The notes: generated by a model not told the origin, from the letters alone. A stretch of 64,000 nt of DNA from Williamsoniiplasma lucivorax ATCC 49196 (GCF_000518285.1 NZ_JADH01000001.1:62001-126000); one strand, 5' to 3'; counted from the stretch's first letter, positions 1-64,000 are shown. Translations and numbers: made by a program.

Positions 1-1219
1 TATTACGATATTCATTGTTTCTAAAATTATTGTTACGTGGTTGGTCTTGGTAACGAGTAAATGGTTTGTTAGCCATTGGTTGACGACGACGCATGGTGCT
101 TTCAATAAATTCAGGACTAGTTAATTCAGTTAAAGTAATGTTTCCATTTCAATTAATATCAATTGAAAATTGTTGTGCATCATCATATGAGTATATATTG
201 ATACGTTTACGGATTAAGTTAGCCACTAATCTCGCAGCCACTCCTTTTTTTCCAATCGCTAATGATAATTGTTCGTTGGGAACCACAATATCGATTTCTT
301 CAGTACCTTCGACAAAGTTAATAGAAATCACACGCACTGGAGCCATTGTTTCTATAATGAATCGAGTTAAATCTTCATCTCATTTAATAATATCAATACG
401 TTCATCTTTTAACGCTTTTCTAACAGCATCAATTCTGGCAGAATTTTCCCCAATAATTGATCCTTTGGGATCAATTGCTTGGTCGTGAGACATGACAGCC
501 ACTTTCGCTCTAACTCCTGGTTCACGACTAATTGCTTTAATTTCAATTAAACCATTTCTAATCTCTGGCACTTCTCTAACTAATAATTTCTCAAGAAAAG
601 CAGGGGTTGTTCTTGAAACTTTAATTTGTGAAAATTTGTCTTCTTTAGCAACTTCTTCAATATAAACATCAATAATTTGGTTCACTTCAAATTTTTCCCC
701 AGGAATCACTTTTTGTTTTCATAATGAAGCTTGTGCACCATTAATGTCTAATAAATAAGAATTTCCTTGTTCATTCATCCCAGTAACTTTAGCTGGTGAA
801 ATGGTGTGTTCTAAATCAATAAATTTTGAGTAAACATTAGCACGTTCTGCTCCTTTAATTTTTTGTTGCAAAATTTGACGCACTTGAATAACTGCTAAAC
901 GAGAAAATTCTTCACCAAAATGCACTTCTTTTTTCACAATGTCACCAATTTTAAAATCTTTGTTGATTTTATGAGCATCTTCTAAACTGATTTCTAATCA
1001 GTCATCTTCAACTTTTTGAACAACTTCTAAAAGTTGAAACATTTTTAATGTTCCTGCTTGTTCATCGATTTGCACATCAACATTTGCTTCAGTGTCAAAA
1101 AACCTTTCATAGGCTTTTTTAAATCCTTCTTTAATTCCTTGTAATACAACTTCTTTTTCAATTTTTTTTTCAGTCGCAATTTCGTTAATTGCTGCTAATA
1201 ATACTGCTCCGTTAATCAT
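1..1219 (-). CDS. nusA: Transcription factor NusA (3' end beyond window)
   Basis: NusA binds RNA polymerase and nascent RNA and modulates pausing, termination and antitermination. Visible in order are an N-terminal polymerase-binding domain (residues about 1-125), an S1 region, a first KH domain around residue 233 (AVMSHDQAIDPKGSIIG) and a second KH domain near residue 315 (LSLAIGKKGVAARL). An Arg/Asn-rich tail (RRRQP) follows and runs off the left edge, so the C terminus is not seen. The ATG at 1219 is preceded by AAGAGGAGAAG, a good ribosome binding site. It lies 14 bp downstream of rimP, the usual rimP-nusA(-infB) order. In-frame TGA codons at 149 and 998 encode Trp. Confidence 0.96.
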
Positions 1220-1233
1220 TTTCTCTTCTCCTC

Positions 1234-1728
1234 TTAAAATTTAACCGCATATCTTGCTTGCTTGATTATTGGTCAAGTGAAAGCAAGTTTCTTTTTTTGC
1301 CCTTTGACAAAAAACTCAATATCAAATGTTTTTGTTTCCTGCTCATAGCCAGTTAGTGTGCCATCTGTTTTTTGAATTTTATTTATTGGGTCATGAAACT
1401 CAACATGAATATATTGACCAATCGCTTTAATTAATTCATCTTCATTGCGAATTGCTTTTTCAATCCCTGCACTAGCAACCTCTAATAAATATTGATCATC
1501 AATTTCTGGAATATCATCCATCATATTGGATAATGCTTCATTGACCAAAAGTAATGTATCAAAACTTAATGCTTTATTTGCTTCTGTTTTATCCTCAACT
1601 AAAATTTGAATCACATCACTATCAAACTCTTGGAAATTATTAATTTCATACACTTTTAAGTGGTGTTGATCTAAAATCTGATTTGCTAAATCTGTAATTT
1701 GTGTTTTAAAGCTGGTAAAGTTTTTCAT
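1234..1728 (-). CDS. rimP: Ribosome maturation factor RimP
   Basis: RimP assists maturation of the 30S subunit. The 164-residue product has the family core, including the LLEVASAGIEKAI stretch near residues 82-94, which matches the conserved LEVSSPGL region. The C-terminal SH3-like half is present. A standard-code reading stops at 1273 at a TGA; reading it as Trp adds a natural C-terminal tail and a TAA stop. The gene is first in the rimP-nusA operon and its leader contains a GC-rich hairpin (1753-1772). Confidence 0.93.
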
Positions 1729-1752
1729 AGTCCCCCTAAATTTAAATAAGAA

Positions 1753-1772
1753 AGCAAGCGGTGACGCTTGCT
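1753..1772. promoter_or_regulatory. Hairpin in rimP-nusA leader
   Basis: An 8-bp perfect stem (AGCAAGCG/CGCTTGCT) with a GTGA loop lies 25 bp upstream of rimP. It is unusually GC-rich for this genome. On the plus strand a run of seven T follows (1775-1781), but no plus-strand gene precedes it. On the minus strand it is followed by TTCTTATTT and would sit in the rimP-nusA 5' UTR, where an attenuator sensitive to NusA is conceivable. Confidence 0.45.
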
Positions 1773-1885
1773 AATTTTTTTACTAACTTGCATATACATA
1801 ATAACATATTTCAAACGAATATGTTTTTAAAACTAAGAAAAATTAAAATAAAAAACCAACACAGAATATTATTGGTTTTTATCAA

Positions 1886-2734
1886 CTAACCTTTAATTTT
1901 TAGGGCAATAGTCGCATAAACTTTTTGCAAGTTTTGTTTAGTCACAATTTTTTTAATACCTAAAATTTCTTCATGAATATCAAATTTTAATTTTTCAGTG
2001 CCTTGGTTGGCATAAATTGGTCTAGCAAAAAACATCATTGTGTAGCAAAGTGGAAAGAGAATTCAACTAAACCCAAAAATCATAATAAAGTATTGTGCTA
2101 ATAAATTAAGATATCCTAAGCCAAGATTATCAAAAATAAATTTATAAATATAATTTTTCCCTCAATGACCATTTGGTTTTGTTCCAACTGGTAAAGATTC
2201 TAAGGGATTAGTTCCGACTGGAATATAAGCCATATTTCAAACCATCACAAATGTTAAAAGTAAAACCGAGAAAATGGCTGAACGACGAATTGATTGTCAG
2301 CTTAAACGAGCGCCTGTGAAATCATATAAATAAATATATAAATAACTAACAATAATTCCTAAATGCGCAAAGTAATAATTTCAATATCTAAAATGATCAA
2401 AACCAAATTCTTTGGCAGTTCCAACGAAACCACCTCCAATAGCTAAAATAGGACCAACCATCACTAGTGGCATAAATAAATCGATTTGTAGTTTAGTTGG
2501 GCAAGCCATTAGGATTACAGCACTTCAAGCAAGGATGTAGCACAATTCCCAATCGAAAGTGATGTTTTCAAAAATAACAATATAAATTTGGTTACCAAGC
2601 ATTCAAGCAAAAAGGATAATTCGCACTCAATAAGTTTTGGTTGTTTTTGCTCAAAATTTATGAAAAACAAACATACTAGTTATAACTAGTATGCTCACAA
2701 TCATTCCAACAAGATACTCTGCAATATGACTCAT
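1886..2734 (-). CDS. YwaF/TIGR02206-like integral membrane protein, copy 1
   Basis: A 282-residue polytopic membrane protein with about six hydrophobic segments. It resembles the YwaF (TIGR02206) family, whose biochemical role is not established. The FRYWNYYFAHLGIIVSYLY region near residues 120-140 is the most characteristic part. Start ATG is 11 bp after GGAGG. Many in-frame TGA codons encode Trp, so it is invisible in the standard code. A clear paralogue lies at 8613-9452. Both end in a conserved cytosolic tail (RPIYA..GTEKLKF.IH.E.LGIKK). It is a monocistronic unit with no obvious partner. Confidence 0.75.
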
Positions 2735-3082
2735 TTTTTTAAAACCCTCCATTTTATTTTAAGAAATAACTAATATTTTTATAAAGTATTTTGTTTTCTT
2801 TTTCAATAAGTAAAATTAAAAAGTTATTCTGGGATGACTAATTGTAAAATAAAAATGTTCTAAAATAAAACAGCATTGGTGAGTTTTTAGAATAAATTTT
2901 TAAAGTAATTGTAGGACCTAAAAAGTTATGAAAAATGATTTTTGTTTCTATGATAAAAAGAATAGAACATCAAAAGCACCATCTTGAAAATAGAAAGTGA
3001 AAATAAATTCTAGATAACTTAAGTAATTTTCATTTATAATTTAAGAAGAAATTAAAAACTTAAGATTCTTATATGGGGTTAT
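2735..3082. other. AT-rich intergenic region
   Basis: No open frame of note. It separates the divergent genes at 1886-2734 and 3083-3790 and must hold both promoters. It contains the first copy of a 13-bp sequence TAATTGTAGGACC (2906-2918), repeated at 3947-3959. Confidence 0.5.
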
Positions 3083-3790
3083 ATGGAAAAGCATGATTTT
3101 TGAAAAATTACTATTAAAAAAGAAATAGTTTCATTGACAAAAAAGATAGTATATTGAGTTGATGTCCTTATACTAGCTTGTTTTGGTATTATTTTACCTA
3201 TTTTATTGTTTATATTTGGTGATAAAGTAAAGGCACCAACAGGCATCTTAATAATTTGTTTAAGTTCTTTTTTCTTAATATATTCATTGCAAAGATTAAC
3301 CCAATTATTTCTTGGACGTAAAATCATAAAAAAGATCTCAAGTAAGATTATTAATAATAAATTTGTTGATTGAAAAAAAACAAGAAGCTATCTATTTGTT
3401 TTAAGTAATGAATATAAAAACATCAATTACAATATTCAAAAAATAATTAAAAGTAATGATTTTTGCAAAACTAAAAATGAAGAAACAGTTAAATTTGTTA
3501 ATATAAAATATTTATCATTTGATTTCTTTGGTTTGTTAATTTTAATAATTTTGTTTATTTCACAATTGTTGATAAAAGAAAATTTTTGGCATTGACAATT
3601 AATTCTTTCCATTGTGATTTTAAATGTTTATATCATCTTTTGTTTACCATTTTTGATTATCAGGCAAATAGTTTTAAATAATAAAATTAAAAATTATTAT
3701 TTGAGTCAAACAAATAAAGAACAATATCCGCCAACAAACAAATGATTGTTTTTAGATAAAATAAAAGAAAAAATTATAGAAATTAGATAA
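3083..3790 (+). CDS. Hypothetical membrane protein
   Basis: A 235-residue Lys/Ile/Phe-rich protein, not recognised. It has two hydrophobic pairs, near residues 27-70 (VDVLILACFGIILPILLFIF) and 145-195, separated by a charged cytosolic stretch. TGA codons are used for Trp. The proposed ATG at 3083 has only a weak upstream purine stretch, and an out-of-frame ATG lies at 3073. The frame stays open for another 52 codons after the TAA at 3788 (see next entry). Flanking 13-bp repeats and transposase relics suggest an accessory or acquired locus. Confidence 0.6.
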
Positions 3791-3949
3791 ATTTTATTAA
3801 GACTAGATTATGTTAAAAACGACACCTTAAAAAATGAGATTGACCTCCGTGTAGAATTTAGTGAAGCATCAAATTTAACTTATCATTTTTTATGAAGACA
3901 TCAGGTTTATAAAAGCAAATGACGTATAAAATTTGATAATTCAAACTAA
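3791..3949 (+). pseudogene. In-frame extension after the stop of the 3083-3790 gene
   Basis: Directly after the TAA at 3788-3790 the same frame continues without TAA or TAG for 52 codons and ends at TAA 3947-3949. The reading is protein-like at its end (TYHFLWRHQVYKSKWRIKFD, with TGA as Trp). It has no start codon with a ribosome binding site. It could be the severed tail of a longer ancestral gene, or chance. The final TAA starts the second 13-bp TAATTGTAGGACC repeat. Confidence 0.25.
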
Positions 3950-3967
3950 TTGTAGGACCAGTCCTTG
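3947..3967. repeat. 13-bp direct repeat, possible insertion-sequence end
   Basis: TAATTGTAGGACC occurs here and at 2906-2918. This copy extends as ATTGTAGGACCAGTCC; its reverse complement, GGACTGGTCCTACAAT, resembles IS3-family terminal repeats. No transposase lies between the copies, so any element would be a relic. Confidence 0.3.
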
Positions 3968-4137
3968 TTTGTGAATTTATTAATTTTTTCTAAAAAGAGG
4001 CCAACAATTACACTGATTCATGTCAAAGGCGGGATTCGAACATAATTCTTCAACCAAATTTTTAAATAAGTGATTTAAACACTCTTTTTTAGAATAATAT
4101 GGCAAGCATTTTAATTTTTTAGGGGAATTTAAAAACA

Positions 4138-4169
4138 CATTCCAAGAATTCATAAATTCTTGGAATGTA
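4138..4169 (-). terminator. Intrinsic terminator
   Basis: A perfect 14-bp inverted repeat (ACATTCCAAGAATT/AATTCTTGGAATGT) with a CATA loop. On the minus strand it is followed by GTTTTTAAA, so it should terminate the minus-strand gene ending at 4265. The remaining intergenic sequence, 3968-4264, shows nothing else I can identify. Confidence 0.75.
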
Positions 4170-4264
4170 TCAAAATCTAAATGTATACTGCAATTATCGT
4201 AAATGGAACAATAAAATTTTAAAGTAGCATTCTTAAGTTAACATATTTTAATTTTAAATATTTG

Positions 4265-4894
4265 TTAATTTCCTTTTAAAATTGTCAGTATTTTTTTACC
4301 ATTATTAGATAACTTTCAATGAAAAAGCAATTTAAATAATAAAATAAATAAAAATGTTATAGTACAAAAAAGAAATCATATTAAAGACACAAAAACAGTT
4401 CAATAAAGAAGGTCGTACCAAAAATGGTGTGAAGCTTTTGTATCTTCGTCTTCATCAAAAAATGAACGTGCAGTTAACAAAAAGAGTATAGGACTAGGCT
4501 TCATTTGCTTTTTTTGTTCATCAGAAGAAAGATCCTTTTCAAAATTGTTTGTAATATCTTTAAAAATTTCATAATAAGTTTCCTTGCTTATAAAAAGAGT
4601 GGAAATAATTCTAAAAGAAGAGATGTCTTCGCCTCTTTTTTTAAAGAAGGATGTTTTTAATAGAATGAATATAAGATCAGCCATAATAATTACCAATGAA
4701 CAAAGAGATAAAAACAAAAATACTTGAGGAACAAATACTTCATTGTGTTTGATTCATAAAAAGGCTTCAATCCCACTAAAACTTAAAAATATTAAAAATG
4801 TTGCAAGTAAATAAATTTTAGTTAGTTTTTTGAATTTTTCAAATTTAGGAATAATTTTTTCAAAATTGTTTTTGACAGATTTCATAATATGCAT
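4265..4894 (-). CDS. Hypothetical membrane protein
   Basis: A 209-residue product, not recognised. Hydrophobic segments lie near residues 24-40 and 52-78 (VPQVFLFLSLCSLVIIMADLI), with another cluster after residue 160. The centre is charged (KKRGEDISS, SSDEQKKQM). The start at 4894 follows GAAGGGAGAAA; a second ATG three codons in (4885) is possible. The TGA codon at 4400 must be read as Trp to continue into the C-terminal hydrophobic part. It is downstream of the secreted protein gene 4942-6507 with a 47-bp gap, so cotranscription is likely, ending at the 4138-4169 hairpin. Confidence 0.65.
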
Positions 4895-4941
4895 TTTCTC
4901 CCTTCTGATTATTAATATTTGATCCAAATATTATCTTTATT

Positions 4942-6507
4942 TTAATCAAATACATGCCCAAAACTTAAAAATTTATAATTATTAGTAGTAGACTCAATTG
5001 GATATTTTGATAAAATGTCTTTTGTTTTTGGACTAATTGCATCATTAAATTCTTGTTTGTTATTTTGGTAAATCTTAGCTTTATTTTTGGTATATTTTAA
5101 ATTTTCAGATACAAATAAAATTTTTGCTATTGGTGTGCTTTTTTTATTAATGTTGGGTTTTAACTCTAATGTGGTTTTTTCTAAAAAATTTGCAGATCAA
5201 TCTAAATCATAATCTCCACTTTTATCATTGTCAACAGGCCCATAAAATGTTCCTGTTCATGTTCCCTTAACTGCTAATGTTGCTGTAAAAAATGTTAATT
5301 TTTTGTTTTTATCAATATTGTGCTCTACTGTTTTTTGATTTGTATAAGTTAATCATGGAATTCATTTTCTAAATTTTGCTGTGGAGTGTGATGTAATAGA
5401 TTTTAAATTTCAAAGAGGATTTTTAACCTCATCAAAAATAATAACAGCTCTATCTTTTACACTAGTACCTCCAAATGTTGAATTTCATTTTCCCCAGAAT
5501 CCATTTTCAAAACCTTTCATAAAAAATTCAAAATATCGATCTCAAATGTCTTCATTATATTCTTCTGTTAAAACTTTTTTATTTTCAAATAAAATTTTAC
5601 GTAATTTATCATATTGCAAAATTGATTTTATTATTCCTGTAAGAGATGATCAACCAAGTATTTTTTTTAAAGGGGTACTAACAGCATTATTTATCACTGA
5701 TTTTATTATCATTTTAGTAATTGTATCAGGTATTTTTATGCCAATACTTAACAATGCTTTTGTGACTATCGGTACCACCATAGGTAATGCCAGATCTTTT
5801 ATTGGTCCTAGAGCTTTAGATACAGTTAATATGAAAAGCGTTTCCATTCCCATTAATATAAAGTCATCTGATGGAGAATATACTTGACTAAATCCATTTA
5901 TTGATTGATAAAAATAATTTGGTTTATCTTCTTCTCGGATAGGTTTTTCATATTGTTTTCATGCATAATTTGAAAGATATTGTTTTTCTTCATCTTTTGA
6001 AGATTCTATTTTATATAAAAACAACTCACTCATTTTACTTTTAAATTTATTGTCATAATGCAATGTATTAATGTGTAAGTATTTATTAATAAATTTTACT
6101 TCTTCATCAAAATTATAATCATTGTTTTGCATTTCGTTTAATTCAGTATCAATAAAAGAATAGATTTCATTTTCAATTTTATCCCTATCATATACATATA
6201 TTCTTTGTGTTCCTACATTATTTTTGATGTCAAATAATTCAATATGATTGTTAGATTTTTCTTCCAAAGTAGATTTTGTTGATAAACTTCTTTTTTTAAA
6301 AAGTTTTTTCTTATACTTATCAATATTTATATTATATTTTTGCTTATCTGTTTTAGATATTTTAATTGCGTTCTTTTCTAAATTGTCTTCAATTGCTTGT
6401 ATTTTTTCATCTTGTATTTTTGATACAACCTTACTACTAGAAACACAAACTAAACTAGTTGACCCCATTAAAGTCAAAGACAATAGTGAGATTAATAATT
6501 TTTTCAT
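4942..6507 (-). CDS. Hypothetical secreted protein with signal peptide
   Basis: A 521-residue protein that I do not recognise. The N terminus is a classical signal sequence (MKKLLISLLSLTLMGSTSL) followed by VCVSSS; the Cys at 22 lies in a poor lipobox, so lipoprotein modification is uncertain. A charged stretch of about 150 residues follows. One amphipathic or membrane-like region at roughly residues 215-275 (ALPMVVPIVTKALLSIGIK) comes next. The C-terminal half is Trp- and aromatic-rich and likely forms an extracellular domain. The ATG at 6507 follows AAAAGGAGAAG. Several TGA-Trp codons are used. Confidence 0.65.
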
Positions 6508-6535
6508 ATAAACTTCTCCTTTTGCATATTATTAT

Positions 6536-6691
6536 TTATAAATATAAAAATGTTAATCACCGACTTTTTACCTTAACTTTTGAATATAAAAATATTCTAA
6601 GAAATAATAAAATATAATGATTTTTAATAGGTATTTTTTGCTCTTCAATATTAAAAATAATTATTGATAAAATGTTGAATCGAAGTTCCAT
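6536..6691 (-). CDS. Small ORF (51 aa) with strong Shine-Dalgarno
   Basis: The ATG at 6691 follows a near-perfect TAGGAGG at 5-bp spacing, the best ribosome binding site in this accessory zone. The 51-residue product is Ile/Leu-rich with basic residues (SIIIFNIEEQ, YILLFLRIFLYSK) and one TGA-Trp. It ends 28 bp before the secreted protein gene at 6507. It may be a small membrane peptide or an upstream leader coupled to that gene. No homologue recognised. Confidence 0.35.
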
Positions 6692-6998
6692 ATGATGCCT
6701 CCTATAATTATTATATTTATTAAATTTTTCAAATTAGAATTACTAACCAAATGAAAGTACTTTCTATTTAGCAAAGATATTCCTATGTTTACACTTTACA
6801 TTTTTGATCTTTATTTTCACCAATAAGTAAATGGATGTAATCCAAATTAAATTGTAATTTCCTAAGTTTAATGTTCATCTTTCCATTTTTCTTGATAAAA
6901 AATCAGAATCCGATAACATAAGTGTATTCATTTAGAGTACAAATAATTGGCTTTTTCAATTATTGTTATAATTGAAAATATGTTGTGCATTTCATAGT
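6692..6998. other. Intergenic, no gene seen
   Basis: About 300 bp of AT-rich DNA with no credible frame. It lies between the small ORF and transposase debris and probably contains the minus-strand promoter for 6691-4265. Confidence 0.4.
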
Positions 6999-7150
6999 TT
7001 AACAAACTTTGCAAAGCTTGATACAAAATGCTCTATAGAATCATAAATGTTGCCAAAAAGTAAAAAAAATATTTCTAACTCAGCCATTTAATAATTCTGT
7101 TGGAGCATTGTGTTTGCAACTAGCATTTAACATTGAATGTGGGGTATTAT
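6999..7150 (-). pseudogene. Probable transposase C-terminal relic
   Basis: The minus frame reads LYNTPHSMLNASCKHNAPTE then LLNGWVRN before a TAA at 6999-7001. The YN..PHS.LN....AP.E pattern resembles the end of the DDE integrase core of IS3/IS481-type transposases (YN..RPHS.L...TP.E). No upstream catalytic part is present. The homology seems to end near 7140, where a different reading takes over on the plus strand. Confidence 0.35.
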
Positions 7151-7309
7151 ACAGTTTCTTTAACCCCAGAAGGCCAACGAGCTTTAAAGGAAAATAATAA
7201 AAAATGGTTTCTTTCTCAACCCGACGTAACCGAAGCAAATTTGGCAGAATTTCAAATAGCAGGGAAGCTTAAAGTTTATTTTGTTTTTCAAGAATTAACA
7301 ATTTCCTAA
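7133..7309 (+). pseudogene. Gene fragment of unknown origin
   Basis: An open stretch with good protein-like composition (LTPEGQRALKENNKKWF, QPDVTEANLAEFQIAGKLK) ends in TAA at 7307. There is no ATG or ribosome binding site, only TTG at 7133 or GTG at 7139 just after an in-frame TAG. It is locally richer in G+C than its surroundings. Most likely the 3' end of a truncated gene joined to the transposase relic; family not recognised. Confidence 0.35.
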
Positions 7310-7319
7310 TTTTTTTTAA

Positions 7320-7433
7320 AGTATATACCCTTAACAAGGTTTGGTGTATACTAAAATTAATCAAAGGTGACTTTGGTGCTCAAGTATGTAGGCAAGTGCC
7401 TCTCTAAAAAAAGAGCTTATGCTCTTTTTTTAG
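7320..7433 (+). ncRNA. Possible small RNA
   Basis: A 10-bp inverted repeat (AGTATATACC ... GGTGTATACT; fully paired as RNA with one G-U) at 7320-7352 is followed by a non-coding stretch and a strong terminator at 7404-7433. The second arm contains TATACT, so part of this may instead be a promoter or operator. No frame is present. I do not recognise a known RNA family. Confidence 0.3.
7404..7433 (+). terminator. Intrinsic terminator
   Basis: A perfect 13-bp stem (CTAAAAAAAGAGC/GCTCTTTTTTTAG) with a TTAT loop and a built-in T tract. It functions for plus-strand transcription and separates the debris at 7133-7309 from the next gene. Confidence 0.8.
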
Positions 7434-7476
7434 TTCTTAAATTAATTTATGATAAGAAAAGAAACATGAGGATAAT

Positions 7477-8125
7477 ATGACTGCCAAAATTGGGGAAATC
7501 TACATGGGTTGATCAGAAGCACCTGGAGATTTATTATAAAGATAATGGAAAATATAAATTTAGGCCCTTAATCATTGAGAAAGTATACCCAGAGGAAAAA
7601 TTAGTTAGAGTGGGATTATCTTCAACACAATTACAATCAAAATACATATTTGAAATAAATATTCCCGAAAAAAAATTACATTTTACATTTGATAAATATG
7701 AAATTATGATTATTTCTGAAATAAACTTGAAAAAAAAGTTATTAGATTTACGTGAATATCTTAAAATCTATAAAATGTTTGAACAATTAAAACAATCTCA
7801 TGAACATGCATGAAAACAAGAAAAAACTAAATTAGCTTTTGAACAAACCATTATCATAGGTCAATATGCCTTACTTTCACCCAAAGCACAAGAATACGAA
7901 AGAACAATAAACCAATTCTCGCTTAAAGAACAAGCACATAGAATAAAATGTAAAAAGGAAAGAATGAAACTCATTGAACAAATGAACCAAAACAAAATTG
8001 TGAACATAGAAAAAAAATCTTTATATAAAACAAAAGGGGAACAAGAATTTAATTCAACAAAATTCTTGAATGAAGCAGATAAAATTCTCAAACCTAATAA
8101 GCAAGAATCAGAAACCCAAAAATAA
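7477..8125 (+). pseudogene. Frameshifted MazF/PemK-like gene with coiled-coil tail
   Basis: The ATG at 7477 follows GAGGAT and encodes MTAKIGEIYMGWSEAPGDLL before a TAA at 7534. This is the typical start of MazF/PemK-like proteins (IGEIY...). The next frame then continues without a break as KDNGKYKFRPLIIEKVY to a TAA at 8123. It includes the RP[L/V]II strand expected in the family. Dropping one T near 7534 would join them into about 215 residues. The last 110 residues are Lys/Glu-rich and probably coiled coil. An alternative start, ATG 7466, reads the second frame throughout but destroys the family-like N terminus. Family assignment is tentative. Confidence 0.4.
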
Positions 8126-8229
8126 ACAAAATCCAGAAAGAGATAACAACCAAAAACTAAAGCTTATTTTTTGCTCAAGATTTTGAGTTATATAATTACT
8201 TTTAAGTATCAAACCAAAACTAAATATAT

Positions 8230-8335
8230 AACTTGGATCGATTAATACCGATTTTTTATTTTTTACAACCTACATAGTACATACTAAACACTACATACTA
8301 CATAGGTTATTTAGTATAGTCAATTTTGAGGTATC
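8230..8335. repeat. CTACATA repeat cluster / imperfect inverted repeat
   Basis: AACCTACATAGTA (8269-8281) and TACTACATAGGTT (8298-8310) form an inverted repeat with a 2-base difference and contain direct CTACATA-type repeats. It lies just upstream of the transposase relic at 8341 and may be the left end or promoter of that element. Confidence 0.35.
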
Positions 8336-8340
8336 AAAAA

Positions 8341-8598
8341 ATGTGAATTAATGAAAAACTCGAATATAAAAAAATTCTAGACCAAAAGAAATTGGAACTA
8401 GAAGAATTAGATTATAAGTTATTAAAAAATAGAGATAAAAAAAGATACATACTAATAAAAGTTGCACCAAGAACAATCTCTACAAAATTTGGAACCTTAA
8501 CATTTAATAGACGTATCTATATGGATAATACTAAATCTGTGTTTATATTTCATGTTGTTTCCTTGTTTGTGAAAGAATCATTATTGTTTTGAAAATAA
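8341..8598 (+). pseudogene. Truncated UPF0236/ISLre2-type transposase-like protein
   Basis: The 85-codon frame starts MWINEKLEYKKIL and continues LDYKLLKNRDKKRYILIKVA and RTISTKFGTLTFNRRIY. This matches the N-terminal region of UPF0236 transposase-like proteins (LLK.RDK..Y......RTI.T.FG...F.RR.Y), which are common in spiroplasmas. After residue 65 the match is lost and the frame ends at 8598, far short of the usual 400 or more residues. The rest is absent; the gene at 8613 on the opposite strand begins at once. Confidence 0.6.
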
Positions 8599-8612
8599 AC
8601 TTACGTTATGTT

Positions 8613-9452
8613 TTATTGTTTTTGTCGAGAGAATTTTAAAAGGTTTTTAAAATTCTTTTTGGTTAAATGTTTTTTAATGCCTAAAACTTCATCATGAATG
8701 TTGAACTTAAGTTTTTCAGTGCCTTTATAAGCATAAATTGGTCTGGCAAAAAAGATCGCTGTTCAACAAAGCACAAGAATGGCTGGCCCAAAAACAAACA
8801 TCATTAAAAAGTATTGGACTAGTAAACTTAAATAGCCAAGACCAATGTTACCAAAAATATGTTTATAAGTATCATTTGATCCTCATCAAGTAGCAACATC
8901 TTCACCAACTGGCACTGGTTTTAAAGGGTTATGTCCAGCTGGAACATGGGCCATATTTCAAACCATAATAAAAGTTAATAAACAAACTGCAAATAAGCCA
9001 GATCTTTTGAGCATTTTTCAATTTAAACAGGCACCGGTAAAATCAAATAAATAAATATATAAATAACCAACCATAATTCCTAAATGGGCAAAATAATAAT
9101 TTCAATATCTAAAATGTGCAAAACCAGCATCAGCAGGAGCAGCAACAATCCCTCCTGCAATCGATAGGACAGGACCAACCATCACTAATGGAAGGAAAAG
9201 TTCCACTTGTAATTTATTGGGGATAAACATCAACACAACAGTGGACCAAGCTAAAATATGACAAATTTCAAAATTAATTCAATGACCTTCATAAGTTCCT
9301 AATCAAATTTGATTCCCAATCATCCAACCAGCAACAATGATTCTCACTCAATAGGTTTTGGTTGTTTTTGCTCAGAATTTATGAAAAATAAAAAAGCTGG
9401 CAATGACCAAGATACTCACACCAAAACCAAAAAGATATTCTAAAATTTGCAT
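8613..9452 (-). CDS. YwaF/TIGR02206-like integral membrane protein, copy 2
   Basis: A 279-residue paralogue of the protein at 1886-2734, similar along its whole length (FHKFWAKTTKTYWVRII, AHFRYWNYYFAHLGIMVGYL, GTEKLKFNIHDEVLGIKK). About six transmembrane segments. The ATG at 9452 follows AAGGAG. It is transcribed divergently from the nrdFIE riboswitch unit, and its 3' end abuts the transposase relic. Function in the family is unknown. Confidence 0.75.
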
Positions 9453-9600
9453 AACTTAACTCCTTATGATGTCATTGCTATTTTAATAACTTTATTAAGT
9501 TTATATAAAACTATGAGAAAAGCAATGATGAAGATAAAGAAGACAATTTTCAAAAACCTGTGTATAACTTTTGGTTTTGATATTTAAAAAAAGTTTATAA

Positions 9601-9617
9601 GTGGAAATGTGGGAAAA
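9601..9617 (+). promoter_or_regulatory. Putative operator shared with nrdJ
   Basis: GTGGAAATGTGGGAAAA is found here and, base for base, at 52546-52562 upstream of nrdJ. Within it GTGGAAA and GTGGGAAA form a direct repeat with 8-bp period. It directly follows TTTATAAG, a candidate -10 (9596-9601), so a protein bound here would cover the start of nrdFIE transcription. Confidence 0.5.
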
Positions 9618-9624
9618 TGTTATT

Positions 9625-9768
9625 GAAATAAAAACAGAAAGATAGTCCAGGGAATTTGGTTTAAAGCCAAAACTGTACCAGCAACTGTAAAGAGGATTGA
9701 TTATCAAAACCATTGGGCAACCGAGAAGGTGATAATCGAAGTGAATCTGAGTCAGGATACCTACTACT
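9625..9768 (+). promoter_or_regulatory. Cobalamin (B12) riboswitch upstream of nrdFIE
   Basis: The conserved core of the cobalamin riboswitch is visible in order. First comes AGGGAA (9649-9654), then a P5 hairpin TTTGG/CCAAA (9655-9671). Next is ACTGTACCAGCAACTGTAA (9672-9690), and then a peripheral stem (GATTATC 9699-9705 with GATAATC 9731-9737). The B12 box GAGTCAGGATACCT (9749-9762) closes the aptamer. It lies on the plus strand with no gene between it and nrdF. A strong terminator at 9833-9868 is the likely expression platform. Exact outer boundaries are approximate. Confidence 0.85.
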
Positions 9769-9832
9769 TTTCTCAATTATTCTTTTTCCTGGTCAGAAAA
9801 AGTTGGTTAAATCACCTTTTGCCAAATACGAC

Positions 9833-9868
9833 CACGATTTACTTGCTAGCTAAATCGTGTTTTTATTT
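9833..9868 (+). terminator. Riboswitch-associated intrinsic terminator
   Basis: A 9-bp perfect stem (CACGATTTA/TAAATCGTG) with a CTTGCTAGC loop and a T5 tract, about 70 bp after the B12 box and 108 bp before nrdF. This is the position expected of a cobalamin-controlled transcription terminator. Two small hairpins lie between aptamer and terminator (CTTTTTC/GAAAAAG near 9782-9803, and GGT-TAAATC-ACC near 9805-9816). The loop TTAAA of the second could pair with TTTAA of the P5 loop, as in the L5-L13 kissing contact. Confidence 0.8.
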
Positions 9869-9976
9869 CAAAAACTAATTTTTAGCAAAATACATTTAGG
9901 AATCACTAAAAGTTTTTGTTATCGAAAAAAATGAAAATTTGGCACAAATTTTCTAAATAAACATCAAGGAGAGAGT

Positions 9977-11002
9977 ATGAAAAACAATAAGAAAAACCAA
10001 TACTATGAAGAGTCGGTTTCCCCATTAGCATATGCACTAAATGGTTTTGAAGGGAACATTCGTTCAGTCAATTGAAATGTAATTAATGATCCCAAAGATT
10101 TAGAAGTCTGAAATCGGATTACCCAAAATTTTTGATTGCCAGAAAAAATTCCTGTATCAAATGATTTACCATCATGAAAAACCTTACCCCAAGAATGACA
10201 AGATTTGGTGACCAGAACTTTTACTGGTCTCACCTTATTAGACACTGTCCAAGCAACAATTGGTGATACTAGCCAAATGGAAAATGCTTTAACTGATCAT
10301 GAGCAAGTGATTTATACCAATTTTGCTTTTATGGTTGGAGTTCATGCTCGTAGTTATGGAACAATTTTCTCAACATTATGTTCAAGTGAACAAATTGAAG
10401 AAGCTCATGAATGAGTGGTTGGGTGTGAAGCTTTGCAAAAACGTGCTAAAGCTTTAATTCCTTATTATGTTGGCAATGATCCATTAAAATCAAAAGTTGC
10501 TGCTGCTTTAATGCCTGGGTTCTTATTATATGGCGGGTTTTATTTACCATTCTATTTATCAGCTCGTGCAAAATTACCAAATACTTCTGATATTGTACGT
10601 TTAATTTTGCGTGATAAAGTGATTCATAATTATTATAGCGGGTATAAGTACCAGCAAAAATTAAAACTCCTATCACTCCAAAAACAAGCCGATATGAAAA
10701 AATTTGTTTTTGATTTAATGTATGAATTGATTGATTTAGAAAAAACTTATTTAAGAGAGTTGTATGCTGGGTTTGATATTGTTGATGATGCAATTAAATT
10801 TAGTTTATATAATGCTGGTAAGTTCTTACAAAATTTAGGTTATGATTCACCTTTTTCAGAAGAAGAAACCACAATTAAATCAGAAATTTTTGCCCAATTA
10901 TCAGCCAGAGCTGATGAAAATCATGATTTCTTTTCTGGAAATGGTTCAAGTTATATCATGGGTGTTAACGAAGAAACCGAAGATGAAGATTGAGAGTTTT
11001 AA
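9977..11002 (+). CDS. nrdF: Ribonucleotide reductase small subunit NrdF, metal-free class Ie (VPK type)
   Basis: The radical-generating subunit for the NrdE catalytic subunit. It has 341 residues. The class Ib fold is intact: LLDT with Asp89, VHARSY with His123 and Tyr127, and His217 in RDKVIHNYY. Three carboxylates that bind metal in ordinary R2 proteins are replaced: Val120 (FMVGVH, normally FMEAVH), Pro180 (LMPGFLLYGGF, normally LESFLFYSGF) and Lys214 (RDKVIH, normally RDEAVH). Val/Pro/Lys defines the VPK variant of class Ie, shown in Mesoplasma florum to use a DOPA radical with no metal. Residue numbers are one off from that protein. The ATG follows AAGGAGAG. It is first in nrdF-nrdI-nrdE under the B12 riboswitch. 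Confidence 0.95.
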
Positions 11003-11007
11003 AAACC

Positions 11008-11490
11008 ATGCACAAAGACGTCATTAAAGTCGACGCTCAAGATATCGTAAAACCAACTGGTGAAATCTGCGTCGTTTATTTTTCATCACCCTCAAATAAC
11101 ACCCATCGTTTTATACAAAAATTAAATTTTACTAATTTACGTATTCCCTTTGAAGAGGATGAACAACTTTTAGTTGCACAAGATTATATTCTAATTTGCC
11201 CCACTTATAGTGGGGGAGGCGAGCATACTAGTGGAGCCGTGCCCAAACAAGTAGTTAAATTTTTAAACCAAAAACAAAATCGTGATTATTGTCGCGGAGT
11301 GATCGCATCGGGTAATACTAATTTTGGTAATACCTTTGCCATTGCTGGACCAATTTTGTCTAAAAAATTAAATGTTCCTTTACTCTATCAATTTGAGCTT
11401 TTAGGAACAAAAGAAGATGTTGAGAAAATCCAAAATATTATTAAGAATTTCTGAAAGAAAGAAGGAGAAGAAAATGGAAAAAACAACTAA
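11008..11490 (+). CDS. nrdI: Flavodoxin-like NrdI
   Basis: A 160-residue flavoprotein needed to activate NrdF; in class Ie systems it is required to make the DOPA radical. The FMN-binding loops are visible: YFSSPSNNTHRF (phosphate loop, residues about 19-30), CPTYSGGGEH (about 62-71) and SGNTNFGNTFAIAG (about 97-110). It starts 5 bp after nrdF. The TGA at about 11453 reads as Trp, and the frame then runs 17 bp into nrdE, so the two are translationally coupled. Confidence 0.93.
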
Positions 11491-13621
11491 TGCATTATTT
11501 CAAAATGATGAATATATTAATTTAAATGCTAAATCAAAAGTGTTTTCAAGTAGTCAAACAAATTATCACTTAGATCAAGAAGCAGCAATTTTATATCGCC
11601 AAAATCATGCTAATCCAAAAATGATGGAATTTAAAAACTTTGCTGAGCGTATGCATTTTCTGGTGGAAAATGCATACTATGAAAAAGACTTAATTGAGAA
11701 ATATACAATTGAAGATTTAGAAAGTTTAACTGAATACGCTTTAAGTTTTAATCATAAGTTTCCAAGTTTTATGGGAATTTTAAAGTTTTATAATGCTTAT
11801 GCTTTGAAAACTTTTGATAACAAATATTTCTTAGAACATTATGAAGATCGGGTTGTAATGAATGCTCTTTTATTTGGTGATGGCAATGTCAATATCGCTG
11901 AAAAAATGATTAAAGAAATGATGTTAGGGCGTTATCAACCAGCCACTCCAACATTTTTAAATGCCGGTAAAAAACAACGTGGCGAATATACAAGTTGTTA
12001 TTTATTACGTGTTGAAGATAATATGGAGTCAATCGGAAGAGCTATTGCCACTTCTCTCCAATTATCAAAACGTGGGGGCGGAGTTGCTTTATGTTTGACT
12101 AACTTAAGAGAATTCGGTGCTCCTATTAAAAACATCGAACATCAAGCAACTGGAATTGTACCGATTATGAAATTATTAGAAGATAGTTTTTCATATGCTA
12201 ACCAATTAGGACAACGTCAAGGAGCTGGGGCTGTTTATTTATCTGCTCATCACCCAGAAATCTTAACTTTCTTAGATACTAAACGGGAAAATGCTGATGA
12301 AAAAATTCGGATTAAATCTTTATCACTTGGTGTTGTTGTTCCAGATATCACATTTGAATTAGCTAAACACAATAAAGAAATGGCTTTGTTTAGTCCATAT
12401 GATGTTTTTAAAGTTTATGGTAAACCATTAAGTGATATTGCAATTACTAAAGAATATGACAAAATGGTCCACAATCCAGCGATTAAAAAAACTTATATTA
12501 ATGCCAGAAAACTATTTCAAATGATTGCCGAATTACATTTTGAAAGTGGTTATCCATATTTATTATTTGATGATACTGTCAATAATCGTAATGCTCACCC
12601 AAATCGTATTATAATGTCAAATTTATGTACTGAAATTGCCCAATCTTCTACTCCAAGTGAGTTCAATGATGATTTAACTTTTGCCAAAATTGGCGAAGAT
12701 ATTTGTTGTAATTTAGGCAGCTTAAATATTGATAAAGCGATGAAAGCAGAAACTGATTTTGAAGAAATGATTTATCATGCTGTTTATGCTTTGGATCATA
12801 TTTCTCGTAAAACTAATTTACAATCAGCTCCCAGTGTTGAAAAAGGTAATCAAAATAACCATGCTATTGGATTGGGGGCAATGAATTTACATGGGTTTTT
12901 AGCAACTCATAAAATTTATTACAACTCACAAGAAGCAATTGATTTTACCAACATGTTTTTTTATACAATGGCTTATTATGCTTTTAAAGCTTCGAATAAA
13001 TTAGCCAATCTTTATGGAACATTTCATAACTTTGAACAAACCAAATTTGCTGATGGTTCATATTTTGATAAATATACGCAATGTGAAGCCAATAAATGAA
13101 CTTTTGCGACTGCAAAAATTCAAGAAATCTTTGCCCAATATCAAATTACTCTGCCAACTCAAGAAGATTGAATTGAATTGGTGGTTAAAATTAAGCAAAC
13201 TGGTTTGGCCAATTCACACTTAATGGCAATTGCTCCCACTGGATCAATTAGTTATTTATCAAGTTGTACACCAAGTTTACAACCAATTGTTTCTAGTGTC
13301 GAAGTCCGCAAAGAAGGCAAGATTGGGCGAGTTTATGTGCCAGCATATAACATCAATTTTGATAATATGGGATATTATGCTCTAGGGGCTTATGAATTAG
13401 GTCCAGAACCAATTATTGATATTGCAGCAGCTGCTCAACAACATATTGATCAAGCCATTTCTCTAACTTTATTTATGAATGATAATGTGACTACACGTGA
13501 CTTAAATAAAGCTTATATTCGTGCCTTTACTAAAGGTTGTGCTGCACTTTATTATGTTCGTATTCGTCAAGATATTTTAGAAGATTCTGAAAACTACGAA
13601 TGTGATTCATGTGTTATCTAA
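11474..13621 (+). CDS. nrdE: Ribonucleoside-diphosphate reductase large subunit NrdE
   Basis: The catalytic subunit that reduces NDPs to dNDPs; 715 residues, usual for NrdE. There is no N-terminal ATP-cone. Active-site features: the redox cysteine in YTSCYLL, the thiyl-radical cysteine in SNLCTEI, the partner cysteine in CCNLGSLN, and a C-terminal CDSC shuttle pair. Substrate loops GGGVALCLTNLR and APTGSISYL are present. The start at 11474 is behind GAAGGAGAAG and overlaps the end of nrdI. A terminator follows at 13628. Confidence 0.95.
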
Positions 13622-13627
13622 TATTTT

Positions 13628-13651
13628 AAAAAAGCAAAGTTTTGCTTTTTT
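13628..13651 (+). terminator. Terminator after nrdFIE
   Basis: AAAAAAGCAAA/TTTGCTTTTTT stem with a GT loop, 7 bp after the nrdE stop. Confidence 0.75.
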
Positions 13652-13713
13652 ATTTTCTAGTTATCATGATTAATCATTTTGTGCTTGAGATAAAATAATA
13701 GTGAGGTGATATT

Positions 13714-14544
13714 ATGCAAAAAATATATTTCGGAACTATGACCAAATTAGAAGAAACTTATGATGCAATGATCCAGGCTTTCAAAGCTGGTTATCAAATC
13801 TTTGATTTCGCTGATACTTATAGTAATCAACATGTGATTGGGCAAGCAATCACTGCTTGATTTAAAGATAATCCCCATTTAAAAAGAGAAGATTATTTTT
13901 TCCAATCAAAAATTTGAACAGAAGATATTGATAATCATTTAGTTGATCAAGAAGTTGAAAAAATCTTAAAAGATTTAAATTTAACTTACATTGATTCATT
14001 ACTCTTGCATCGTCCATCAATGACAATGGCCAATTCAATTGCAGCTTATCAAAAATTGCTGGTGTGAAAAGCGAAGGGTAAAGTAAAACATGTTGGGGTT
14101 TCAAATTTTGAAAAAGAACAATTGATGTTGTTGTGAGCAACAACATCAGTCAAACCAGAATTCAATCAATTTGAAATGAGTGTTTTTAACCAAAGATGAG
14201 ATCGCATTTTGTTTGCTCAAAAGTTCAAAATTGAAATTCAAGCTTATGGTTCTTTTAAGGGGATTAATGATTGTCCTGAACTAAGTGAAATTGCTCACAA
14301 GTATCATGCAACCAATGCTCAAGTTGTCATTGCTTGGTTAAAACATTATGATCTAGATGTCATTTTAAAATCAACTAATCCCGATCACATCAAAGAGAAT
14401 CTCAAACCAATTGCTTTTCAATTAACAAATGCAGAATTAGAGATGATTAAAAAATTAAATCGTTTTGATAATTTTTATCCTGATAGCTTCACTTCAGATT
14501 TAGTAGAAGACTTTTATGCCAAAATTAAGCAAGAGTACAAATAA
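13714..14544 (+). CDS. Aldo/keto reductase, copy 1
   Basis: A 276-residue NADPH-dependent aldehyde/ketone reductase. The AKR catalytic tetrad is visible as Asp and Tyr in DFADTYSNQ, Lys in FQSKIW and His in LLLHRP; the GVSNFEKEQ strand and KSTNPDHI cofactor region follow. The ATG at 13714 follows GTGAGGTGATATT, an element repeated exactly before the paralogue at 15994. A TGA at 13858 and others encode Trp. Physiological substrate unknown. Confidence 0.9.
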
Positions 14545-14554
14545 AGTGTTAACT

Positions 14555-14579
14555 AACACATCATCAAATGATGTGTTTT
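14555..14579 (+). terminator. Intrinsic terminator
   Basis: AACACATCAT/ATGATGTGTT stem with a CAA loop followed by TTGTTTTTTTG, 10 bp after the aldo/keto reductase stop. The remaining gap to 14792 holds an inverted repeat (TCACAG...CTGTGA near 14745-14771) that may be an operator for the next gene. Confidence 0.75.
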
Positions 14580-14792
14580 GTTTTTTTGTTGATCTTAATG
14601 GTTCTTTAAGTAAAAATACCACACAAAAAAATAAAAGGGGTTACTGTTTAAAACTAAAAAATACCTGAGGATTTTAGGTGTGAACCAACAAAACCAAGCA
14701 AGAAATTTATAAAATATAAGTGTGGTTTTCAAAAACTACACAGTCACAGCTTAAGCTAATTAAACTGTGAAACAGCAATAAGGAGGTATTGT

Positions 14793-15917
14793 ATGTTAAA
14801 AAGAAAATTAGGCATTAGCATTTATCCAGAACATGCACCACTTGCAGAAATTTATGAATATTTAAAATTAGCACACAAATATGAATATGAAATTCTTTTT
14901 GTGAGTTTTGTGCATTTTGCTGAAGATAGTACAAAAGATAACACAATTCAAATCAATGAAACCATTCAAGCTATTAAATATGCACATGAATTAGGTTTTT
15001 ATGTGATTACTGATATTAGTTTGCGTACTTTAAAAATGCTTGATATTAAAATCACTGATTTGAAAAAAATCAAAGAAATGGGAGTCGCTTGCATTCGCTT
15101 TGATTCACCAGCATCAGCGATGACACTGGCTAATTTAACCCACAATCAGTATGGTCTTGATGTGCAGTTGAATATGTCAGGTAATGATTATTTAGTTGAT
15201 GATATTTTATCTTATCAACCAATTATCCCAAGATTAAGTGGTTGTCATAATTTTTATGCTCAAAAAAATACTGGTTTAACTTTTGATTTTTTTCAAAAAT
15301 GTAATCAAAAATATATTACTAGAAAATTAGAAACCACTGCTTTTATTGGTTCGCATGTTGGTAATCAAGGTCCATCATCAACTAATAAAGACATGACAAC
15401 ACTAGAAGAGTTAAGATATTTATCTTGTGCTACGCAAGCTAAATTTCTTTTCTATACTAATGAAATTGATAATGTTATTTTTGGTAACGCTTTTGCGACT
15501 GAAGCAGAACTAAAAGCAGTTGCTGAAATTGATAAATATGAAATCATCTTAAAAGTTCATCCGTGTGATGATAATAGTGAAGTGGAAATGAAAATTTTAG
15601 ATTTTAAAAAACATGCTAGAAGAGAAGAAAGCACAGATCTTTTGATTCGTTCAAGTATGTCGAGATATTACTTTAAAAAAGAAGCAATTAAACCAAAAAA
15701 AACACCAACAAAATTCAATCAAGGTGATGTTGTTGTGATTAATGAACAGGGGGGAAGTTATCAAGGAGAAATGCACATTATTTTACAAGATAATTATGAA
15801 CACCAAGACAACTTCTATAATTTGATTGGCAAAATTGATCCAGATCAACTTCCTTTATTAAGATTTATTCATGGTTGATCAGCTTTCAAATTAGAAATTT
15901 CAAAAACTGAATCTTAA
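14793..15917 (+). CDS. MupG-family (DUF871) TIM-barrel protein
   Basis: A 374-residue protein. The opening LGISIYPEHAPLAEIYEYL and the HNFYAQKNTGL motif (about residues 151-161) match the DUF871/MupG family. It has an N-terminal TIM barrel and a C-terminal cyclophilin-like domain (from about residue 280). Characterised members cleave MurNAc-6-phosphate glycosides in Gram-positive bacteria. In a wall-less cell the substrate must be something else, or a salvaged muropeptide sugar. Start has AAGGAGG at 6-bp spacing. It lies between two aldo/keto reductases of the same strand. Confidence 0.8.
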
Positions 15918-15993
15918 TTAGATTTATCCACAATAAAAACCACAAAGTCATCAATTGCACAGCTTTGATATAAAATATTAGTGAGGTGATATT

Positions 15994-16815
15994 ATGCAAA
16001 AAACATATTTCGGGACCATGACAAAACTAGAAGATACTTATGAAGCAGTGATGCATGCATTTCAAGCAGGTTATCAAAAATTCGATTTTGCCGAAGTCTA
16101 TCATAACCAATCAGAAATTGGCAGAGCCATTACTGATTGGTTTAAACAAAACCCAAATCTTAAAAGAGAAAGCTATTTCTTTCAATCAAAAGTTTGGGTG
16201 GAAGACATTGATAAGCATGATGTTGACCAGGCCATTGAAAAAATTTTACAAGATTTAAAACTTGAATATATTGATTCTTTATTGGTTCATCGTCCATCAT
16301 TCAATTTAGAAAATTCTCTAGAGGCTTATAAAAAACTTCTGGAATGAAAAGAAAAAGGGATTGTTAAACATGTCGGAGTTTCCAACTTTGAAAAAGAACA
16401 AATTCTTTATTTATGAGCAAGCACAACAGTCAAACCAGAATTCCATCAATTTGAATTAAATATTCATAACCAACGTTGAGATCGAATTTTATTTGCTCAA
16501 AAATATAACATTGAAATTCAAGCTTATGGTTCATTCAAGGGAGCTTATGATTCTGAAGAAATTAGTCAAATTGCTAAAAACCATAAAGCCACAAACAATC
16601 AAGTCATCTTAGCTTGATTGAACCACTATAAAATTAACCGTGTTTTAAAATCAACAAATTTTGCACACATGCAAGAAAATATAAAACCTCTTGATTTCAA
16701 ATTAACTGAAGAAGAATTAGCAACTATGAAAAAATTAAATCGTTATGACAATTATTATACAGAAAGCGTCCCTTCTCCATTAGTCAAAACTTTTTATGAA
16801 AAAATTAAAAGATAA
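15994..16815 (+). CDS. Aldo/keto reductase, copy 2
   Basis: A 273-residue close paralogue of 13714-14544 with the same tetrad (DFAEVYHNQ, FQSKVW, LLVHRP) and nearly identical 5' leader (TTAGTGAGGTGATATTATGCAAAA). The shared leader points to a recent local duplication that kept its own ribosome binding site and probably its promoter. The gene ends 8 bp before a terminator. Confidence 0.9.
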
Positions 16816-16823
16816 CATATTTT

Positions 16824-16851
16824 AAAAAAACACGATTAACATCGTGTTTTT
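16824..16851. terminator. Bidirectional terminator between convergent genes
   Basis: AAAAAACACGAT/ATCGTGTTTTT stem with a TAAC loop, placed between the convergent aldo/keto reductase and nitroreductase genes. Confidence 0.75.
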
Positions 16852-16856
16852 CTTGT

Positions 16857-17507
16857 TTATTTAACTATTTTGATGAATTCATCTTGGTGTCTGCGCACTT
16901 TAGTTTTGTGTTCATGATTAAAATCTCCATTAGTTAATTTTCCTAAAGCTAACCCAAGAACAATCATTTCATTATGTTCGATTAACTTTTGTTCAACCAT
17001 TAACTTATTTAATTTTTCATGATCAAAACCTTCTTGTGGGACAACATCAATATTTAAATCAGCAGCAGCAACAATTCCCACCCCAAGCATAATGTAAGCT
17101 TGTTTAGCACTTCAATCATTAGCTGATGAGTCACTAGCAAAATATGTTGGGAAGCGTTGTTGAAAACTTAAAATATAATTATCGCGTTTAGTTAAATCTG
17201 CCCCAAACATGTCAGCTGCTGATTTAACAATTGTTTCACTAACTAATTTTTCAACTTTATCAACAACAAATAATAAATATTCACTCGCTTGATAAAAGTT
17301 TGGTTGATTAAAAAATAAAGGCGTTAAACTATCTCTAAATTCACTTCTTGGCATTCTAATTAATCGAGTATTAAATAACCCATAAGCTGCTGGACTCATG
17401 CGCATTGCTTCAATAATGGAATCCATATCTTCTGGTTTAATTTCGTGGTTTTCATCAAATCGTCTTGGTGACATTCTTTGAGTCATGATTTTTTCAATAT
17501 ATTTCAT
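16857..17507 (-). CDS. Nitroreductase family protein, copy 1
   Basis: A 216-residue FMN-dependent NAD(P)H oxidoreductase. The N-terminal QRMSPRRFDENHEI matches the FMN-phosphate binding start of the family, and SPAAYGLFNTRLI, IMLGVGIVAAADL and VLGLALGK follow in the expected order. It starts 1 bp after the DUF2130 gene stop, so they form an operon. A paralogue lies at 19047-19703. Substrate unknown. Confidence 0.85.
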
Positions 17508-17508
17508 C

Positions 17509-18888
17509 TTATTCCTCTTCTGTAGTGGTATCGATATTGATTCCGGAAATTTTTTCTAGGAAACCAATAATTTGTGTTTTGATGTTTTTTTCTAAAATAT
17601 CTTTAGATTTTCCAATTGTTTCAGCACTTCTACCTAATGCTTTTTGAACATTCTCTAAATCATCAAATTGTTTTTTAAATTTTTTTCAAATTGATGGCAG
17701 TTTGACTTCCATAAATTTTCTAATTTCTTCTTGTTGTTTTTCATACAACTTTTGGATTCCATTATCTTCAAAAGCGCTTGCCATTTTTTTACGTTCAGTT
17801 TCAAATTTATTTTCCATTTCAATTAATTTTCGAATAACTTGGCCAACAAAAACAAAGCTGTTTGGATCAGTAATTCAAATATTTGCATATTCTTCAGATT
17901 TAATAAATGAAAGGTCACCTTTATATTTATCATTAAATGATGTTGCAATTAAAATTCCATATTTCGCTTGTTGGTTAGCTGTATCAATTGCTAATTTACC
18001 AACTCAAGAATCTTTTCATTCAGCATTTTTTACTTCATAAACAATTTTACCCATTGTTTCATTATTAGCATTTTTCACAATTTGTAAAAAGTCTGCCTTA
18101 ACTCCATCAATTGAATCATTGATTTTTTGAATACTATCAAAATATCCAAAACCTTTTCTTAATTCTGATTCGACTTCATTTTCAAAATTTTCACCTTTGG
18201 CTTTCGAATGAATAATTTTAAATTGTGAATTTTTCAAGTTCAATTCATTGATTTCGTTTTGTTGTTTTTCAATAATTTGCTGCATTTCTTTTTCTTTAAG
18301 CAACACTTGGTGCTCAATGTCAGCTGTTTTTTGGAATTCAACTTGATTAATTTTGTCTTGTAATTTCACCATTTCTAAACTTAAACGTGTTTTTTCTTGC
18401 TGGTTCAATTCTTCGATTTTCATCTTTTGAACAATTAACTCGTTTTGTTTTTCCAAATCTAGATTTTTAGCAATTGATTCCACTTGGTTTTTTAATTGCT
18501 CAATAGTTTTGGAAGCTTCTAAACTTAAACGTGTTTTTTCTTGATGATTAAGTTCTTCGATTTTCATCTTTTGGGCAATTAACTCATTTTGTTTTTCTAA
18601 ATCTTTATTTTTTTCAATTGATTCTAATTGATTTTTTAATTGCTCAATAATTTTGGCAAATTCTAGTTGTTTTTGATTAAAGCTAGCTTCTAAATCTGCT
18701 TTTTGCTTAGTCTGAATAGCGTCCTGTTCACGTAAAATAATCGCTTTTTCTTTGGCGATTTCGTCAGCCATTTTTAATTGCACTTGGTGATTAATGAATT
18801 CATTAAATTGCTCTTTATTATGATCAAATAATTCATCCAAGCTAAATTCTTGTCCACATTTTGGACATTTAAAATTAGTATTTTTCAT
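17509..18888 (-). CDS. DUF2130 protein: zinc finger, coiled coil, nuclease-like core
   Basis: A 459-residue protein. An N-terminal zinc-finger-like CPKCGQEF (residues 8-15) is followed by a long coiled coil (about 25-220) and then the DUF2130 core. The core contains GVKADFLQIV and IVYEVKNAEWKDSW, a D...ExK arrangement typical of PD-(D/E)XK nuclease folds. The coiled coil holds a 48-residue tandem duplication (residues 80-127 and 128-175). Role unknown; a DNA-acting enzyme is an inference from the fold. It is coupled to the nitroreductase downstream. Confidence 0.8.
18364..18651 (-). repeat. Tandem 144-bp duplication inside DUF2130 gene
   Basis: Two in-frame copies (18508-18651 and 18364-18507) encode 48 residues each, both containing IEQLKNQ, DLEKQNELI and KMKIEELN.QEKTRLSLE. 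About 38 of 48 residues are identical by eye. It lengthens the coiled coil. Confidence 0.85.
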
Positions 18889-19012
18889 ACATTCTCCTCT
18901 ATTTCTGGATTAAAGGTTTAAATTCATGTGAGTTTTTTATTATGCAATAATAAAAAAGCATCTTATGTTTTTACTTTTTTAATCTCAAAAAGATTTTATT
19001 TTTAAACAAAGA

Positions 19013-19037
19013 AAAAAGCAATAAAAATATTGCTTTA
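19013..19037 (-). terminator. Intrinsic terminator
   Basis: AAAAGCAAT/ATTGCTTT hairpin; on the minus strand it ends in GCTTTTTTC directly after the nitroreductase stop at 19047. Confidence 0.7.
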
Positions 19038-19046
19038 ATTTCTTAT

Positions 19047-19703
19047 CTACTTCACAATTGTGGTAAATTCGTCTTCATTCATTCTGATTTTGTCAAAAAA
19101 ATGAACCATTGGATCTTGTAAATCTGCTTTTCCAAACCCAATTACCACTGATAATCTTTCGTTGGTTGGATCAATTAAATTGTGTTTAGCAAAAATTTTA
19201 TCTACTTCAAAACGGTTGAACCCTTCATAAGGTGCTGAATCAATTTCTAAATCAGCAGCAGCAATCATGGCACTTCCTAAACCAATGTAAGTTTGTTTAG
19301 ATGCTCATTCTTCAGGAATCACTTGATTCATTTTTCAGTTATCAAGAACAGCATTGATCATAATCCCACGCACATCGATTGCTTCTTCAGGAATTGTTTG
19401 TTCATAACTATAAGCAAGTGCTGTTGATTTAATGAAATCTTCTTTTTTAGAAATAAAAAAGATAACGTGACTTGAGTTGATAAATGATGGTTGATTCATC
19501 ATGGCTGGGGCTAATTCATCTCTTAGTTGTCCTCTTGGCACAACAATAAGACGATAATTTCAAACTCCGTAACTCATTGATGTTCATCTGATTGATTCAG
19601 TAATTGTTCTTAAATCTTCATCAGATATGACATAATCAGGCAACATTCTTTTTGTTGAACGGCGAGTCTTAAGTAGATTAAGAACATATGTATTTTTAGT
19701 CAT
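19047..19703 (-). CDS. Nitroreductase family protein, copy 2
   Basis: A 218-residue paralogue of 16857-17507 (KTRRSTKRMLPDYVIS, YGVWNYRLIVVPRGQLRDEL, GSAMIAAADLEID, VVIGFGKADL). FMN enzyme of the same family. It is expressed divergently from acpS; an AGAAGAGG sequence lies upstream of the ATG at 19703. TGA-Trp codons occur at conserved positions. Terminator at 19013. Confidence 0.85.
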
Positions 19704-19762
19704 ATGCAAAAACCTCTTCTATAATATGCAGAGCTAAATGTAAAAAATAACTCTAGAATGAT

Positions 19763-19768
19763 TATAAT
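19763..19768 (+). promoter_or_regulatory. -10 element upstream of acpS
   Basis: A consensus TATAAT 47 bp before the acpS start, in the divergent region with the nitroreductase gene. No convincing -35 is seen. Confidence 0.4.
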
Positions 19769-19814
19769 ACATATATAGCATATTGGGAGATGTGGAAGAT
19801 AAAATGGAGTTAAA

Positions 19815-20144
19815 ATGAAGAAAATTGGCATTGATATTGTTGAAAATACCAGAATAAAATTAAATGATGAGTTTTTAAAGAAGTTTTTAACAAAGCAAGA
19901 AATGACTTATCTAAAAAGTGTCCAAAGCACCCAGCGTCAAATTGAATTTGCCGCTGGACGATGAGCTGTCAAAGAAGCCATTTTTAAAGTCTTAACCAAA
20001 ACAGAACATCTTGCTTTTAACCAAATTGAAATTGCTTATGATGCAGAAAAATGTCCAATTATTCTCAATTCTGAACTAGCGAACATTGCGATTTCCATTT
20101 CTCACGAGAGACATTTTTCTGTCGCTGTTGCGATGCAAAACTAA
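19815..20144 (+). CDS. acpS: Holo-ACP synthase AcpS
   Basis: Transfers 4'-phosphopantetheine from CoA to acyl carrier protein. The 109-residue product has GIDIVEN (metal-binding Asp, residues 5-11) and AAGRWAVKEAIFK (catalytic Glu and Lys region, about 46-58) and ends with ISISHERHFSVAVA. Spacing and length fit AcpS. The TGA at 19963 is the Trp of GRWAVKEA. The ribosome binding site (ATGGAGTTAAA) is adequate. Confidence 0.93.
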
Positions 20145-20203
20145 GCAATTTAATTGTTGAAAACTTAATTGATTGCGAAAAAACAAATGTAAATATTTAA
20201 GTT

Positions 20204-20209
20204 TATAAT
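20204..20209 (+). promoter_or_regulatory. -10 element upstream of thyA
   Basis: TATAAT 52 bp before thyA, in the 116-bp gap after acpS. Probably the promoter for thyA-folA-plsC; the -35 is not clear. Confidence 0.4.
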
Positions 20210-20260
20210 TAAAATAATGAAAGATGAGAACATCTTAAAAAATAGAGTAGAGGTTATAAA

Positions 20261-21130
20261 ATGCAACAATATTTAGATTTATTAAAGTTAGTGAAGGCAA
20301 AAGGTGAACATCGTTCTAATCGTACAGGAATTGATACAATTTCTTATTTCGGTGCTCAATCTCGTTATGATTTACGTCATGGTTTTCCGTTGGTCACTAC
20401 TAAAAAAGTGTTTATGAAAGGGATTACTCATGAACTTTTATGATTTATTGCTGGAGATACTAATATTAAATATTTAGTTGACCATGATGTCAAAATTTGA
20501 AATGAATGACCTTATGAAAAATTCAAAAAAAGTTCAGATTTTCAAGGCGAAACATTAGCTGAATTTATTGATTTAATTAAAACTAATGCTGATTTTGCCC
20601 GCGTTCATGGTGATTTAGGACCAGTTTATGGAAAACAATGAAGAGATTTTGGTGGGGTTGATCAATTAAAAAAAATTATTCAAGAAATTAAAACTAATCC
20701 AGATTCAAGAAGATTGATTATTTCAGCTTGAAATCCTCCCCTTGTTGATTCGATGGCCTTACCTCCATGTCACACTATGTTTCAATTTTATGTGTCACCA
20801 GATCATAAAACTTTAAACCTCCAACTTTACCAAAGAAGTGGTGATTTATTTTTAGGAGTGCCATTTAATATTGCTAGTTATGCTTTATTATTAGCAATGG
20901 TCGCTCAAGAATGTAACTTAGAAGCTGGTGAATTTATTCATACAATTGGGGATGCTCATATTTATGTTAATCATCTTGAACAAGTTGATTTACAACTAAC
21001 TCGTGAACCAAAAAAATTACCAACTTTAGTAATTAATAATTTCACATCAATTTTTGATGTGAAATTCGAAGATATTAAAATTGAAAATTATGATTCATGA
21101 CCAGCCATTAAAGGCGAGGTTGCAGTTTAA
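20261..21130 (+). CDS. thyA: Thymidylate synthase
   Basis: Converts dUMP to dTMP with methylene-tetrahydrofolate. 289 residues. The start [15 protein letters not shown], the phosphate-binding RRLIISAWNP and the catalytic Cys in [13 protein letters not shown] (about residue 168) are all present, with [17 protein letters not shown] and [13 protein letters not shown] after. TGA encodes the Trp in HELLWFIAGDTN. The last base of the stop overlaps the folA start. Confidence 0.97.
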
Positions 21131-21615
21131 TGATTATTTTAATTTATGCTCAGACCAAAGAAGGGGTGATTGGAAATGACGATCGCCTTCCTTGAAACAT
21201 TCCAGCCGAAATGAAACATTTTCAAGCAACAACACTAAATCACACAGTTTTAATGGGAAGCAAAACTTTTGTTTCGATGAAAAATCGTCCCTTAAAAAAT
21301 CGCTTCAACATCGTCATCACCAGAAATCCAAAAAAATTTAACGAGATCAAAGCTGATAACTTAATGTTTACAAGTGATGTCGAAGCGATTGTCAAAAAAT
21401 ATCAACACACAAAAACAAATAATTTATATGTGATTGGTGGAAATGAAATTTTTGAATTATTTTTTGATTATGCAGATGAGATAATTAGAACAACGGTCTA
21501 TGAAAATTATCCAGGTAACATCAAAATCTCAAATTACGATTTTGAAAAATTTGAAAAAACAAATATTATTAAAGAGGATGAATTCGAAATCGAATATTTT
21601 AAAAGGAAAGAATAA
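21130..21615 (+). CDS. folA: Dihydrofolate reductase
   Basis: Regenerates tetrahydrofolate after the thymidylate synthase reaction. 161 residues with GVIGNDDRLPWNIPAEMKHF (active-site loop, Trp from TGA), LMGSKTFVSM (NADPH binding) and LYVIGGNEIFELF. The TAATG junctions at both ends overlap thyA and plsC by 1 bp, showing translational coupling of the three genes. Confidence 0.96.
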
Positions 21616-22955
21616 TGGCACCAAAAGAAACAACAAAAACTAAACCAGTTGCAAAAAAACCAACAACTAAAAAAACTGAAACAACTGCTAAAAAAGCACC
21701 TGTTAAAAAGACTGAAAAAGTTGAAGTAAAAACAACTAAACCAGTTACGAAAAAAACAACAACAGCTAAAGTTGCAGTTAAAAAGACTGAAACAGTAACT
21801 GTAAAAGCAGCAACAAAAACAGCAAATAAAACAACAGTTAAAAAGACTGAAAAAGGTGAAGTCAAAACAACTAAACCAGTTGCAAAAAAAGCAACAACAA
21901 CAAAAGCACCAGTTAAACAAAATGCTCAAAAAGAAACACCAAAAATTGCTGAAGTTGAAACAAAGACAGCAGAACCGATTGAATGTTTTAACGAACCTGC
22001 TAAAGAAAACAAAGCTGTAGAAGTTGAAGCACCAAAAGTTGAGATAGAAGCTAACGACCATCAAGTAGCAGAAACTAAAGAAGAAAAAGAAGGAAAGTTT
22101 ATTCTAAATAAAGGTAAAGTATTTTTAATGTGACCATCTTTATTAAACATTAAGATGAAAGCAAAAAAAATTGCTCGTAAAAATAGAAAACATCCTGATT
22201 CTTACAATGAAGAATACCGTTATAACTGAGTTAAAAAAGTCGCTAACAGGATGATTACTGCAATGAATGTTGATGTTAAAGTAGAAGGAATTGAAAACTG
22301 ATTAGATCGTGGTATTGTTTTAGCACCAAATCACCAATCAAACTTTGATGCTTTAGTTTTACTAGCAATTAATGACTTTTCAAAACAACAACCAATTGCT
22401 TTTATTGCCAAAAAAGAATTATGGGATGACAAAAGTTTTGCCCGTTTTGTTGATTTGATTGATTTAATCCCCTTAGACCGTAAAAGTCCTAGAAGTGCTA
22501 TTGAAGCTTTTAAAGAAGCAAGACAATTAATCGTTGATTTCAAACGTAGTTTAGTGATCTTCCCAGAAGGAACTAGATCTGGAGGACAAGAAATTGGCGA
22601 ATTCTTACCAGCATCAATGAAAATTGCTCAAATGGCTAATGCTCCAATTGTGCCAGTGACAATTATGAATTCATATTTAGTCACTGACCCAAATCGTCCA
22701 AAACGCATCGAAGTTAAAGTTGTCTTTGGAAAACCAATCATGCCTCAAAAACATCTTTCTTTAAAAACTGAAGATTTAACTAAAAATGTGCGTAAGGCTG
22801 TGCAATCTGGAATGGATGAATGATTAGATAAAGAAATGACTTATGAATTAAAAGCATTGAAAAAACCAAAAAAACAAAAAAAAGCTCAAGCTCTTAAAAA
22901 AGATAAACCTAAACAAAAAAAATCATTTAAGGATCTTTTCAAGATAGTTGATTAA
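21615..22955 (+). CDS. plsC: 1-acylglycerol-3-phosphate acyltransferase with Lys-rich N-terminal extension
   Basis: A 446-residue protein. Residues about 225-405 are a PlsC acyltransferase: LAPNHQSNFDAL (the HX4D catalytic motif), IAFIAKKELW, VIFPEGTRSGG and APIVPVTI. It makes phosphatidic acid at the membrane. Residues 1-110 are an unusual Lys/Thr/Ala/Pro repeat (TTKPVAKK, APVKKTEK, TTKPVTKK) like histone H1 tails, followed by an acidic linker to about 170. The C-terminal tail is also Lys-rich (KKPKKQKKAQALKKDK). No stop or ribosome binding site separates the parts. It is coupled to folA. Confidence 0.9.
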
Positions 22956-22958
22956 TTT

Positions 22959-22977
22959 AAAACCCTTTTGGGTTTTT
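22959..22977 (+). terminator. Terminator after thyA-folA-plsC
   Basis: AAAACCC/GGGTTTTT stem with a TTTT loop, 4 bp after the plsC stop. Confidence 0.75.
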
Positions 22978-23057
22978 CTTTTTGATTTTTTTGTTTTTTA
23001 GACTTGATTTTTTTAAAAATTAAAAGATAATTAATAAGTATTGTTTTTATTAAGATA

Positions 23058-23087
23058 TTGACTTTACTACATAAATCAACATATACT
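23058..23087 (+). promoter_or_regulatory. Promoter of the tRNA cluster
   Basis: TTGACT, an 18-bp spacer and TATACT, ending 14 bp before the first tRNA. This is one of the best sigma-70-type promoters in the window. Confidence 0.75.
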
Positions 23088-23101
23088 TTATGAGTATTCA
23101 T

Positions 23102-23177
23102 GCTGACTTAGCTCAGTTGGTAGAGCAATTGACTAGTAATCAATAGGTCGTAGGTTCAACTCCTATAGTCAGCACCA
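23102..23177 (+). tRNA. tRNA-Thr (AGT)
   Basis: Cloverleaf: acceptor GCTGACT/AGTCAGC, D arm GCTC...GAGC, anticodon stem ATTGA/TCAAT with loop CTAGTAA (anticodon AGT), T arm GTAGG TTCAACT CCTAT. CCA is encoded. Confidence 0.95.
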
Positions 23178-23184
23178 GATTCAT

Positions 23185-23268
23185 GGAAGGGTAGCGAAGT
23201 GGCTAAACGCGGGTGGCTGTAACCCACTTCCTTTCGGTTCGGGGGTTCGAATCCCTCCCCTTCCACCA
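23185..23268 (+). tRNA. tRNA-Tyr (GTA)
   Basis: Acceptor GGAAGGG with complementary 3' end, anticodon loop CTGTAAC (anticodon GTA), long class II variable arm (CTTCCTTTCGGTTCG region), encoded CCA. Confidence 0.95.
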
Positions 23269-23275
23269 TTTTTTT

Positions 23276-23350
23276 TGGGCTATAGCCAAGCGGTAAGGCA
23301 AGGGACTTTGACTCCCTCATGCGCCGGTTCGAATCCTGCTAGCCCAGCCA
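23276..23350 (+). tRNA. tRNA-Gln (TTG)
   Basis: Acceptor TGGGCTA/TAGCCCA, anticodon stem AGGGA/TCCCT with loop CTTTGAC (anticodon TTG), discriminator G, encoded CCA. Confidence 0.95.
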
Positions 23351-23354
23351 ATAC

Positions 23355-23430
<76 letters not shown>

Positions 23431-23444
23431 TTTATTTTATTCTT

Positions 23445-23532
23445 CCCCAAGTGGCGGAATGGTAGACGCAGTGGACTTAAAATCCACCGAGCTTTATATC
23501 TCGTGCCGGTTCAAGTCCGGCCTTGGGGACCA
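23445..23532 (+). tRNA. tRNA-Leu (TAA)
   Basis: Acceptor CCCCAAG/CTTGGGG, anticodon stem GTGGA/TCCAC with loop CTTAAAA (anticodon TAA), long variable arm (CGAGCTTTATATCTCG), encoded CCA. Confidence 0.95.
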
Positions 23533-23542
23533 TTATAAATGT

Positions 23543-23568
23543 AAAAAACACTTTCGAGTGTTTTTTTT
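23543..23568 (+). terminator. Terminator of the tRNA cluster
   Basis: AAAAACACT/AGTGTTTTT stem with a TTCG tetraloop and T8, 10 bp after tRNA-Leu. Confidence 0.85.
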
Positions 23569-23586
23569 ATTGCCTAACTGAAGATG

Positions 23587-23614
23587 AAAAAAGATGCTTA
23601 GAAGCATCTTTTAT
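23587..23614 (-). terminator. Terminator after the lipoprotein gene
   Basis: AAAAGATGCTT/AAGCATCTTTT perfect stem just beyond the lipoprotein stop at 23620. It is symmetric and could also act on the tRNA transcript. Confidence 0.7.
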
Positions 23615-23619
23615 ATTAT

Positions 23620-24738
23620 TTATTTTCTCTTTTTTAAATCAGCATTGTTGTTAGATTGTGATTTTGGATTCTTTTCAGCTTTTTGAGTAGTTCCTTCGCC
23701 TCCACCTGGTGGTGTTGGTTTTGGATCTTTTGGTTCTTCTGGTTCAGTTGGTGGTGGAGTTGGGGTTTGGCTTACTCCAGAATCTTTAGCATGATCATTT
23801 TTAGTATCTCAGTTTGAAGCACCTTGATCTCAACTATCCAGTTTAGCAATAATTGATTTAACCAAGCCACTAGGAGCCTCTTTATTAAATAATGATTTAA
23901 AATTATTTTCTGATAAAGAGTTATACATTATTGGTTGAATTGCATATATGAATTGATGATATCAACGTTCAAAACCACTTGGTAATTCTTTTGTTGAACC
24001 ATTTTTTAAAAATTCATCACCATATCTGAATCAACCATTATTGATTGAAACAATATGACCATTTTTAACAACTAAGAAAACCGGTCCTTTGGTAATATTT
24101 GTTTTAATGTCATTAATAGCATTATCAATAGCCGTTTTTCTTTTAGTGACTAGATCTTTCCCATTTGGATTATCATAAAATTGTTGGACTGATGCTAATT
24201 GAATCATTAAATCCTTGCGAATAAATTTATCAGCTAAATCAGAAGTCGCCTTACTTAAATCTTCAACCTTATCATAGCTGATGTAATCAAAGAAGAAATT
24301 TGTTGGTCCTGTTGGTTTGGTGAATAAATTATGATCTTTGGCACCAGTAATTTGTCCATATTTTTTACTATTAGTATCTAAATTAACATTAGCTTCTGGA
24401 AGATCAGTATCTTTTCATGTTTGGTTAAAAACGGTTTGCCAACTATCAACATATCAATTACTTGGTGATGCTAGATGCCCAGGTGTAAACTCGGCACTTA
24501 ATTTTCTGGAAACTTCATCCATTGAATCAACATCCATCGCTTTTTTAAACCCATATTCAAAGGAACGCGAAGAAGCATTATCTTTTGCTCCCAGGTAAAT
24601 TACCCCAGCAGAATTTTTCGTTTTTTCAATTAAAGTAACAATTTTATCTTCCGGATTACCCCCAGAACACGCCACAACAGTGAGTGTTGCTGAGACAGCA
24701 ATTCCAACGGTTCCAATAAAGCTTAATAATTTTCTCAT
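23620..24738 (-). CDS. Lipoprotein with Pro-rich C-terminal tail
   Basis: A 372-residue surface lipoprotein, not assigned to a known family. The signal MRKLLSFIGTVGIAVSATLT runs into VVAC, a typical lipobox with Cys24 as the lipidated residue, which the LspA encoded at 41731 could process. A mixed alpha/beta-looking globular part of about 290 residues follows, then a Pro/Gly/Glu-rich tail (TPTPPPTEPEEPKDPKPTPP, GGGGEG) and a basic end (DLKKRK). The start is chosen 6 bp after GGAAGGA; upstream ATG or GTG codons would add 2-5 residues. Monocistronic. Confidence 0.8.
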
Positions 24739-24881
24739 AGCCATTCCTTCCACGTATAATTAATATTTTACTATATTATTTCCCAAGAAGAGAAAATTAA
24801 TAATTAACATCTCAAATTTTTAATAATTATGTTATTATCAATAAAGTATTAAATACTTAATGTAATAGAGAGGTGAATAAC

Positions 24882-25025
24882 ATGCGTGAAGGAATAATTT
24901 TAAGATGTGCTGATTGCAAACATGAAAACTATGTTGGTAAGAACGACAAGAAAAAAGAAAAAATTGAAACAAGCAAATATTGCCCAAATTGCAACAAACA
25001 CACAACTCATAAACAAAAAAAATAG
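24882..25025 (+). CDS. rpmG: 50S ribosomal protein L33
   Basis: A 47-residue L33 with two zinc-ribbon pairs (CADC near residue 9 and CPNC near residue 34) and a basic C terminus. The ATG follows AGAGAGGTG. Too short for usual ORF cut-offs. Terminator directly after. Confidence 0.93.
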
Positions 25026-25056
25026 TTAGAACGATTGTTTCTAACTATTTTTTTTG
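25022..25056 (+). terminator. Terminator after rpmG
   Basis: TAGTTAGAA/TTCTAACTA stem with T8, overlapping the rpmG stop codon. Confidence 0.8.
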
Positions 25057-25094
25057 TTTTAATTTACTTAAAATTGAAAAGAGGAATTTTTAAA

Positions 25095-26171
25095 ATGATG
25101 AAAAAAGCAATTATTAAGCAAACGATGACAGAACATAAATTAGATGCGATGCTAATTTATTCTCCTGAAAATCGTTATTGATTTTCGAGATTTAGATCTT
25201 CATTAGGTTATCTTTTAGTCACTAAAAATAAAACTTATTTATTTTTAGATTCACGCTATATTACCATGGCTAGAGAACAAAAAGATTTACAAAACATTGA
25301 TCTTTTAGATTATTGTGGAAAAAGTGTTTGAACAAAAATCAATGAAATTTGTCAAAAAGAAAACATTCAAACAATCGGCTTTGAAGCTGATTGATTAAAA
25401 TATCAAGAAATGCTGAATTTCAAAAAAGTATTACATAGCAAAGATTTTATCCCTGTTGATACTAGCAAATGAAGAATGGTCAAAGATGAATGAGAAATTA
25501 AACAAATTAAAAAAGCTTGCGACATTACCAATCAAGTTTATCAAGATGTTTTAAAGTGAATTAAACCACGTGTGACTGAAAAAGAATTAGCTAGATTTGT
25601 TTCAGATGCTTTTCTCAAATATGGCGCAGATAAATTAAGTTTTGACACAATTGTTGCTAGTGGGGCAAATGGCAGTAAACCACATGCCGTGCCAACTGAC
25701 AAAGTTATTGAAGTTGGCGAATTAATTACTTTAGATATGGGTTGTTTTTACAATGGGTATGCTTCTGATCAAACAAGAACCTTTTTAATTGGTGATGAGT
25801 GTAATATCGCGAAATTAGAAGATATTTACCATATTGTTTATGAAGCCCAAAGTTTAGGGATAAGCATGGTTAAGGCTGGGGTGAATGCTGGGGATATTCA
25901 TCGTGCTGTTGCTAAATTTATTGATCAAAAAGGATATGGTGAATATTTCGACCATGGACTTGGACATGGGTTAGGGATTGAAATTCATGAAGAACCTTAT
26001 GAAAGTCCTTTGTCACAATCAATCTTAAAACCTGGCATGACAATTACTGTGGAACCCGGAATTTATATTCCAGGTTTTGGTGGAGTAAGAATTGAAGATG
26101 ACTTACTTGTCACTGAAACTGGTTATGAAATGTTAACTTCTTCACCACGAGAATTAATTAAAGTAAAATAA
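25095..26171 (+). CDS. pepP: Xaa-Pro peptidase (M24 family)
   Basis: A 358-residue metallo-aminopeptidase that removes N-terminal residues before proline, useful for peptide scavenging. The M24 dinuclear-metal ligands are visible: Asp in LDMGCFYNGYASDQ (two), His in LGHGLGIEIHE, Glu in TVEPGIYIPG and Glu in VRIEDDL. An N-terminal creatinase-like domain precedes it. Start ATG 25095 (or the adjacent ATG 25098) follows GAAAAGAGGAA. Several TGA-Trp codons occur. Terminator at 26188. Confidence 0.93.
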
Positions 26172-26187
26172 AATGCTCAATTTGCAA

Positions 26188-26217
26188 ATAGAAACCGCCC
26201 AGGTTTCTATTTTTTTT
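26188..26217 (+). terminator. Terminator after pepP
   Basis: ATAGAAACC/GGTTTCTAT stem with a GCCCA loop and T8. Confidence 0.85.
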
Positions 26218-26323
26218 GACTTTTGTGGAAAAATTTCTTTTTTTTAGCATAAAAGTCGGAAAATTTAACCAATAACTTTTATATTATAGATAGGGACAAT
26301 AAAAAACCCATCAAGGAGGTCGC

Positions 26324-27031
26324 ATGCTTGTCGCACATCGAGGTTTTAGAAAACCTAATGGTCAAGAAAATCGCATGGTCGATTTTAAAAGAGCTTTAAA
26401 AACATGTAAAGCTGTCGAATTTGATATTCGCATGACTAAAGATAAAAAAATCATTATTTTTCATGATCACAATTTAAAAAGGATCGCTAATGAAAATGTC
26501 ACATTAAGAAAAATTACTTATCCTGAAATTAAAAAATTACCATTTTTTAAAAGTCATAAAGATTTTTTACCACCATTATTTATTGAGGATTTTGTTCATC
26601 AAATTAGTGATCAATATGACATGATTAATGTCGAAATCAAACCTGACCGGTACAATGAGCAAGAATTTGCACAAATTCATGAAGCTTTAACTTTATTAAG
26701 GAAAACAACTGATGCTGAAATTATTGTGTCTTCATTTAGTGTCAAAGTTTTAGCATGAATTGTTACTTTGGATGCAACACAATTTAAAAAAGGTTATTTA
26801 TTTGAAAAGGCTCATGAAATTAATTGAGATTTAATTCGTCAATTTGATTATGTTCATCCATATGTTGGAACTGTTGCTAAAAGAAGTAATAAAAGACTTT
26901 TTAAGGATATTAATTTACCAATGAACATTTGAACATTCAAAACAGATGATCAAGTTGCAAGAGTTAAAAAATTTTATGGTGAAGACCAAATTCATGCCTA
27001 TATTAGTGATAATCCAAATCTAAAAATTTAG
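26324..27031 (+). CDS. glpQ: Glycerophosphodiester phosphodiesterase
   Basis: Hydrolyses glycerophosphodiesters such as glycerophosphocholine to glycerol-3-phosphate and an alcohol. 235 residues. Catalytic features: AHRGFRKPNGQEN (His4, Glu), EFDIRMTKDKKIIIFHDHN (Glu and Asp metal ligands, second His) and MINVEIKPD. No signal peptide, so cytosolic. The start follows AAGGAGG. It is cotranscribed with two permeases, as glpQ and its permease are neighbours in Mycoplasma pneumoniae. Confidence 0.92.
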
Positions 27032-27043
27032 AAAGGTAAATTT

Positions 27044-28546
27044 ATGAATAAATTTCATACTAAAAAAATAAACTTTAAATCCTTTTTTTCAGGTTTGAAA
27101 CAAAACTTTCCATTAATTATTTTAGCTTTAGCTGATGTGGTTGTTTTTGCAATTCCATTGTATATGGAAAATTTCATTCCTAATATTTACAAATACCTTG
27201 GTTTAAATGCTTCGGATTATTCTCAAGCTAGTGCCACATATGGTTTTGTTAGTATTCCTTGTTTTTTAATCGGTTCTTATGTTGGGGACAAATTTAAAAG
27301 TAAAAACTTAATTATTTTAAGTTTGATTTTAACCTTTCTTTTAGGGGGTTGATACATTACCTTACCAATAACTTCAACATATAGTTCTGATGCTTCAATA
27401 ACTGCCATTCAATTAAATGTTATTTTTGCTGGTTTTGCTTTTTCTAAATCTGGTTTATTTTGAGGTCCTTTATGAAAAGTGGTGAAAAATCATCGCACTG
27501 AAGACCTAGAAGGAATTGCTAGAGAAAAGAAAGTTGGCCAAAACAATGGTTATGAAGGGATGATGAATGGACTGATTGGACTGACTTTAGCTTTATTTGG
27601 AACATTACTTTTCCAACTTTCTGACCATCAACTTTTACCAAATGTCATGATTAATGGTCGAGCAGTTGACTCAGGATTCTTTATTCTTGTTTCTGTTTAT
27701 GTCAGTTTAATGGTTGTTGCTTGCTTGCTTTTATTAAAATATATTAAAGCAGTGCAAAACAAACCTGGAGAAATGAGTTTTTCACTTAAATCTATTTACA
27801 ATACTTTAAAAAATTATCAAATCTGATTAATGGCTTTTTTAGTTTTGGGTGTTTATATGTTGCAAATGGGTTTAGGCTCATATATCAATTACCTATCTAA
27901 CATCTTTTTAATCCCAGCATTAGCTGTGATGATTATTGGTATTTTTCGAACTTATGTCATGCGTTTTGTGATGTCTGGTTGGTTTGGCAAAAGGGCTGAT
28001 AAATCACATTCATATATTTTATGAATTTGCATTGGTTTATTTATTGGAATTCTTTTAATTTTAATTGGGGTTGTTTTACCTGGATTTAAAAATAATTTTA
28101 ATCCTAAAGATGATCCAACCATTGGGACAATTGTCCAAGTTGTGGCTTGTTTAAATCTAATTTTACTAGGTGCTTTAACTTGATGCTTAGTTACAATTAG
28201 ATGATCACCCATTGGAGCTGAATTAAATGTTTCTAATAAAGATTATGCGACTGGGGTGAATATCATTTCTGTTATTGCTTTCACTCCAGATGCTTTTTTC
28301 AAACAAATTAAATCAGCAATTGAAGCCAACCATAATATGCCATTAATTAATCCAACCACTGGTCAAGTGACTAAAGTTGCTGACCAATTAGGAAACCAAT
28401 TAATATTGACTGTAGCTATTGGCTTAGGATTATTTGGTTTAATTTCAGGCATTATTCTCTACATTATTCTTTATCGTAAGTCAGACAAGTTTATTTTCAA
28501 AAAATTCAGTAAGCACTCTAAAGATCGCTTACAACAAATAAAATAA
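27044..28546 (+). CDS. Major-facilitator-type permease, copy 1
   Basis: A 500-residue transporter with about 12 hydrophobic segments. A cytosolic loop near residues 145-170 (VKNHRTEDLEGIAREKKVGQ) is followed by NNGYEGMMNGLIGLTLALFG. The first loop has GSYVGDKFKSK, the MFS loop 2-3 motif (GxxxD+xGR-like). It starts 12 bp after the phosphodiesterase stop. By position it may import the diesterase substrate (glycerophosphocholine or related), an inference from context. Confidence 0.8.
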
Positions 28547-28567
28547 TTTATTCAGAAAGGATAAAAT

Positions 28568-30067
28568 ATGAAAAAATTTAATTTAAAAAAAATTGATTTC
28601 AAAACATTTTTTAGTGGGTTTAAACAGAACTTCCCGCTAATTATTCTAGCTTTAGCTGATGTTGTTGTGATGGCAATTCCTTTTTATATGGAAAACTTTA
28701 TTCCTAATATTTATAAAAATATTGGTTTAAGTGCCTCAGAATATTCACAAGCTTCAGCAATTTATGGTTATGTGGCAATCCCATCATACCTTTTAGGTTC
28801 TTATATTGGTGATAAATTCAAAACCAAAACCTTAATTGTGGTGAGTTTAATTATTACTTGTCTTTTAGGTGGTTGGTATATTTCTTTACCAATCACTTCA
28901 ACATTTGCCACAAACTCAATGGTTACTGCCATTCAATTAGATATTATTTTTGCTGGTTTTGCCTTTTCATGTTGCGGACTATTTTGAGGTCCATTATGAA
29001 AAGCAGTTAAGAACCACAGCACTGAACACATTGTTGGAGAAATGAAAGAAAGAAAAGTTGGTCAAAACAATGGTTATCAAGGGATGATGAACGGTTTAAT
29101 TGGACTAACTTTAGCATTATTTGGAACCTTATTATTAGAACTTTCACAAAGTAAAATTTTACCAAATATTATGATTAATGGACGTCCCATTGATTCTGGA
29201 TTTTTCATCCTTGTCACTATCTATACTGCTTTAATTGTGCTTTCAGCTGTTTTAGCATTGAAATATATTAAATCAATCAAAGAAGAAGGAGAGGCGAGTT
29301 TTTCTCTAAAAGCAATTTATCATGTTTTAAAAAATCTACAGATTTGATTATTAGCATTCTTAGTTTTAGGTGTTTATATGTTACAAATGGGATTAAGTTC
29401 TTATGTTAATTATTTATCAAATATCTTTTTAATCCCATCGATAGCTGTCATGATTTTAGGAATTTTTAGAACTTATGTCATGCGCTTTATGGTCTCTGGT
29501 TGGTTTGGTAAAAAAGCTGATAAAGCCCATTCTTACATTATTTGAATTTGTCTTGGATTAATTGTGGGAATTGTTTTAATTTTTATTGGAGTTGTTTTAC
29601 CTGGCTTTAAAAATAATTTTAATCCTAAAGATGACCCAACCGTTGGGACAATTGTCCAAGTTGTGGCTTGTTTAAATTTAGTATTATTAGGTGCTTTAAC
29701 TTGATGTTTGGTCACAATTAGATGATCACCATTAGGAGCTGAATTAAAAATTGAAAATCAAAATTATGCAGCTGGAGTTAATGTTATTTCTGTCATTGCT
29801 TTCACTCCAGATGCTTTCTTCAAACAAGTTAAATCAGCGATTGAAGCAAAACATAATATGCCACTAGTTGACCCTACCACTGGACAAGTCACCCAAGTGG
29901 CTGACCAGTTAGGTAATCAACTGATCTTAGTTGTTGCTATTGGAATGGGCTTATTTGGTTTAATTTCAGGAATTATTTTATATATTGTTCTTTATCGTCA
30001 ATCAGATAAGTTTATTTTTAAGAAATTATCTAAAAAACATCGCCATAAATTACAACAAGTAAAATAA
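28568..30067 (+). CDS. Major-facilitator-type permease, copy 2
   Basis: A 499-residue paralogue of 27044-28546, clearly similar along the whole length with many identical blocks (KQNFPLIILALADVVV, KVGQNNGYQGMMNGLIGLTL). A tandem duplication within the operon. Divergence is concentrated near residues 185-230, so the two may differ in substrate. A terminator follows. Confidence 0.8.
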
Positions 30068-30068
30068 T

Positions 30069-30107
30069 TAAAATTGAAAGTCTTCGTGCTTTCAATTTTA
30101 ATTTTTG
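30069..30107 (+). terminator. Terminator after the glpQ-permease operon
   Basis: TAAAATTGAAAG/CTTTCAATTTTA stem followed by ATTTTTG. Confidence 0.8.
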
Positions 30108-30213
30108 TCCTCTTTTTCAATCCGAAAAAATTTAATTTGGTGACAAAACATTCCCTTTTGACCTAAGAAAAATCCTATTTAATGATAAAATTAAAATAGT
30201 TTAAGGGGAATTC

Positions 30214-31251
30214 ATGAGTGAGAATAAGAATTTACAAACAAAACTAGATAAACAAAAAAATAATAACTTAAAAATCAGAACACTTTCAGCGATGATTATG
30301 CTGTGTTTTTTAGCGGTTTATCTTCTTTTAGTTGTCTTTTCAACTGAAGCACAAAGACAAGGATGAAAAATCGACCCAAGAATAACTAGTTATGTTTTTT
30401 ATGGTTGCACAATGGTTTTACTAGTAATCTCAATTCATGAATTAGCTAATAGTTTAGGTTATAAAAAAATCTGAATGCAAATCTTAATTGTTATTCTTCC
30501 ATTAGCCATTTTCTACTTCCCATTTTTTAAAGCCAATAATCTGTCGATTATTGATGTTGATGCACAAATTCATTTATGATTTGACTGATGATTTACCTTG
30601 ATTATGGTTAGTTGTTATTTCTTATTATTGCTTGCTTTAAGTTTTGCTTCTAAAGAAGAGCATGCCAAAAGAAAAATGATTGTTTTATTTGCTTATTCTT
30701 TAATTATTATTATTGGTTTTAAAGGTTTAAGTGAAATTGCTTTAACCATGAATACTATTGGTAATCATTTGGACCATAATCCTAAATATGGTTTCATGAC
30801 AATTATTTGAGTTTGAGGAACAGTTATTTTAACTGATACATTTGCTTATTTAGGCGGAACTAAGTTCGGTAAAACTCCACTTGCTCCAACAATCAGTCCT
30901 AAAAAAAGTTGTGAAGGGGCTTTAATCGGAACTGTGGGCGCAACCTTAATTGGAGCATTGGTTGCTAATTTAAGTTTTTATTTAGTACCTAACTTTGGAC
31001 CATTAAGTTGGAATTTAGGAACCGTCCAAGCAACCATGCCAAAAGTTATACCAGGACTTTTATTAACTTTATTAACTTTATTAATTTCTATTTTAGGTCA
31101 ATTGGGCGACTTATTATTTAGTGGATTAAAAAGAATGGTGGGAATTAAAGATTTTGCCAATTGTTTCCCTGGACATGGGGGAGTATTAGATCGTTTTGAT
31201 TCATTGATCTTTGTTACTTTCTTTCTTTTTATTATTATTCAAATCATTTAG
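30214..31251 (+). CDS. cdsA: Phosphatidate cytidylyltransferase
   Basis: Makes CDP-diacylglycerol from phosphatidic acid and CTP, the step after PlsC. 345 residues, multiple membrane segments. The family signature is present at the C-terminal end: GLKRMVGIKDFANCFPGHGG and VLDRFDSLIF; DTFAYLGGTKFGKTPLAP and SPKKSCEG precede it. The ATG at 30214 follows TTAAGGGGAA. It is 15 bp upstream of polC. Confidence 0.94.
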
Positions 31252-31266
31252 TGGGAGGAGATTTGC

Positions 31267-34200
31267 ATGGAACAAAGATTAAAATTAATTTTTGAAAAAT
31301 TAAATATCGAAATCGACCAAGAAGACTTGGTTTGTTTTAATGGTGCTTGTGTGGTTGGGCAAATTGCTGTATCTGAAGTTAAAGAAAAAGCTTATTTGAC
31401 AATTCAAGTTTCACAAACTTTACCAATCACAGTTATTAAAAAATTGGATCATAAATTTAAAAATGCGAAAATTCAAACTAAAATTACTATTTGCCCAACA
31501 ATAGTTAATTATCATTTAGAAACAATTTGACAATATATCGATTTTATTAAAAATGAAAAAGCAACCAACAAAACTTCAACTTGAGAAGCTATTGATCAAG
31601 CGCATGCTAATTTTGATGCAGAACAAAAGTTAATTGAATTTGTTGTTGAATCAGTGAGCAAACAAAAAGTGGTTGATGAAGAAATTAAATATTTGTTAGC
31701 TAAACTACAACAATATGGTTTTCATGATTTAAAAATTACTTCAACATTAATCACCCCTGTTGAAGATTTTATTTCACAACAAGAAGACACATTTAAAAAA
31801 ATGGCAATGGCTGAACAAGAAAAAAAAGTTCAACAAAATCGTGTTGAAGAAACTAAGCCAGTTAATAACAATAACTTTAGAACTTATGCTGGTCCAAAAC
31901 TTGACCAAGCAAGTTATAAATCTTTATTAGATATTGAAGAAAATGCTAATAACGTTGTTATTCATGCCCAAATTTTAAAATTAAACATTCGTAATTCGAA
32001 AACTGGGCGAAAAATTTATTCTTTAGACGTGACTGATCACAACTCTTCAATCAAAGCAATTTATTTTGGCAAAGACGAAGGAATTAATTTATTAGATCCT
32101 TTAACTGAAGATGAGGCAATGAGTGATAATGTGGCAATTTATAAACAAAATCGCATTGGTGTTGGGGATTGAATTGCTTTAAAAGGAAAAACAAATTTTT
32201 CGCAATATGATAATGAAATTATTTTTATTGTGGAGAATTTCCAAAAAATCAATCGTGAAATTAATACTAGAGAAGACAATGCTGAACAAAAACGTGTTGA
32301 ACTACATACCCACTCAAAAATGTCTGTTATGGATGGTGTGAGTGAAGTTAGTGATTATATCAATCGTGCTGATAAATGAGATTGGCCAGCAATTGCAATT
32401 ACTGAACATACTAATGTTCAGTCATTTCCTGATGCTTTCAAAGCAATTAAAGCGGTTAATAAAAAACGCCAAGAAAAAAATCAAAATCTTTTAAAACTAA
32501 TCTATGGGGCAGAAGTGACTGTTTTAAATGATGAACTTTGATATGTTAAAAATCCAACAGGAATTAAATTAAATCAAGCTAAACTAACTGTTTTTGACTT
32601 AGAAACAACAGGACTAAGTCCTGAATTTGATGAAATTATTGAATTTGGAGCAATTGTTTATGATGTTAAAACTGGTGAACGTAAACGCGTTGATTATTTA
32701 ATCAAACCAACCAAACCATTAAAAACATTTACTAAAGAATTGACCAACATTACTGATGAAATGTTAGAAGATAAACCAACAATCGAAGAAATCTTCCCTA
32801 CCATTTATGAATTAATTAAAGATACGATTTTAATTGCCCACAATGCTAATTTTGACTTAGGTTTTTTAAACTGTAATGCTAAAAAATTAGGTTATCCCGA
32901 ATTAACCAATACAGCTTTAGATACATTAACAATTGCCAGAGCAATTTATCCTGAATTAAAAAATCACCGTTTAGGGACAGTTGCTAAAAAAACCGGCATC
33001 ATTTATGACGACAAAATTGCTCACCGTGCGGATTATGATGCCGATATTTTAATTGATGTTTATGAACATATGTGAAGTGATGCTAAAAAAAATCACGACA
33101 TTATTTATGATGAAGATTGAAAGAAAATTCATCCTGAGAACAAAAAAATCAATGTTAACTTTACAAAAACACGTGGTTTTCACACCACAGTGTTGGCCAA
33201 AAACCAAGCTGGTTTAAAAGATTTGTATAAAATCATTTCTTACACTCATACAGATTCCTTGCTAGGTTCACCAAAAATTTTTAAATCAGAATTATTAAGT
33301 TGAAGAAATAAAGGAAATTTATTAATTGGGACAAGTTGCGTCAATGGAGAAATTTTTGAACTAGCGAGAACCGGAACTTTAAATGCTTTAAATACCAAAA
33401 TTCAAGATTATGATTATGTCGAAATTCAACCATTAAGTGTTTATAAAAACTTATTACAAAATGATAGTTTAGATTTAGATGAATTAAAACGCACAATTAA
33501 ACTAATTATTAAAATTGCACAAGCCAACAATAAATTAATTGTGGCTTCAAGTGATGCTCACTATGTTGACCCTGAATTAAAAATTATTCGTGAAATTTAT
33601 ATTAATTCCAAAGGTTTAGGTGGGTCTAATCACCCGTTATTTGATTTCAAAAAACGGGTAACTGATTATCCCGATCAACATCTTAGAACAACTAAAGAAA
33701 TGCTTGATGAGTTCAGTTGATTAAATGATGAGAAACTTGTCGAAGAAATTGTTATCACCAATACCAATAAAATTGCTGAGATGATTGAACATGGTATTGA
33801 AGCTGTGAAAACTGGCACATTTGACCCACAAATTAAAGATGTTGATCAACTCTTAAAACAAAAGTGTTATGAAATTGCTCATCAAATGTATGGTGAAAAA
33901 CTGCCCGAGATTGTCAGCAAACGTTTAGAACTAGAATTGAATTCAATTATTAAACATGGATTTGCTGTCGTTTATTGAATTTCCCATAAATTAGTCGAGA
34001 AAAGTTTAAACGATGGTTATCTTGTTGGAAGCCGTGGAAGTGTTGGTTCTAGCTTTGTTGCAAGAACCAGTAATATTACTGAAGTTAACCCTTTAAAAGC
34101 TCATTATCGTTGTTTAAACTGTCAATATTCTGATTTTGAAACACCACCAGAATTTAATTGCGGATATGATTTACCGATTAAAAATTGTCCAAATTGTCAT

Positions 34201-35724
34201 CAGCAATTAATTGGTGATGGTCACGATATTCCTTTCGAAACATTCTTAGGTTTTGATGGAGATAAGGTGCCTGATATTGACTTAAACTTTTCTGGTGAAT
34301 ATCAACCCAAAGCACACAACTTTACCAAAGAAATGTTTGGTGAAAATAATGTTTTCCGTGCTGGAACCATTTCAACAGTCGCTGATAAAACCGCTTTTGG
34401 TTATGTGAAAAACTTCTTAGAATCACACACCGAATTAGAACAACCGCGCAAAGTTGAAATTGAACGTTTAGCAACACTTGCTAGTGGGGTGAAACGCACA
34501 ACTGGTCAACACCCTGGGGGGATTATTATTCTACCAAGTGAATTTGAAATTGAAGATTTTACCCCTGTCAATTATCCAGCTGATGATGTCAAAAGTGCTT
34601 GAAAAACGACTCATTTTGATTTTCACTCAATTCATGACAACTTATTAAAAATGGATATTTTAGGTCATGTCGATCCGACTGCTTTAAAAATGTTGCGTGA
34701 TTTAACTGGGGTTGATCCTGTCAACATTCCCACAAACGATAAAAAAGTTTATACTTTATTTTCTAATTTAAGTGCTTTAAATATTACTGCCGATCAAATT
34801 AATAATGAAGTGACAGGAGCGATTGGTATTCCTGAATTTGGCACTCAATTTGTCCGTGGGATGTTAAAAGATACAAAACCAAGATCATTTGCTGATTTAG
34901 TGCAAATTTCAGGATTATCCCACGGAACTGATGTTTGGTTAGGCAATGCCCAACTTTTAATTAAAAATGGTTTAGCCAATATTTCAACTGTTATTGGTTG
35001 TCGTGATGATATTATGGTTTACTTAATGAACATTGGTTTAGAACCATCACTAGCTTTCAATATTATGGAATCTGTCCGTAAAGGTAAAGGTTTAAAAACG
35101 CAATGAATTGAAGAAATGCGTGCTTTCAAAATTCCGGAATGGTATATTGAATCTTGTCAAAAAATTAAATATATGTTTCCCAAAGCGCATGCCACTGCTT
35201 ATGTGTTAATGGCCTATCGCATTGCTTGATATAAAATTTATTATCCAGAAGAATACTATGCAGTCTTTTTCTCAACAAGAGCCAATGCTTTTGATTTAAA
35301 GACGACATTGCAAGGTTATGATGCCATTTTAAGCAAACTAAGAGAATACGAATCAAAAGCTGCCAGAAAAGAAACAACAGCTAAAGAAAATGATTTAATT
35401 ACAACTTTTGAGGTTTTAATTGAAATGATGTCGCGAGGGGTGAAAATTGCGAACATCGATTTTAACAAATCACTTTCAACTAAGTTCTTAGTTGAAAGTA
35501 ATGAAAAAGGTGAGAAAATTTTATATCCACCATTCAATGTCATTGATTCATTAGGCGAAACTGCTGCCCAATCAATTGTTGATGCTCGTGAAGTGCAACA
35601 GTTCAGTTCAATCAAAGACCTAAAAACAAGAACCCAAATTACCCAAACTCAAATGAAAATTTTTGAGGAACTAAAAATTGTTGATTCATTATCAAATGAT
35701 GAACAACTAACATTTGAATTTTAA
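31267..35724 (+). CDS. polC: DNA polymerase III alpha subunit, PolC type
   Basis: The replicative polymerase of Gram-positive-type bacteria; 1485 residues, full length for PolC. In order: an N-terminal domain, an OB fold (about 225-330), a PHP domain split around the exonuclease ([14 protein letters not shown] near 344), a DEDD 3'-5' exonuclease ([20 protein letters not shown] near 441), PHP part two, and then the polymerase core. The core shows [12 protein letters not shown] near 921, a zinc module (CLNC, CPNC near 955-975), catalytic PDIDLNFSG near 1001 and TTGQHPGG near 1080. A helix-hairpin-helix C terminus completes it. Many TGA-Trp codons break it in the standard code. The start follows GTGGGAGGAG. 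Confidence 0.97.
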
Positions 35725-35759
35725 AAAATTTTAAAATTCAAAAATGAAGGAGAAACATA

Positions 35760-36422
35760 ATGTTATTAAATAAATATATTGACCACACGATTTTAAAACC
35801 AGAAGCCACTGCTCAAGATGTGATCAAAATTTGCCAGGAAGCTAAAGAATATGACTTTGCCACAGTTTGTGTGAATCCAAGTCGCGTTGCCCAAGCTAAA
35901 GAACTTTTAAAAGGAAGTAATGTCGGAATTACCACTGTTATTGGTTTTCCATTAGGAGCTTCAACAAGTGAAGTTAAAGCTTGTGAAACAAAAAATGCGC
36001 TTCAGCAAGGGGCCAGTGAAATTGATATGGTACTTAATATTGGAGCCATGAAAGACCGTAATTATGCGGATGTTTTAAACGATCTAAAAATCGTGAGACA
36101 AGCAGCACAAAATCATGTCTTAAAAGTGATTTTAGAAACTTGTTTATTAACTGATGAAGAAATCGTCAAAGCTTGTCAATTATGTGTCGAAGCTCAAGTT
36201 GATTTTGTTAAAACCTCAACTGGATTTAGTACTGCTGGGGCTAATGTCCATGTGGTTGAATTAATGAAACAAACTGTTGGTGATGTTTGTCAAGTTAAAG
36301 CTAGTGGGGGAGTAAGAACTTATCAAGATGCTTTAGAGATGATCAAAGCTGGAGCAACTCGTTTAGGAACTAGTGGGGGAGTGGCCATTGTCAATGGTCA
36401 AGAACACCAAGAAAAATATTAA
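35760..36422 (+). CDS. deoC: Deoxyribose-phosphate aldolase
   Basis: Splits deoxyribose-5-phosphate into acetaldehyde and glyceraldehyde-3-phosphate. 220 residues with the Schiff-base lysine in VDFVKTSTGFS (about residue 151) and the second active-site lysine in VKASGGVRT. AAGGAGAAA precedes the ATG. It follows polC by 35 bp and converges with deoD. deoD, a sugar phosphomutase, deoC and a deaminase together make a nucleoside-salvage neighbourhood, as in other mollicutes. Confidence 0.95.
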   Translation: MLLNKYIDHTILKPEATAQDVIKICQEAKEYDFATVCVNPSRVAQAKELLKGSNVGITTVIGFPLGASTSEVKACETKNALQQGASEIDMVLNIGAMKDRNYADVLNDLKIVRQAAQNHVLKVILETCLLTDEEIVKACQLCVEAQVDFVKTSTGFSTAGANVHVVELMKQTVGDVCQVKASGGVRTYQDALEMIKAGATRLGTSGGVAIVNGQEHQEKY

Positions 36423-36450
36423 AAAAATTGGATGTTTAATCCAATTTTTT
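36422..36450. terminator. Bidirectional terminator between deoC and deoD
   Basis: AAAAAATTGGAT/ATCCAATTTTTT stem with a short GTTTA-type loop, serving both convergent genes; its edge touches the deoD stop codon. Confidence 0.85.
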
Positions 36451-37162
36451 ATTTCACGAATTTTAAAGCTGTTTCTAAAGCTAATTCAAACATGGTGGTG
36501 AATTTGCTTTCACGTTCTTGACTCGTTGTCACTTCTCCAGTCACTAAGTTATCTGACACAGTAAATAAAGCGGCAGCTTTTTTATTTAACTTAATGGCAT
36601 TGGCAAATAAAGCATATGTTTCCATTTCAACAACATCTAAATGTTTTTCTTTAGCAAGAGCTAAAGAATTATCACTACGGTAGAATACATCACTGGCATG
36701 AGCACGACCACTAATCAAAGGAATATTTAGTTCCTTGGCAGTTTCAGCAATAGTGTCAAACATTTCTTTGGCAGCTGGTAAAATCTCTTGATGTGTTCTA
36801 GTCACAATTTTAGCAAATTGTGATTCGCCATAAGAATCTTTAGTGTTAAAAACTGAATAGGGGCGGTAATCTTTGTTATATGCCCCACAAGTTCCAACAC
36901 GTAAAATGTAATCAACATCATAATCATTAAATAATTCATATGAATAAATTCCCATAGATGCATTCCCCATCCCTGAAGCAGCAATTGTAATTGGTACTCC
37001 TTTATATGTTCCTGTATACATAAACATGTTACGCACACGATTAACTAATTTTGGATTTGTTAAATATTTTTCAGCCATTACTTTAGCGCGTAATGGATCT
37101 CCTGGCATTAAGACAAATTTGGCAATTTGGCCAACTTGCGCTTCAATATGTGGTGTTCCCAT
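36449..37162 (-). CDS. deoD: Purine nucleoside phosphorylase DeoD
   Basis: Phosphorolysis of purine (deoxy)nucleosides. 237 residues, hexameric DeoD type: MGTPHIEAQ start, LMPGDPLRAK phosphate site, SGMGNASMGIYSYEL, RVGTCGAY, VVEMETYALF (ribose binding) and FTVSDNLVTGE. AAAAAAGGAGAAAA precedes the ATG. Cotranscribed with the upstream phosphomutase gene (16-bp gap). Confidence 0.96.
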   Translation of the reverse strand: MGTPHIEAQVGQIAKFVLMPGDPLRAKVMAEKYLTNPKLVNRVRNMFMYTGTYKGVPITIAASGMGNASMGIYSYELFNDYDVDYILRVGTCGAYNKDYRPYSVFNTKDSYGESQFAKIVTRTHQEILPAAKEMFDTIAETAKELNIPLISGRAHASDVFYRSDNSLALAKEKHLDVVEMETYALFANAIKLNKKAAALFTVSDNLVTGEVTTSQERESKFTTMFELALETALKFVK

Positions 37163-37178
37163 TTTTTCTCCTTTTTTG

Positions 37179-38870
37179 TTACATTTCTAATTTTAATTGA
37201 TTTTTTAAATCTTGTCACATTTTAATTTGTTTGTCTTTTGATGAAATTTGATTTTTATCAACAACAACAAAGTAAATTTTTAATTTTGGTTCAGTTCCCG
37301 ATGGACGAGCAGCAAATCATGATCCATCTTCAAAATAAAATTTTAGCAAATTTTGTCCTGGCATATTATATAGTCCGTCAATGTAATCTTCGACTTTCAC
37401 AACTTTTAAACCAGCTAGTTCTTTAAGACCATGAGTTCTTAATTGTTTCATGATTGGATCTAGTTTAATTGCTTTTTCTTCTGGTTTAACATTCAAATTG
37501 ACAGTGTCAGTGAAATAAAAACCATATTCATCATAAATATCATCTAAAACATCAATTAGTGTTTTGTTGTGTTTGGTTTTGGCATACCAACAAGCTTCAG
37601 CAATGACCACACTAGCTTGAATCCCATCTTTATCTCTAGTTGAGGCATCTAAAACATAACCAAATGATTCTTCATAGGCAAAAACAAAGTTTAAACCACG
37701 ACTTGCTTCTTTAGCAATTTCATCACCCATTCATTTAAAACCAGTGAGGGTTTTAATAATTTCTACTCCATAAGTTTCATGAGCAATACGATCTCCTAAA
37801 TCTGAAGTCACAAAGCTTGAATATAAAGCAGGATTAACTGGTAATTTATTAAATTTCTTTTGTTGAGATAATTTTCATTGAATTAACAATGGTCCTGTTT
37901 CATTCCCATTTAAGCGAACTCATTGCTTATCATGTTTGACAGCAATCCCGATGCGATCAGCATCTGGATCATTAATAATGATGATATCTGCATCATGTTT
38001 TTCTCCATATTGTAAAGGGATGATTCAGGCTGGTGCAAATTCTGGATTGGGATTTCCAACATTTTTAAATGTTTCATCTTCAAAAGCATGTTCTGCCACT
38101 TCAATGACATCATAGCCAAACTTTCTTAATAAAACTGGGGTAAATTCAGTTCCAGTTCCATTCACTGCTGAAAAAATTATTTTAGTTTGTTTTTTGGAAG
38201 CAGTTTCATTTGGATAAAATTGTAAATCAGCAATCATTTGTTCATATGCTTTGGTAATTTCATTAGCCACTGTGGTCATTAAAGCAGGATTAGTTTGATA
38301 ATTTCAATTTAAAATATCAGTAATTTTATCCATTTCTGTCGCAATGACATCAGTATCTTCTGGCATTAATTGGCATCCAAACGGATCATAAATTTTGTAT
38401 CCATTATATTCAGCTGGATTATGACTAGCAGTAATCACAACCCCAGCAATGGCATTTAATTTTTTAGTAGCATATGAAACCAACGGGGTTGGTTTCATGG
38501 CATTGTTTGCAAATAAATAAGCTTTAATATTAAAACTAGTTAAAATTTCAGCAACTAACTGAGCAAATTCTTTAGAATTATGACGATTATCATGACCAAT
38601 TACGACACCATCATTTAATCTGTCAGGGTATTTACTCAATAACAATTTGCTTAAGCAAATTGTTACTTTTTTAATTGTATAGACATTAAAGCGACCTGGG
38701 CCTGCTCCCAAAATTCCTCTAATTCCAGCTGTGCCAAATTCTAATTCCAAATTAAAAGCAGCATTTAATTCTTCATCACTAGCATTGGCTAACAAATCTT
38801 GCAGTTCTGGATCCATAGTTGGATTAGTACTTCATTCTAAAAAATGTTTATTTTGTTTGTCAAAAATCAT
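37179..38870 (-). CDS. Phosphoglucomutase/phosphomannomutase family
   Basis: A 563-residue alpha-D-phosphohexomutase. Motifs in order: EFGTAGIRG near the N terminus, the phosphoserine loop TASHNPAEYNGYK, the Mg-binding NDPDADRIG, sugar-binding EESFGYV and the phosphate-binding RPSGTEPKLKIY. The location between deoD and the dCMP deaminase gene suggests it acts on (deoxy)ribose-1-phosphate as well as hexose phosphates, replacing a dedicated DeoB; this is inference. The ATG at 38870 follows TAAGGAATAAA. Confidence 0.93.
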
Positions 38871-38927
38871 ATTTTATTCCTTAACTATTCTTTTATATTT
38901 TTAATTATACCCTTAAAAAGGAATAAT

Positions 38928-38948
38928 AAAAAAAGGACTTTAGTCCAT
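38928..38948 (-). terminator. Compact terminator after the deaminase gene
   Basis: On the minus strand GGACT-AA-AGTCC followed by T7; the gene's TAA stop lies inside the hairpin. Confidence 0.7.
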
Positions 38949-39428
38949 TTTTATGTCATTAATTAAAATTTCAATCTTTAAATCAGGTAATAATTCATAA
39001 CTGATCTGGGCGGCATCTAACATGCGTTTAGAAGCAATCACATTTGGCTCGTTGTCATATTTATTATCCATAAAATAAATTTTGCTAATTCCGGCTTGGA
39101 TTAAAATTTTAGCACATTCATTACAAGGGAATAAAGTCACATATAATTCACAACCAGTTAAATCAGTTCGTGAAGCAACAACAGCATTTAATTCAGCATG
39201 AGCCACATAAGGATATTTTGTATTAACAAAATCCCCCTCACGTTCTCATGGAAAATCATCATCACTAATACCACGTGGAAAACCATTATACCCAGTCGAA
39301 ACAATTTGTTGCAAACGATTAACAACAACGGCCCCAACTTGAGTTGATGGGTCTTTACTACGCATGGCAGATGCTTTAGCAACTGTCATAAAATATGTTT
39401 TTCAATCTAAATATTCTTTACGTTTCAT
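38940..39428 (-). CDS. dCMP deaminase family protein
   Basis: A 162-residue zinc deaminase of the ComEB/dCMP deaminase group. Zinc ligands and the catalytic Glu are in [10 protein letters not shown] and [10 protein letters not shown]; the [13 protein letters not shown] and [14 protein letters not shown] segments are typical of dCMP deaminases. It would supply dUMP for ThyA. The ATG at 39428 is behind AGTAGGTTG. Last gene of the ileS-lspA-rluD-rhomboid-like cluster. Confidence 0.9.
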
Positions 39429-39467
39429 TTGCAACCTACTCTTTTCTGACTTTGTTTGATCACTATT

Positions 39468-40799
39468 TTAAAGATTACCAGGGAAATAATAAACCCAACC
39501 GATTCTAGCAACAATGTCTGCTGCTGTTTTTTTAGACATTAATCCATTTCTAATATAAGCCTCTAGTGTGTCAAGTACTCTAATATCTGTAGCTGGAGTG
39601 AATTCTCTAATAAAGATAAAGATAATTGGGACAATAATTAAAGCAAGCAAAATAACTAACGCACCAATTTTAGTAATCATTGATTGTTCAATTTTTAATG
39701 GCATTAAAGCCATTAAAGCAGAACCACTTGCTAATCCAACTCCCATAGCGATGAAGTCTTCTTTACCTCCACCACTCATCATAGTGATTAAAATTAGAAT
39801 TAGAACTGGTCAAATCATTTTTAATTTAATAAATTTAGAAGTGACTTTACTATCAGCAGCGACACTCATAATTAAGGTCCCGACTGCAATAGCTGTGATG
39901 TTAGAAATTCCTGCAGTGATTTGCATTGGGAACATCACAGAAACAAATAGTCCAGTCATGATATAAGCCATTAACATCACCAATAATAATTTTCAAGCTT
40001 TAATTGTTGCTTCTGAAAATTTTAAAGCTGTATAAAGTGCAATCCCTCCAAATCCAATCACAAAAATGTTAGAAAACATTTGTGATGTTGGTAAGGCAAA
40101 TCCATATGTAAAAATTCGTCATCATTGACCACCATCAATTGTTAAAGATAAAGTGGTTCCACCAGAAAATAAACTATGCACTCCAAAAATGCCATCTAAA
40201 GTATAGTTGTTTAAATTATACATAATTGATAATGATAACCAAACAATCGGAGTTAAAACTGCAGCTGCTAAAACAAATCAAGTAAAAATTAATTTATTTG
40301 GTGAAGTTCTGGCAATTAAAGAAGAAACAGATTTAGTGATTTTTTCCAAATCAAGTTCACCAATATCTTCATTTTCTTCTTGGTTTTTCACCATATTTTG
40401 TTGGTTAAAAAAGCTAGTTGATTTTTCCATGGTTAGATTAGTAATTTTTGGAAAAAAATCACGTAAAGTAGTTTTGACAAAGTCAAAACTTCCAACAATT
40501 TCGATGTTACCATTGTCATCTTTAACAAAATTATTAGCTAATTCAGCATTCACAATTAAGTTTAAAAATTTTGGTTTGTGGTGTTCAGAAATTTTCATTT
40601 TCAACAATAATTTTTCTAAAAAGAAATCAGTTGTTCCAGGTTCTAGTTTGATATTTGATAATTTAATCACATTAATATCATTTGTTGAAGAATAAAAATA
40701 AATTGCATTCTGACTATTTTTAGTAATTTTTTTATATCTCTCTTCGCGAATAAAAAAATTCTTAAAGGCATGTTTAATATCTTTGTAATTTATATCCAT
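39468..40799 (-). CDS. Rhomboid-like membrane protein, probably catalytically inactive
   Basis: A 443-residue protein with a cytosolic N-terminal half (about 170 residues) and a C-terminal membrane domain. The rhomboid loop-1 motif GGQWWRIFTYGF is clear (near residue 208). The catalytic Ser segment GxSG reads AGISNITAI, and the TM6 His position (AHxxG in active enzymes) reads IAMGVGLASG. The conserved HxxxN of TM2 is SQMFSN. So the Ser may be kept but the His is not seen. It overlaps rluD by 1 bp (TAATG). Confidence 0.65.
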
Positions 40800-41728
40800 T
40801 ATGCACCATCCCTTTTTATCTTATTAATCATATCATTAAATTCACTTGGTAGTGGTGATTCTACTAGGATTTCCTTTTTTGTAATTGGGTGAATAAACAC
40901 TAATTTAGCTGCGTGTAAGTATTGTCCAAAAGCGGTTGGCTTTTCAGTTTTACGACCATAAAGTGGGTCATTCATCACGGGGTGTTTAATAAAATTTAAA
41001 TGCACACGAATTTGATGAGTTCTCCCAGTTTCAATTGATAATTGCAATAAAGTGGCATTGGTATATCTTTCTAAAACTTTAAAATTAGTTTTGGCATATT
41101 TGGAATTAGTATGGGTGACAGCCATTTTTTTACGGTCATTTTCATGACGTCCAATTGGTGCTTCGATAATTCCTTCATTTTCTTCAAACTCACCCCAAAC
41201 TAAGGCAATATATTCTTTATAAATTTGGTGATCAACAAGCATGTTAGTTAATAAACGATGTGTTTTATCATTTTTAGCTACAATTAAAAGCCCTGTGGTT
41301 TGTTTGTCTAAACGATGAACAATCCCTGGTCTTTCCACACCCCCAATTGAACTTAAATTTTTCATTTGGCTTAATAAACCATTGACCACAGTCCCGCTTT
41401 GATTGCCAGCTCCAGGATGGACAACCATATTATTAGCTTTATCAATCACTAATAAATGTTCATCTTCATAAACAACTTTTAAATTTAGTTGCTCTGGTTG
41501 AAGATCAGTTTGATCTGGTTTAGGAATGACAATTTGAATGACATCATGAGCTTCAATTGGTTTTTTAGCAATCACAACCACTTGATCATTAATGCTGACA
41601 TTGCCTTTTTCAATGATTTTTTGAATCATTGAACGTGAAAAATCAAAAGAACCTTTTAACACTTCTGTTAAAAAGATATCTAATCTTTTGTGATTTTCTT
41701 CGGCTTTAATAATTTCAATTTTTTCCAT
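40799..41728 (-). CDS. rluD: Pseudouridine synthase, RluD family
   Basis: A 309-residue RNA-modifying enzyme. An S4 RNA-binding domain covers about residues 12-75. The catalytic motif GIVHRLDKQTTGLLIVAK near residue 140 holds the active Asp. GRHENDRKKMAV and ETGRTHQIRVHL complete the family pattern. RluD-type enzymes modify 23S rRNA helix 69, but the exact target cannot be read from sequence. It lies 2 bp after lspA and overlaps the next gene. Confidence 0.92.
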   Translation of the reverse strand: MEKIEIIKAEENHKRLDIFLTEVLKGSFDFSRSMIQKIIEKGNVSINDQVVVIAKKPIEAHDVIQIVIPKPDQTDLQPEQLNLKVVYEDEHLLVIDKANNMVVHPGAGNQSGTVVNGLLSQMKNLSSIGGVERPGIVHRLDKQTTGLLIVAKNDKTHRLLTNMLVDHQIYKEYIALVWGEFEENEGIIEAPIGRHENDRKKMAVTHTNSKYAKTNFKVLERYTNATLLQLSIETGRTHQIRVHLNFIKHPVMNDPLYGRKTEKPTAFGQYLHAAKLVFIHPITKKEILVESPLPSEFNDMINKIKRDGA

Positions 41729-41730
41729 AA

Positions 41731-42369
41731 TTATCCTTCTTTATTGGGGGTCGGAGCTTCAGGTTGGTCTGAAGCTTGATCTTGATGTGATTTAGATTTT
41801 TTACTATGTGATTTTTGGACAAACATTTTGACAATATCAATCAAGACACAAACTACCAAGTAAGCAATTGCGAGACTAACTCAAATGTCAGCAATATTTA
41901 AAATAAAATTATCAAGTCCAAAAATCGGTAGCTCAATTTTAATAAAATCGACAACTCCTCCCATCACACCAAGATGTGTACCAACTGTGACCATCGGTGC
42001 TCAAGCACGTGCTAATAGATTAGCAAAACTTCCAGAAATAAAAATTGTTAAACCAATCAATCATTTTTTATCATTGATAAAAATGATTGCTGTAAAAATT
42101 AAAATTGTCAAAATGGTGGCCATCGTGATGACGAATGTTGGATTGCCATCCATCATCCCTTTGGCAGCACCAGGATTAATTACATAATCAAAAGTTAAAA
42201 GACCTTTAATAATCGTAATTGATTCACCTTGATGCATATAAGCATTAATTAACCATTTAGAAATTCAATCAATGGCCACTAAAACAGAAAATAGCGGTAG
42301 GCAAGCTACCAACTTAAATTTTCACTTATACTCGTGGTGTTTGATTCTTTCAACAAAGTTTAATCACAT
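41731..42369 (-). CDS. lspA: Lipoprotein signal peptidase LspA
   Basis: Aspartyl membrane protease that cleaves prolipoproteins; 212 residues, four transmembrane segments. Recognisable parts: VAIDWISKW (conserved Asp of the first helix), VINPGAAKGMM (the N.GAAF region), and LNIADIWVSLA, the NxxD segment carrying a catalytic Asp. A cytosolic tail of about 35 charged residues (KKSKSHQDQASDQPEAP) is longer than in most LspA proteins. Start is MW (ATG TGA), so it is invisible in the standard code. AAAAAGGAGAATT precedes the ATG. Confidence 0.93.
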
Positions 42370-42380
42370 AATTCTCCTTT

Positions 42381-45110
42381 TTATTTAGTTACAACATCAA
42401 AACAACGTTGACAAATTTCAGCATCTTTTAATGTTTCAAAAATCGCTCAACATCTTTGACACTTCTCACCTTTTCTTGCTTGAATTTTAATTCAAGCATG
42501 TTTGTGTTCGACAAAATCATTGGTTTTGGGAGTTAACACTATTTTTGAAACAATTAAAACTTGGGCTAATTCTTCGATGCTAATAAAATTTAAGATGGTT
42601 TTTAAATCATCTTTTAACTCTAATTCAACTAGTGCTTCAAAGCTTTTTGAAACTACTTGGTTGTTTTTAGCTTCTTCTAAAGCTTTATTAATATCAGTTT
42701 TTAAATCTAAAATTTTAGTTCACATCTCAATAAAATCATCGGTTTGGCTTTGGTCTAATTTTTTATTATCTAATAAATGAACAGATGCTGCAGTTTTTAT
42801 TCAAGGTAATGCTTGATAAACTTCTTCAATCGTATGAACTAAAATTGGTCTTAATATATCAATTAAAACTCATAGTTGTTCAAATAAAACAGTTTGTACT
42901 TGTCTTCTTCGAAGACTATTTTTACCTTCAACATATAAAATATCTTTAATAAAATCTAAATAAAATGAAGATAAATCACGAGTCACATAATTAATGGTTA
43001 AATTATAAACTGAGTTAAATTGGTAATGATCATAAGCTTGTGCTGCTTGATTTTTAAAGATTGTGGCATTATGCAGAGCAAATTTATCAACACTACTTAA
43101 TTCTTTTTGATAATCTGTTGCTGGATTAAAATCTGCTAAATTAGCTAAGATAAAACGCATGGTGTTACGAATTTTTCGGTAAGTTTCACTAACTTGCTTG
43201 ATGATTTCTGGACCAATTTTTTGGTCGTCAGTATAATCAGTTGATGCAACTCATAAACGGAGAATATCAGCTCCTAAATCATTTGAAAATTCAATAGGAT
43301 CAATCCCATTACCAAGTGATTTAGACATTTTTCCACCTTTTTCATCAGTGGTCATTCCATGAGAAATTAAAGTTTTGTATGGTGCTTTATCATCATAAAC
43401 AACCGAATTAATCATCGATGCATTAAATCAACCACGATATTGATCATTTCCTTCTAAATAAATATCGTATGGACGTTTGAATTCAGGGAATCTTTCTTCT
43501 AAAGCAATCGCACTACTTCCAGAGTCAAACCAAACATCTAAAATATCCTTTTCCTTTTTTAAACCTTTGTTTTGATAAGCATCAGGTAAGAAAGTGTCGG
43601 CTGGTTCTGAAAATCAAGCATTAATGCCTAATTTTTCAATGGTTGCGATTGTGTGATTTAAAATTTCAACATTTAAAACTAACTCATCTTTTTGATCATA
43701 AAACCCTAAAATTGGTACCCCTCATAATCTTTGACGAGAAATTGTTCAATCAGTACGATCATCTAAGACTTGGTAAAGTCTTTCTTTGGCTCATTTAGGT
43801 CTAGTTTGAATTTCATCAACGTGTTTTAAAATTTGTTTTTTAGCTTTGTTTAAACCAACAAATCATTGTAAAGTGGCGCGATAAATAACTGGTTTTTTAG
43901 TTCTTCAATCATGTGGATATGAATGCGTGACAAATTTTAATTTTAATAACTTGTTGTTAGCTTGTAATTTCATTCCCACAATTTTGTTGGCATCTTCATA
44001 AAATTGACCTTCTAAAGTCGCATCAGCAACTTCTGGGGTAAATTTACCTTGGTTATCAATTGGGGCAAATGGTTCTAAGCCATGAGCTTTAGCAATCATA
44101 TAATCATCTTCACCAAATCCACCAGCAACATGGACAATTCCAGATCCAGCTTCATCAGTTACATGATGTCCAGCAACAATTTTTGAAAACTGATTTTCAT
44201 ATCAAGGGTGTTCATATTGCAAATTAATTAAGTCATGACCTTGCAAATGGCTAACAACTTGGACATTAGTTCAACCAATTTGTTCAGCAACTTGCTGAAC
44301 AAGACTTGTTGCAACAATAAAATGACGAGTGTCATTTGCTGGTTTCACAATTGCATAATTCATCTGTTCACCAACAGCAATTAATTGGTTTGCAGGAATT
44401 GTTCATGGAGTGGTTGTTCAAATAATTAAATGTGTATCTTGAGGTAATTGTGCATTTTCAACGATTTTTGTGGCCACAAAAATCGTTGGTGATTTAATAT
44501 CACGATATTCAATTTCTGATTCAGCTAAGGCTGATTCAGATGATGGTGATCAATAAATTGGTTTTAGCGCTTTGTAAATTAAACCATCATTAAACATTTT
44601 GGCAAAAAGTTTTAATTCTGAAACTTCATAATCTGGACGCAATGTTAAATAATTAGTCGCATAATCGGTAAACATTCCTAAACGTGTAAATTGATTGATT
44701 TGGTTTTGGATTTGTTCTAAAGCGTATTGATGACAAAGTTCTCTAAAACTAGCCGCATCCATGCTTTTACGATCAACCCCAGTCTTAGTGACAGCTGTTT
44801 CAATTGGTAAACCATGAGTATCTCAACCCATAATAAAAGGAGCATGATATCCACTAGCATTTTTTCAACGCACAATAAAATCTTTCAATGATTTATTCAA
44901 AGCATGACCAATATGTAAATCACCATTGGCATATGGCGGACCATCATGAAGCATAAATAAAGGCTTGTCTTGATTACTCTTAATTTTTTGCTGATAAATT
45001 TGGTGTTCAGCTCAAAATTTTTGAATTGTTGGTTCTTTATCTTTCAGACCAGCTCGCATATCAAAACTAGTTGAACCAAGGATTAAGGTGTCTTTATATT
45101 TATTATTCAT
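42381..45110 (-). CDS. ileS: Isoleucyl-tRNA synthetase
   Basis: 909-residue class I synthetase. HIGH motif in [15 protein letters not shown], editing domain with TTTPWTIPANQ, the KMSKS loop in [11 protein letters not shown], and a C-terminal zinc site CQRCW...CQRCF. Start at ATG 45110 after AGAGGACACC. Internal TGA codons all encode Trp. It is the first gene of the ileS-lspA-rluD-rhomboid-like-deaminase run; no T-box leader is seen in the 80-bp upstream gap. Confidence 0.97.
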
Positions 45111-45137
45111 AGGTGTCCTCTCATTAACATTTAAAAT

Positions 45138-45143
45138 ATTATA
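45138..45143 (-). promoter_or_regulatory. -10 element of ileS
   Basis: Minus-strand TATAAT (within TGTTATAATATT) 28 bp before the ileS ATG; a weak TTTTAT lies about 15 bp further upstream. Confidence 0.5.
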
Positions 45144-45190
45144 ACATATGGGTTTTTTATAAAATTAACAACAAGAAAAACATCTGGTTG

Positions 45191-46255
45191 CTATTTAGTG
45201 GTTTTGCTTTTAAACAATTTTTTAGTTAACTTAAATTTATGCATATTTCCATTATAATGTTGAGTTAATGCTGGGAAAATTGTTTTAATTTCATCGGTAT
45301 GTTCTCGATGAATAGCTTTTAGTTCAGCGACTGTTGTGGCTGTTTTAATTTGGTGAATATATTTTGATGAAGATTCTGTCATCACAAATAATCCATATTG
45401 ATTTTTACGATGGAATTGGAGTTCTTTCATAATTTTGATGACTGACATTGATAAATACATCACAAGCACAATCACAGCCCCTAAATAAGCTAGTCACAAC
45501 TTACCATCAAAGCCAAAATCAACAGAAATGGTTCGTTCATGAGTCACAACCATATCTTTAATAATTAATATGGAACCACTACTTGCATCATTAGCAAAGC
45601 CAGCTTGGGCAAGGTTGATGGCATAGCGATGTGGCCATAAATAGAGAATATAACCAAATCAATGATAATCAGGATTTAAAATAACATCGATCGGAAATCC
45701 TAAACCTAAAAAGTATGTTGATGTGGCATAAATTAGAATGACAATCATTTGCGAAAGAATCGAATTTTTAATAAATGTAAAAATAAATAATCCCACTGCA
45801 AAAGATGTCATTCAAACAAAAAGCAATGCTGTTAAAACCACACCCCAATTAGCTCGACTAACCAATTCTCGTTGAGCCGAGAAGAAAGTGATTCCGACTA
45901 AAAACATAATGATCGAAACACCTAAAGTCGTAATTAAATTAAAGAAAATGGAAGCTAAGGCTCGAATATAATTCGGAATCGAAGTTTGATTTAAACGATT
46001 AACCATCCCAGCATCACGATACTCATTATAATGTCTCGTGTAAATAAACATGCCATTACGAATAATTCCAATTGAAATCCCGGAAACTAATAAAAATGGA
46101 TCAGCATCTTTAAAAACTAATCAGATGACCATTGTATACAAAGCAATCCCAAAACCAAGAATTAAATTCATTGGTCCTTCAAACCAATTTTTACATTCAA
46201 TCTTTAAAAGCAAACCTAAGATTCTGCAATTTTTTAAAAATGATTTATTCTCCAT
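45191..46255 (-). CDS. ABC-2-type permease subunit B
   Basis: A 354-residue membrane protein with about six hydrophobic segments, C-terminal to which lies an 80-residue basic cytosolic tail. The LGLGFPIDVILNPDYHWFGY and YLWPHRYAI stretch near residues 180-215 is matched in the upstream permease (LGLGIPWKV, YIAPQRYTI), so the two are paralogues and probably form a heterodimeric channel. It overlaps the upstream gene by 1 bp. Substrate unknown. Confidence 0.8.
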
Positions 46256-47325
46256 TACCGCACCACCTTTTTAGGTTTTTTATATCGCGCATTTTTAATT
46301 TTTAATTTTTCTTTTTCATTTTTAGCTTCTAAATTAATTTGATTAATCACTTGGTTTAACTCAGTTAAACTTTGGGTTTTTTTGATTTGATTGATATAAA
46401 GAATTCTTTTATTCACACCTTGATAACTTTTAATTCCGCGGGAATTAAAAATATTTTGTCGACGATACCCTCAATAAATGATTAAACAAATTAAAGCAAA
46501 TCAAGCAAAAATAGCCAGATAAACTAATCATAAATGGTGGCCAAATCCAAACCCAGCACTAGCTAAAAAAGAATCAGGATCAACACTGCCAGGAAAATCA
46601 TGACCATCCCCCATATGCCACTTACCATCCCCAACAACCGGCATGCCTAAATTAGGATAAGCTTTCCCGATTCAACCGCTTTGCATTAAAGTGATGGTAT
46701 ATCTTTGTGGGGCAATGTAAAGTAAATAATTTAATCAAGGCACATTGCCAACTACTTTTCATGGAATTCCTAAACCTAATAAATACATTGCTCCAAAATA
46801 ACAAACTAAACAAAAAACTTGTTTTCAATCACGACTTTTTATTCAAAATTGTAAAAGCATCCCTAGTAAAGAACACATAATAATATGCAAAAAAAGTCCC
46901 GAAAGAAAAACGGTTCAATCAACAAATTGAATTAAGCGTCGTTGTTCTGGAAACATCATTCCCATAATAAAAATTAAAGTGATAATAACAAAGTTGATTG
47001 CTCAATTAAAAGCTAAAATAGAAAAGAAAGCAATACCTTTAGATAATGGTGTTTGTTTCAGCTTAGTTAACGTCCCTTTAAATCGCCAATCACCAAGAAC
47101 ATTAGATAAATTGTATTGAGCATTCCTAATTGTGGTAATCCCAATTCCTGAAGCTAAAATAAATGGGTCGGCTGTGAACAACCCATTTTTTGGTTTAAAC
47201 ATTAATCAACAAAAAACCATAATTGTTGTTAAAACAAAACCTAAAGTAATTGATGCATAATCATTTTTGTAATTATTTCATTGGATTTTTCAAAAGATCG
47301 CAATTAAGGAAAAGTTATTTTTCAT
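46255..47325 (-). CDS. ABC-2-type permease subunit A
   Basis: A 356-residue paralogue of the downstream permease, with the same topology: MNAQ-like cytosolic start, RNAQYNLSNVLGDWRFKGTL loop, LLGLGIPWKVVGNVPWLNYL before an extracellular loop rich in Gly/Asp (GDGKWHMGDGHDFPG), final membrane helix and a Lys-rich tail (YINQIKKTQSLTELNQ). TAATG overlaps with both neighbours show a tightly coupled ATPase-permease-permease operon. Confidence 0.8.
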
Positions 47326-48815
47326 TAGTCATCACCTTCATCATCATCTTTAGGTAATGGTTTAGTTTTAATGGTGTTCAGAGTCACTGTTGATTGTAAA
47401 TCTTCAGCGGTTGGATTTTTAAGAATTTTAATTTCTTCATCGTTGTTTAAAATGATCGTTTCTTCATCGACACTTTGTTGTAAAGCACTTAAAACATCTT
47501 TATGTTCCACATGATTTAGGGTTTCTAAACGTTGACCAACAATTTTATTTTTCTTGATTAATTTACGTTCTAGTTTAATAATTTTGATTTCTTCTTTGAT
47601 GTACTTTTTTTTCAAAATTCGCAATTGTTTTTTTTCCAATGATGATACTTCTTCTTCAGTTTCTTCAATGCTGAATAACTCATCATTTTCAAAAATCAAT
47701 AAAACTTTCTTTTCAATAAAAGTTGCCATTTTTTCTAATTCTAAAACAATGTTTTTATACTTTTTCTCTTTGGGATTATTTTTAATATGTTTTTTAACTG
47801 TATAAATTGTTTGGGTTAATTCTTTTAAAGCTTGTTTTAATTCTTTGATTGCTTGATTAATATTTTTTTGAATTAAAATTTCACTAAATGTTTTAGCTAG
47901 TTGCTCTTCAGTTAATTGAAGTTGATAAAAAGTGTTTTTAATTTGAATATTAATTTTGTCACCTTCATGATCAGGGAAATTATTTTTATAAACAGCTTCT
48001 AATTCTTTAAAAGCTGTGCGGAATTTTTTTAATAAAATTTGAAAGCTACGGTTAGTAGCCACACGGCGTTTATTTTCTTTAGCTTCTTCAGCTAATTTAC
48101 GAATATATTCAAAAGTTGAACCATGTTCTTTGACGATTCCACGTAATGAGGAATCGTCTTGCATTTCACCTTTATTTAAAGTGATAATGCGATTACATAA
48201 TGCATTCAAAATAAAGTCTTCAGGTTGGATGATAATAATGGTTCCGCCTTGATTTTTATATTCTTTTAATAAATTAAGAATTTTCATTTTATGTTCGAAA
48301 TCAACAGATGAAGAAAACTCATCAATCACAATTAATTCAGGTTTATATAAAAATGCTAAAAATAAAGCAAACATTTGTAAACTTAAAATGTTTAACTTCG
48401 ATAATTTTTTGTCCATAATTTGTTCAAAACCAAAAGTATCAATTAATTTGGCGATTCAAGCTTTGTCCTGAACATCATAAATGGCCTTGTATAAATCAAT
48501 CACATCCTTAACTTTGAAACCAATTGGTCATGATTGTTCTCTTGATTGATAACCAATCGCTTTAAAAATATTTGGTTCTTTAAAAAAGTAATCAATAATG
48601 CCACTTGTTTGTTGAATCACATTCCCAATCAATTTTCCTAAAACTGTTTTCCCAGCACCATTATTTCCAACCAAAGCAATCGCTTCACCACGATTAACTT
48701 TAAAATTGACTTTTTTAATCGACCAAACTCCATGTAAAAAACTTTTAGAAAGGTTATGTACCACAACTAAAGTATTATCATCTGCATGATTATTTTGATC
48801 AATTGTTTTTTCCAT
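47325..48815 (-). CDS. ABC transporter ATPase with long coiled-coil tail
   Basis: A 496-residue protein. Residues about 15-240 are the nucleotide-binding domain: Walker A GNNGAGKTVLGKL, Walker B PELIVIDEFSSS. The signature region reads LSKLNILSLQMF instead of LSGGQ-like, and the switch region reads IIIIQPEDF, lacking the usual His. Residues 245-496 are a Lys/Glu-rich coiled coil with no family match, ending in acidic DDDEGDD. First gene of the exporter operon, 2 bp after the hydrolase-side boundary. Powers the two permeases. Confidence 0.85.
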
Positions 48816-48817
48816 AT

Positions 48818-49786
48818 TTATTTTTTCTCGTGTTTTCTAACAAAAAGTAGGCTTTTCTCTTTATATTCTTTTGTGTGTTCAATCATAGCTTTTGTATGAT
48901 GGGTTCCATCAAAAATGATTAATTCATTAATCGTTGTTTCTTCCAAATTATTTTTTGTGTTTCACATCCTAAAACTATCTAAATAGTTGGTGATTCGATC
49001 ACCACGATTATGAATGTACAAAATTGGAAAATGTTTTTCTTTTGGTTTGATCATGGATAGGTAATCTAGATTAGTTAAATCGGCACCATATTCTTTTTCA
49101 TAAATCTTCATCATATTTTTTAAAGTTTCTTTACCAAAATTTTTTAAAATTTTTGGTGAATTCTCATAAACTATTTTTTCTAATTGTTTTGGAGCAGACA
49201 TATAAGCCGAATCAGAAATTCCCCATCTAATATTGGCTTTTTTGATTAATTCTGGTTCAGTTAAACTAAAATAATTTAAGGTAAAACCACCCATGCTAGT
49301 GCCGATTAGTCCCATTTCATCAACTTGATATGCACTGATCAACCATTCAATAGTTGCAATCATATCCCATTTTTCTTTAAATCCTCAAGTGACAGCATCA
49401 TTTTCACTAGCACCATGATTTCTAAAGTCAAAAGTAATAATATTATAACCCAATTCACGATAGTGTCAGACTAAATATAGCACTTCAAATCGCGAAGAAT
49501 TATAACCATGCATTGCGACAATTCATTTGTTGGAAGGTTTTTCATTTAAACAAACAGAAGCTGCAATTTTAATTCCATCTTTCGAGGCAAAAGTTACATT
49601 ATTTGTTAGCTTTCAATAATCAATATTTAATTTTTTATTGGAATTAAAATTCACAGGATTTAGATTAAACATTTTAATAATGTTTAATCTAATATCACGA
49701 CCATCTTCACGGCGATAAACTGTCGGAGAATAATGGGAATTCAACATATTGATCATAGTTCTTGCAAATGATGAATTTTCAGCCAT
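48818..49786 (-). CDS. Alpha/beta hydrolase
   Basis: A 322-residue serine hydrolase. HGYNSSR (oxyanion strand), FDFRNHGASEND, nucleophile elbow GTSMGG (Ser at about 166), acid RGDRI and C-terminal His in DGTHHTKAM form a standard fold. There is no signal peptide; the N terminus has one mildly hydrophobic stretch. It is immediately upstream of the ABC ATPase (2-bp gap), so the hydrolase may work with the exporter, for instance on a lipid or ester substrate; this is inference. Start follows GGGAGAAATAATT. Confidence 0.85.
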
Positions 49787-49850
49787 TAATTATTTCTCCC
49801 TTACTTTGTTTATTATATTCTTTTTTTTAATTTATTTTTTTATAAAAGCC

Positions 49851-49885
49851 AACAAAAAAACCAAAAATTGGTTTTTTTGTTTTAT
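49851..49885. terminator. Terminator after nrdJ
   Basis: A 14-bp perfect stem (AACAAAAAAACCAA/TTGGTTTTTTTGTT), AAA loop, T tracts on both strands. It isolates nrdJ from the hydrolase gene. Confidence 0.85.
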
Positions 49886-49919
49886 TTATAAATTATGTTT
49901 CTTTAATTGGTTAATTTAA

Positions 49920-52400
49920 TTAAAGACCACATTTTAATTGGACATTACAGTTGTTGCAAGTGACACATCCACCACTATCAATTAAAGTTCCTAATTGACA
50001 AACTGGACAAGTATCACCAATTTCTGTCCCAATTCTAATTGTGTCTTCATCTTTAAAATCTTCATTGTCAACAACAACTCCAGTTCCTGATTTAGTGAAT
50101 TCTTCACTAAATAAGTTTTCTTCTTTTTCTAAAGATAAGACTTGCGTATCACGACTTCCATCAACATAAACTGTTCCACCTTTAGCACCATGTTTATATA
50201 AATACATATAGATTTGTTCAACATCAGCAACACGATATCCTTTGGGAGCATTAACTGTTTTTGAAATTGATGAATCAACTCAACGTTGAATAATACATTG
50301 TACATCAGCATGTTCAACGGGACTTAAATTCATCGCTGTTGCAAAAATATCTGGTAAGTTTTTATTTTTGTATTCTGGATGCACGTCTAATCATTTATCA
50401 ACCAAAGGGACTTTTACTTCCATAAATTTACCTAATCTTCCACTTCTGAAATATGAGAAGGCAAAGTATGGTTCTAATCCAGTTGAACCCCCAACCATTG
50501 TTCCAGTTGATCCGGTTGGTGCAACTGTAATTAAGTGCGAGTTTCTAATTCCGTATTGCACAATATCTGCAGCAATATCTTTTGGTAAGGTTTTGATAAA
50601 TCCTGATTGAACAAATTTTTGGCGGTCGCCTAAGAATGGGAAACTCCCTTTTTCTTTAGCTAAAGCAATTGAAGCACGATAAGCAGTTGTGGTAATAATT
50701 TCAAAAACACGATCCACAATTGCATTTCCTTCTGGACTTCCATATCTGACACCAGCTCAAATTAGCATGTCATGTAAGCCCATCACACCCATTCCGACAC
50801 GTCTCTCACCAAGTGCTTGTTTTTGATTTTCTTCTAAGAAGTATGGCGTAGCATCAATAATATTATCTTGTAAGCGGACACAAGTTGTGACAGTTTGTTT
50901 CAATTTATCTTCTAAGATTTCACCCGTTTTTTTATCAACAAAGTTAGCTAAATTAATTGCCCCTAAATTACATACTGAATATGGTGCTAGTGGTTGTTCA
51001 CCACAAGGATTAGTGGCGACAACTCTTTGCTCATAACCACGAGCATTAGTCATTTCGTTAGCTTTGTCAATGAAGAAAATTCCTGGTTCTGCTGAATAAG
51101 TTGAACAGAAGTTAATTAACTCTCATAATTCTTTAGCTGGAATTGTTCTAAATGTTTTGGTTGGTAAACCCATTGCTTCTCATTCAAAAACATTCCCAAT
51201 TTTTTCTCATTCTGTTTCATAAACTTTTTTTTGATCAGCATCAAATGCTAAGTTATCTGGGAATTTCAATTCTCATTCTTGACCTTTTTCAATAGCTTCC
51301 ATGAATTTGTTAGAAATAGCGACTGAAATGTTTGCTCCAGTTAAAAATTCTGGATGAACAACTTCATATTCTCCACCACTTAACAATTTTTCTTTGACTT
51401 CATTGACAAATGCTTGGTCAAATGAATAACTATGTTGTAAAACATTTTCATAAATTTTTCTTTGTGTTTCATCAAAACTTTTGAATTTTAATTTTTTATT
51501 AACTTCATTTTGAATATGTTCAGATTTAAAATGTTTTTTGACAAAAAGTAATGAACGCACATTTTGCATTTTAGAAATAATGAATTCAATAATGTCTGGG
51601 TGTCAATCAGCAAGCATAATCATTTGTGCTCCACGTCTTGATCCACCTTGTTCAATTAAGTGTGTTAATTGAGACAAGTCATTTAATCAAGAAACAGCTC
51701 CTGATGAAGAACCTCCCACTGATAAAGCAGCAGCTCCTTTTGGTCTTAAAGTTGAACCATTAGTTCCAACTCCTCCCCCACGACTCATAATTTCTGCCAC
51801 TTTTTCACGGTGGTGAGCAATTCCTTCACGACTATCGTGAATATATGGCATTACATAACAGTTGAAAAATGTCACTTGTTTATTTGAACCAGCTCCATAT
51901 AAAACTCTTCCAGCTGGAATAAAGTTCAATGTTTCTAATTCGTAGGCAAATGCTTTTTGAATCGCCTCAGTTTCTTCTTGTCCAAGATATTTTGCCACAC
52001 GACGAGCAATTTGTTCAAAATACAATTCTAAAGGTTTCATTAAAGACCCTTTGTCTTTAATGATTAAATTATTAATTTTTGGATCCACTTTAAATTCATT
52101 AGAAATAAAACCAACATATTGATCTTCAATCTTAATTAAGTATTTACCATCTTCTTTTTTTTCAATCACTTGACCAATTCCACGAGTTGGAAAATTGGGA
52201 TCATTTTTAATAATAGTAATCACTAAATCTCCGACTTTTAAAGTTTTTAAAGTGTCATCTTTTTGTGAATAGCGGTCTAACATGACCATTCTTGAAACAC
52301 CTTCAAAGTGTAGTTTAAATCCTTCTTCAATCGGAAAAATGTTTTTAAAATTCTTTTTAATGTCTGCATTTAATTCTGTAATTTGATTTACATTATACAT
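49920..52400 (-). CDS. nrdJ: B12-dependent (class II) ribonucleotide reductase
   Basis: An 826-residue adenosylcobalamin-dependent reductase, one polypeptide needing no radical subunit. Class II hallmarks: FFNCYVMPYIHDSREG, IMSRGGGVGTNGSTLRPKG, the thiyl-radical cysteine in NPCGEQPLAPYSVCNLG, LITVAPTGSTGTM, and a C-terminal zinc-finger-like CPVCQLG...CVTCNNC. The N-terminal 90 residues (VGDLVITIIKND, GIGQVIEKKEDGKYLIKIED) form an extra small barrel. Start ATG 52400 has GGAGG 9 bp upstream. Unusual in a mollicute that also has nrdFIE. No B12 riboswitch precedes it. Confidence 0.94.
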
Positions 52401-52518
52401 TTTTGCTTTCCTCCATATTTGCATGTTAAAACACATTTTTTTTCATTTTTAATTAGTAAATACCGATAGAAAATAAAGCAAAAACATCGTTTGCTCAGTT
52501 TTTCATGAGTGTTTTTTC

Positions 52519-52562
52519 ATGTATATACATTGTAATACATCTTTTGTGGAAATGTGGGAAAA
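52519..52562 (-). promoter_or_regulatory. nrdJ promoter region with palindrome and shared operator
   Basis: Contains the perfect palindrome ATGTATATACAT (52519-52530), a minus-strand TACAAT -10 candidate (52529-52534), and the 17-mer GTGGAAATGTGGGAAAA (52546-52562) that is identical to one at 9601 before nrdFIE. Here the 17-mer would cover the -35 region. The 110-bp leader also has a weak AGCAAA/TTTGCTT hairpin followed by TTATTTT. Confidence 0.5.
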
Positions 52563-52586
52563 AAATTGAAGAATTTTTTACACAAT

Positions 52587-52617
52587 AAAAAACCATCGAT
52601 ATTTAGATGGTTTTTTA
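52587..52617 (-). terminator. Terminator after sepF
   Basis: AAAAAACCATC/GATGGTTTTTT stem directly after the sepF stop. Confidence 0.85.
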
Positions 52618-52619
52618 AA

Positions 52620-53000
52620 TTATTTTCTTGTAATGAATTTGTAGATTTTATTTTCAACTTTGCTATATTCGCCATCTAATCCGTACATTACACCAGTGAT
52701 AAAATCAATGGTGCGCACTTTATCAGTTGGTGATAAGCGTGAAAGATCCACTAAAACAATTTTATATTCAATTAATTCATCAACAATCGGTCTGATTGTT
52801 GAAAAAGATGTGGGAGTAAAGATGGGAGTTTTACGTTTAACATCTTTTTGAATTGTTGAAGCTGCTTGTTGTTCTTGAGTTTGCACACCTTCACGAAAAG
52901 TTGCAAAATCTTCATTGTCATGAATTGAATTTGATGAAAATTGGTTATGAACAATTGGTTGTTCTGTTTTATGTTTAAAAAGATTAAGAAATTTTTTCAT
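52620..53000 (-). CDS. sepF: Cell division protein SepF
   Basis: 126 residues. The N terminus (MKKFLNLFK) is the membrane amphipathic helix typical of SepF, a linker follows, then the SepF domain: SFSTIRPIVDELIEYKIVLV, LSRLSPTDKVRTIDFITGVM, YGLDGEY. SepF anchors FtsZ filaments to the membrane. The start at 53000 is 6 bp after AAGG; a GTG two codons upstream is less likely. Follows ftsZ by 7 bp. Confidence 0.88.
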   Translation of the reverse strand: MKKFLNLFKHKTEQPIVHNQFSSNSIHDNEDFATFREGVQTQEQQAASTIQKDVKRKTPIFTPTSFSTIRPIVDELIEYKIVLVDLSRLSPTDKVRTIDFITGVMYGLDGEYSKVENKIYKFITRK

Positions 53001-53007
53001 ATACACC

Positions 53008-54159
53008 TTACTTCAAGAATGTTGGGAAGTCATCATCCTCTTCATCCACTTCATTATTTAATTGTTGTTTTAATTTGATTGTGCGGTCAACCATTTGTTT
53101 ATTTTCAAAAACTTTTTCTTTTTGTTTCAATGATTCAATATCAAAATTATTTGTATTAATCACTTGTCTTCTTTGTGATTCCAAAATAGTGTTTTGTTGT
53201 TGCTGTTGCACGTCGGCTTGGTCAAAACCAGTTGCAATCACAGTCACAATTAATTCATCATTTAATTGACTATTAATTGCAATTCCAAACACAATATTCA
53301 CATCTTCACTACCAGCTGCTTGTTGAATAATATCAACAGCATCATAAGCATCATTTAAGGAAACAGTTTTACCACCAGTAATATTAACAATCACATCTTT
53401 TGATCCAAAAATTGAAGCTTCTAATAATGAAGAAGAGATGGCTTTATTTGCTGCTTGTACAGCTTTATCTGGTCCTTCAGCAATTCCAATTCCGAATAAA
53501 GCATTGCCTTTTTTAGACATCACAGTTCTGACATCAGCAAAGTCTAAGTTAATCACGGCAGGCACAGCAATTAAATCAGTAATTGTTTGTACACCTTGTT
53601 TTAAAATTGAATCTGCTTCTTTAAATGAATCTTCAATTGGTAATCCACCAATGTATTCTAATAATTTATCATTGGAAATCACGATCACTGAATCAACATG
53701 TTTTTTTAACTCCGTTAGTCCTTCAATCGCAAATTTATTACGATTTTTTCCTTCAAAGCGGAATGGTTTTGTAACAATTGCCACAACCAAGGCACCAGAT
53801 TCTTGCGCAACTTTGGCAATGATTGGCGCAGCACCAGTTCCAGTACCCCCACCCATTCCAGCAGCGACAAACACTAAATCTGCACCTTCTAATGATTCTT
53901 TAATTTGATCAATTGATTCTAAAGCAGCTTGTTTCCCGATTTCAGGATTTGCCCCTGCTCCTAGTCCTTTAGAAATTTTTTCTCCTAAAATTAATTTTGT
54001 GGGCGCTTTTGAAACTGATAATACTTGCGCATCAGTATTGGCAACAATGAAATCCACACCTTGCACACCTTCGTTGATCATTCTATTGACAGCGTTGTTT
54101 CCACCACCACCGACTCCAATCACTTTAATTTTCGCGATTTGGTCAAATTTTTGTTCCAT
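53008..54159 (-). CDS. ftsZ: Cell division GTPase FtsZ
   Basis: 383 residues. Tubulin-like GTPase with [14 protein letters not shown], the signature [13 protein letters not shown] near residue 105, the catalytic T7 loop region [11 protein letters not shown], and the conserved C-terminal peptide DDDFPTFLK that binds FtsA/SepF. ATAGGATAAAAAT precedes the ATG, which overlaps closely with the end of the upstream FtsA-like gene (4-bp gap). Confidence 0.98.
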
Positions 54160-54163
54160 ATTT

Positions 54164-55528
54164 TTATCCTATCCTTTTCTTTTTATAAATTGGTTTCTTG
54201 TCAATTAAGATCCCTTCATCCATCAGGAAATATCCTTGTTGTTGAATTTGGGCCCCGCCCAAAGTCAAAGGGCTTTTGAAAATTGTATTTTCATTTTTTG
54301 GTTTTGCATATTGTTTTGGAATAATTCCCACCGAGGTTTGCAAATCCTCATCTTCTTTTTTCATGTTGTTTAATTGTTCTAAACTTTTTACTGTTCCCAA
54401 AGCAATATTTAAATGATAATTATTGTTTGCTCCCATAAAAAATTCGTTAAAGACATAATCACTAGCAATCGCGTTACCTTTTTTTAACACTTCTTCAGCA
54501 CCAATGATTTTTTGAATACTTCCGAAATTATAAGTTATAATTTCGTGAGCATTGCTAAAAATTTCAAAAATACTTTTAATTTCTTCATACTGTGTATTTA
54601 AGGTTTGAGTGACAATATTTTTGAGTTCTTCACCTGTGTATTTAACTAATTTTTTATATGTTTCAATTTTGGAAAATGTTTGTAAGACCAAACTATCATT
54701 GAAATTATTACTTGCAAAATTTAAGAGGTTAAACAAGTAAGTTTCCGCGATTGTTTCTTTGATTTTTAATTGTTTAGCAACGGTTTCTAATACCTGATTT
54801 AAACCAAAAGGAATCACTGAATGTTTTTTCATAATCCCTTCAATAAACATCCCTGCTTCAATTTGTTTTTCACCTCAATTAATAATTAAAGTTGAAGCAT
54901 TTTTTGAAATCGGATTGACCGAAACACGATAGAGTTCATTAATCGCATGAGTGAGAAATAAGATTGTCAAATTTGCTTTTTCCACAACTTCATGATGACT
55001 ATTCACAATCGCATTATTCATTTCATAATTCTGGAAAATTGCTGAAAGCTCTTTTCCAGAAAACTGACAAATCCGGTTGAGAGGTGCAGACATATGGTCA
55101 ACTGATCATGATAGACTACGTGATTGTAAGATTACATTTTGGTTAGTTGATGGTTTGGCTGAGGCAACATTTTTTAATTGTTTAATTTTGTCTTTGGTCA
55201 CTGGTGTTGGTTGATCATCAAGAGCAATATTAATTTTTTCATAAGCTTCTTTGATTTGAATTTTTTCAGATGGCAAGATTAATGCCACTTTGCAAATTTG
55301 AAAACCTTCATGTGTGCGTTCATATTGATCAACAAATTCTTTAACTTTGTTTGCTGTTTGTTGCACATTATTCACAACGAAGTTATGGTTTAAAAAATCT
55401 TTTTTATTCTCTGTTTTTTGAAAAACAACCATTGTTTTATGTCCAACCACTTTTAAAACTGTAAACAATAATTTGTGGGGGCGAATTTCTAGAGTAGCAT
55501 AAATTCTTGCTGGTACACTTACTGACAT
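54164..55528 (-). CDS. ftsA: Divergent FtsA-like protein
   Basis: A 454-residue protein between rsmH and ftsZ, the ftsA position. The centre (ASTLIINWGEKQIEAGMFIE, KKHSVIPFGLNQVLETVAKQ) aligns by eye to the phosphate-2 and following region of FtsA (DIGGGTTD...G.....IP.GG..IT.DIA). The Gly-rich nucleotide loop has lost its consensus. A basic C-terminal end (KKPIYKKKRIG) could touch the membrane. So an FtsA homologue, perhaps no longer an ATPase. Start at 55528 follows AAAGGATGTGAG. TGA at 55103 and 54872 are Trp. Confidence 0.65.
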
Positions 55529-55544
55529 AATCTCACATCCTTTC

Positions 55545-56471
55545 TTATTTTTTTTCGATGACTCACATCTTTGCACTATGGGCGCGATTATTATTTTCAA
55601 GTTCTAGACTTGATGGGGTAATTGGCTTTCTAATAACTAATTCATATTCTTTATCAGTTGGAATCGTTATTGGTAATTTTTGAGCAATGGCATCAATTTC
55701 TTTAATCGTGACTGCTTTAAAAATTTGTTTAATGTGTTTTTCTTCTAAAGAGTGGAAAGTAATAACAACAATTCTTCCTCCTGGTTTTAAAAGTTTTAAA
55801 CTTTGTTCAATTGAAGATTGCAAGACATTGATTTCATCATTGACATAAATTCTTAAAGCTTGGAAAACTTTTTTAGCCGGATGACCTTTTTGACTCAAAA
55901 CTTTCGCTGGTAATGTTTTTTTAATCACATCCACTAATTGGAAAGTGGTGTTGAGCGGTCGAGTTTTGACAATTGCTGCTGCAATTTGTTTGGCGAATTT
56001 TTCATCAGCATATTGTCAAAAGATTTGTGCTAACTCTTCTTGAGTTTTGTGATTAAGCACATCTGCTGCTGTTAGTTTGTTATTCGTTGTGTCCATACGC
56101 ATATCTAATGGTCCATCAAAGCGATAACTAAACCCTCTTTGCGCAACATCAAATTGCGGGGATGAAACTCCTAAATCATATAAAATTCCATCAACCGCAA
56201 AAATATTTTCTAAAGCTAACAGTGAAGCAATGTTTGAAAAATTTCCATTTAAAATATGAAAGTTTTTCCCGGTTTGACTTAATTTAGCTTGTGATTCTTC
56301 AATTGCTGTTAAATCTTGATCAATAGCATAGAGTACACCATCTTTTAGATGACTAAGGATTGCAGATGCATGTCCTCCCCGCCCTAATGTACAATCAACA
56401 TAAACACCATCGGGTTTAAGCTTTAAATATTTAATTGCTTCGTCTAATAAAACGGGTTTGTGTTTTTCCAA
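55545..56471 (-). CDS. rsmH: 16S rRNA (cytosine-N4)-methyltransferase RsmH
   Basis: 308 residues. SAM-binding DCTLGRGGHASAIL, DLGVSSPQFDVAQRGFSY, GPLDMRMD, QALRIYVNDEI and ITFHSLEEKHIKQIF are all hallmarks of RsmH (MraW). Start is a TTG at 56471 preceded by GTGGGTGA; no ATG is available in frame nearby. The start is 2 bp after the mraZ stop, so it is translationally coupled. TGA at 55563 is Trp and the real stop is TAA 55545. Confidence 0.95.
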
Positions 56472-56473
56472 TT

Positions 56474-56905
56474 TTATTCACCCACATTGTCTATTTTTTC
56501 TGCAATTGCTTCAATGTTTGCGAAGTTATCTTTTTCATATTGGTCATAAGAAGCTCGGTCTCAAACTTCAATTTTGGAACCAACACCAAGAATGTAAACA
56601 TCTTTATCGATTTTAGCCACTTGCAATAAATTGGCAGGAATTTTAATTCTTCCTGTAGCATCAAGCTCAAGATCAGCAGAATTAGCAAAGATATAACGCA
56701 TTAAAGCACGGGTATCTTTTTTAAATGGTTCAAGCATTTCTAATTCTTCTTTTCAAATTAGGAATTCTTGTTCATTTCTAATTTCTAAACTTCCTTCAAA
56801 ACCACGAGAAAGATAAACCACTGGGTTCATCTTGGTTCTAAGTTTAGACGGCAAAGTCAAACGACCTTTGTTGTCTAATGAATGTTCAAATAAACCCAAA
56901 AACAT
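56474..56905 (-). CDS. mraZ: Transcriptional regulator MraZ
   Basis: 143 residues, the usual length. Two AbrB-like halves: MFLGLFEHSLDNKGRLTLPS and SADLELDATGRIKIPANLL, each with the DxKGR-type turn. MraZ binds GTGGG repeats upstream of its own operon and controls mraZ-rsmH-ftsA-ftsZ. Three such repeats lie at 56908-56933. The TGA at 56753 is Trp. Confidence 0.95.
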
Positions 56906-56907
56906 AA

Positions 56908-56933
56908 CACTTTGCCCCACTTTCTCCCACTTT
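56908..56933 (-). promoter_or_regulatory. MraZ boxes (three AAAGTG repeats)
   Basis: Minus strand reads AAAGTGGGAG, AAAGTGGGGC, AAAGTG with an exact 10-bp period, ending 2 bp before the mraZ ATG. This matches known mollicute MraZ boxes. A possible promoter (TTGTTT, 16 bp, TAATAA) lies just upstream, so binding would sit at the transcription start. Confidence 0.85.
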
Positions 56934-56939
56934 GTAGTT

Positions 56940-57194
56940 ATTATTACATTATTCAGTAGTAAAAACAAGCATAAAAATATAAAAAAAGCATTATCTAATT
57001 GGCAATTAAGCAAAAATAAAATGGAAATATTGCTTCTTTTGGTGGAAAAACTGCCAAAAATATGGTGGTTATGGTAAAAACTATATAGATAAGAGTACGA
57101 CAATTATCTTTATAATGAATTTTAACAACCTAATTAAGTTGGTTTTTTTCATATTTTTTCTCCCGCAGATGTGTTTTTTGTGCATCAAAAAACA
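56940..57194. other. Promoter region of the mraZ operon
   Basis: About 250 bp without a gene. It contains the mraZ promoter near its low-coordinate end and a short AACC/GGTT inverted repeat (57125-57150) with a T run on the plus strand. Confidence 0.4.
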
Positions 57195-57225
57195 AAAAAA
57201 ATACAAACATTTGTTTGTATTTTTT
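57195..57225. terminator. Terminator after rpmF
   Basis: AAAAATACAAAC/GTTTGTATTTTT stem, effective on both strands, 35 bp after the rpmF stop. Confidence 0.8.
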
Positions 57226-57259
57226 CAATTATTTAATCCTAGATCACTTAATTTATAAA

Positions 57260-57439
57260 TTAAGCTTCTACTTTAATTGCTTCTTTTCCTTTGTAAAATC
57301 CACATTCACGGCAAACACGGTGAGGTTTGATTATTGCACCACAGTTTGTACATGACATTAAAGTATCTGGTGTTAATGCTAAGTGTGAGCGACGTTTGTT
57401 TTTAGCCGCTTTACTGGTTTTTCTAAATGGTACTGCCAT
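57260..57439 (-). CDS. rpmF: 50S ribosomal protein L32
   Basis: 59 residues; MAVPFRKTSKAAKNKRRSH start and a zinc-ribbon CTNCGAIIKPHRVCRECG. It follows the YceD gene by 11 bp behind GGAGGTGAG, the conserved yceD-rpmF pair. Confidence 0.96.
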   Translation of the reverse strand: MAVPFRKTSKAAKNKRRSHLALTPDTLMSCTNCGAIIKPHRVCRECGFYKGKEAIKVEA

Positions 57440-57450
57440 AATCTCACCTC

Positions 57451-57954
57451 CTATTTGTCAGTCTTAAAGTTGTTTAATTTGTCTCATCTGGGATCCAATT
57501 CTGCATTTGTTTCTTGTTCTTTTAAGTAATCATTTTCACTCAAAAGTTCCCAGTTGGAACCAACCTTATAGATTATATCATGTTTTTCTGAGATGTTAAC
57601 AGGGATATTTAGGTTTATTTGTTCAATAATATATGCAGTTAAATCGAAGTTGTTTTCTAAAATTAAATTTGTTTGATCATTGTACTCTTCATCAAAAGAA
57701 TATTCATCATTTCAATCAATTTGTTGAGTCGAAGTGAATGTGTGTCCATCATTGGCATCAGTCACTTCTAAGCTAAATTCAATCATGCCATCAATTTCAA
57801 CAGTGGCAAAATCTGCTATGTAAGTTAAATCTATATCATAATTAATTGTGTTAATCTTTTTAATCAAAGGGTTTGCTAGTTGAATTTTGGTTAGATCATC
57901 AATTTGACCAACCAAACGCTGAGAGGGTTGATTTTTAAAATCTTGTAAATTCAT
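57451..57954 (-). CDS. yceD: YceD/DUF177 family protein
   Basis: 167 residues, weakly conserved. Placement directly upstream of rpmF and the DUF177-like pattern (VEIDGMIEFSLEVTDANDGH then acidic FDEEYNDQTNLI) support the assignment. YceD is linked to 23S rRNA accumulation. It overlaps no gene but begins 2 bp before the pheT stop region. TGA-Trp in QQIDWNDEY. Confidence 0.75.
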
Positions 57955-57955
57955 G

Positions 57956-60334
57956 TTATCTAATTGTTAAATTCATTTTTTTAATGTTATTTAACACCTT
58001 ATCTCATTCAGCAGTAATTTCGGCTTCAGTTAATTGTTTATCTCAATCATTAAAAACAAATGACAAAGTAATTGATTTTTCTTGTTTAGCTTTCATCTCA
58101 TCATTTTCGTACTCGCCCATTAATTTATAAGACATCACTTTGGAAACATCATTTAAAATGTTTTGGGTTAATTCTTGATAAGTGATAAACTCTGGCAAGA
58201 TTAAAGAAACATCTCGTGATGAAGGTTGGAATTTAGCAATCGGTTTAACTATAATGGTTTTTTCAGCCATCTCAAACAATAAATCTAAGTTTAATTCAGT
58301 TACAAAAGTTGGTTTTATTTTTTGGTTGATTTCAAATTTAGGGTTTAGTTTAAAAATAAAACCAATAATTTTTTGATCAATTTTAATTTCCGCATTAATA
58401 AATGGGTGGATTTGTTTATTGATTGGTTTAACCTCATTAAAACTAATTCGTAAAGGGTCAATTTGATAGAATGCCAAAATAGCATCAACTACACCTTTTA
58501 AGTAGAAATAATTATTTTCCAAATTGTTTTTGACAATTGGCTCTTGAACAACATCCCCAGTCACTAAAACACCTAAATGTCTTTGACGTACTTCACGAGT
58601 ATAAACATCACCAATTTCTCAAAGTTTTAGACGTTTGTTATTGTTTAATGAATTATAAACAGCAGTTTCAATGATTGAATTAGTTAAATTCATACGATAT
58701 ACTTCACGCATTTGTGATAATGGTGAATTTAAAACAATTGGTCGTTTTAAAGCAAATAAGTTTCATTCATCATTAGCTTCTTTACTAATTAAGGAGTAAG
58801 TTTTAATGTTATTAAATCCAACCCCAATTAAGTAATTACCTAGTTTGCTTTCAAGGTTTGCTTTTAATTTATCTTCATGATGGTTAGATTGAATAATCAA
58901 TGGTGCTTCTGGAATATTGTCATATCCATATAAACGAGCAATTTCTTCACAAATATCATTTTTACCATATAAATCAACACGGTTCAGGTCAGGATAAAAA
59001 GTCAATTTATCACCATTATGTTTAATTTTAAAATCTAATGTTTTAAATAATGAAGCAATGTGGTGTGCTTTGATTTCAAAACCTAAAATGTTTTTAATCT
59101 CTCCTAAAGTTAAGACAAATTTGTTTTTGGCATTGGCATCTTTCGCTTCAAAAACATGAGCAGATTTAGCTTCTAAAATTTTGTAATCATTTAAGATGTG
59201 CATAAAAACTTGATCCGAAAGTTCAAAAAGATTTGGATTTAAAGGTTTCATATATCTTTGTAAATTTAAATTCGAAAGGTTTAAATTTTTTTGTTGTTTT
59301 CTCATTAATGAAGATTTGAAATTTAAACGTATGGCCAACATTGTTTTTGTGTTGTTATCAACACAAAATTCTGGTGTGGTTTCTAAACCAATAATTTGGA
59401 CAATTTGTTTTTTTGCTATTAAAGCTAAAACATCTTTGTCTTCATGTTTAATGATTTCTAAATGCAATGGATCTTGCAATTTAGCTTGGTCAATTAAAAT
59501 AATTGGTTGTCCAGTTTGCACAGTCGCAAGCATGGCCATATTTTCCATTTGGTTAGGCAAACTTTTGTGACCATTAAGTTTTAATCATAAATCATCTCTC
59601 GCATGTAAATTGGAAATATTTTCCTTAATTTGATAGCTTTGGTAAGTGAATGAATTAATTTCTTGTTGAATATGTTTAGCAATGTGAATATCTAATTTCG
59701 GGTTAGAAATTGTTTTAACGTCTAAATTTTTAGTATAAGGTTTTTGAATCTTTAAAGCAAAGTAGTTTGCCACCTCTTTTAAAAGTTGTAAACTTGCTAA
59801 AGCATCACTACGATTTAAAGTTAAGTCAACTTCTCAAACGTAATCATTATATTTAATTTCATCAACAGTTTTACCAATTAAATGAATTAAATCAATATCA
59901 GAATGAATGACATAAATCATGTCATTTTCTTCTTCTCATAATGATGTTTTGGGCATCCCAATTTCGTTCAAAGCACAAATCATTCCTTGCGAATTATAAC
60001 CTTTAATTTTTCTTTCACCCATCGTTAAACCATTAGCAATCGTTGCTCCAACTGGAGCAACGACAACAAATTGTCCGGCAGCCACATTACTTGCTCCACA
60101 AACAATTTCTAAAGGTTGTTTAGTCCCAATATTAACATGACAAAAACTTAGGTGTGTATCAGGGATTTTTTCTATTTGTTCAACATAACCAATTAGTAAT
60201 TTGGTGTTTAATTTGGCAAAGTCAGTTTCTGATTCCACTTCAAATCCTAAAGCATTTAAAGCATGAGAAATTTGGGTATTGGTTATTTTGTTTAAATCTA
60301 AAAATTTAGACAATCATTTTCTTGTTAAAATCAT
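57956..60334 (-). CDS. pheT: Phenylalanyl-tRNA synthetase beta subunit
   Basis: 792 residues. An N-terminal tRNA-binding OB fold (LLIGYVEQIEKIPDTHLSFC, CGASNVAAGQFVVVAPVGA), B3/B4 editing-type domain, B5 (LTLGEIKNILGFEI), the class II-like core (YGKNDICEEIARLYGYDNIP) and a C-terminal anticodon-binding fold. Start is MILTRKW with ATG 60334 after GTAGGTAAAA, 6 bp past the pheS stop. Multiple TGA-Trp codons. Confidence 0.96.
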
Positions 60335-60340
60335 TTTTAC

Positions 60341-61393
60341 CTACTTTCCATAAAATGGGAATTGTTCTAAAAACTCCACATTGTTTTCATAAAATAATCG
60401 AATATTATTAATGCCAAATTTTAACATCGCAATTCTTTCGATGCCAATTCCAAAAGCTAATCCAGTCAGTTTTTTTGGATCTAACCCATTAACTTCCATC
60501 ACTTGTTGATTAATCATTCCAGCCCCTAAAATTTCAATTCATCCTGAAAATTTACATAATCCACATCCAGTTCCGGCACATTTGAAACATGAAATATCCA
60601 CTTCAATACTTGGTTCAGTGAATGGAAAAAAACTTGGACGTAAACGGATGTTGACACTTTCATCAAACAATCTTTTAGCCATATATTTTAAAACTCATTT
60701 TAAATTAGCAAAGGAAATATTTTTACCAATGGCAAAACCATCCACTTGCATAAATTGGTGTGAATGTGTGGCATCGTCATCATCACGACGATAAACATTG
60801 CCATAAGAAATGGCAGCGAGATTTTGGTCTTTGTGTTTTTGTTCAGCCAATTTAGTCAGCAATCTTGAAGTCATATTAGTACAATGTGTTCTCATCACAT
60901 GATCATCTTCAATGTAAAAAGTATCTTGCATATCACGAGCAGGATGATCTTTTGGTAAATTTAATTTTTGAAAGTTAAATTCATCATTATCAATTTCTGT
61001 ACCATCAACTAAATCAAAGCCAATTTCAGAAAAAATTTGACCAATTTCTTCAATCACAAGATTTAATGGATGTTTAGTTCCAAATTGCAAATTCATTCCT
61101 GGTAAGGAAACATCAATTTTTTCAACTTTTAATTGTTCATGCAAAATTTGTTCTTGTAAACTTTCGGTTAAAGCATTTAATTTGTTGGCAATTTCAACAA
61201 AAACAAGATTTGCTTGTTTACCAACTTCTTGTTTGGTTTGTTCATCAGCATCCCGCATTGATTTTAAAATGCTGGTTAATGGAGCATCTTTTCCTGAAAA
61301 TTCTTTTCGTAGATTTTGCACTTCAGCTAAAGTTGTTACTTGTTTTAGTTTGGTTTCAAAATCTTTTTTAATGTTTTTTATTTGTTCTAACAT
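60341..61393 (-). CDS. pheS: Phenylalanyl-tRNA synthetase alpha subunit
   Basis: 350 residues. N-terminal coiled coil, then class II motifs: [46 protein letters not shown]-equivalent [33 protein letters not shown] (motif 2) and a C-terminal motif 3. The sequence RTHCTNMTS is an acceptable variation of RTHTSPVQ. GGAGGAAAC precedes the ATG. Forms the pheST operon. Confidence 0.95.
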
Positions 61394-61456
61394 GTTTCCT
61401 CCATCATTTATTATTTATTATATAAAATTTAGCAAATAGTATTGAATAAAATAAAG

Positions 61457-62083
61457 CTATTGTGTATTTTTTTCATTTATTCGGGCATTTTGCTTCATTA
61501 TTTTCAATTTAGCACTCTTACTAATCAAATCTTGTTCATATGCTTCATTCAATAAAGCAAATGTTTGGTCAGTTGGAACAGCAGTAATTAAAATTTTTAA
61601 AATGACTTTTAAAAATTTTTGCAATTCATAGCTGACTAATTCATCGGCATAAGCGATGTACAAATCACGATCATAATCAACTTTTTGTTTAATACAATTT
61701 AAATTCAAAGCTGATTGAAAAATTCACGGAATTAAAGCATCATTAATGTAAATTTTCAATAAAGCATAGGTGTTTTTTAAAAAGGCATTATACCCATTAA
61801 TTTTCAAACTATCATTATTTAGTTCGCCTAAATAACGAACAGTGACATCATTAACCTGGTCATATAGGGCAGTTATCTTAGTGATGCGATTGAAAATTGC
61901 TTGCTTGGTCAAGGACGAAAACTGAAAATTAGCAGTGATTTCTAGGCAAGCAACAAATTCAGTTTTATTCAAAAAAATCGGTAAATCACTAAATTTTCAT
62001 TTGAGAGTTAAGTCATTAAATTTGGTGCTAAAAAAATCTTTTTTTCTGTTTTTATTAAAAGTTTGCATTAATTCTTTAAACAT
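61457..62083 (-). CDS. Hypothetical protein upstream of pheS
   Basis: 208 residues, not recognised. Mostly helical in appearance, no signal or membrane segment, charged ends (FNKNRKKDFF, KQNARINEKNTQ). The start at 62083 follows an ideal AAAGGAGGACAA. It precedes pheS by 63 bp on the same strand and probably shares its transcript. Confidence 0.7.
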
Positions 62084-62178
62084 TTGTCCTCCTTTGTGCT
62101 GCATTTTTGATCTTCATTGACATTTTCATTAAATTGCAATCAGTCTTCCAACTTTAATTATATAATTTTACATGAAAA

Positions 62179-62214
62179 ATTACACCAATTTGCGAGGTAG
62201 CAAGTTGATGTAAT
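62179..62214 (-). terminator. Strong hairpin, likely minus-strand terminator
   Basis: A 15-bp stem with one mismatch and one G-T pair (ATTACACCAATTTGC/GCAAGTTGATGTAAT), loop GAGGTA. On the minus strand it runs into TTTTTCATG. No annotated minus-strand gene ends here except the small ORF at 62354-62431. Confidence 0.6.
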
Positions 62215-62353
62215 ATATTTTCAAAATTTTAAGTGGTACAAGCACTATTTCGAAAGCCATAGTTATGGTTTTAAACGCGATTTTTAAATCGTTTTTTGAT
62301 GTATATAAATATTAGTTATGTCATACTTAAATGACTGAAAAGATTACATATCT

Positions 62354-62431
62354 TTACCGTGTTCGAGTTCACCAGGGCAATAAAGCAATTAGTGAATTCT
62401 TGATAATTCAATTTTTGTTAGCAAAAATCAT
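62354..62431 (-). CDS. Candidate small ORF (25 aa, WW-containing)
   Basis: ATG 62431 follows GAGGTG at 6-bp spacing. The product begins MIFANKNWIIKNSLIA and ends LLPWWTRTR, with one Trp from TGG and its neighbour from TGA. A terminator-like hairpin lies 140 bp downstream. It could be a leader or membrane peptide, or chance. The rest of 62215-62680 is AT-rich with nothing else identified, apart from another very short frame behind AAAGGAG near 62614. Confidence 0.25.
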
Positions 62432-62685
62432 CTTAACACCTCATTCTATTTGCATTTAATTTTGCATTAAATGTACTTTTATCAGTCTAACTTTTCTAAG
62501 AAAACATTGGTCTAATCTCCTAAAGTATTTATGCTTTTATATGTAACTTTAAGTTGCATAATTTTGTCTGATCTATCTTTATCATTCTAGACTATCAACT
62601 CCTTTGAAGTATTTACTCCCTACCTTTATTAAAACACTTTCCAAATTAAAAACAATATTTTTTTAAAAAAATAAAAAATTTTTAA

Positions 62686-62750
62686 AAAAATAAAAAAATC
62701 TTTTCCAAAGTGCCAATTATTGCTAATTATACACTGGAAAAGATTTTTGT
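62686..62750 (-). terminator. rRNA operon terminator
   Basis: AAAAATCTTTTCC ... GGAAAAGATTTTT inverted repeat with inner AGTG/CACT pairing, directly after the 5S gene; on the minus strand followed by TTTTTTTATTTTTTT. Confidence 0.85.
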
Positions 62751-62751
62751 G

Positions 62752-62860
62752 AACTGGCATCGTGCTACTTTCTCGCAATGCAATATCATCGCCGCAGTAG
62801 AGCTTAACTTCTGTGTTCGGTATGGGAACAGGTGTGACCTCTACGCCATAGACACCAGAT
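62752..62860 (-). rRNA. rrf: 5S ribosomal RNA
   Basis: About 108 nt. Minus strand reads TCTGGTGTCTATGGCGTAGA, with conserved CACACCTGTTCCCATACCGA and AGAAGTTAAGC internal blocks and an end that pairs with the start. It follows 23S by about 80 bp. Confidence 0.95.
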
Positions 62861-62939
62861 CGTGTTTTTGAATTATTCTTTGAAAACTGAATACTAGATT
62901 GAAATACTTATATTTATAAGCGTTGTTAAATAGATTTTT

Positions 62940-64000
<1,061 letters not shown>

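Follow-up and report, generated by a model that had tools for sequence, protein, structure and literature searches.

The window is a stretch of 64,000 nucleotides (G000:C1:62001-126000) from a mollicute genome of 1.10 Mb in which TGA encodes tryptophan. It carries an nrdFIE operon for a class Ie ribonucleotide reductase, a cobalamin riboswitch in the leader of that operon and, on the other strand, nrdJ for the class II enzyme. The nrdF, nrdI and nrdE reading frames were translated with TGA as tryptophan and the genes identified by curated models, each above its cut-off. The features are as follows:

9626-9782, +, aptamer of a cobalamin riboswitch (RF00174) with its B12 box GAGTCAGGATACC
9677-9681, +, loop L5 (ACCAG), complementary to the CUGGU in L13, with which it forms the kissing loop
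9782-9802, +, P13 hairpin CTTTTTC-CTGGTCA-GAAAAAG, with L13 at 9789-9795
9830-9834, +, antiterminator 3' strand GACCA, which pairs with L13 UGGUC; its last two bases are the start of the terminator stem
9833-9868, +, intrinsic terminator CACGATTTA...TAAATCGTG then TTTTTATTT (stem at 9833-9859, then U-tract)
9966-9971, +, Shine-Dalgarno-like AAGGAG of nrdF (direct reading)
9977-11002, +, nrdF, class Ie (VPK) R2 subunit (NF010572, 602.8 bits)
11008-11490, +, nrdI, activating flavoprotein (TIGR00333, 190.9 bits; cut-off 74.65)
11474-13621, +, nrdE, R1 subunit (TIGR04170, 963 bits; cut-off 750)
13628-13652, +, hairpin AAAGCAAA-gt-TTTGCTTT then a T-run, the likely transcript end after nrdE (direct reading)
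49920-52436, -, nrdJ, adenosylcobalamin-dependent class II ribonucleotide reductase (NF005991, 1225.6 bits; cut-off 854)

No ribonucleotide reductase class other than Ie is known to work without a metal; activation of class Ie also needs O2 and NrdI. In NrdF, V, P and K stand where three metal-binding glutamates would be, and D, two H and Tyr are kept; the set (D, V, H, P, K, H, Tyr) is the same in the window protein and throughout the family, which has 40 NrdF proteins. Among solved proteins its nearest relative is 6gp2 (647 bits), which we take to be the R2e protein of M. florum. Judged by these residues, the window NrdF is a class Ie subunit, predicted to be metal-free with a DOPA radical as the initial annotation had proposed for the operon, and the similarity to 6gp2 supports the class assignment. 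The VPK residues and the gene order nrdFIE are also those of the surveyed class Ie systems (PMC11846895).

The class II gene named in the same annotation is intact. NrdJ has the NPCGE and CNLGA motifs and an N-terminal cysteine, which align with the solved Thermotoga enzyme (1xje) and place the catalytic cysteines; the C-terminal cysteines are present. A class III nrdD was considered as a third reductase of the window genome, and none was found there.

Two paralogous membrane proteins are encoded at 8613-9452 and 1886-2752, the former matching TMEM164, a family known mainly from eukaryotes. One of the pair is encoded on the opposite strand, immediately ahead of the riboswitch. Beyond nrdE, 13714-16815 of this wall-less bacterium holds a gene for a MupG-type 6-phospho-N-acetylmuramidase, with two paralogous aldo/keto reductases on either side of it.

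Aptamer and expression platform of the nrdF leader

The initial annotation placed a B12 riboswitch and a terminator ahead of nrdF-nrdI-nrdE, and both are confirmed. The aptamer scores 72.3 bits against RF00174, well clear of the gathering cut-off of 31.5 (E 6.9e-16), and all model positions (1-189) are covered; its end lies 195 nt from the nrdF ATG at 9977. The terminator stem consists of nine perfect pairs (-9.1 kcal/mol), is followed by the U-tract and is overlapped by an antiterminator strand. The leader has both the L5-L13 kissing loop and the mutually exclusive terminator and antiterminator of an RF00174 member. A generic scan for consensus promoters and terminators found no promoter upstream of the nrdF leader and did not flag the terminator at 9833-9859.

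Comparison with related leaders supports the alternative pairings. The kissing loop occurs as ACCAG/CUGGU, GCCAG/CUGGU and CCCAG/CUGGG (compared as sequence only); its fifth pair across relatives is A-U, G-U or C-G, with an A/C mismatch in the group that has UGGCU. The antiterminator UGGUC/GACCA is replaced in relatives by UGGCU/AGCCA, a double covariation in which two positions have changed on both sides. Other relatives have antiterminators GGGAUG/CAUCCC or GGGUGU/ACAUCC, each with its own terminator. P13 pairing is maintained across leaders despite differing sequences, and terminators of like design are found in related leaders; those of G016 and G019 appear degraded. MAFFT misaligned the terminators of the two antiterminator types in alignment A1, and the pairs were therefore tabulated by element from curated strings rather than counted on the alignment. 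When 20,000 sequences of equal composition were drawn from a first-order Markov model, only 6 had the complete layout.

A minimum-energy fold of the complete leader takes no account of the kissing loop and is therefore uninformative. Until the terminator 3' arm is made, the lowest-energy structure is the antiterminator (-10.1 kcal/mol), and in the completed leader the terminator form is lower by 3 kcal/mol than the antiterminator form. Since the full-length fold favours the terminator and the antiterminator overlaps it by just two bases, switching would need to be co-transcriptional. This short overlap is the weak point of the switch model. The layout of the leader predicts a co-transcriptional OFF switch in which B12 turns the operon off.

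From this layout, we infer that the aptamer binds cobalamin, probably adenosylcobalamin, and that binding holds L13 in the kissing interaction with L5. L13 would then be barred from the downstream GACCA, the terminator at 9833-9868 would form and nrdFIE would remain untranscribed. When B12 is lacking, L13 would pair with GACCA and open the base of the terminator, and NrdF, NrdI and NrdE would be made.

B12 supply and distribution of the riboswitch

A second cobalamin riboswitch (71.1 bits), not noticed in the initial annotation, is located on contig 11 of the window genome. It precedes two genes, one for a protein resembling S-components and one whose product matches DUF4430. A profile of 11 S-components of this kind has a single solved match, 6fnp (E 1.8e-15); this is ECF-CbrT, for which B12 transport has been proven (PMC5997447). 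The contig 11 S-component is accordingly classed as a CbrT-like uptake protein with B12 as its putative substrate. No solved B12-binding relative was found with a profile of the DUF4430 protein.

Across 60 genomes of the family, the S-component is found in 19 of the 20 with NrdJ and in one of the 40 without it. The adenosyltransferase BtuR (PF02572) is present in the window genome and in 20/20 NrdJ genomes of the family; a PduO-type enzyme (PF01923), the other candidate for adenosylation, is absent from 60/60. Such a supply of NrdJ, with B12 imported through an ECF S-component and then adenosylated, resembles the nrdJ-cbrS-cbrT-pduO cluster of Lactobacillus delbrueckii (PMC5997447). In contrast to that cluster, the window genome has BtuR in place of PduO, its genes are dispersed, and B12 riboswitches precede both the uptake gene and nrdFIE.

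The nrdF and uptake-gene leaders of the window genome are 93% identical and have the same platform, so that both genes are probably controlled in the same direction. The 93% applies to 9626-9870 against L003:7390-7652; the corresponding identity within G058 is 91%, while orthologous leaders of the two species share 82-87%, below the within-genome value. This likeness within genomes suggests gene conversion or repeated duplication.

In the family sample, NrdF is present in 40 of the 60 genomes and NrdJ scores above its cut-off in 20, one of which (G019) has a frameshift near the start of nrdJ. The pairing of nrdJ with this riboswitch recurs among these relatives: an above-cut-off switch precedes nrdF in 8/10 genomes with both enzymes and in 1/30 with NrdF alone (Fisher p 5e-6, uncorrected for phylogeny). 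The lone exception in the latter group, G046, has weak riboswitches and an nrdJ pseudogene with several stops. Two genomes (G059, G030) have both enzymes and no switch at nrdF.

Remnants of the riboswitch can be observed in genomes without NrdJ. Sub-threshold relics are found in G034, G039, G040 and G041, and the nrdF leaders of G035 and G043 retain L5, P13 and terminator motifs. These six genomes, none of which has NrdJ, fall into a single group of the NrdF tree along with three more decayed genomes; the group adjoins G046, with its weakened switch. Deep nodes of this tree are weak, and the nrdF switch may be ancestral or may have moved between lineages.

A 2dG-I riboswitch (RF01510) stands in place of the cobalamin riboswitch in the nrdF leaders of 11 genomes, among them the Mesoplasma group; the initial annotation was right that nrd control in Mesoplasma florum is attributed to 2'-deoxyguanosine riboswitches. 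All 11 lack NrdJ, and in no case do the two switches occur together. The 2dG-I switch of Mesoplasma florum, which belongs to a sister genus, occupies the same 5' leader position of the same class Ie nrdF operon. It differs in what it senses: 2dG-I responds to the product side of the reaction (2'-dG), the cobalamin riboswitch to the cofactor of the alternative enzyme, and 2dG-I is limited to genomes without NrdJ. This distribution suggests an exchange of cobalamin and 2dG-I switches at nrdF, in one order or the other.

A second family (f11) has a cobalamin riboswitch ahead of nrdF in eight genomes: five of these have an intact NrdJ and two a broken one, while the search found no NrdJ in the eighth. 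In most of these genomes nrdI and nrdE form one continuous frame of 868-878 aa (L274:2112-4721; also L275, L278 and L281-L284). NCBIfam models find NrdI and NrdE domains together in one f11 protein, and the frame is an apparent NrdI-NrdE fusion.

Other deoxynucleotide genes also follow cobalamin riboswitches. In S. citri-type genomes (g8) one riboswitch is followed by deoD, a deoxynucleoside kinase gene (PF01712) and a transketolase gene, with deoD starting about 395 nt after the aptamer. The arrangement is seen at L195:1066-5016 and likewise in G015, G017, G020, G022-G024 and G026; it also occurs in genomes that have lost NrdJ. The deoD operon is a candidate target and would be an apparent extension of the same principle. 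In G016, a riboswitch lies 175 nt ahead of class III nrdD-nrdG (L217:1079-4136); the corresponding unit of G019 is decayed. Cobalamin riboswitches are also present in G015, G017, G020, G021 and G026, where NrdF, NrdJ and NrdD were not found; these genomes may depend on deoxynucleoside salvage.

Proposed control of the two reductases by B12

The favoured reading, to which we assign a probability of roughly 0.85, is that the nrdFIE leader is a transcriptional OFF switch, NrdJ being used when B12 is imported and the class Ie enzyme when it is not. With B12 present, deoxynucleotides would come from NrdJ, its cofactor entering by the CbrT-like ECF transporter and being adenosylated by BtuR. Repression of nrdFIE by B12 in favour of NrdJ was already proposed in the initial annotation; it is now supported by the uptake and adenosylation genes, by the OFF platform shared with the uptake gene and by co-occurrence with NrdJ. 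The covarying pairs of the leader, the relics in the clade that lacks NrdJ, the recurrence of the arrangement in f11 and the Streptomyces precedent speak for it as well. Points against it are the two-base overlap, the two genomes (G059, G030) that have both enzymes but no nrdF switch, the degraded-looking terminators of G016 and G019, and the missing consensus promoter. The metal-free enzyme may also serve, as the initial annotation added, where metals are short as well as B12, a role on which the sequence is neutral.

The opposite sign, with B12 promoting nrdFIE expression, is very improbable: it is the antiterminator, not the terminator, whose formation the L13/L5 kissing loop would prevent, B12 is not a cofactor of NrdFIE, and activation by B12 would be senseless for the same platform ahead of a B12 uptake gene. 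It is also improbable, if somewhat less so, that the nrdF riboswitch has ceased to respond to B12, as in the relic clade. Relics do exist in relatives, and the window leader scores 72 bits where some relatives reach 85-114; however, it retains every core element, from the B12 box and kissing loop to P13 and the terminator, it is 93% identical to the uptake-gene leader, and the window genome encodes intact NrdJ, BtuR and CbrT-like proteins.

The choice between class Ie and NrdJ could instead be decided by oxygen and metal supply, with the riboswitch as a fine adjustment and B12 not the main signal. O2 is required for activation of class Ie and not for class II (PMC11846895, PMC8463856), which gives this explanation some weight. 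It is nevertheless unlikely, because the riboswitch tracks NrdJ across genomes and decays when NrdJ is lost; this pattern argues that B12 is a selected signal at nrdFIE.

Taken across lineages, the targets can be read as following one principle, in which B12 represses B12-independent sources of deoxynucleotides. In its broadest form, one B12-sensing RNA would govern the entire deoxynucleotide choice of Spiroplasma-like mollicutes, repressing nrdFIE, nrdDG or deoD and the deoxynucleoside kinase gene according to lineage, together with B12 uptake; the class Ie switch would have been exchanged for a 2'-deoxyguanosine riboswitch or have decayed where NrdJ was lost. We lean towards this wider generalisation, with less assurance than for the window leader.

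Relation to known systems and significance

Repression of a B12-independent reductase by B12 is established from Streptomyces, as the initial annotation correctly stated. According to Borovok et al. (2006), cited in PMC4991794, nrdABS of Streptomyces coelicolor is under a B12 riboswitch in a genome that also has the class II NrdJ, and the cell turns to its class I enzyme if adenosylcobalamin is lacking. The window genome is alike in having a B12 riboswitch on a class I reductase and NrdJ in the same genome. Streptomyces is a B12-making actinomycete with a metal-dependent class Ia nrdABS, whereas the target here is nrdFIE of the metal-free class Ie, in a mollicute predicted to import its B12; the expression platform also differs from that of nrdABS. 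A search confined to the open-access literature found no description of such control for class Ie, mollicutes or deoxynucleoside salvage. The class Ie survey marks its genomes for other reductase classes (PMC11846895, Fig. 1) and leaves riboswitches unmentioned. What seems to be new is that the target is a class Ie operon, that the setting is a mollicute, that switches are swapped and decay, and that the control apparently extends to all B12-free routes to dNTPs.

Little is known of what governs the use of class Ie enzymes in cells. Here, an RNA switch would make the expression of such an enzyme depend on a cobalt cofactor, and would do so in near-minimal bacteria that include insect symbionts. 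The genomes provide a natural series at one gene: an intact switch with NrdJ, a weakened switch with an nrdJ pseudogene, a relic without NrdJ, and a riboswitch of another class. Birth, loss and replacement of riboswitches thereby become directly testable. The model also predicts that the B12 supply of the host or a co-symbiont would set the route by which these bacteria obtain their DNA precursors.
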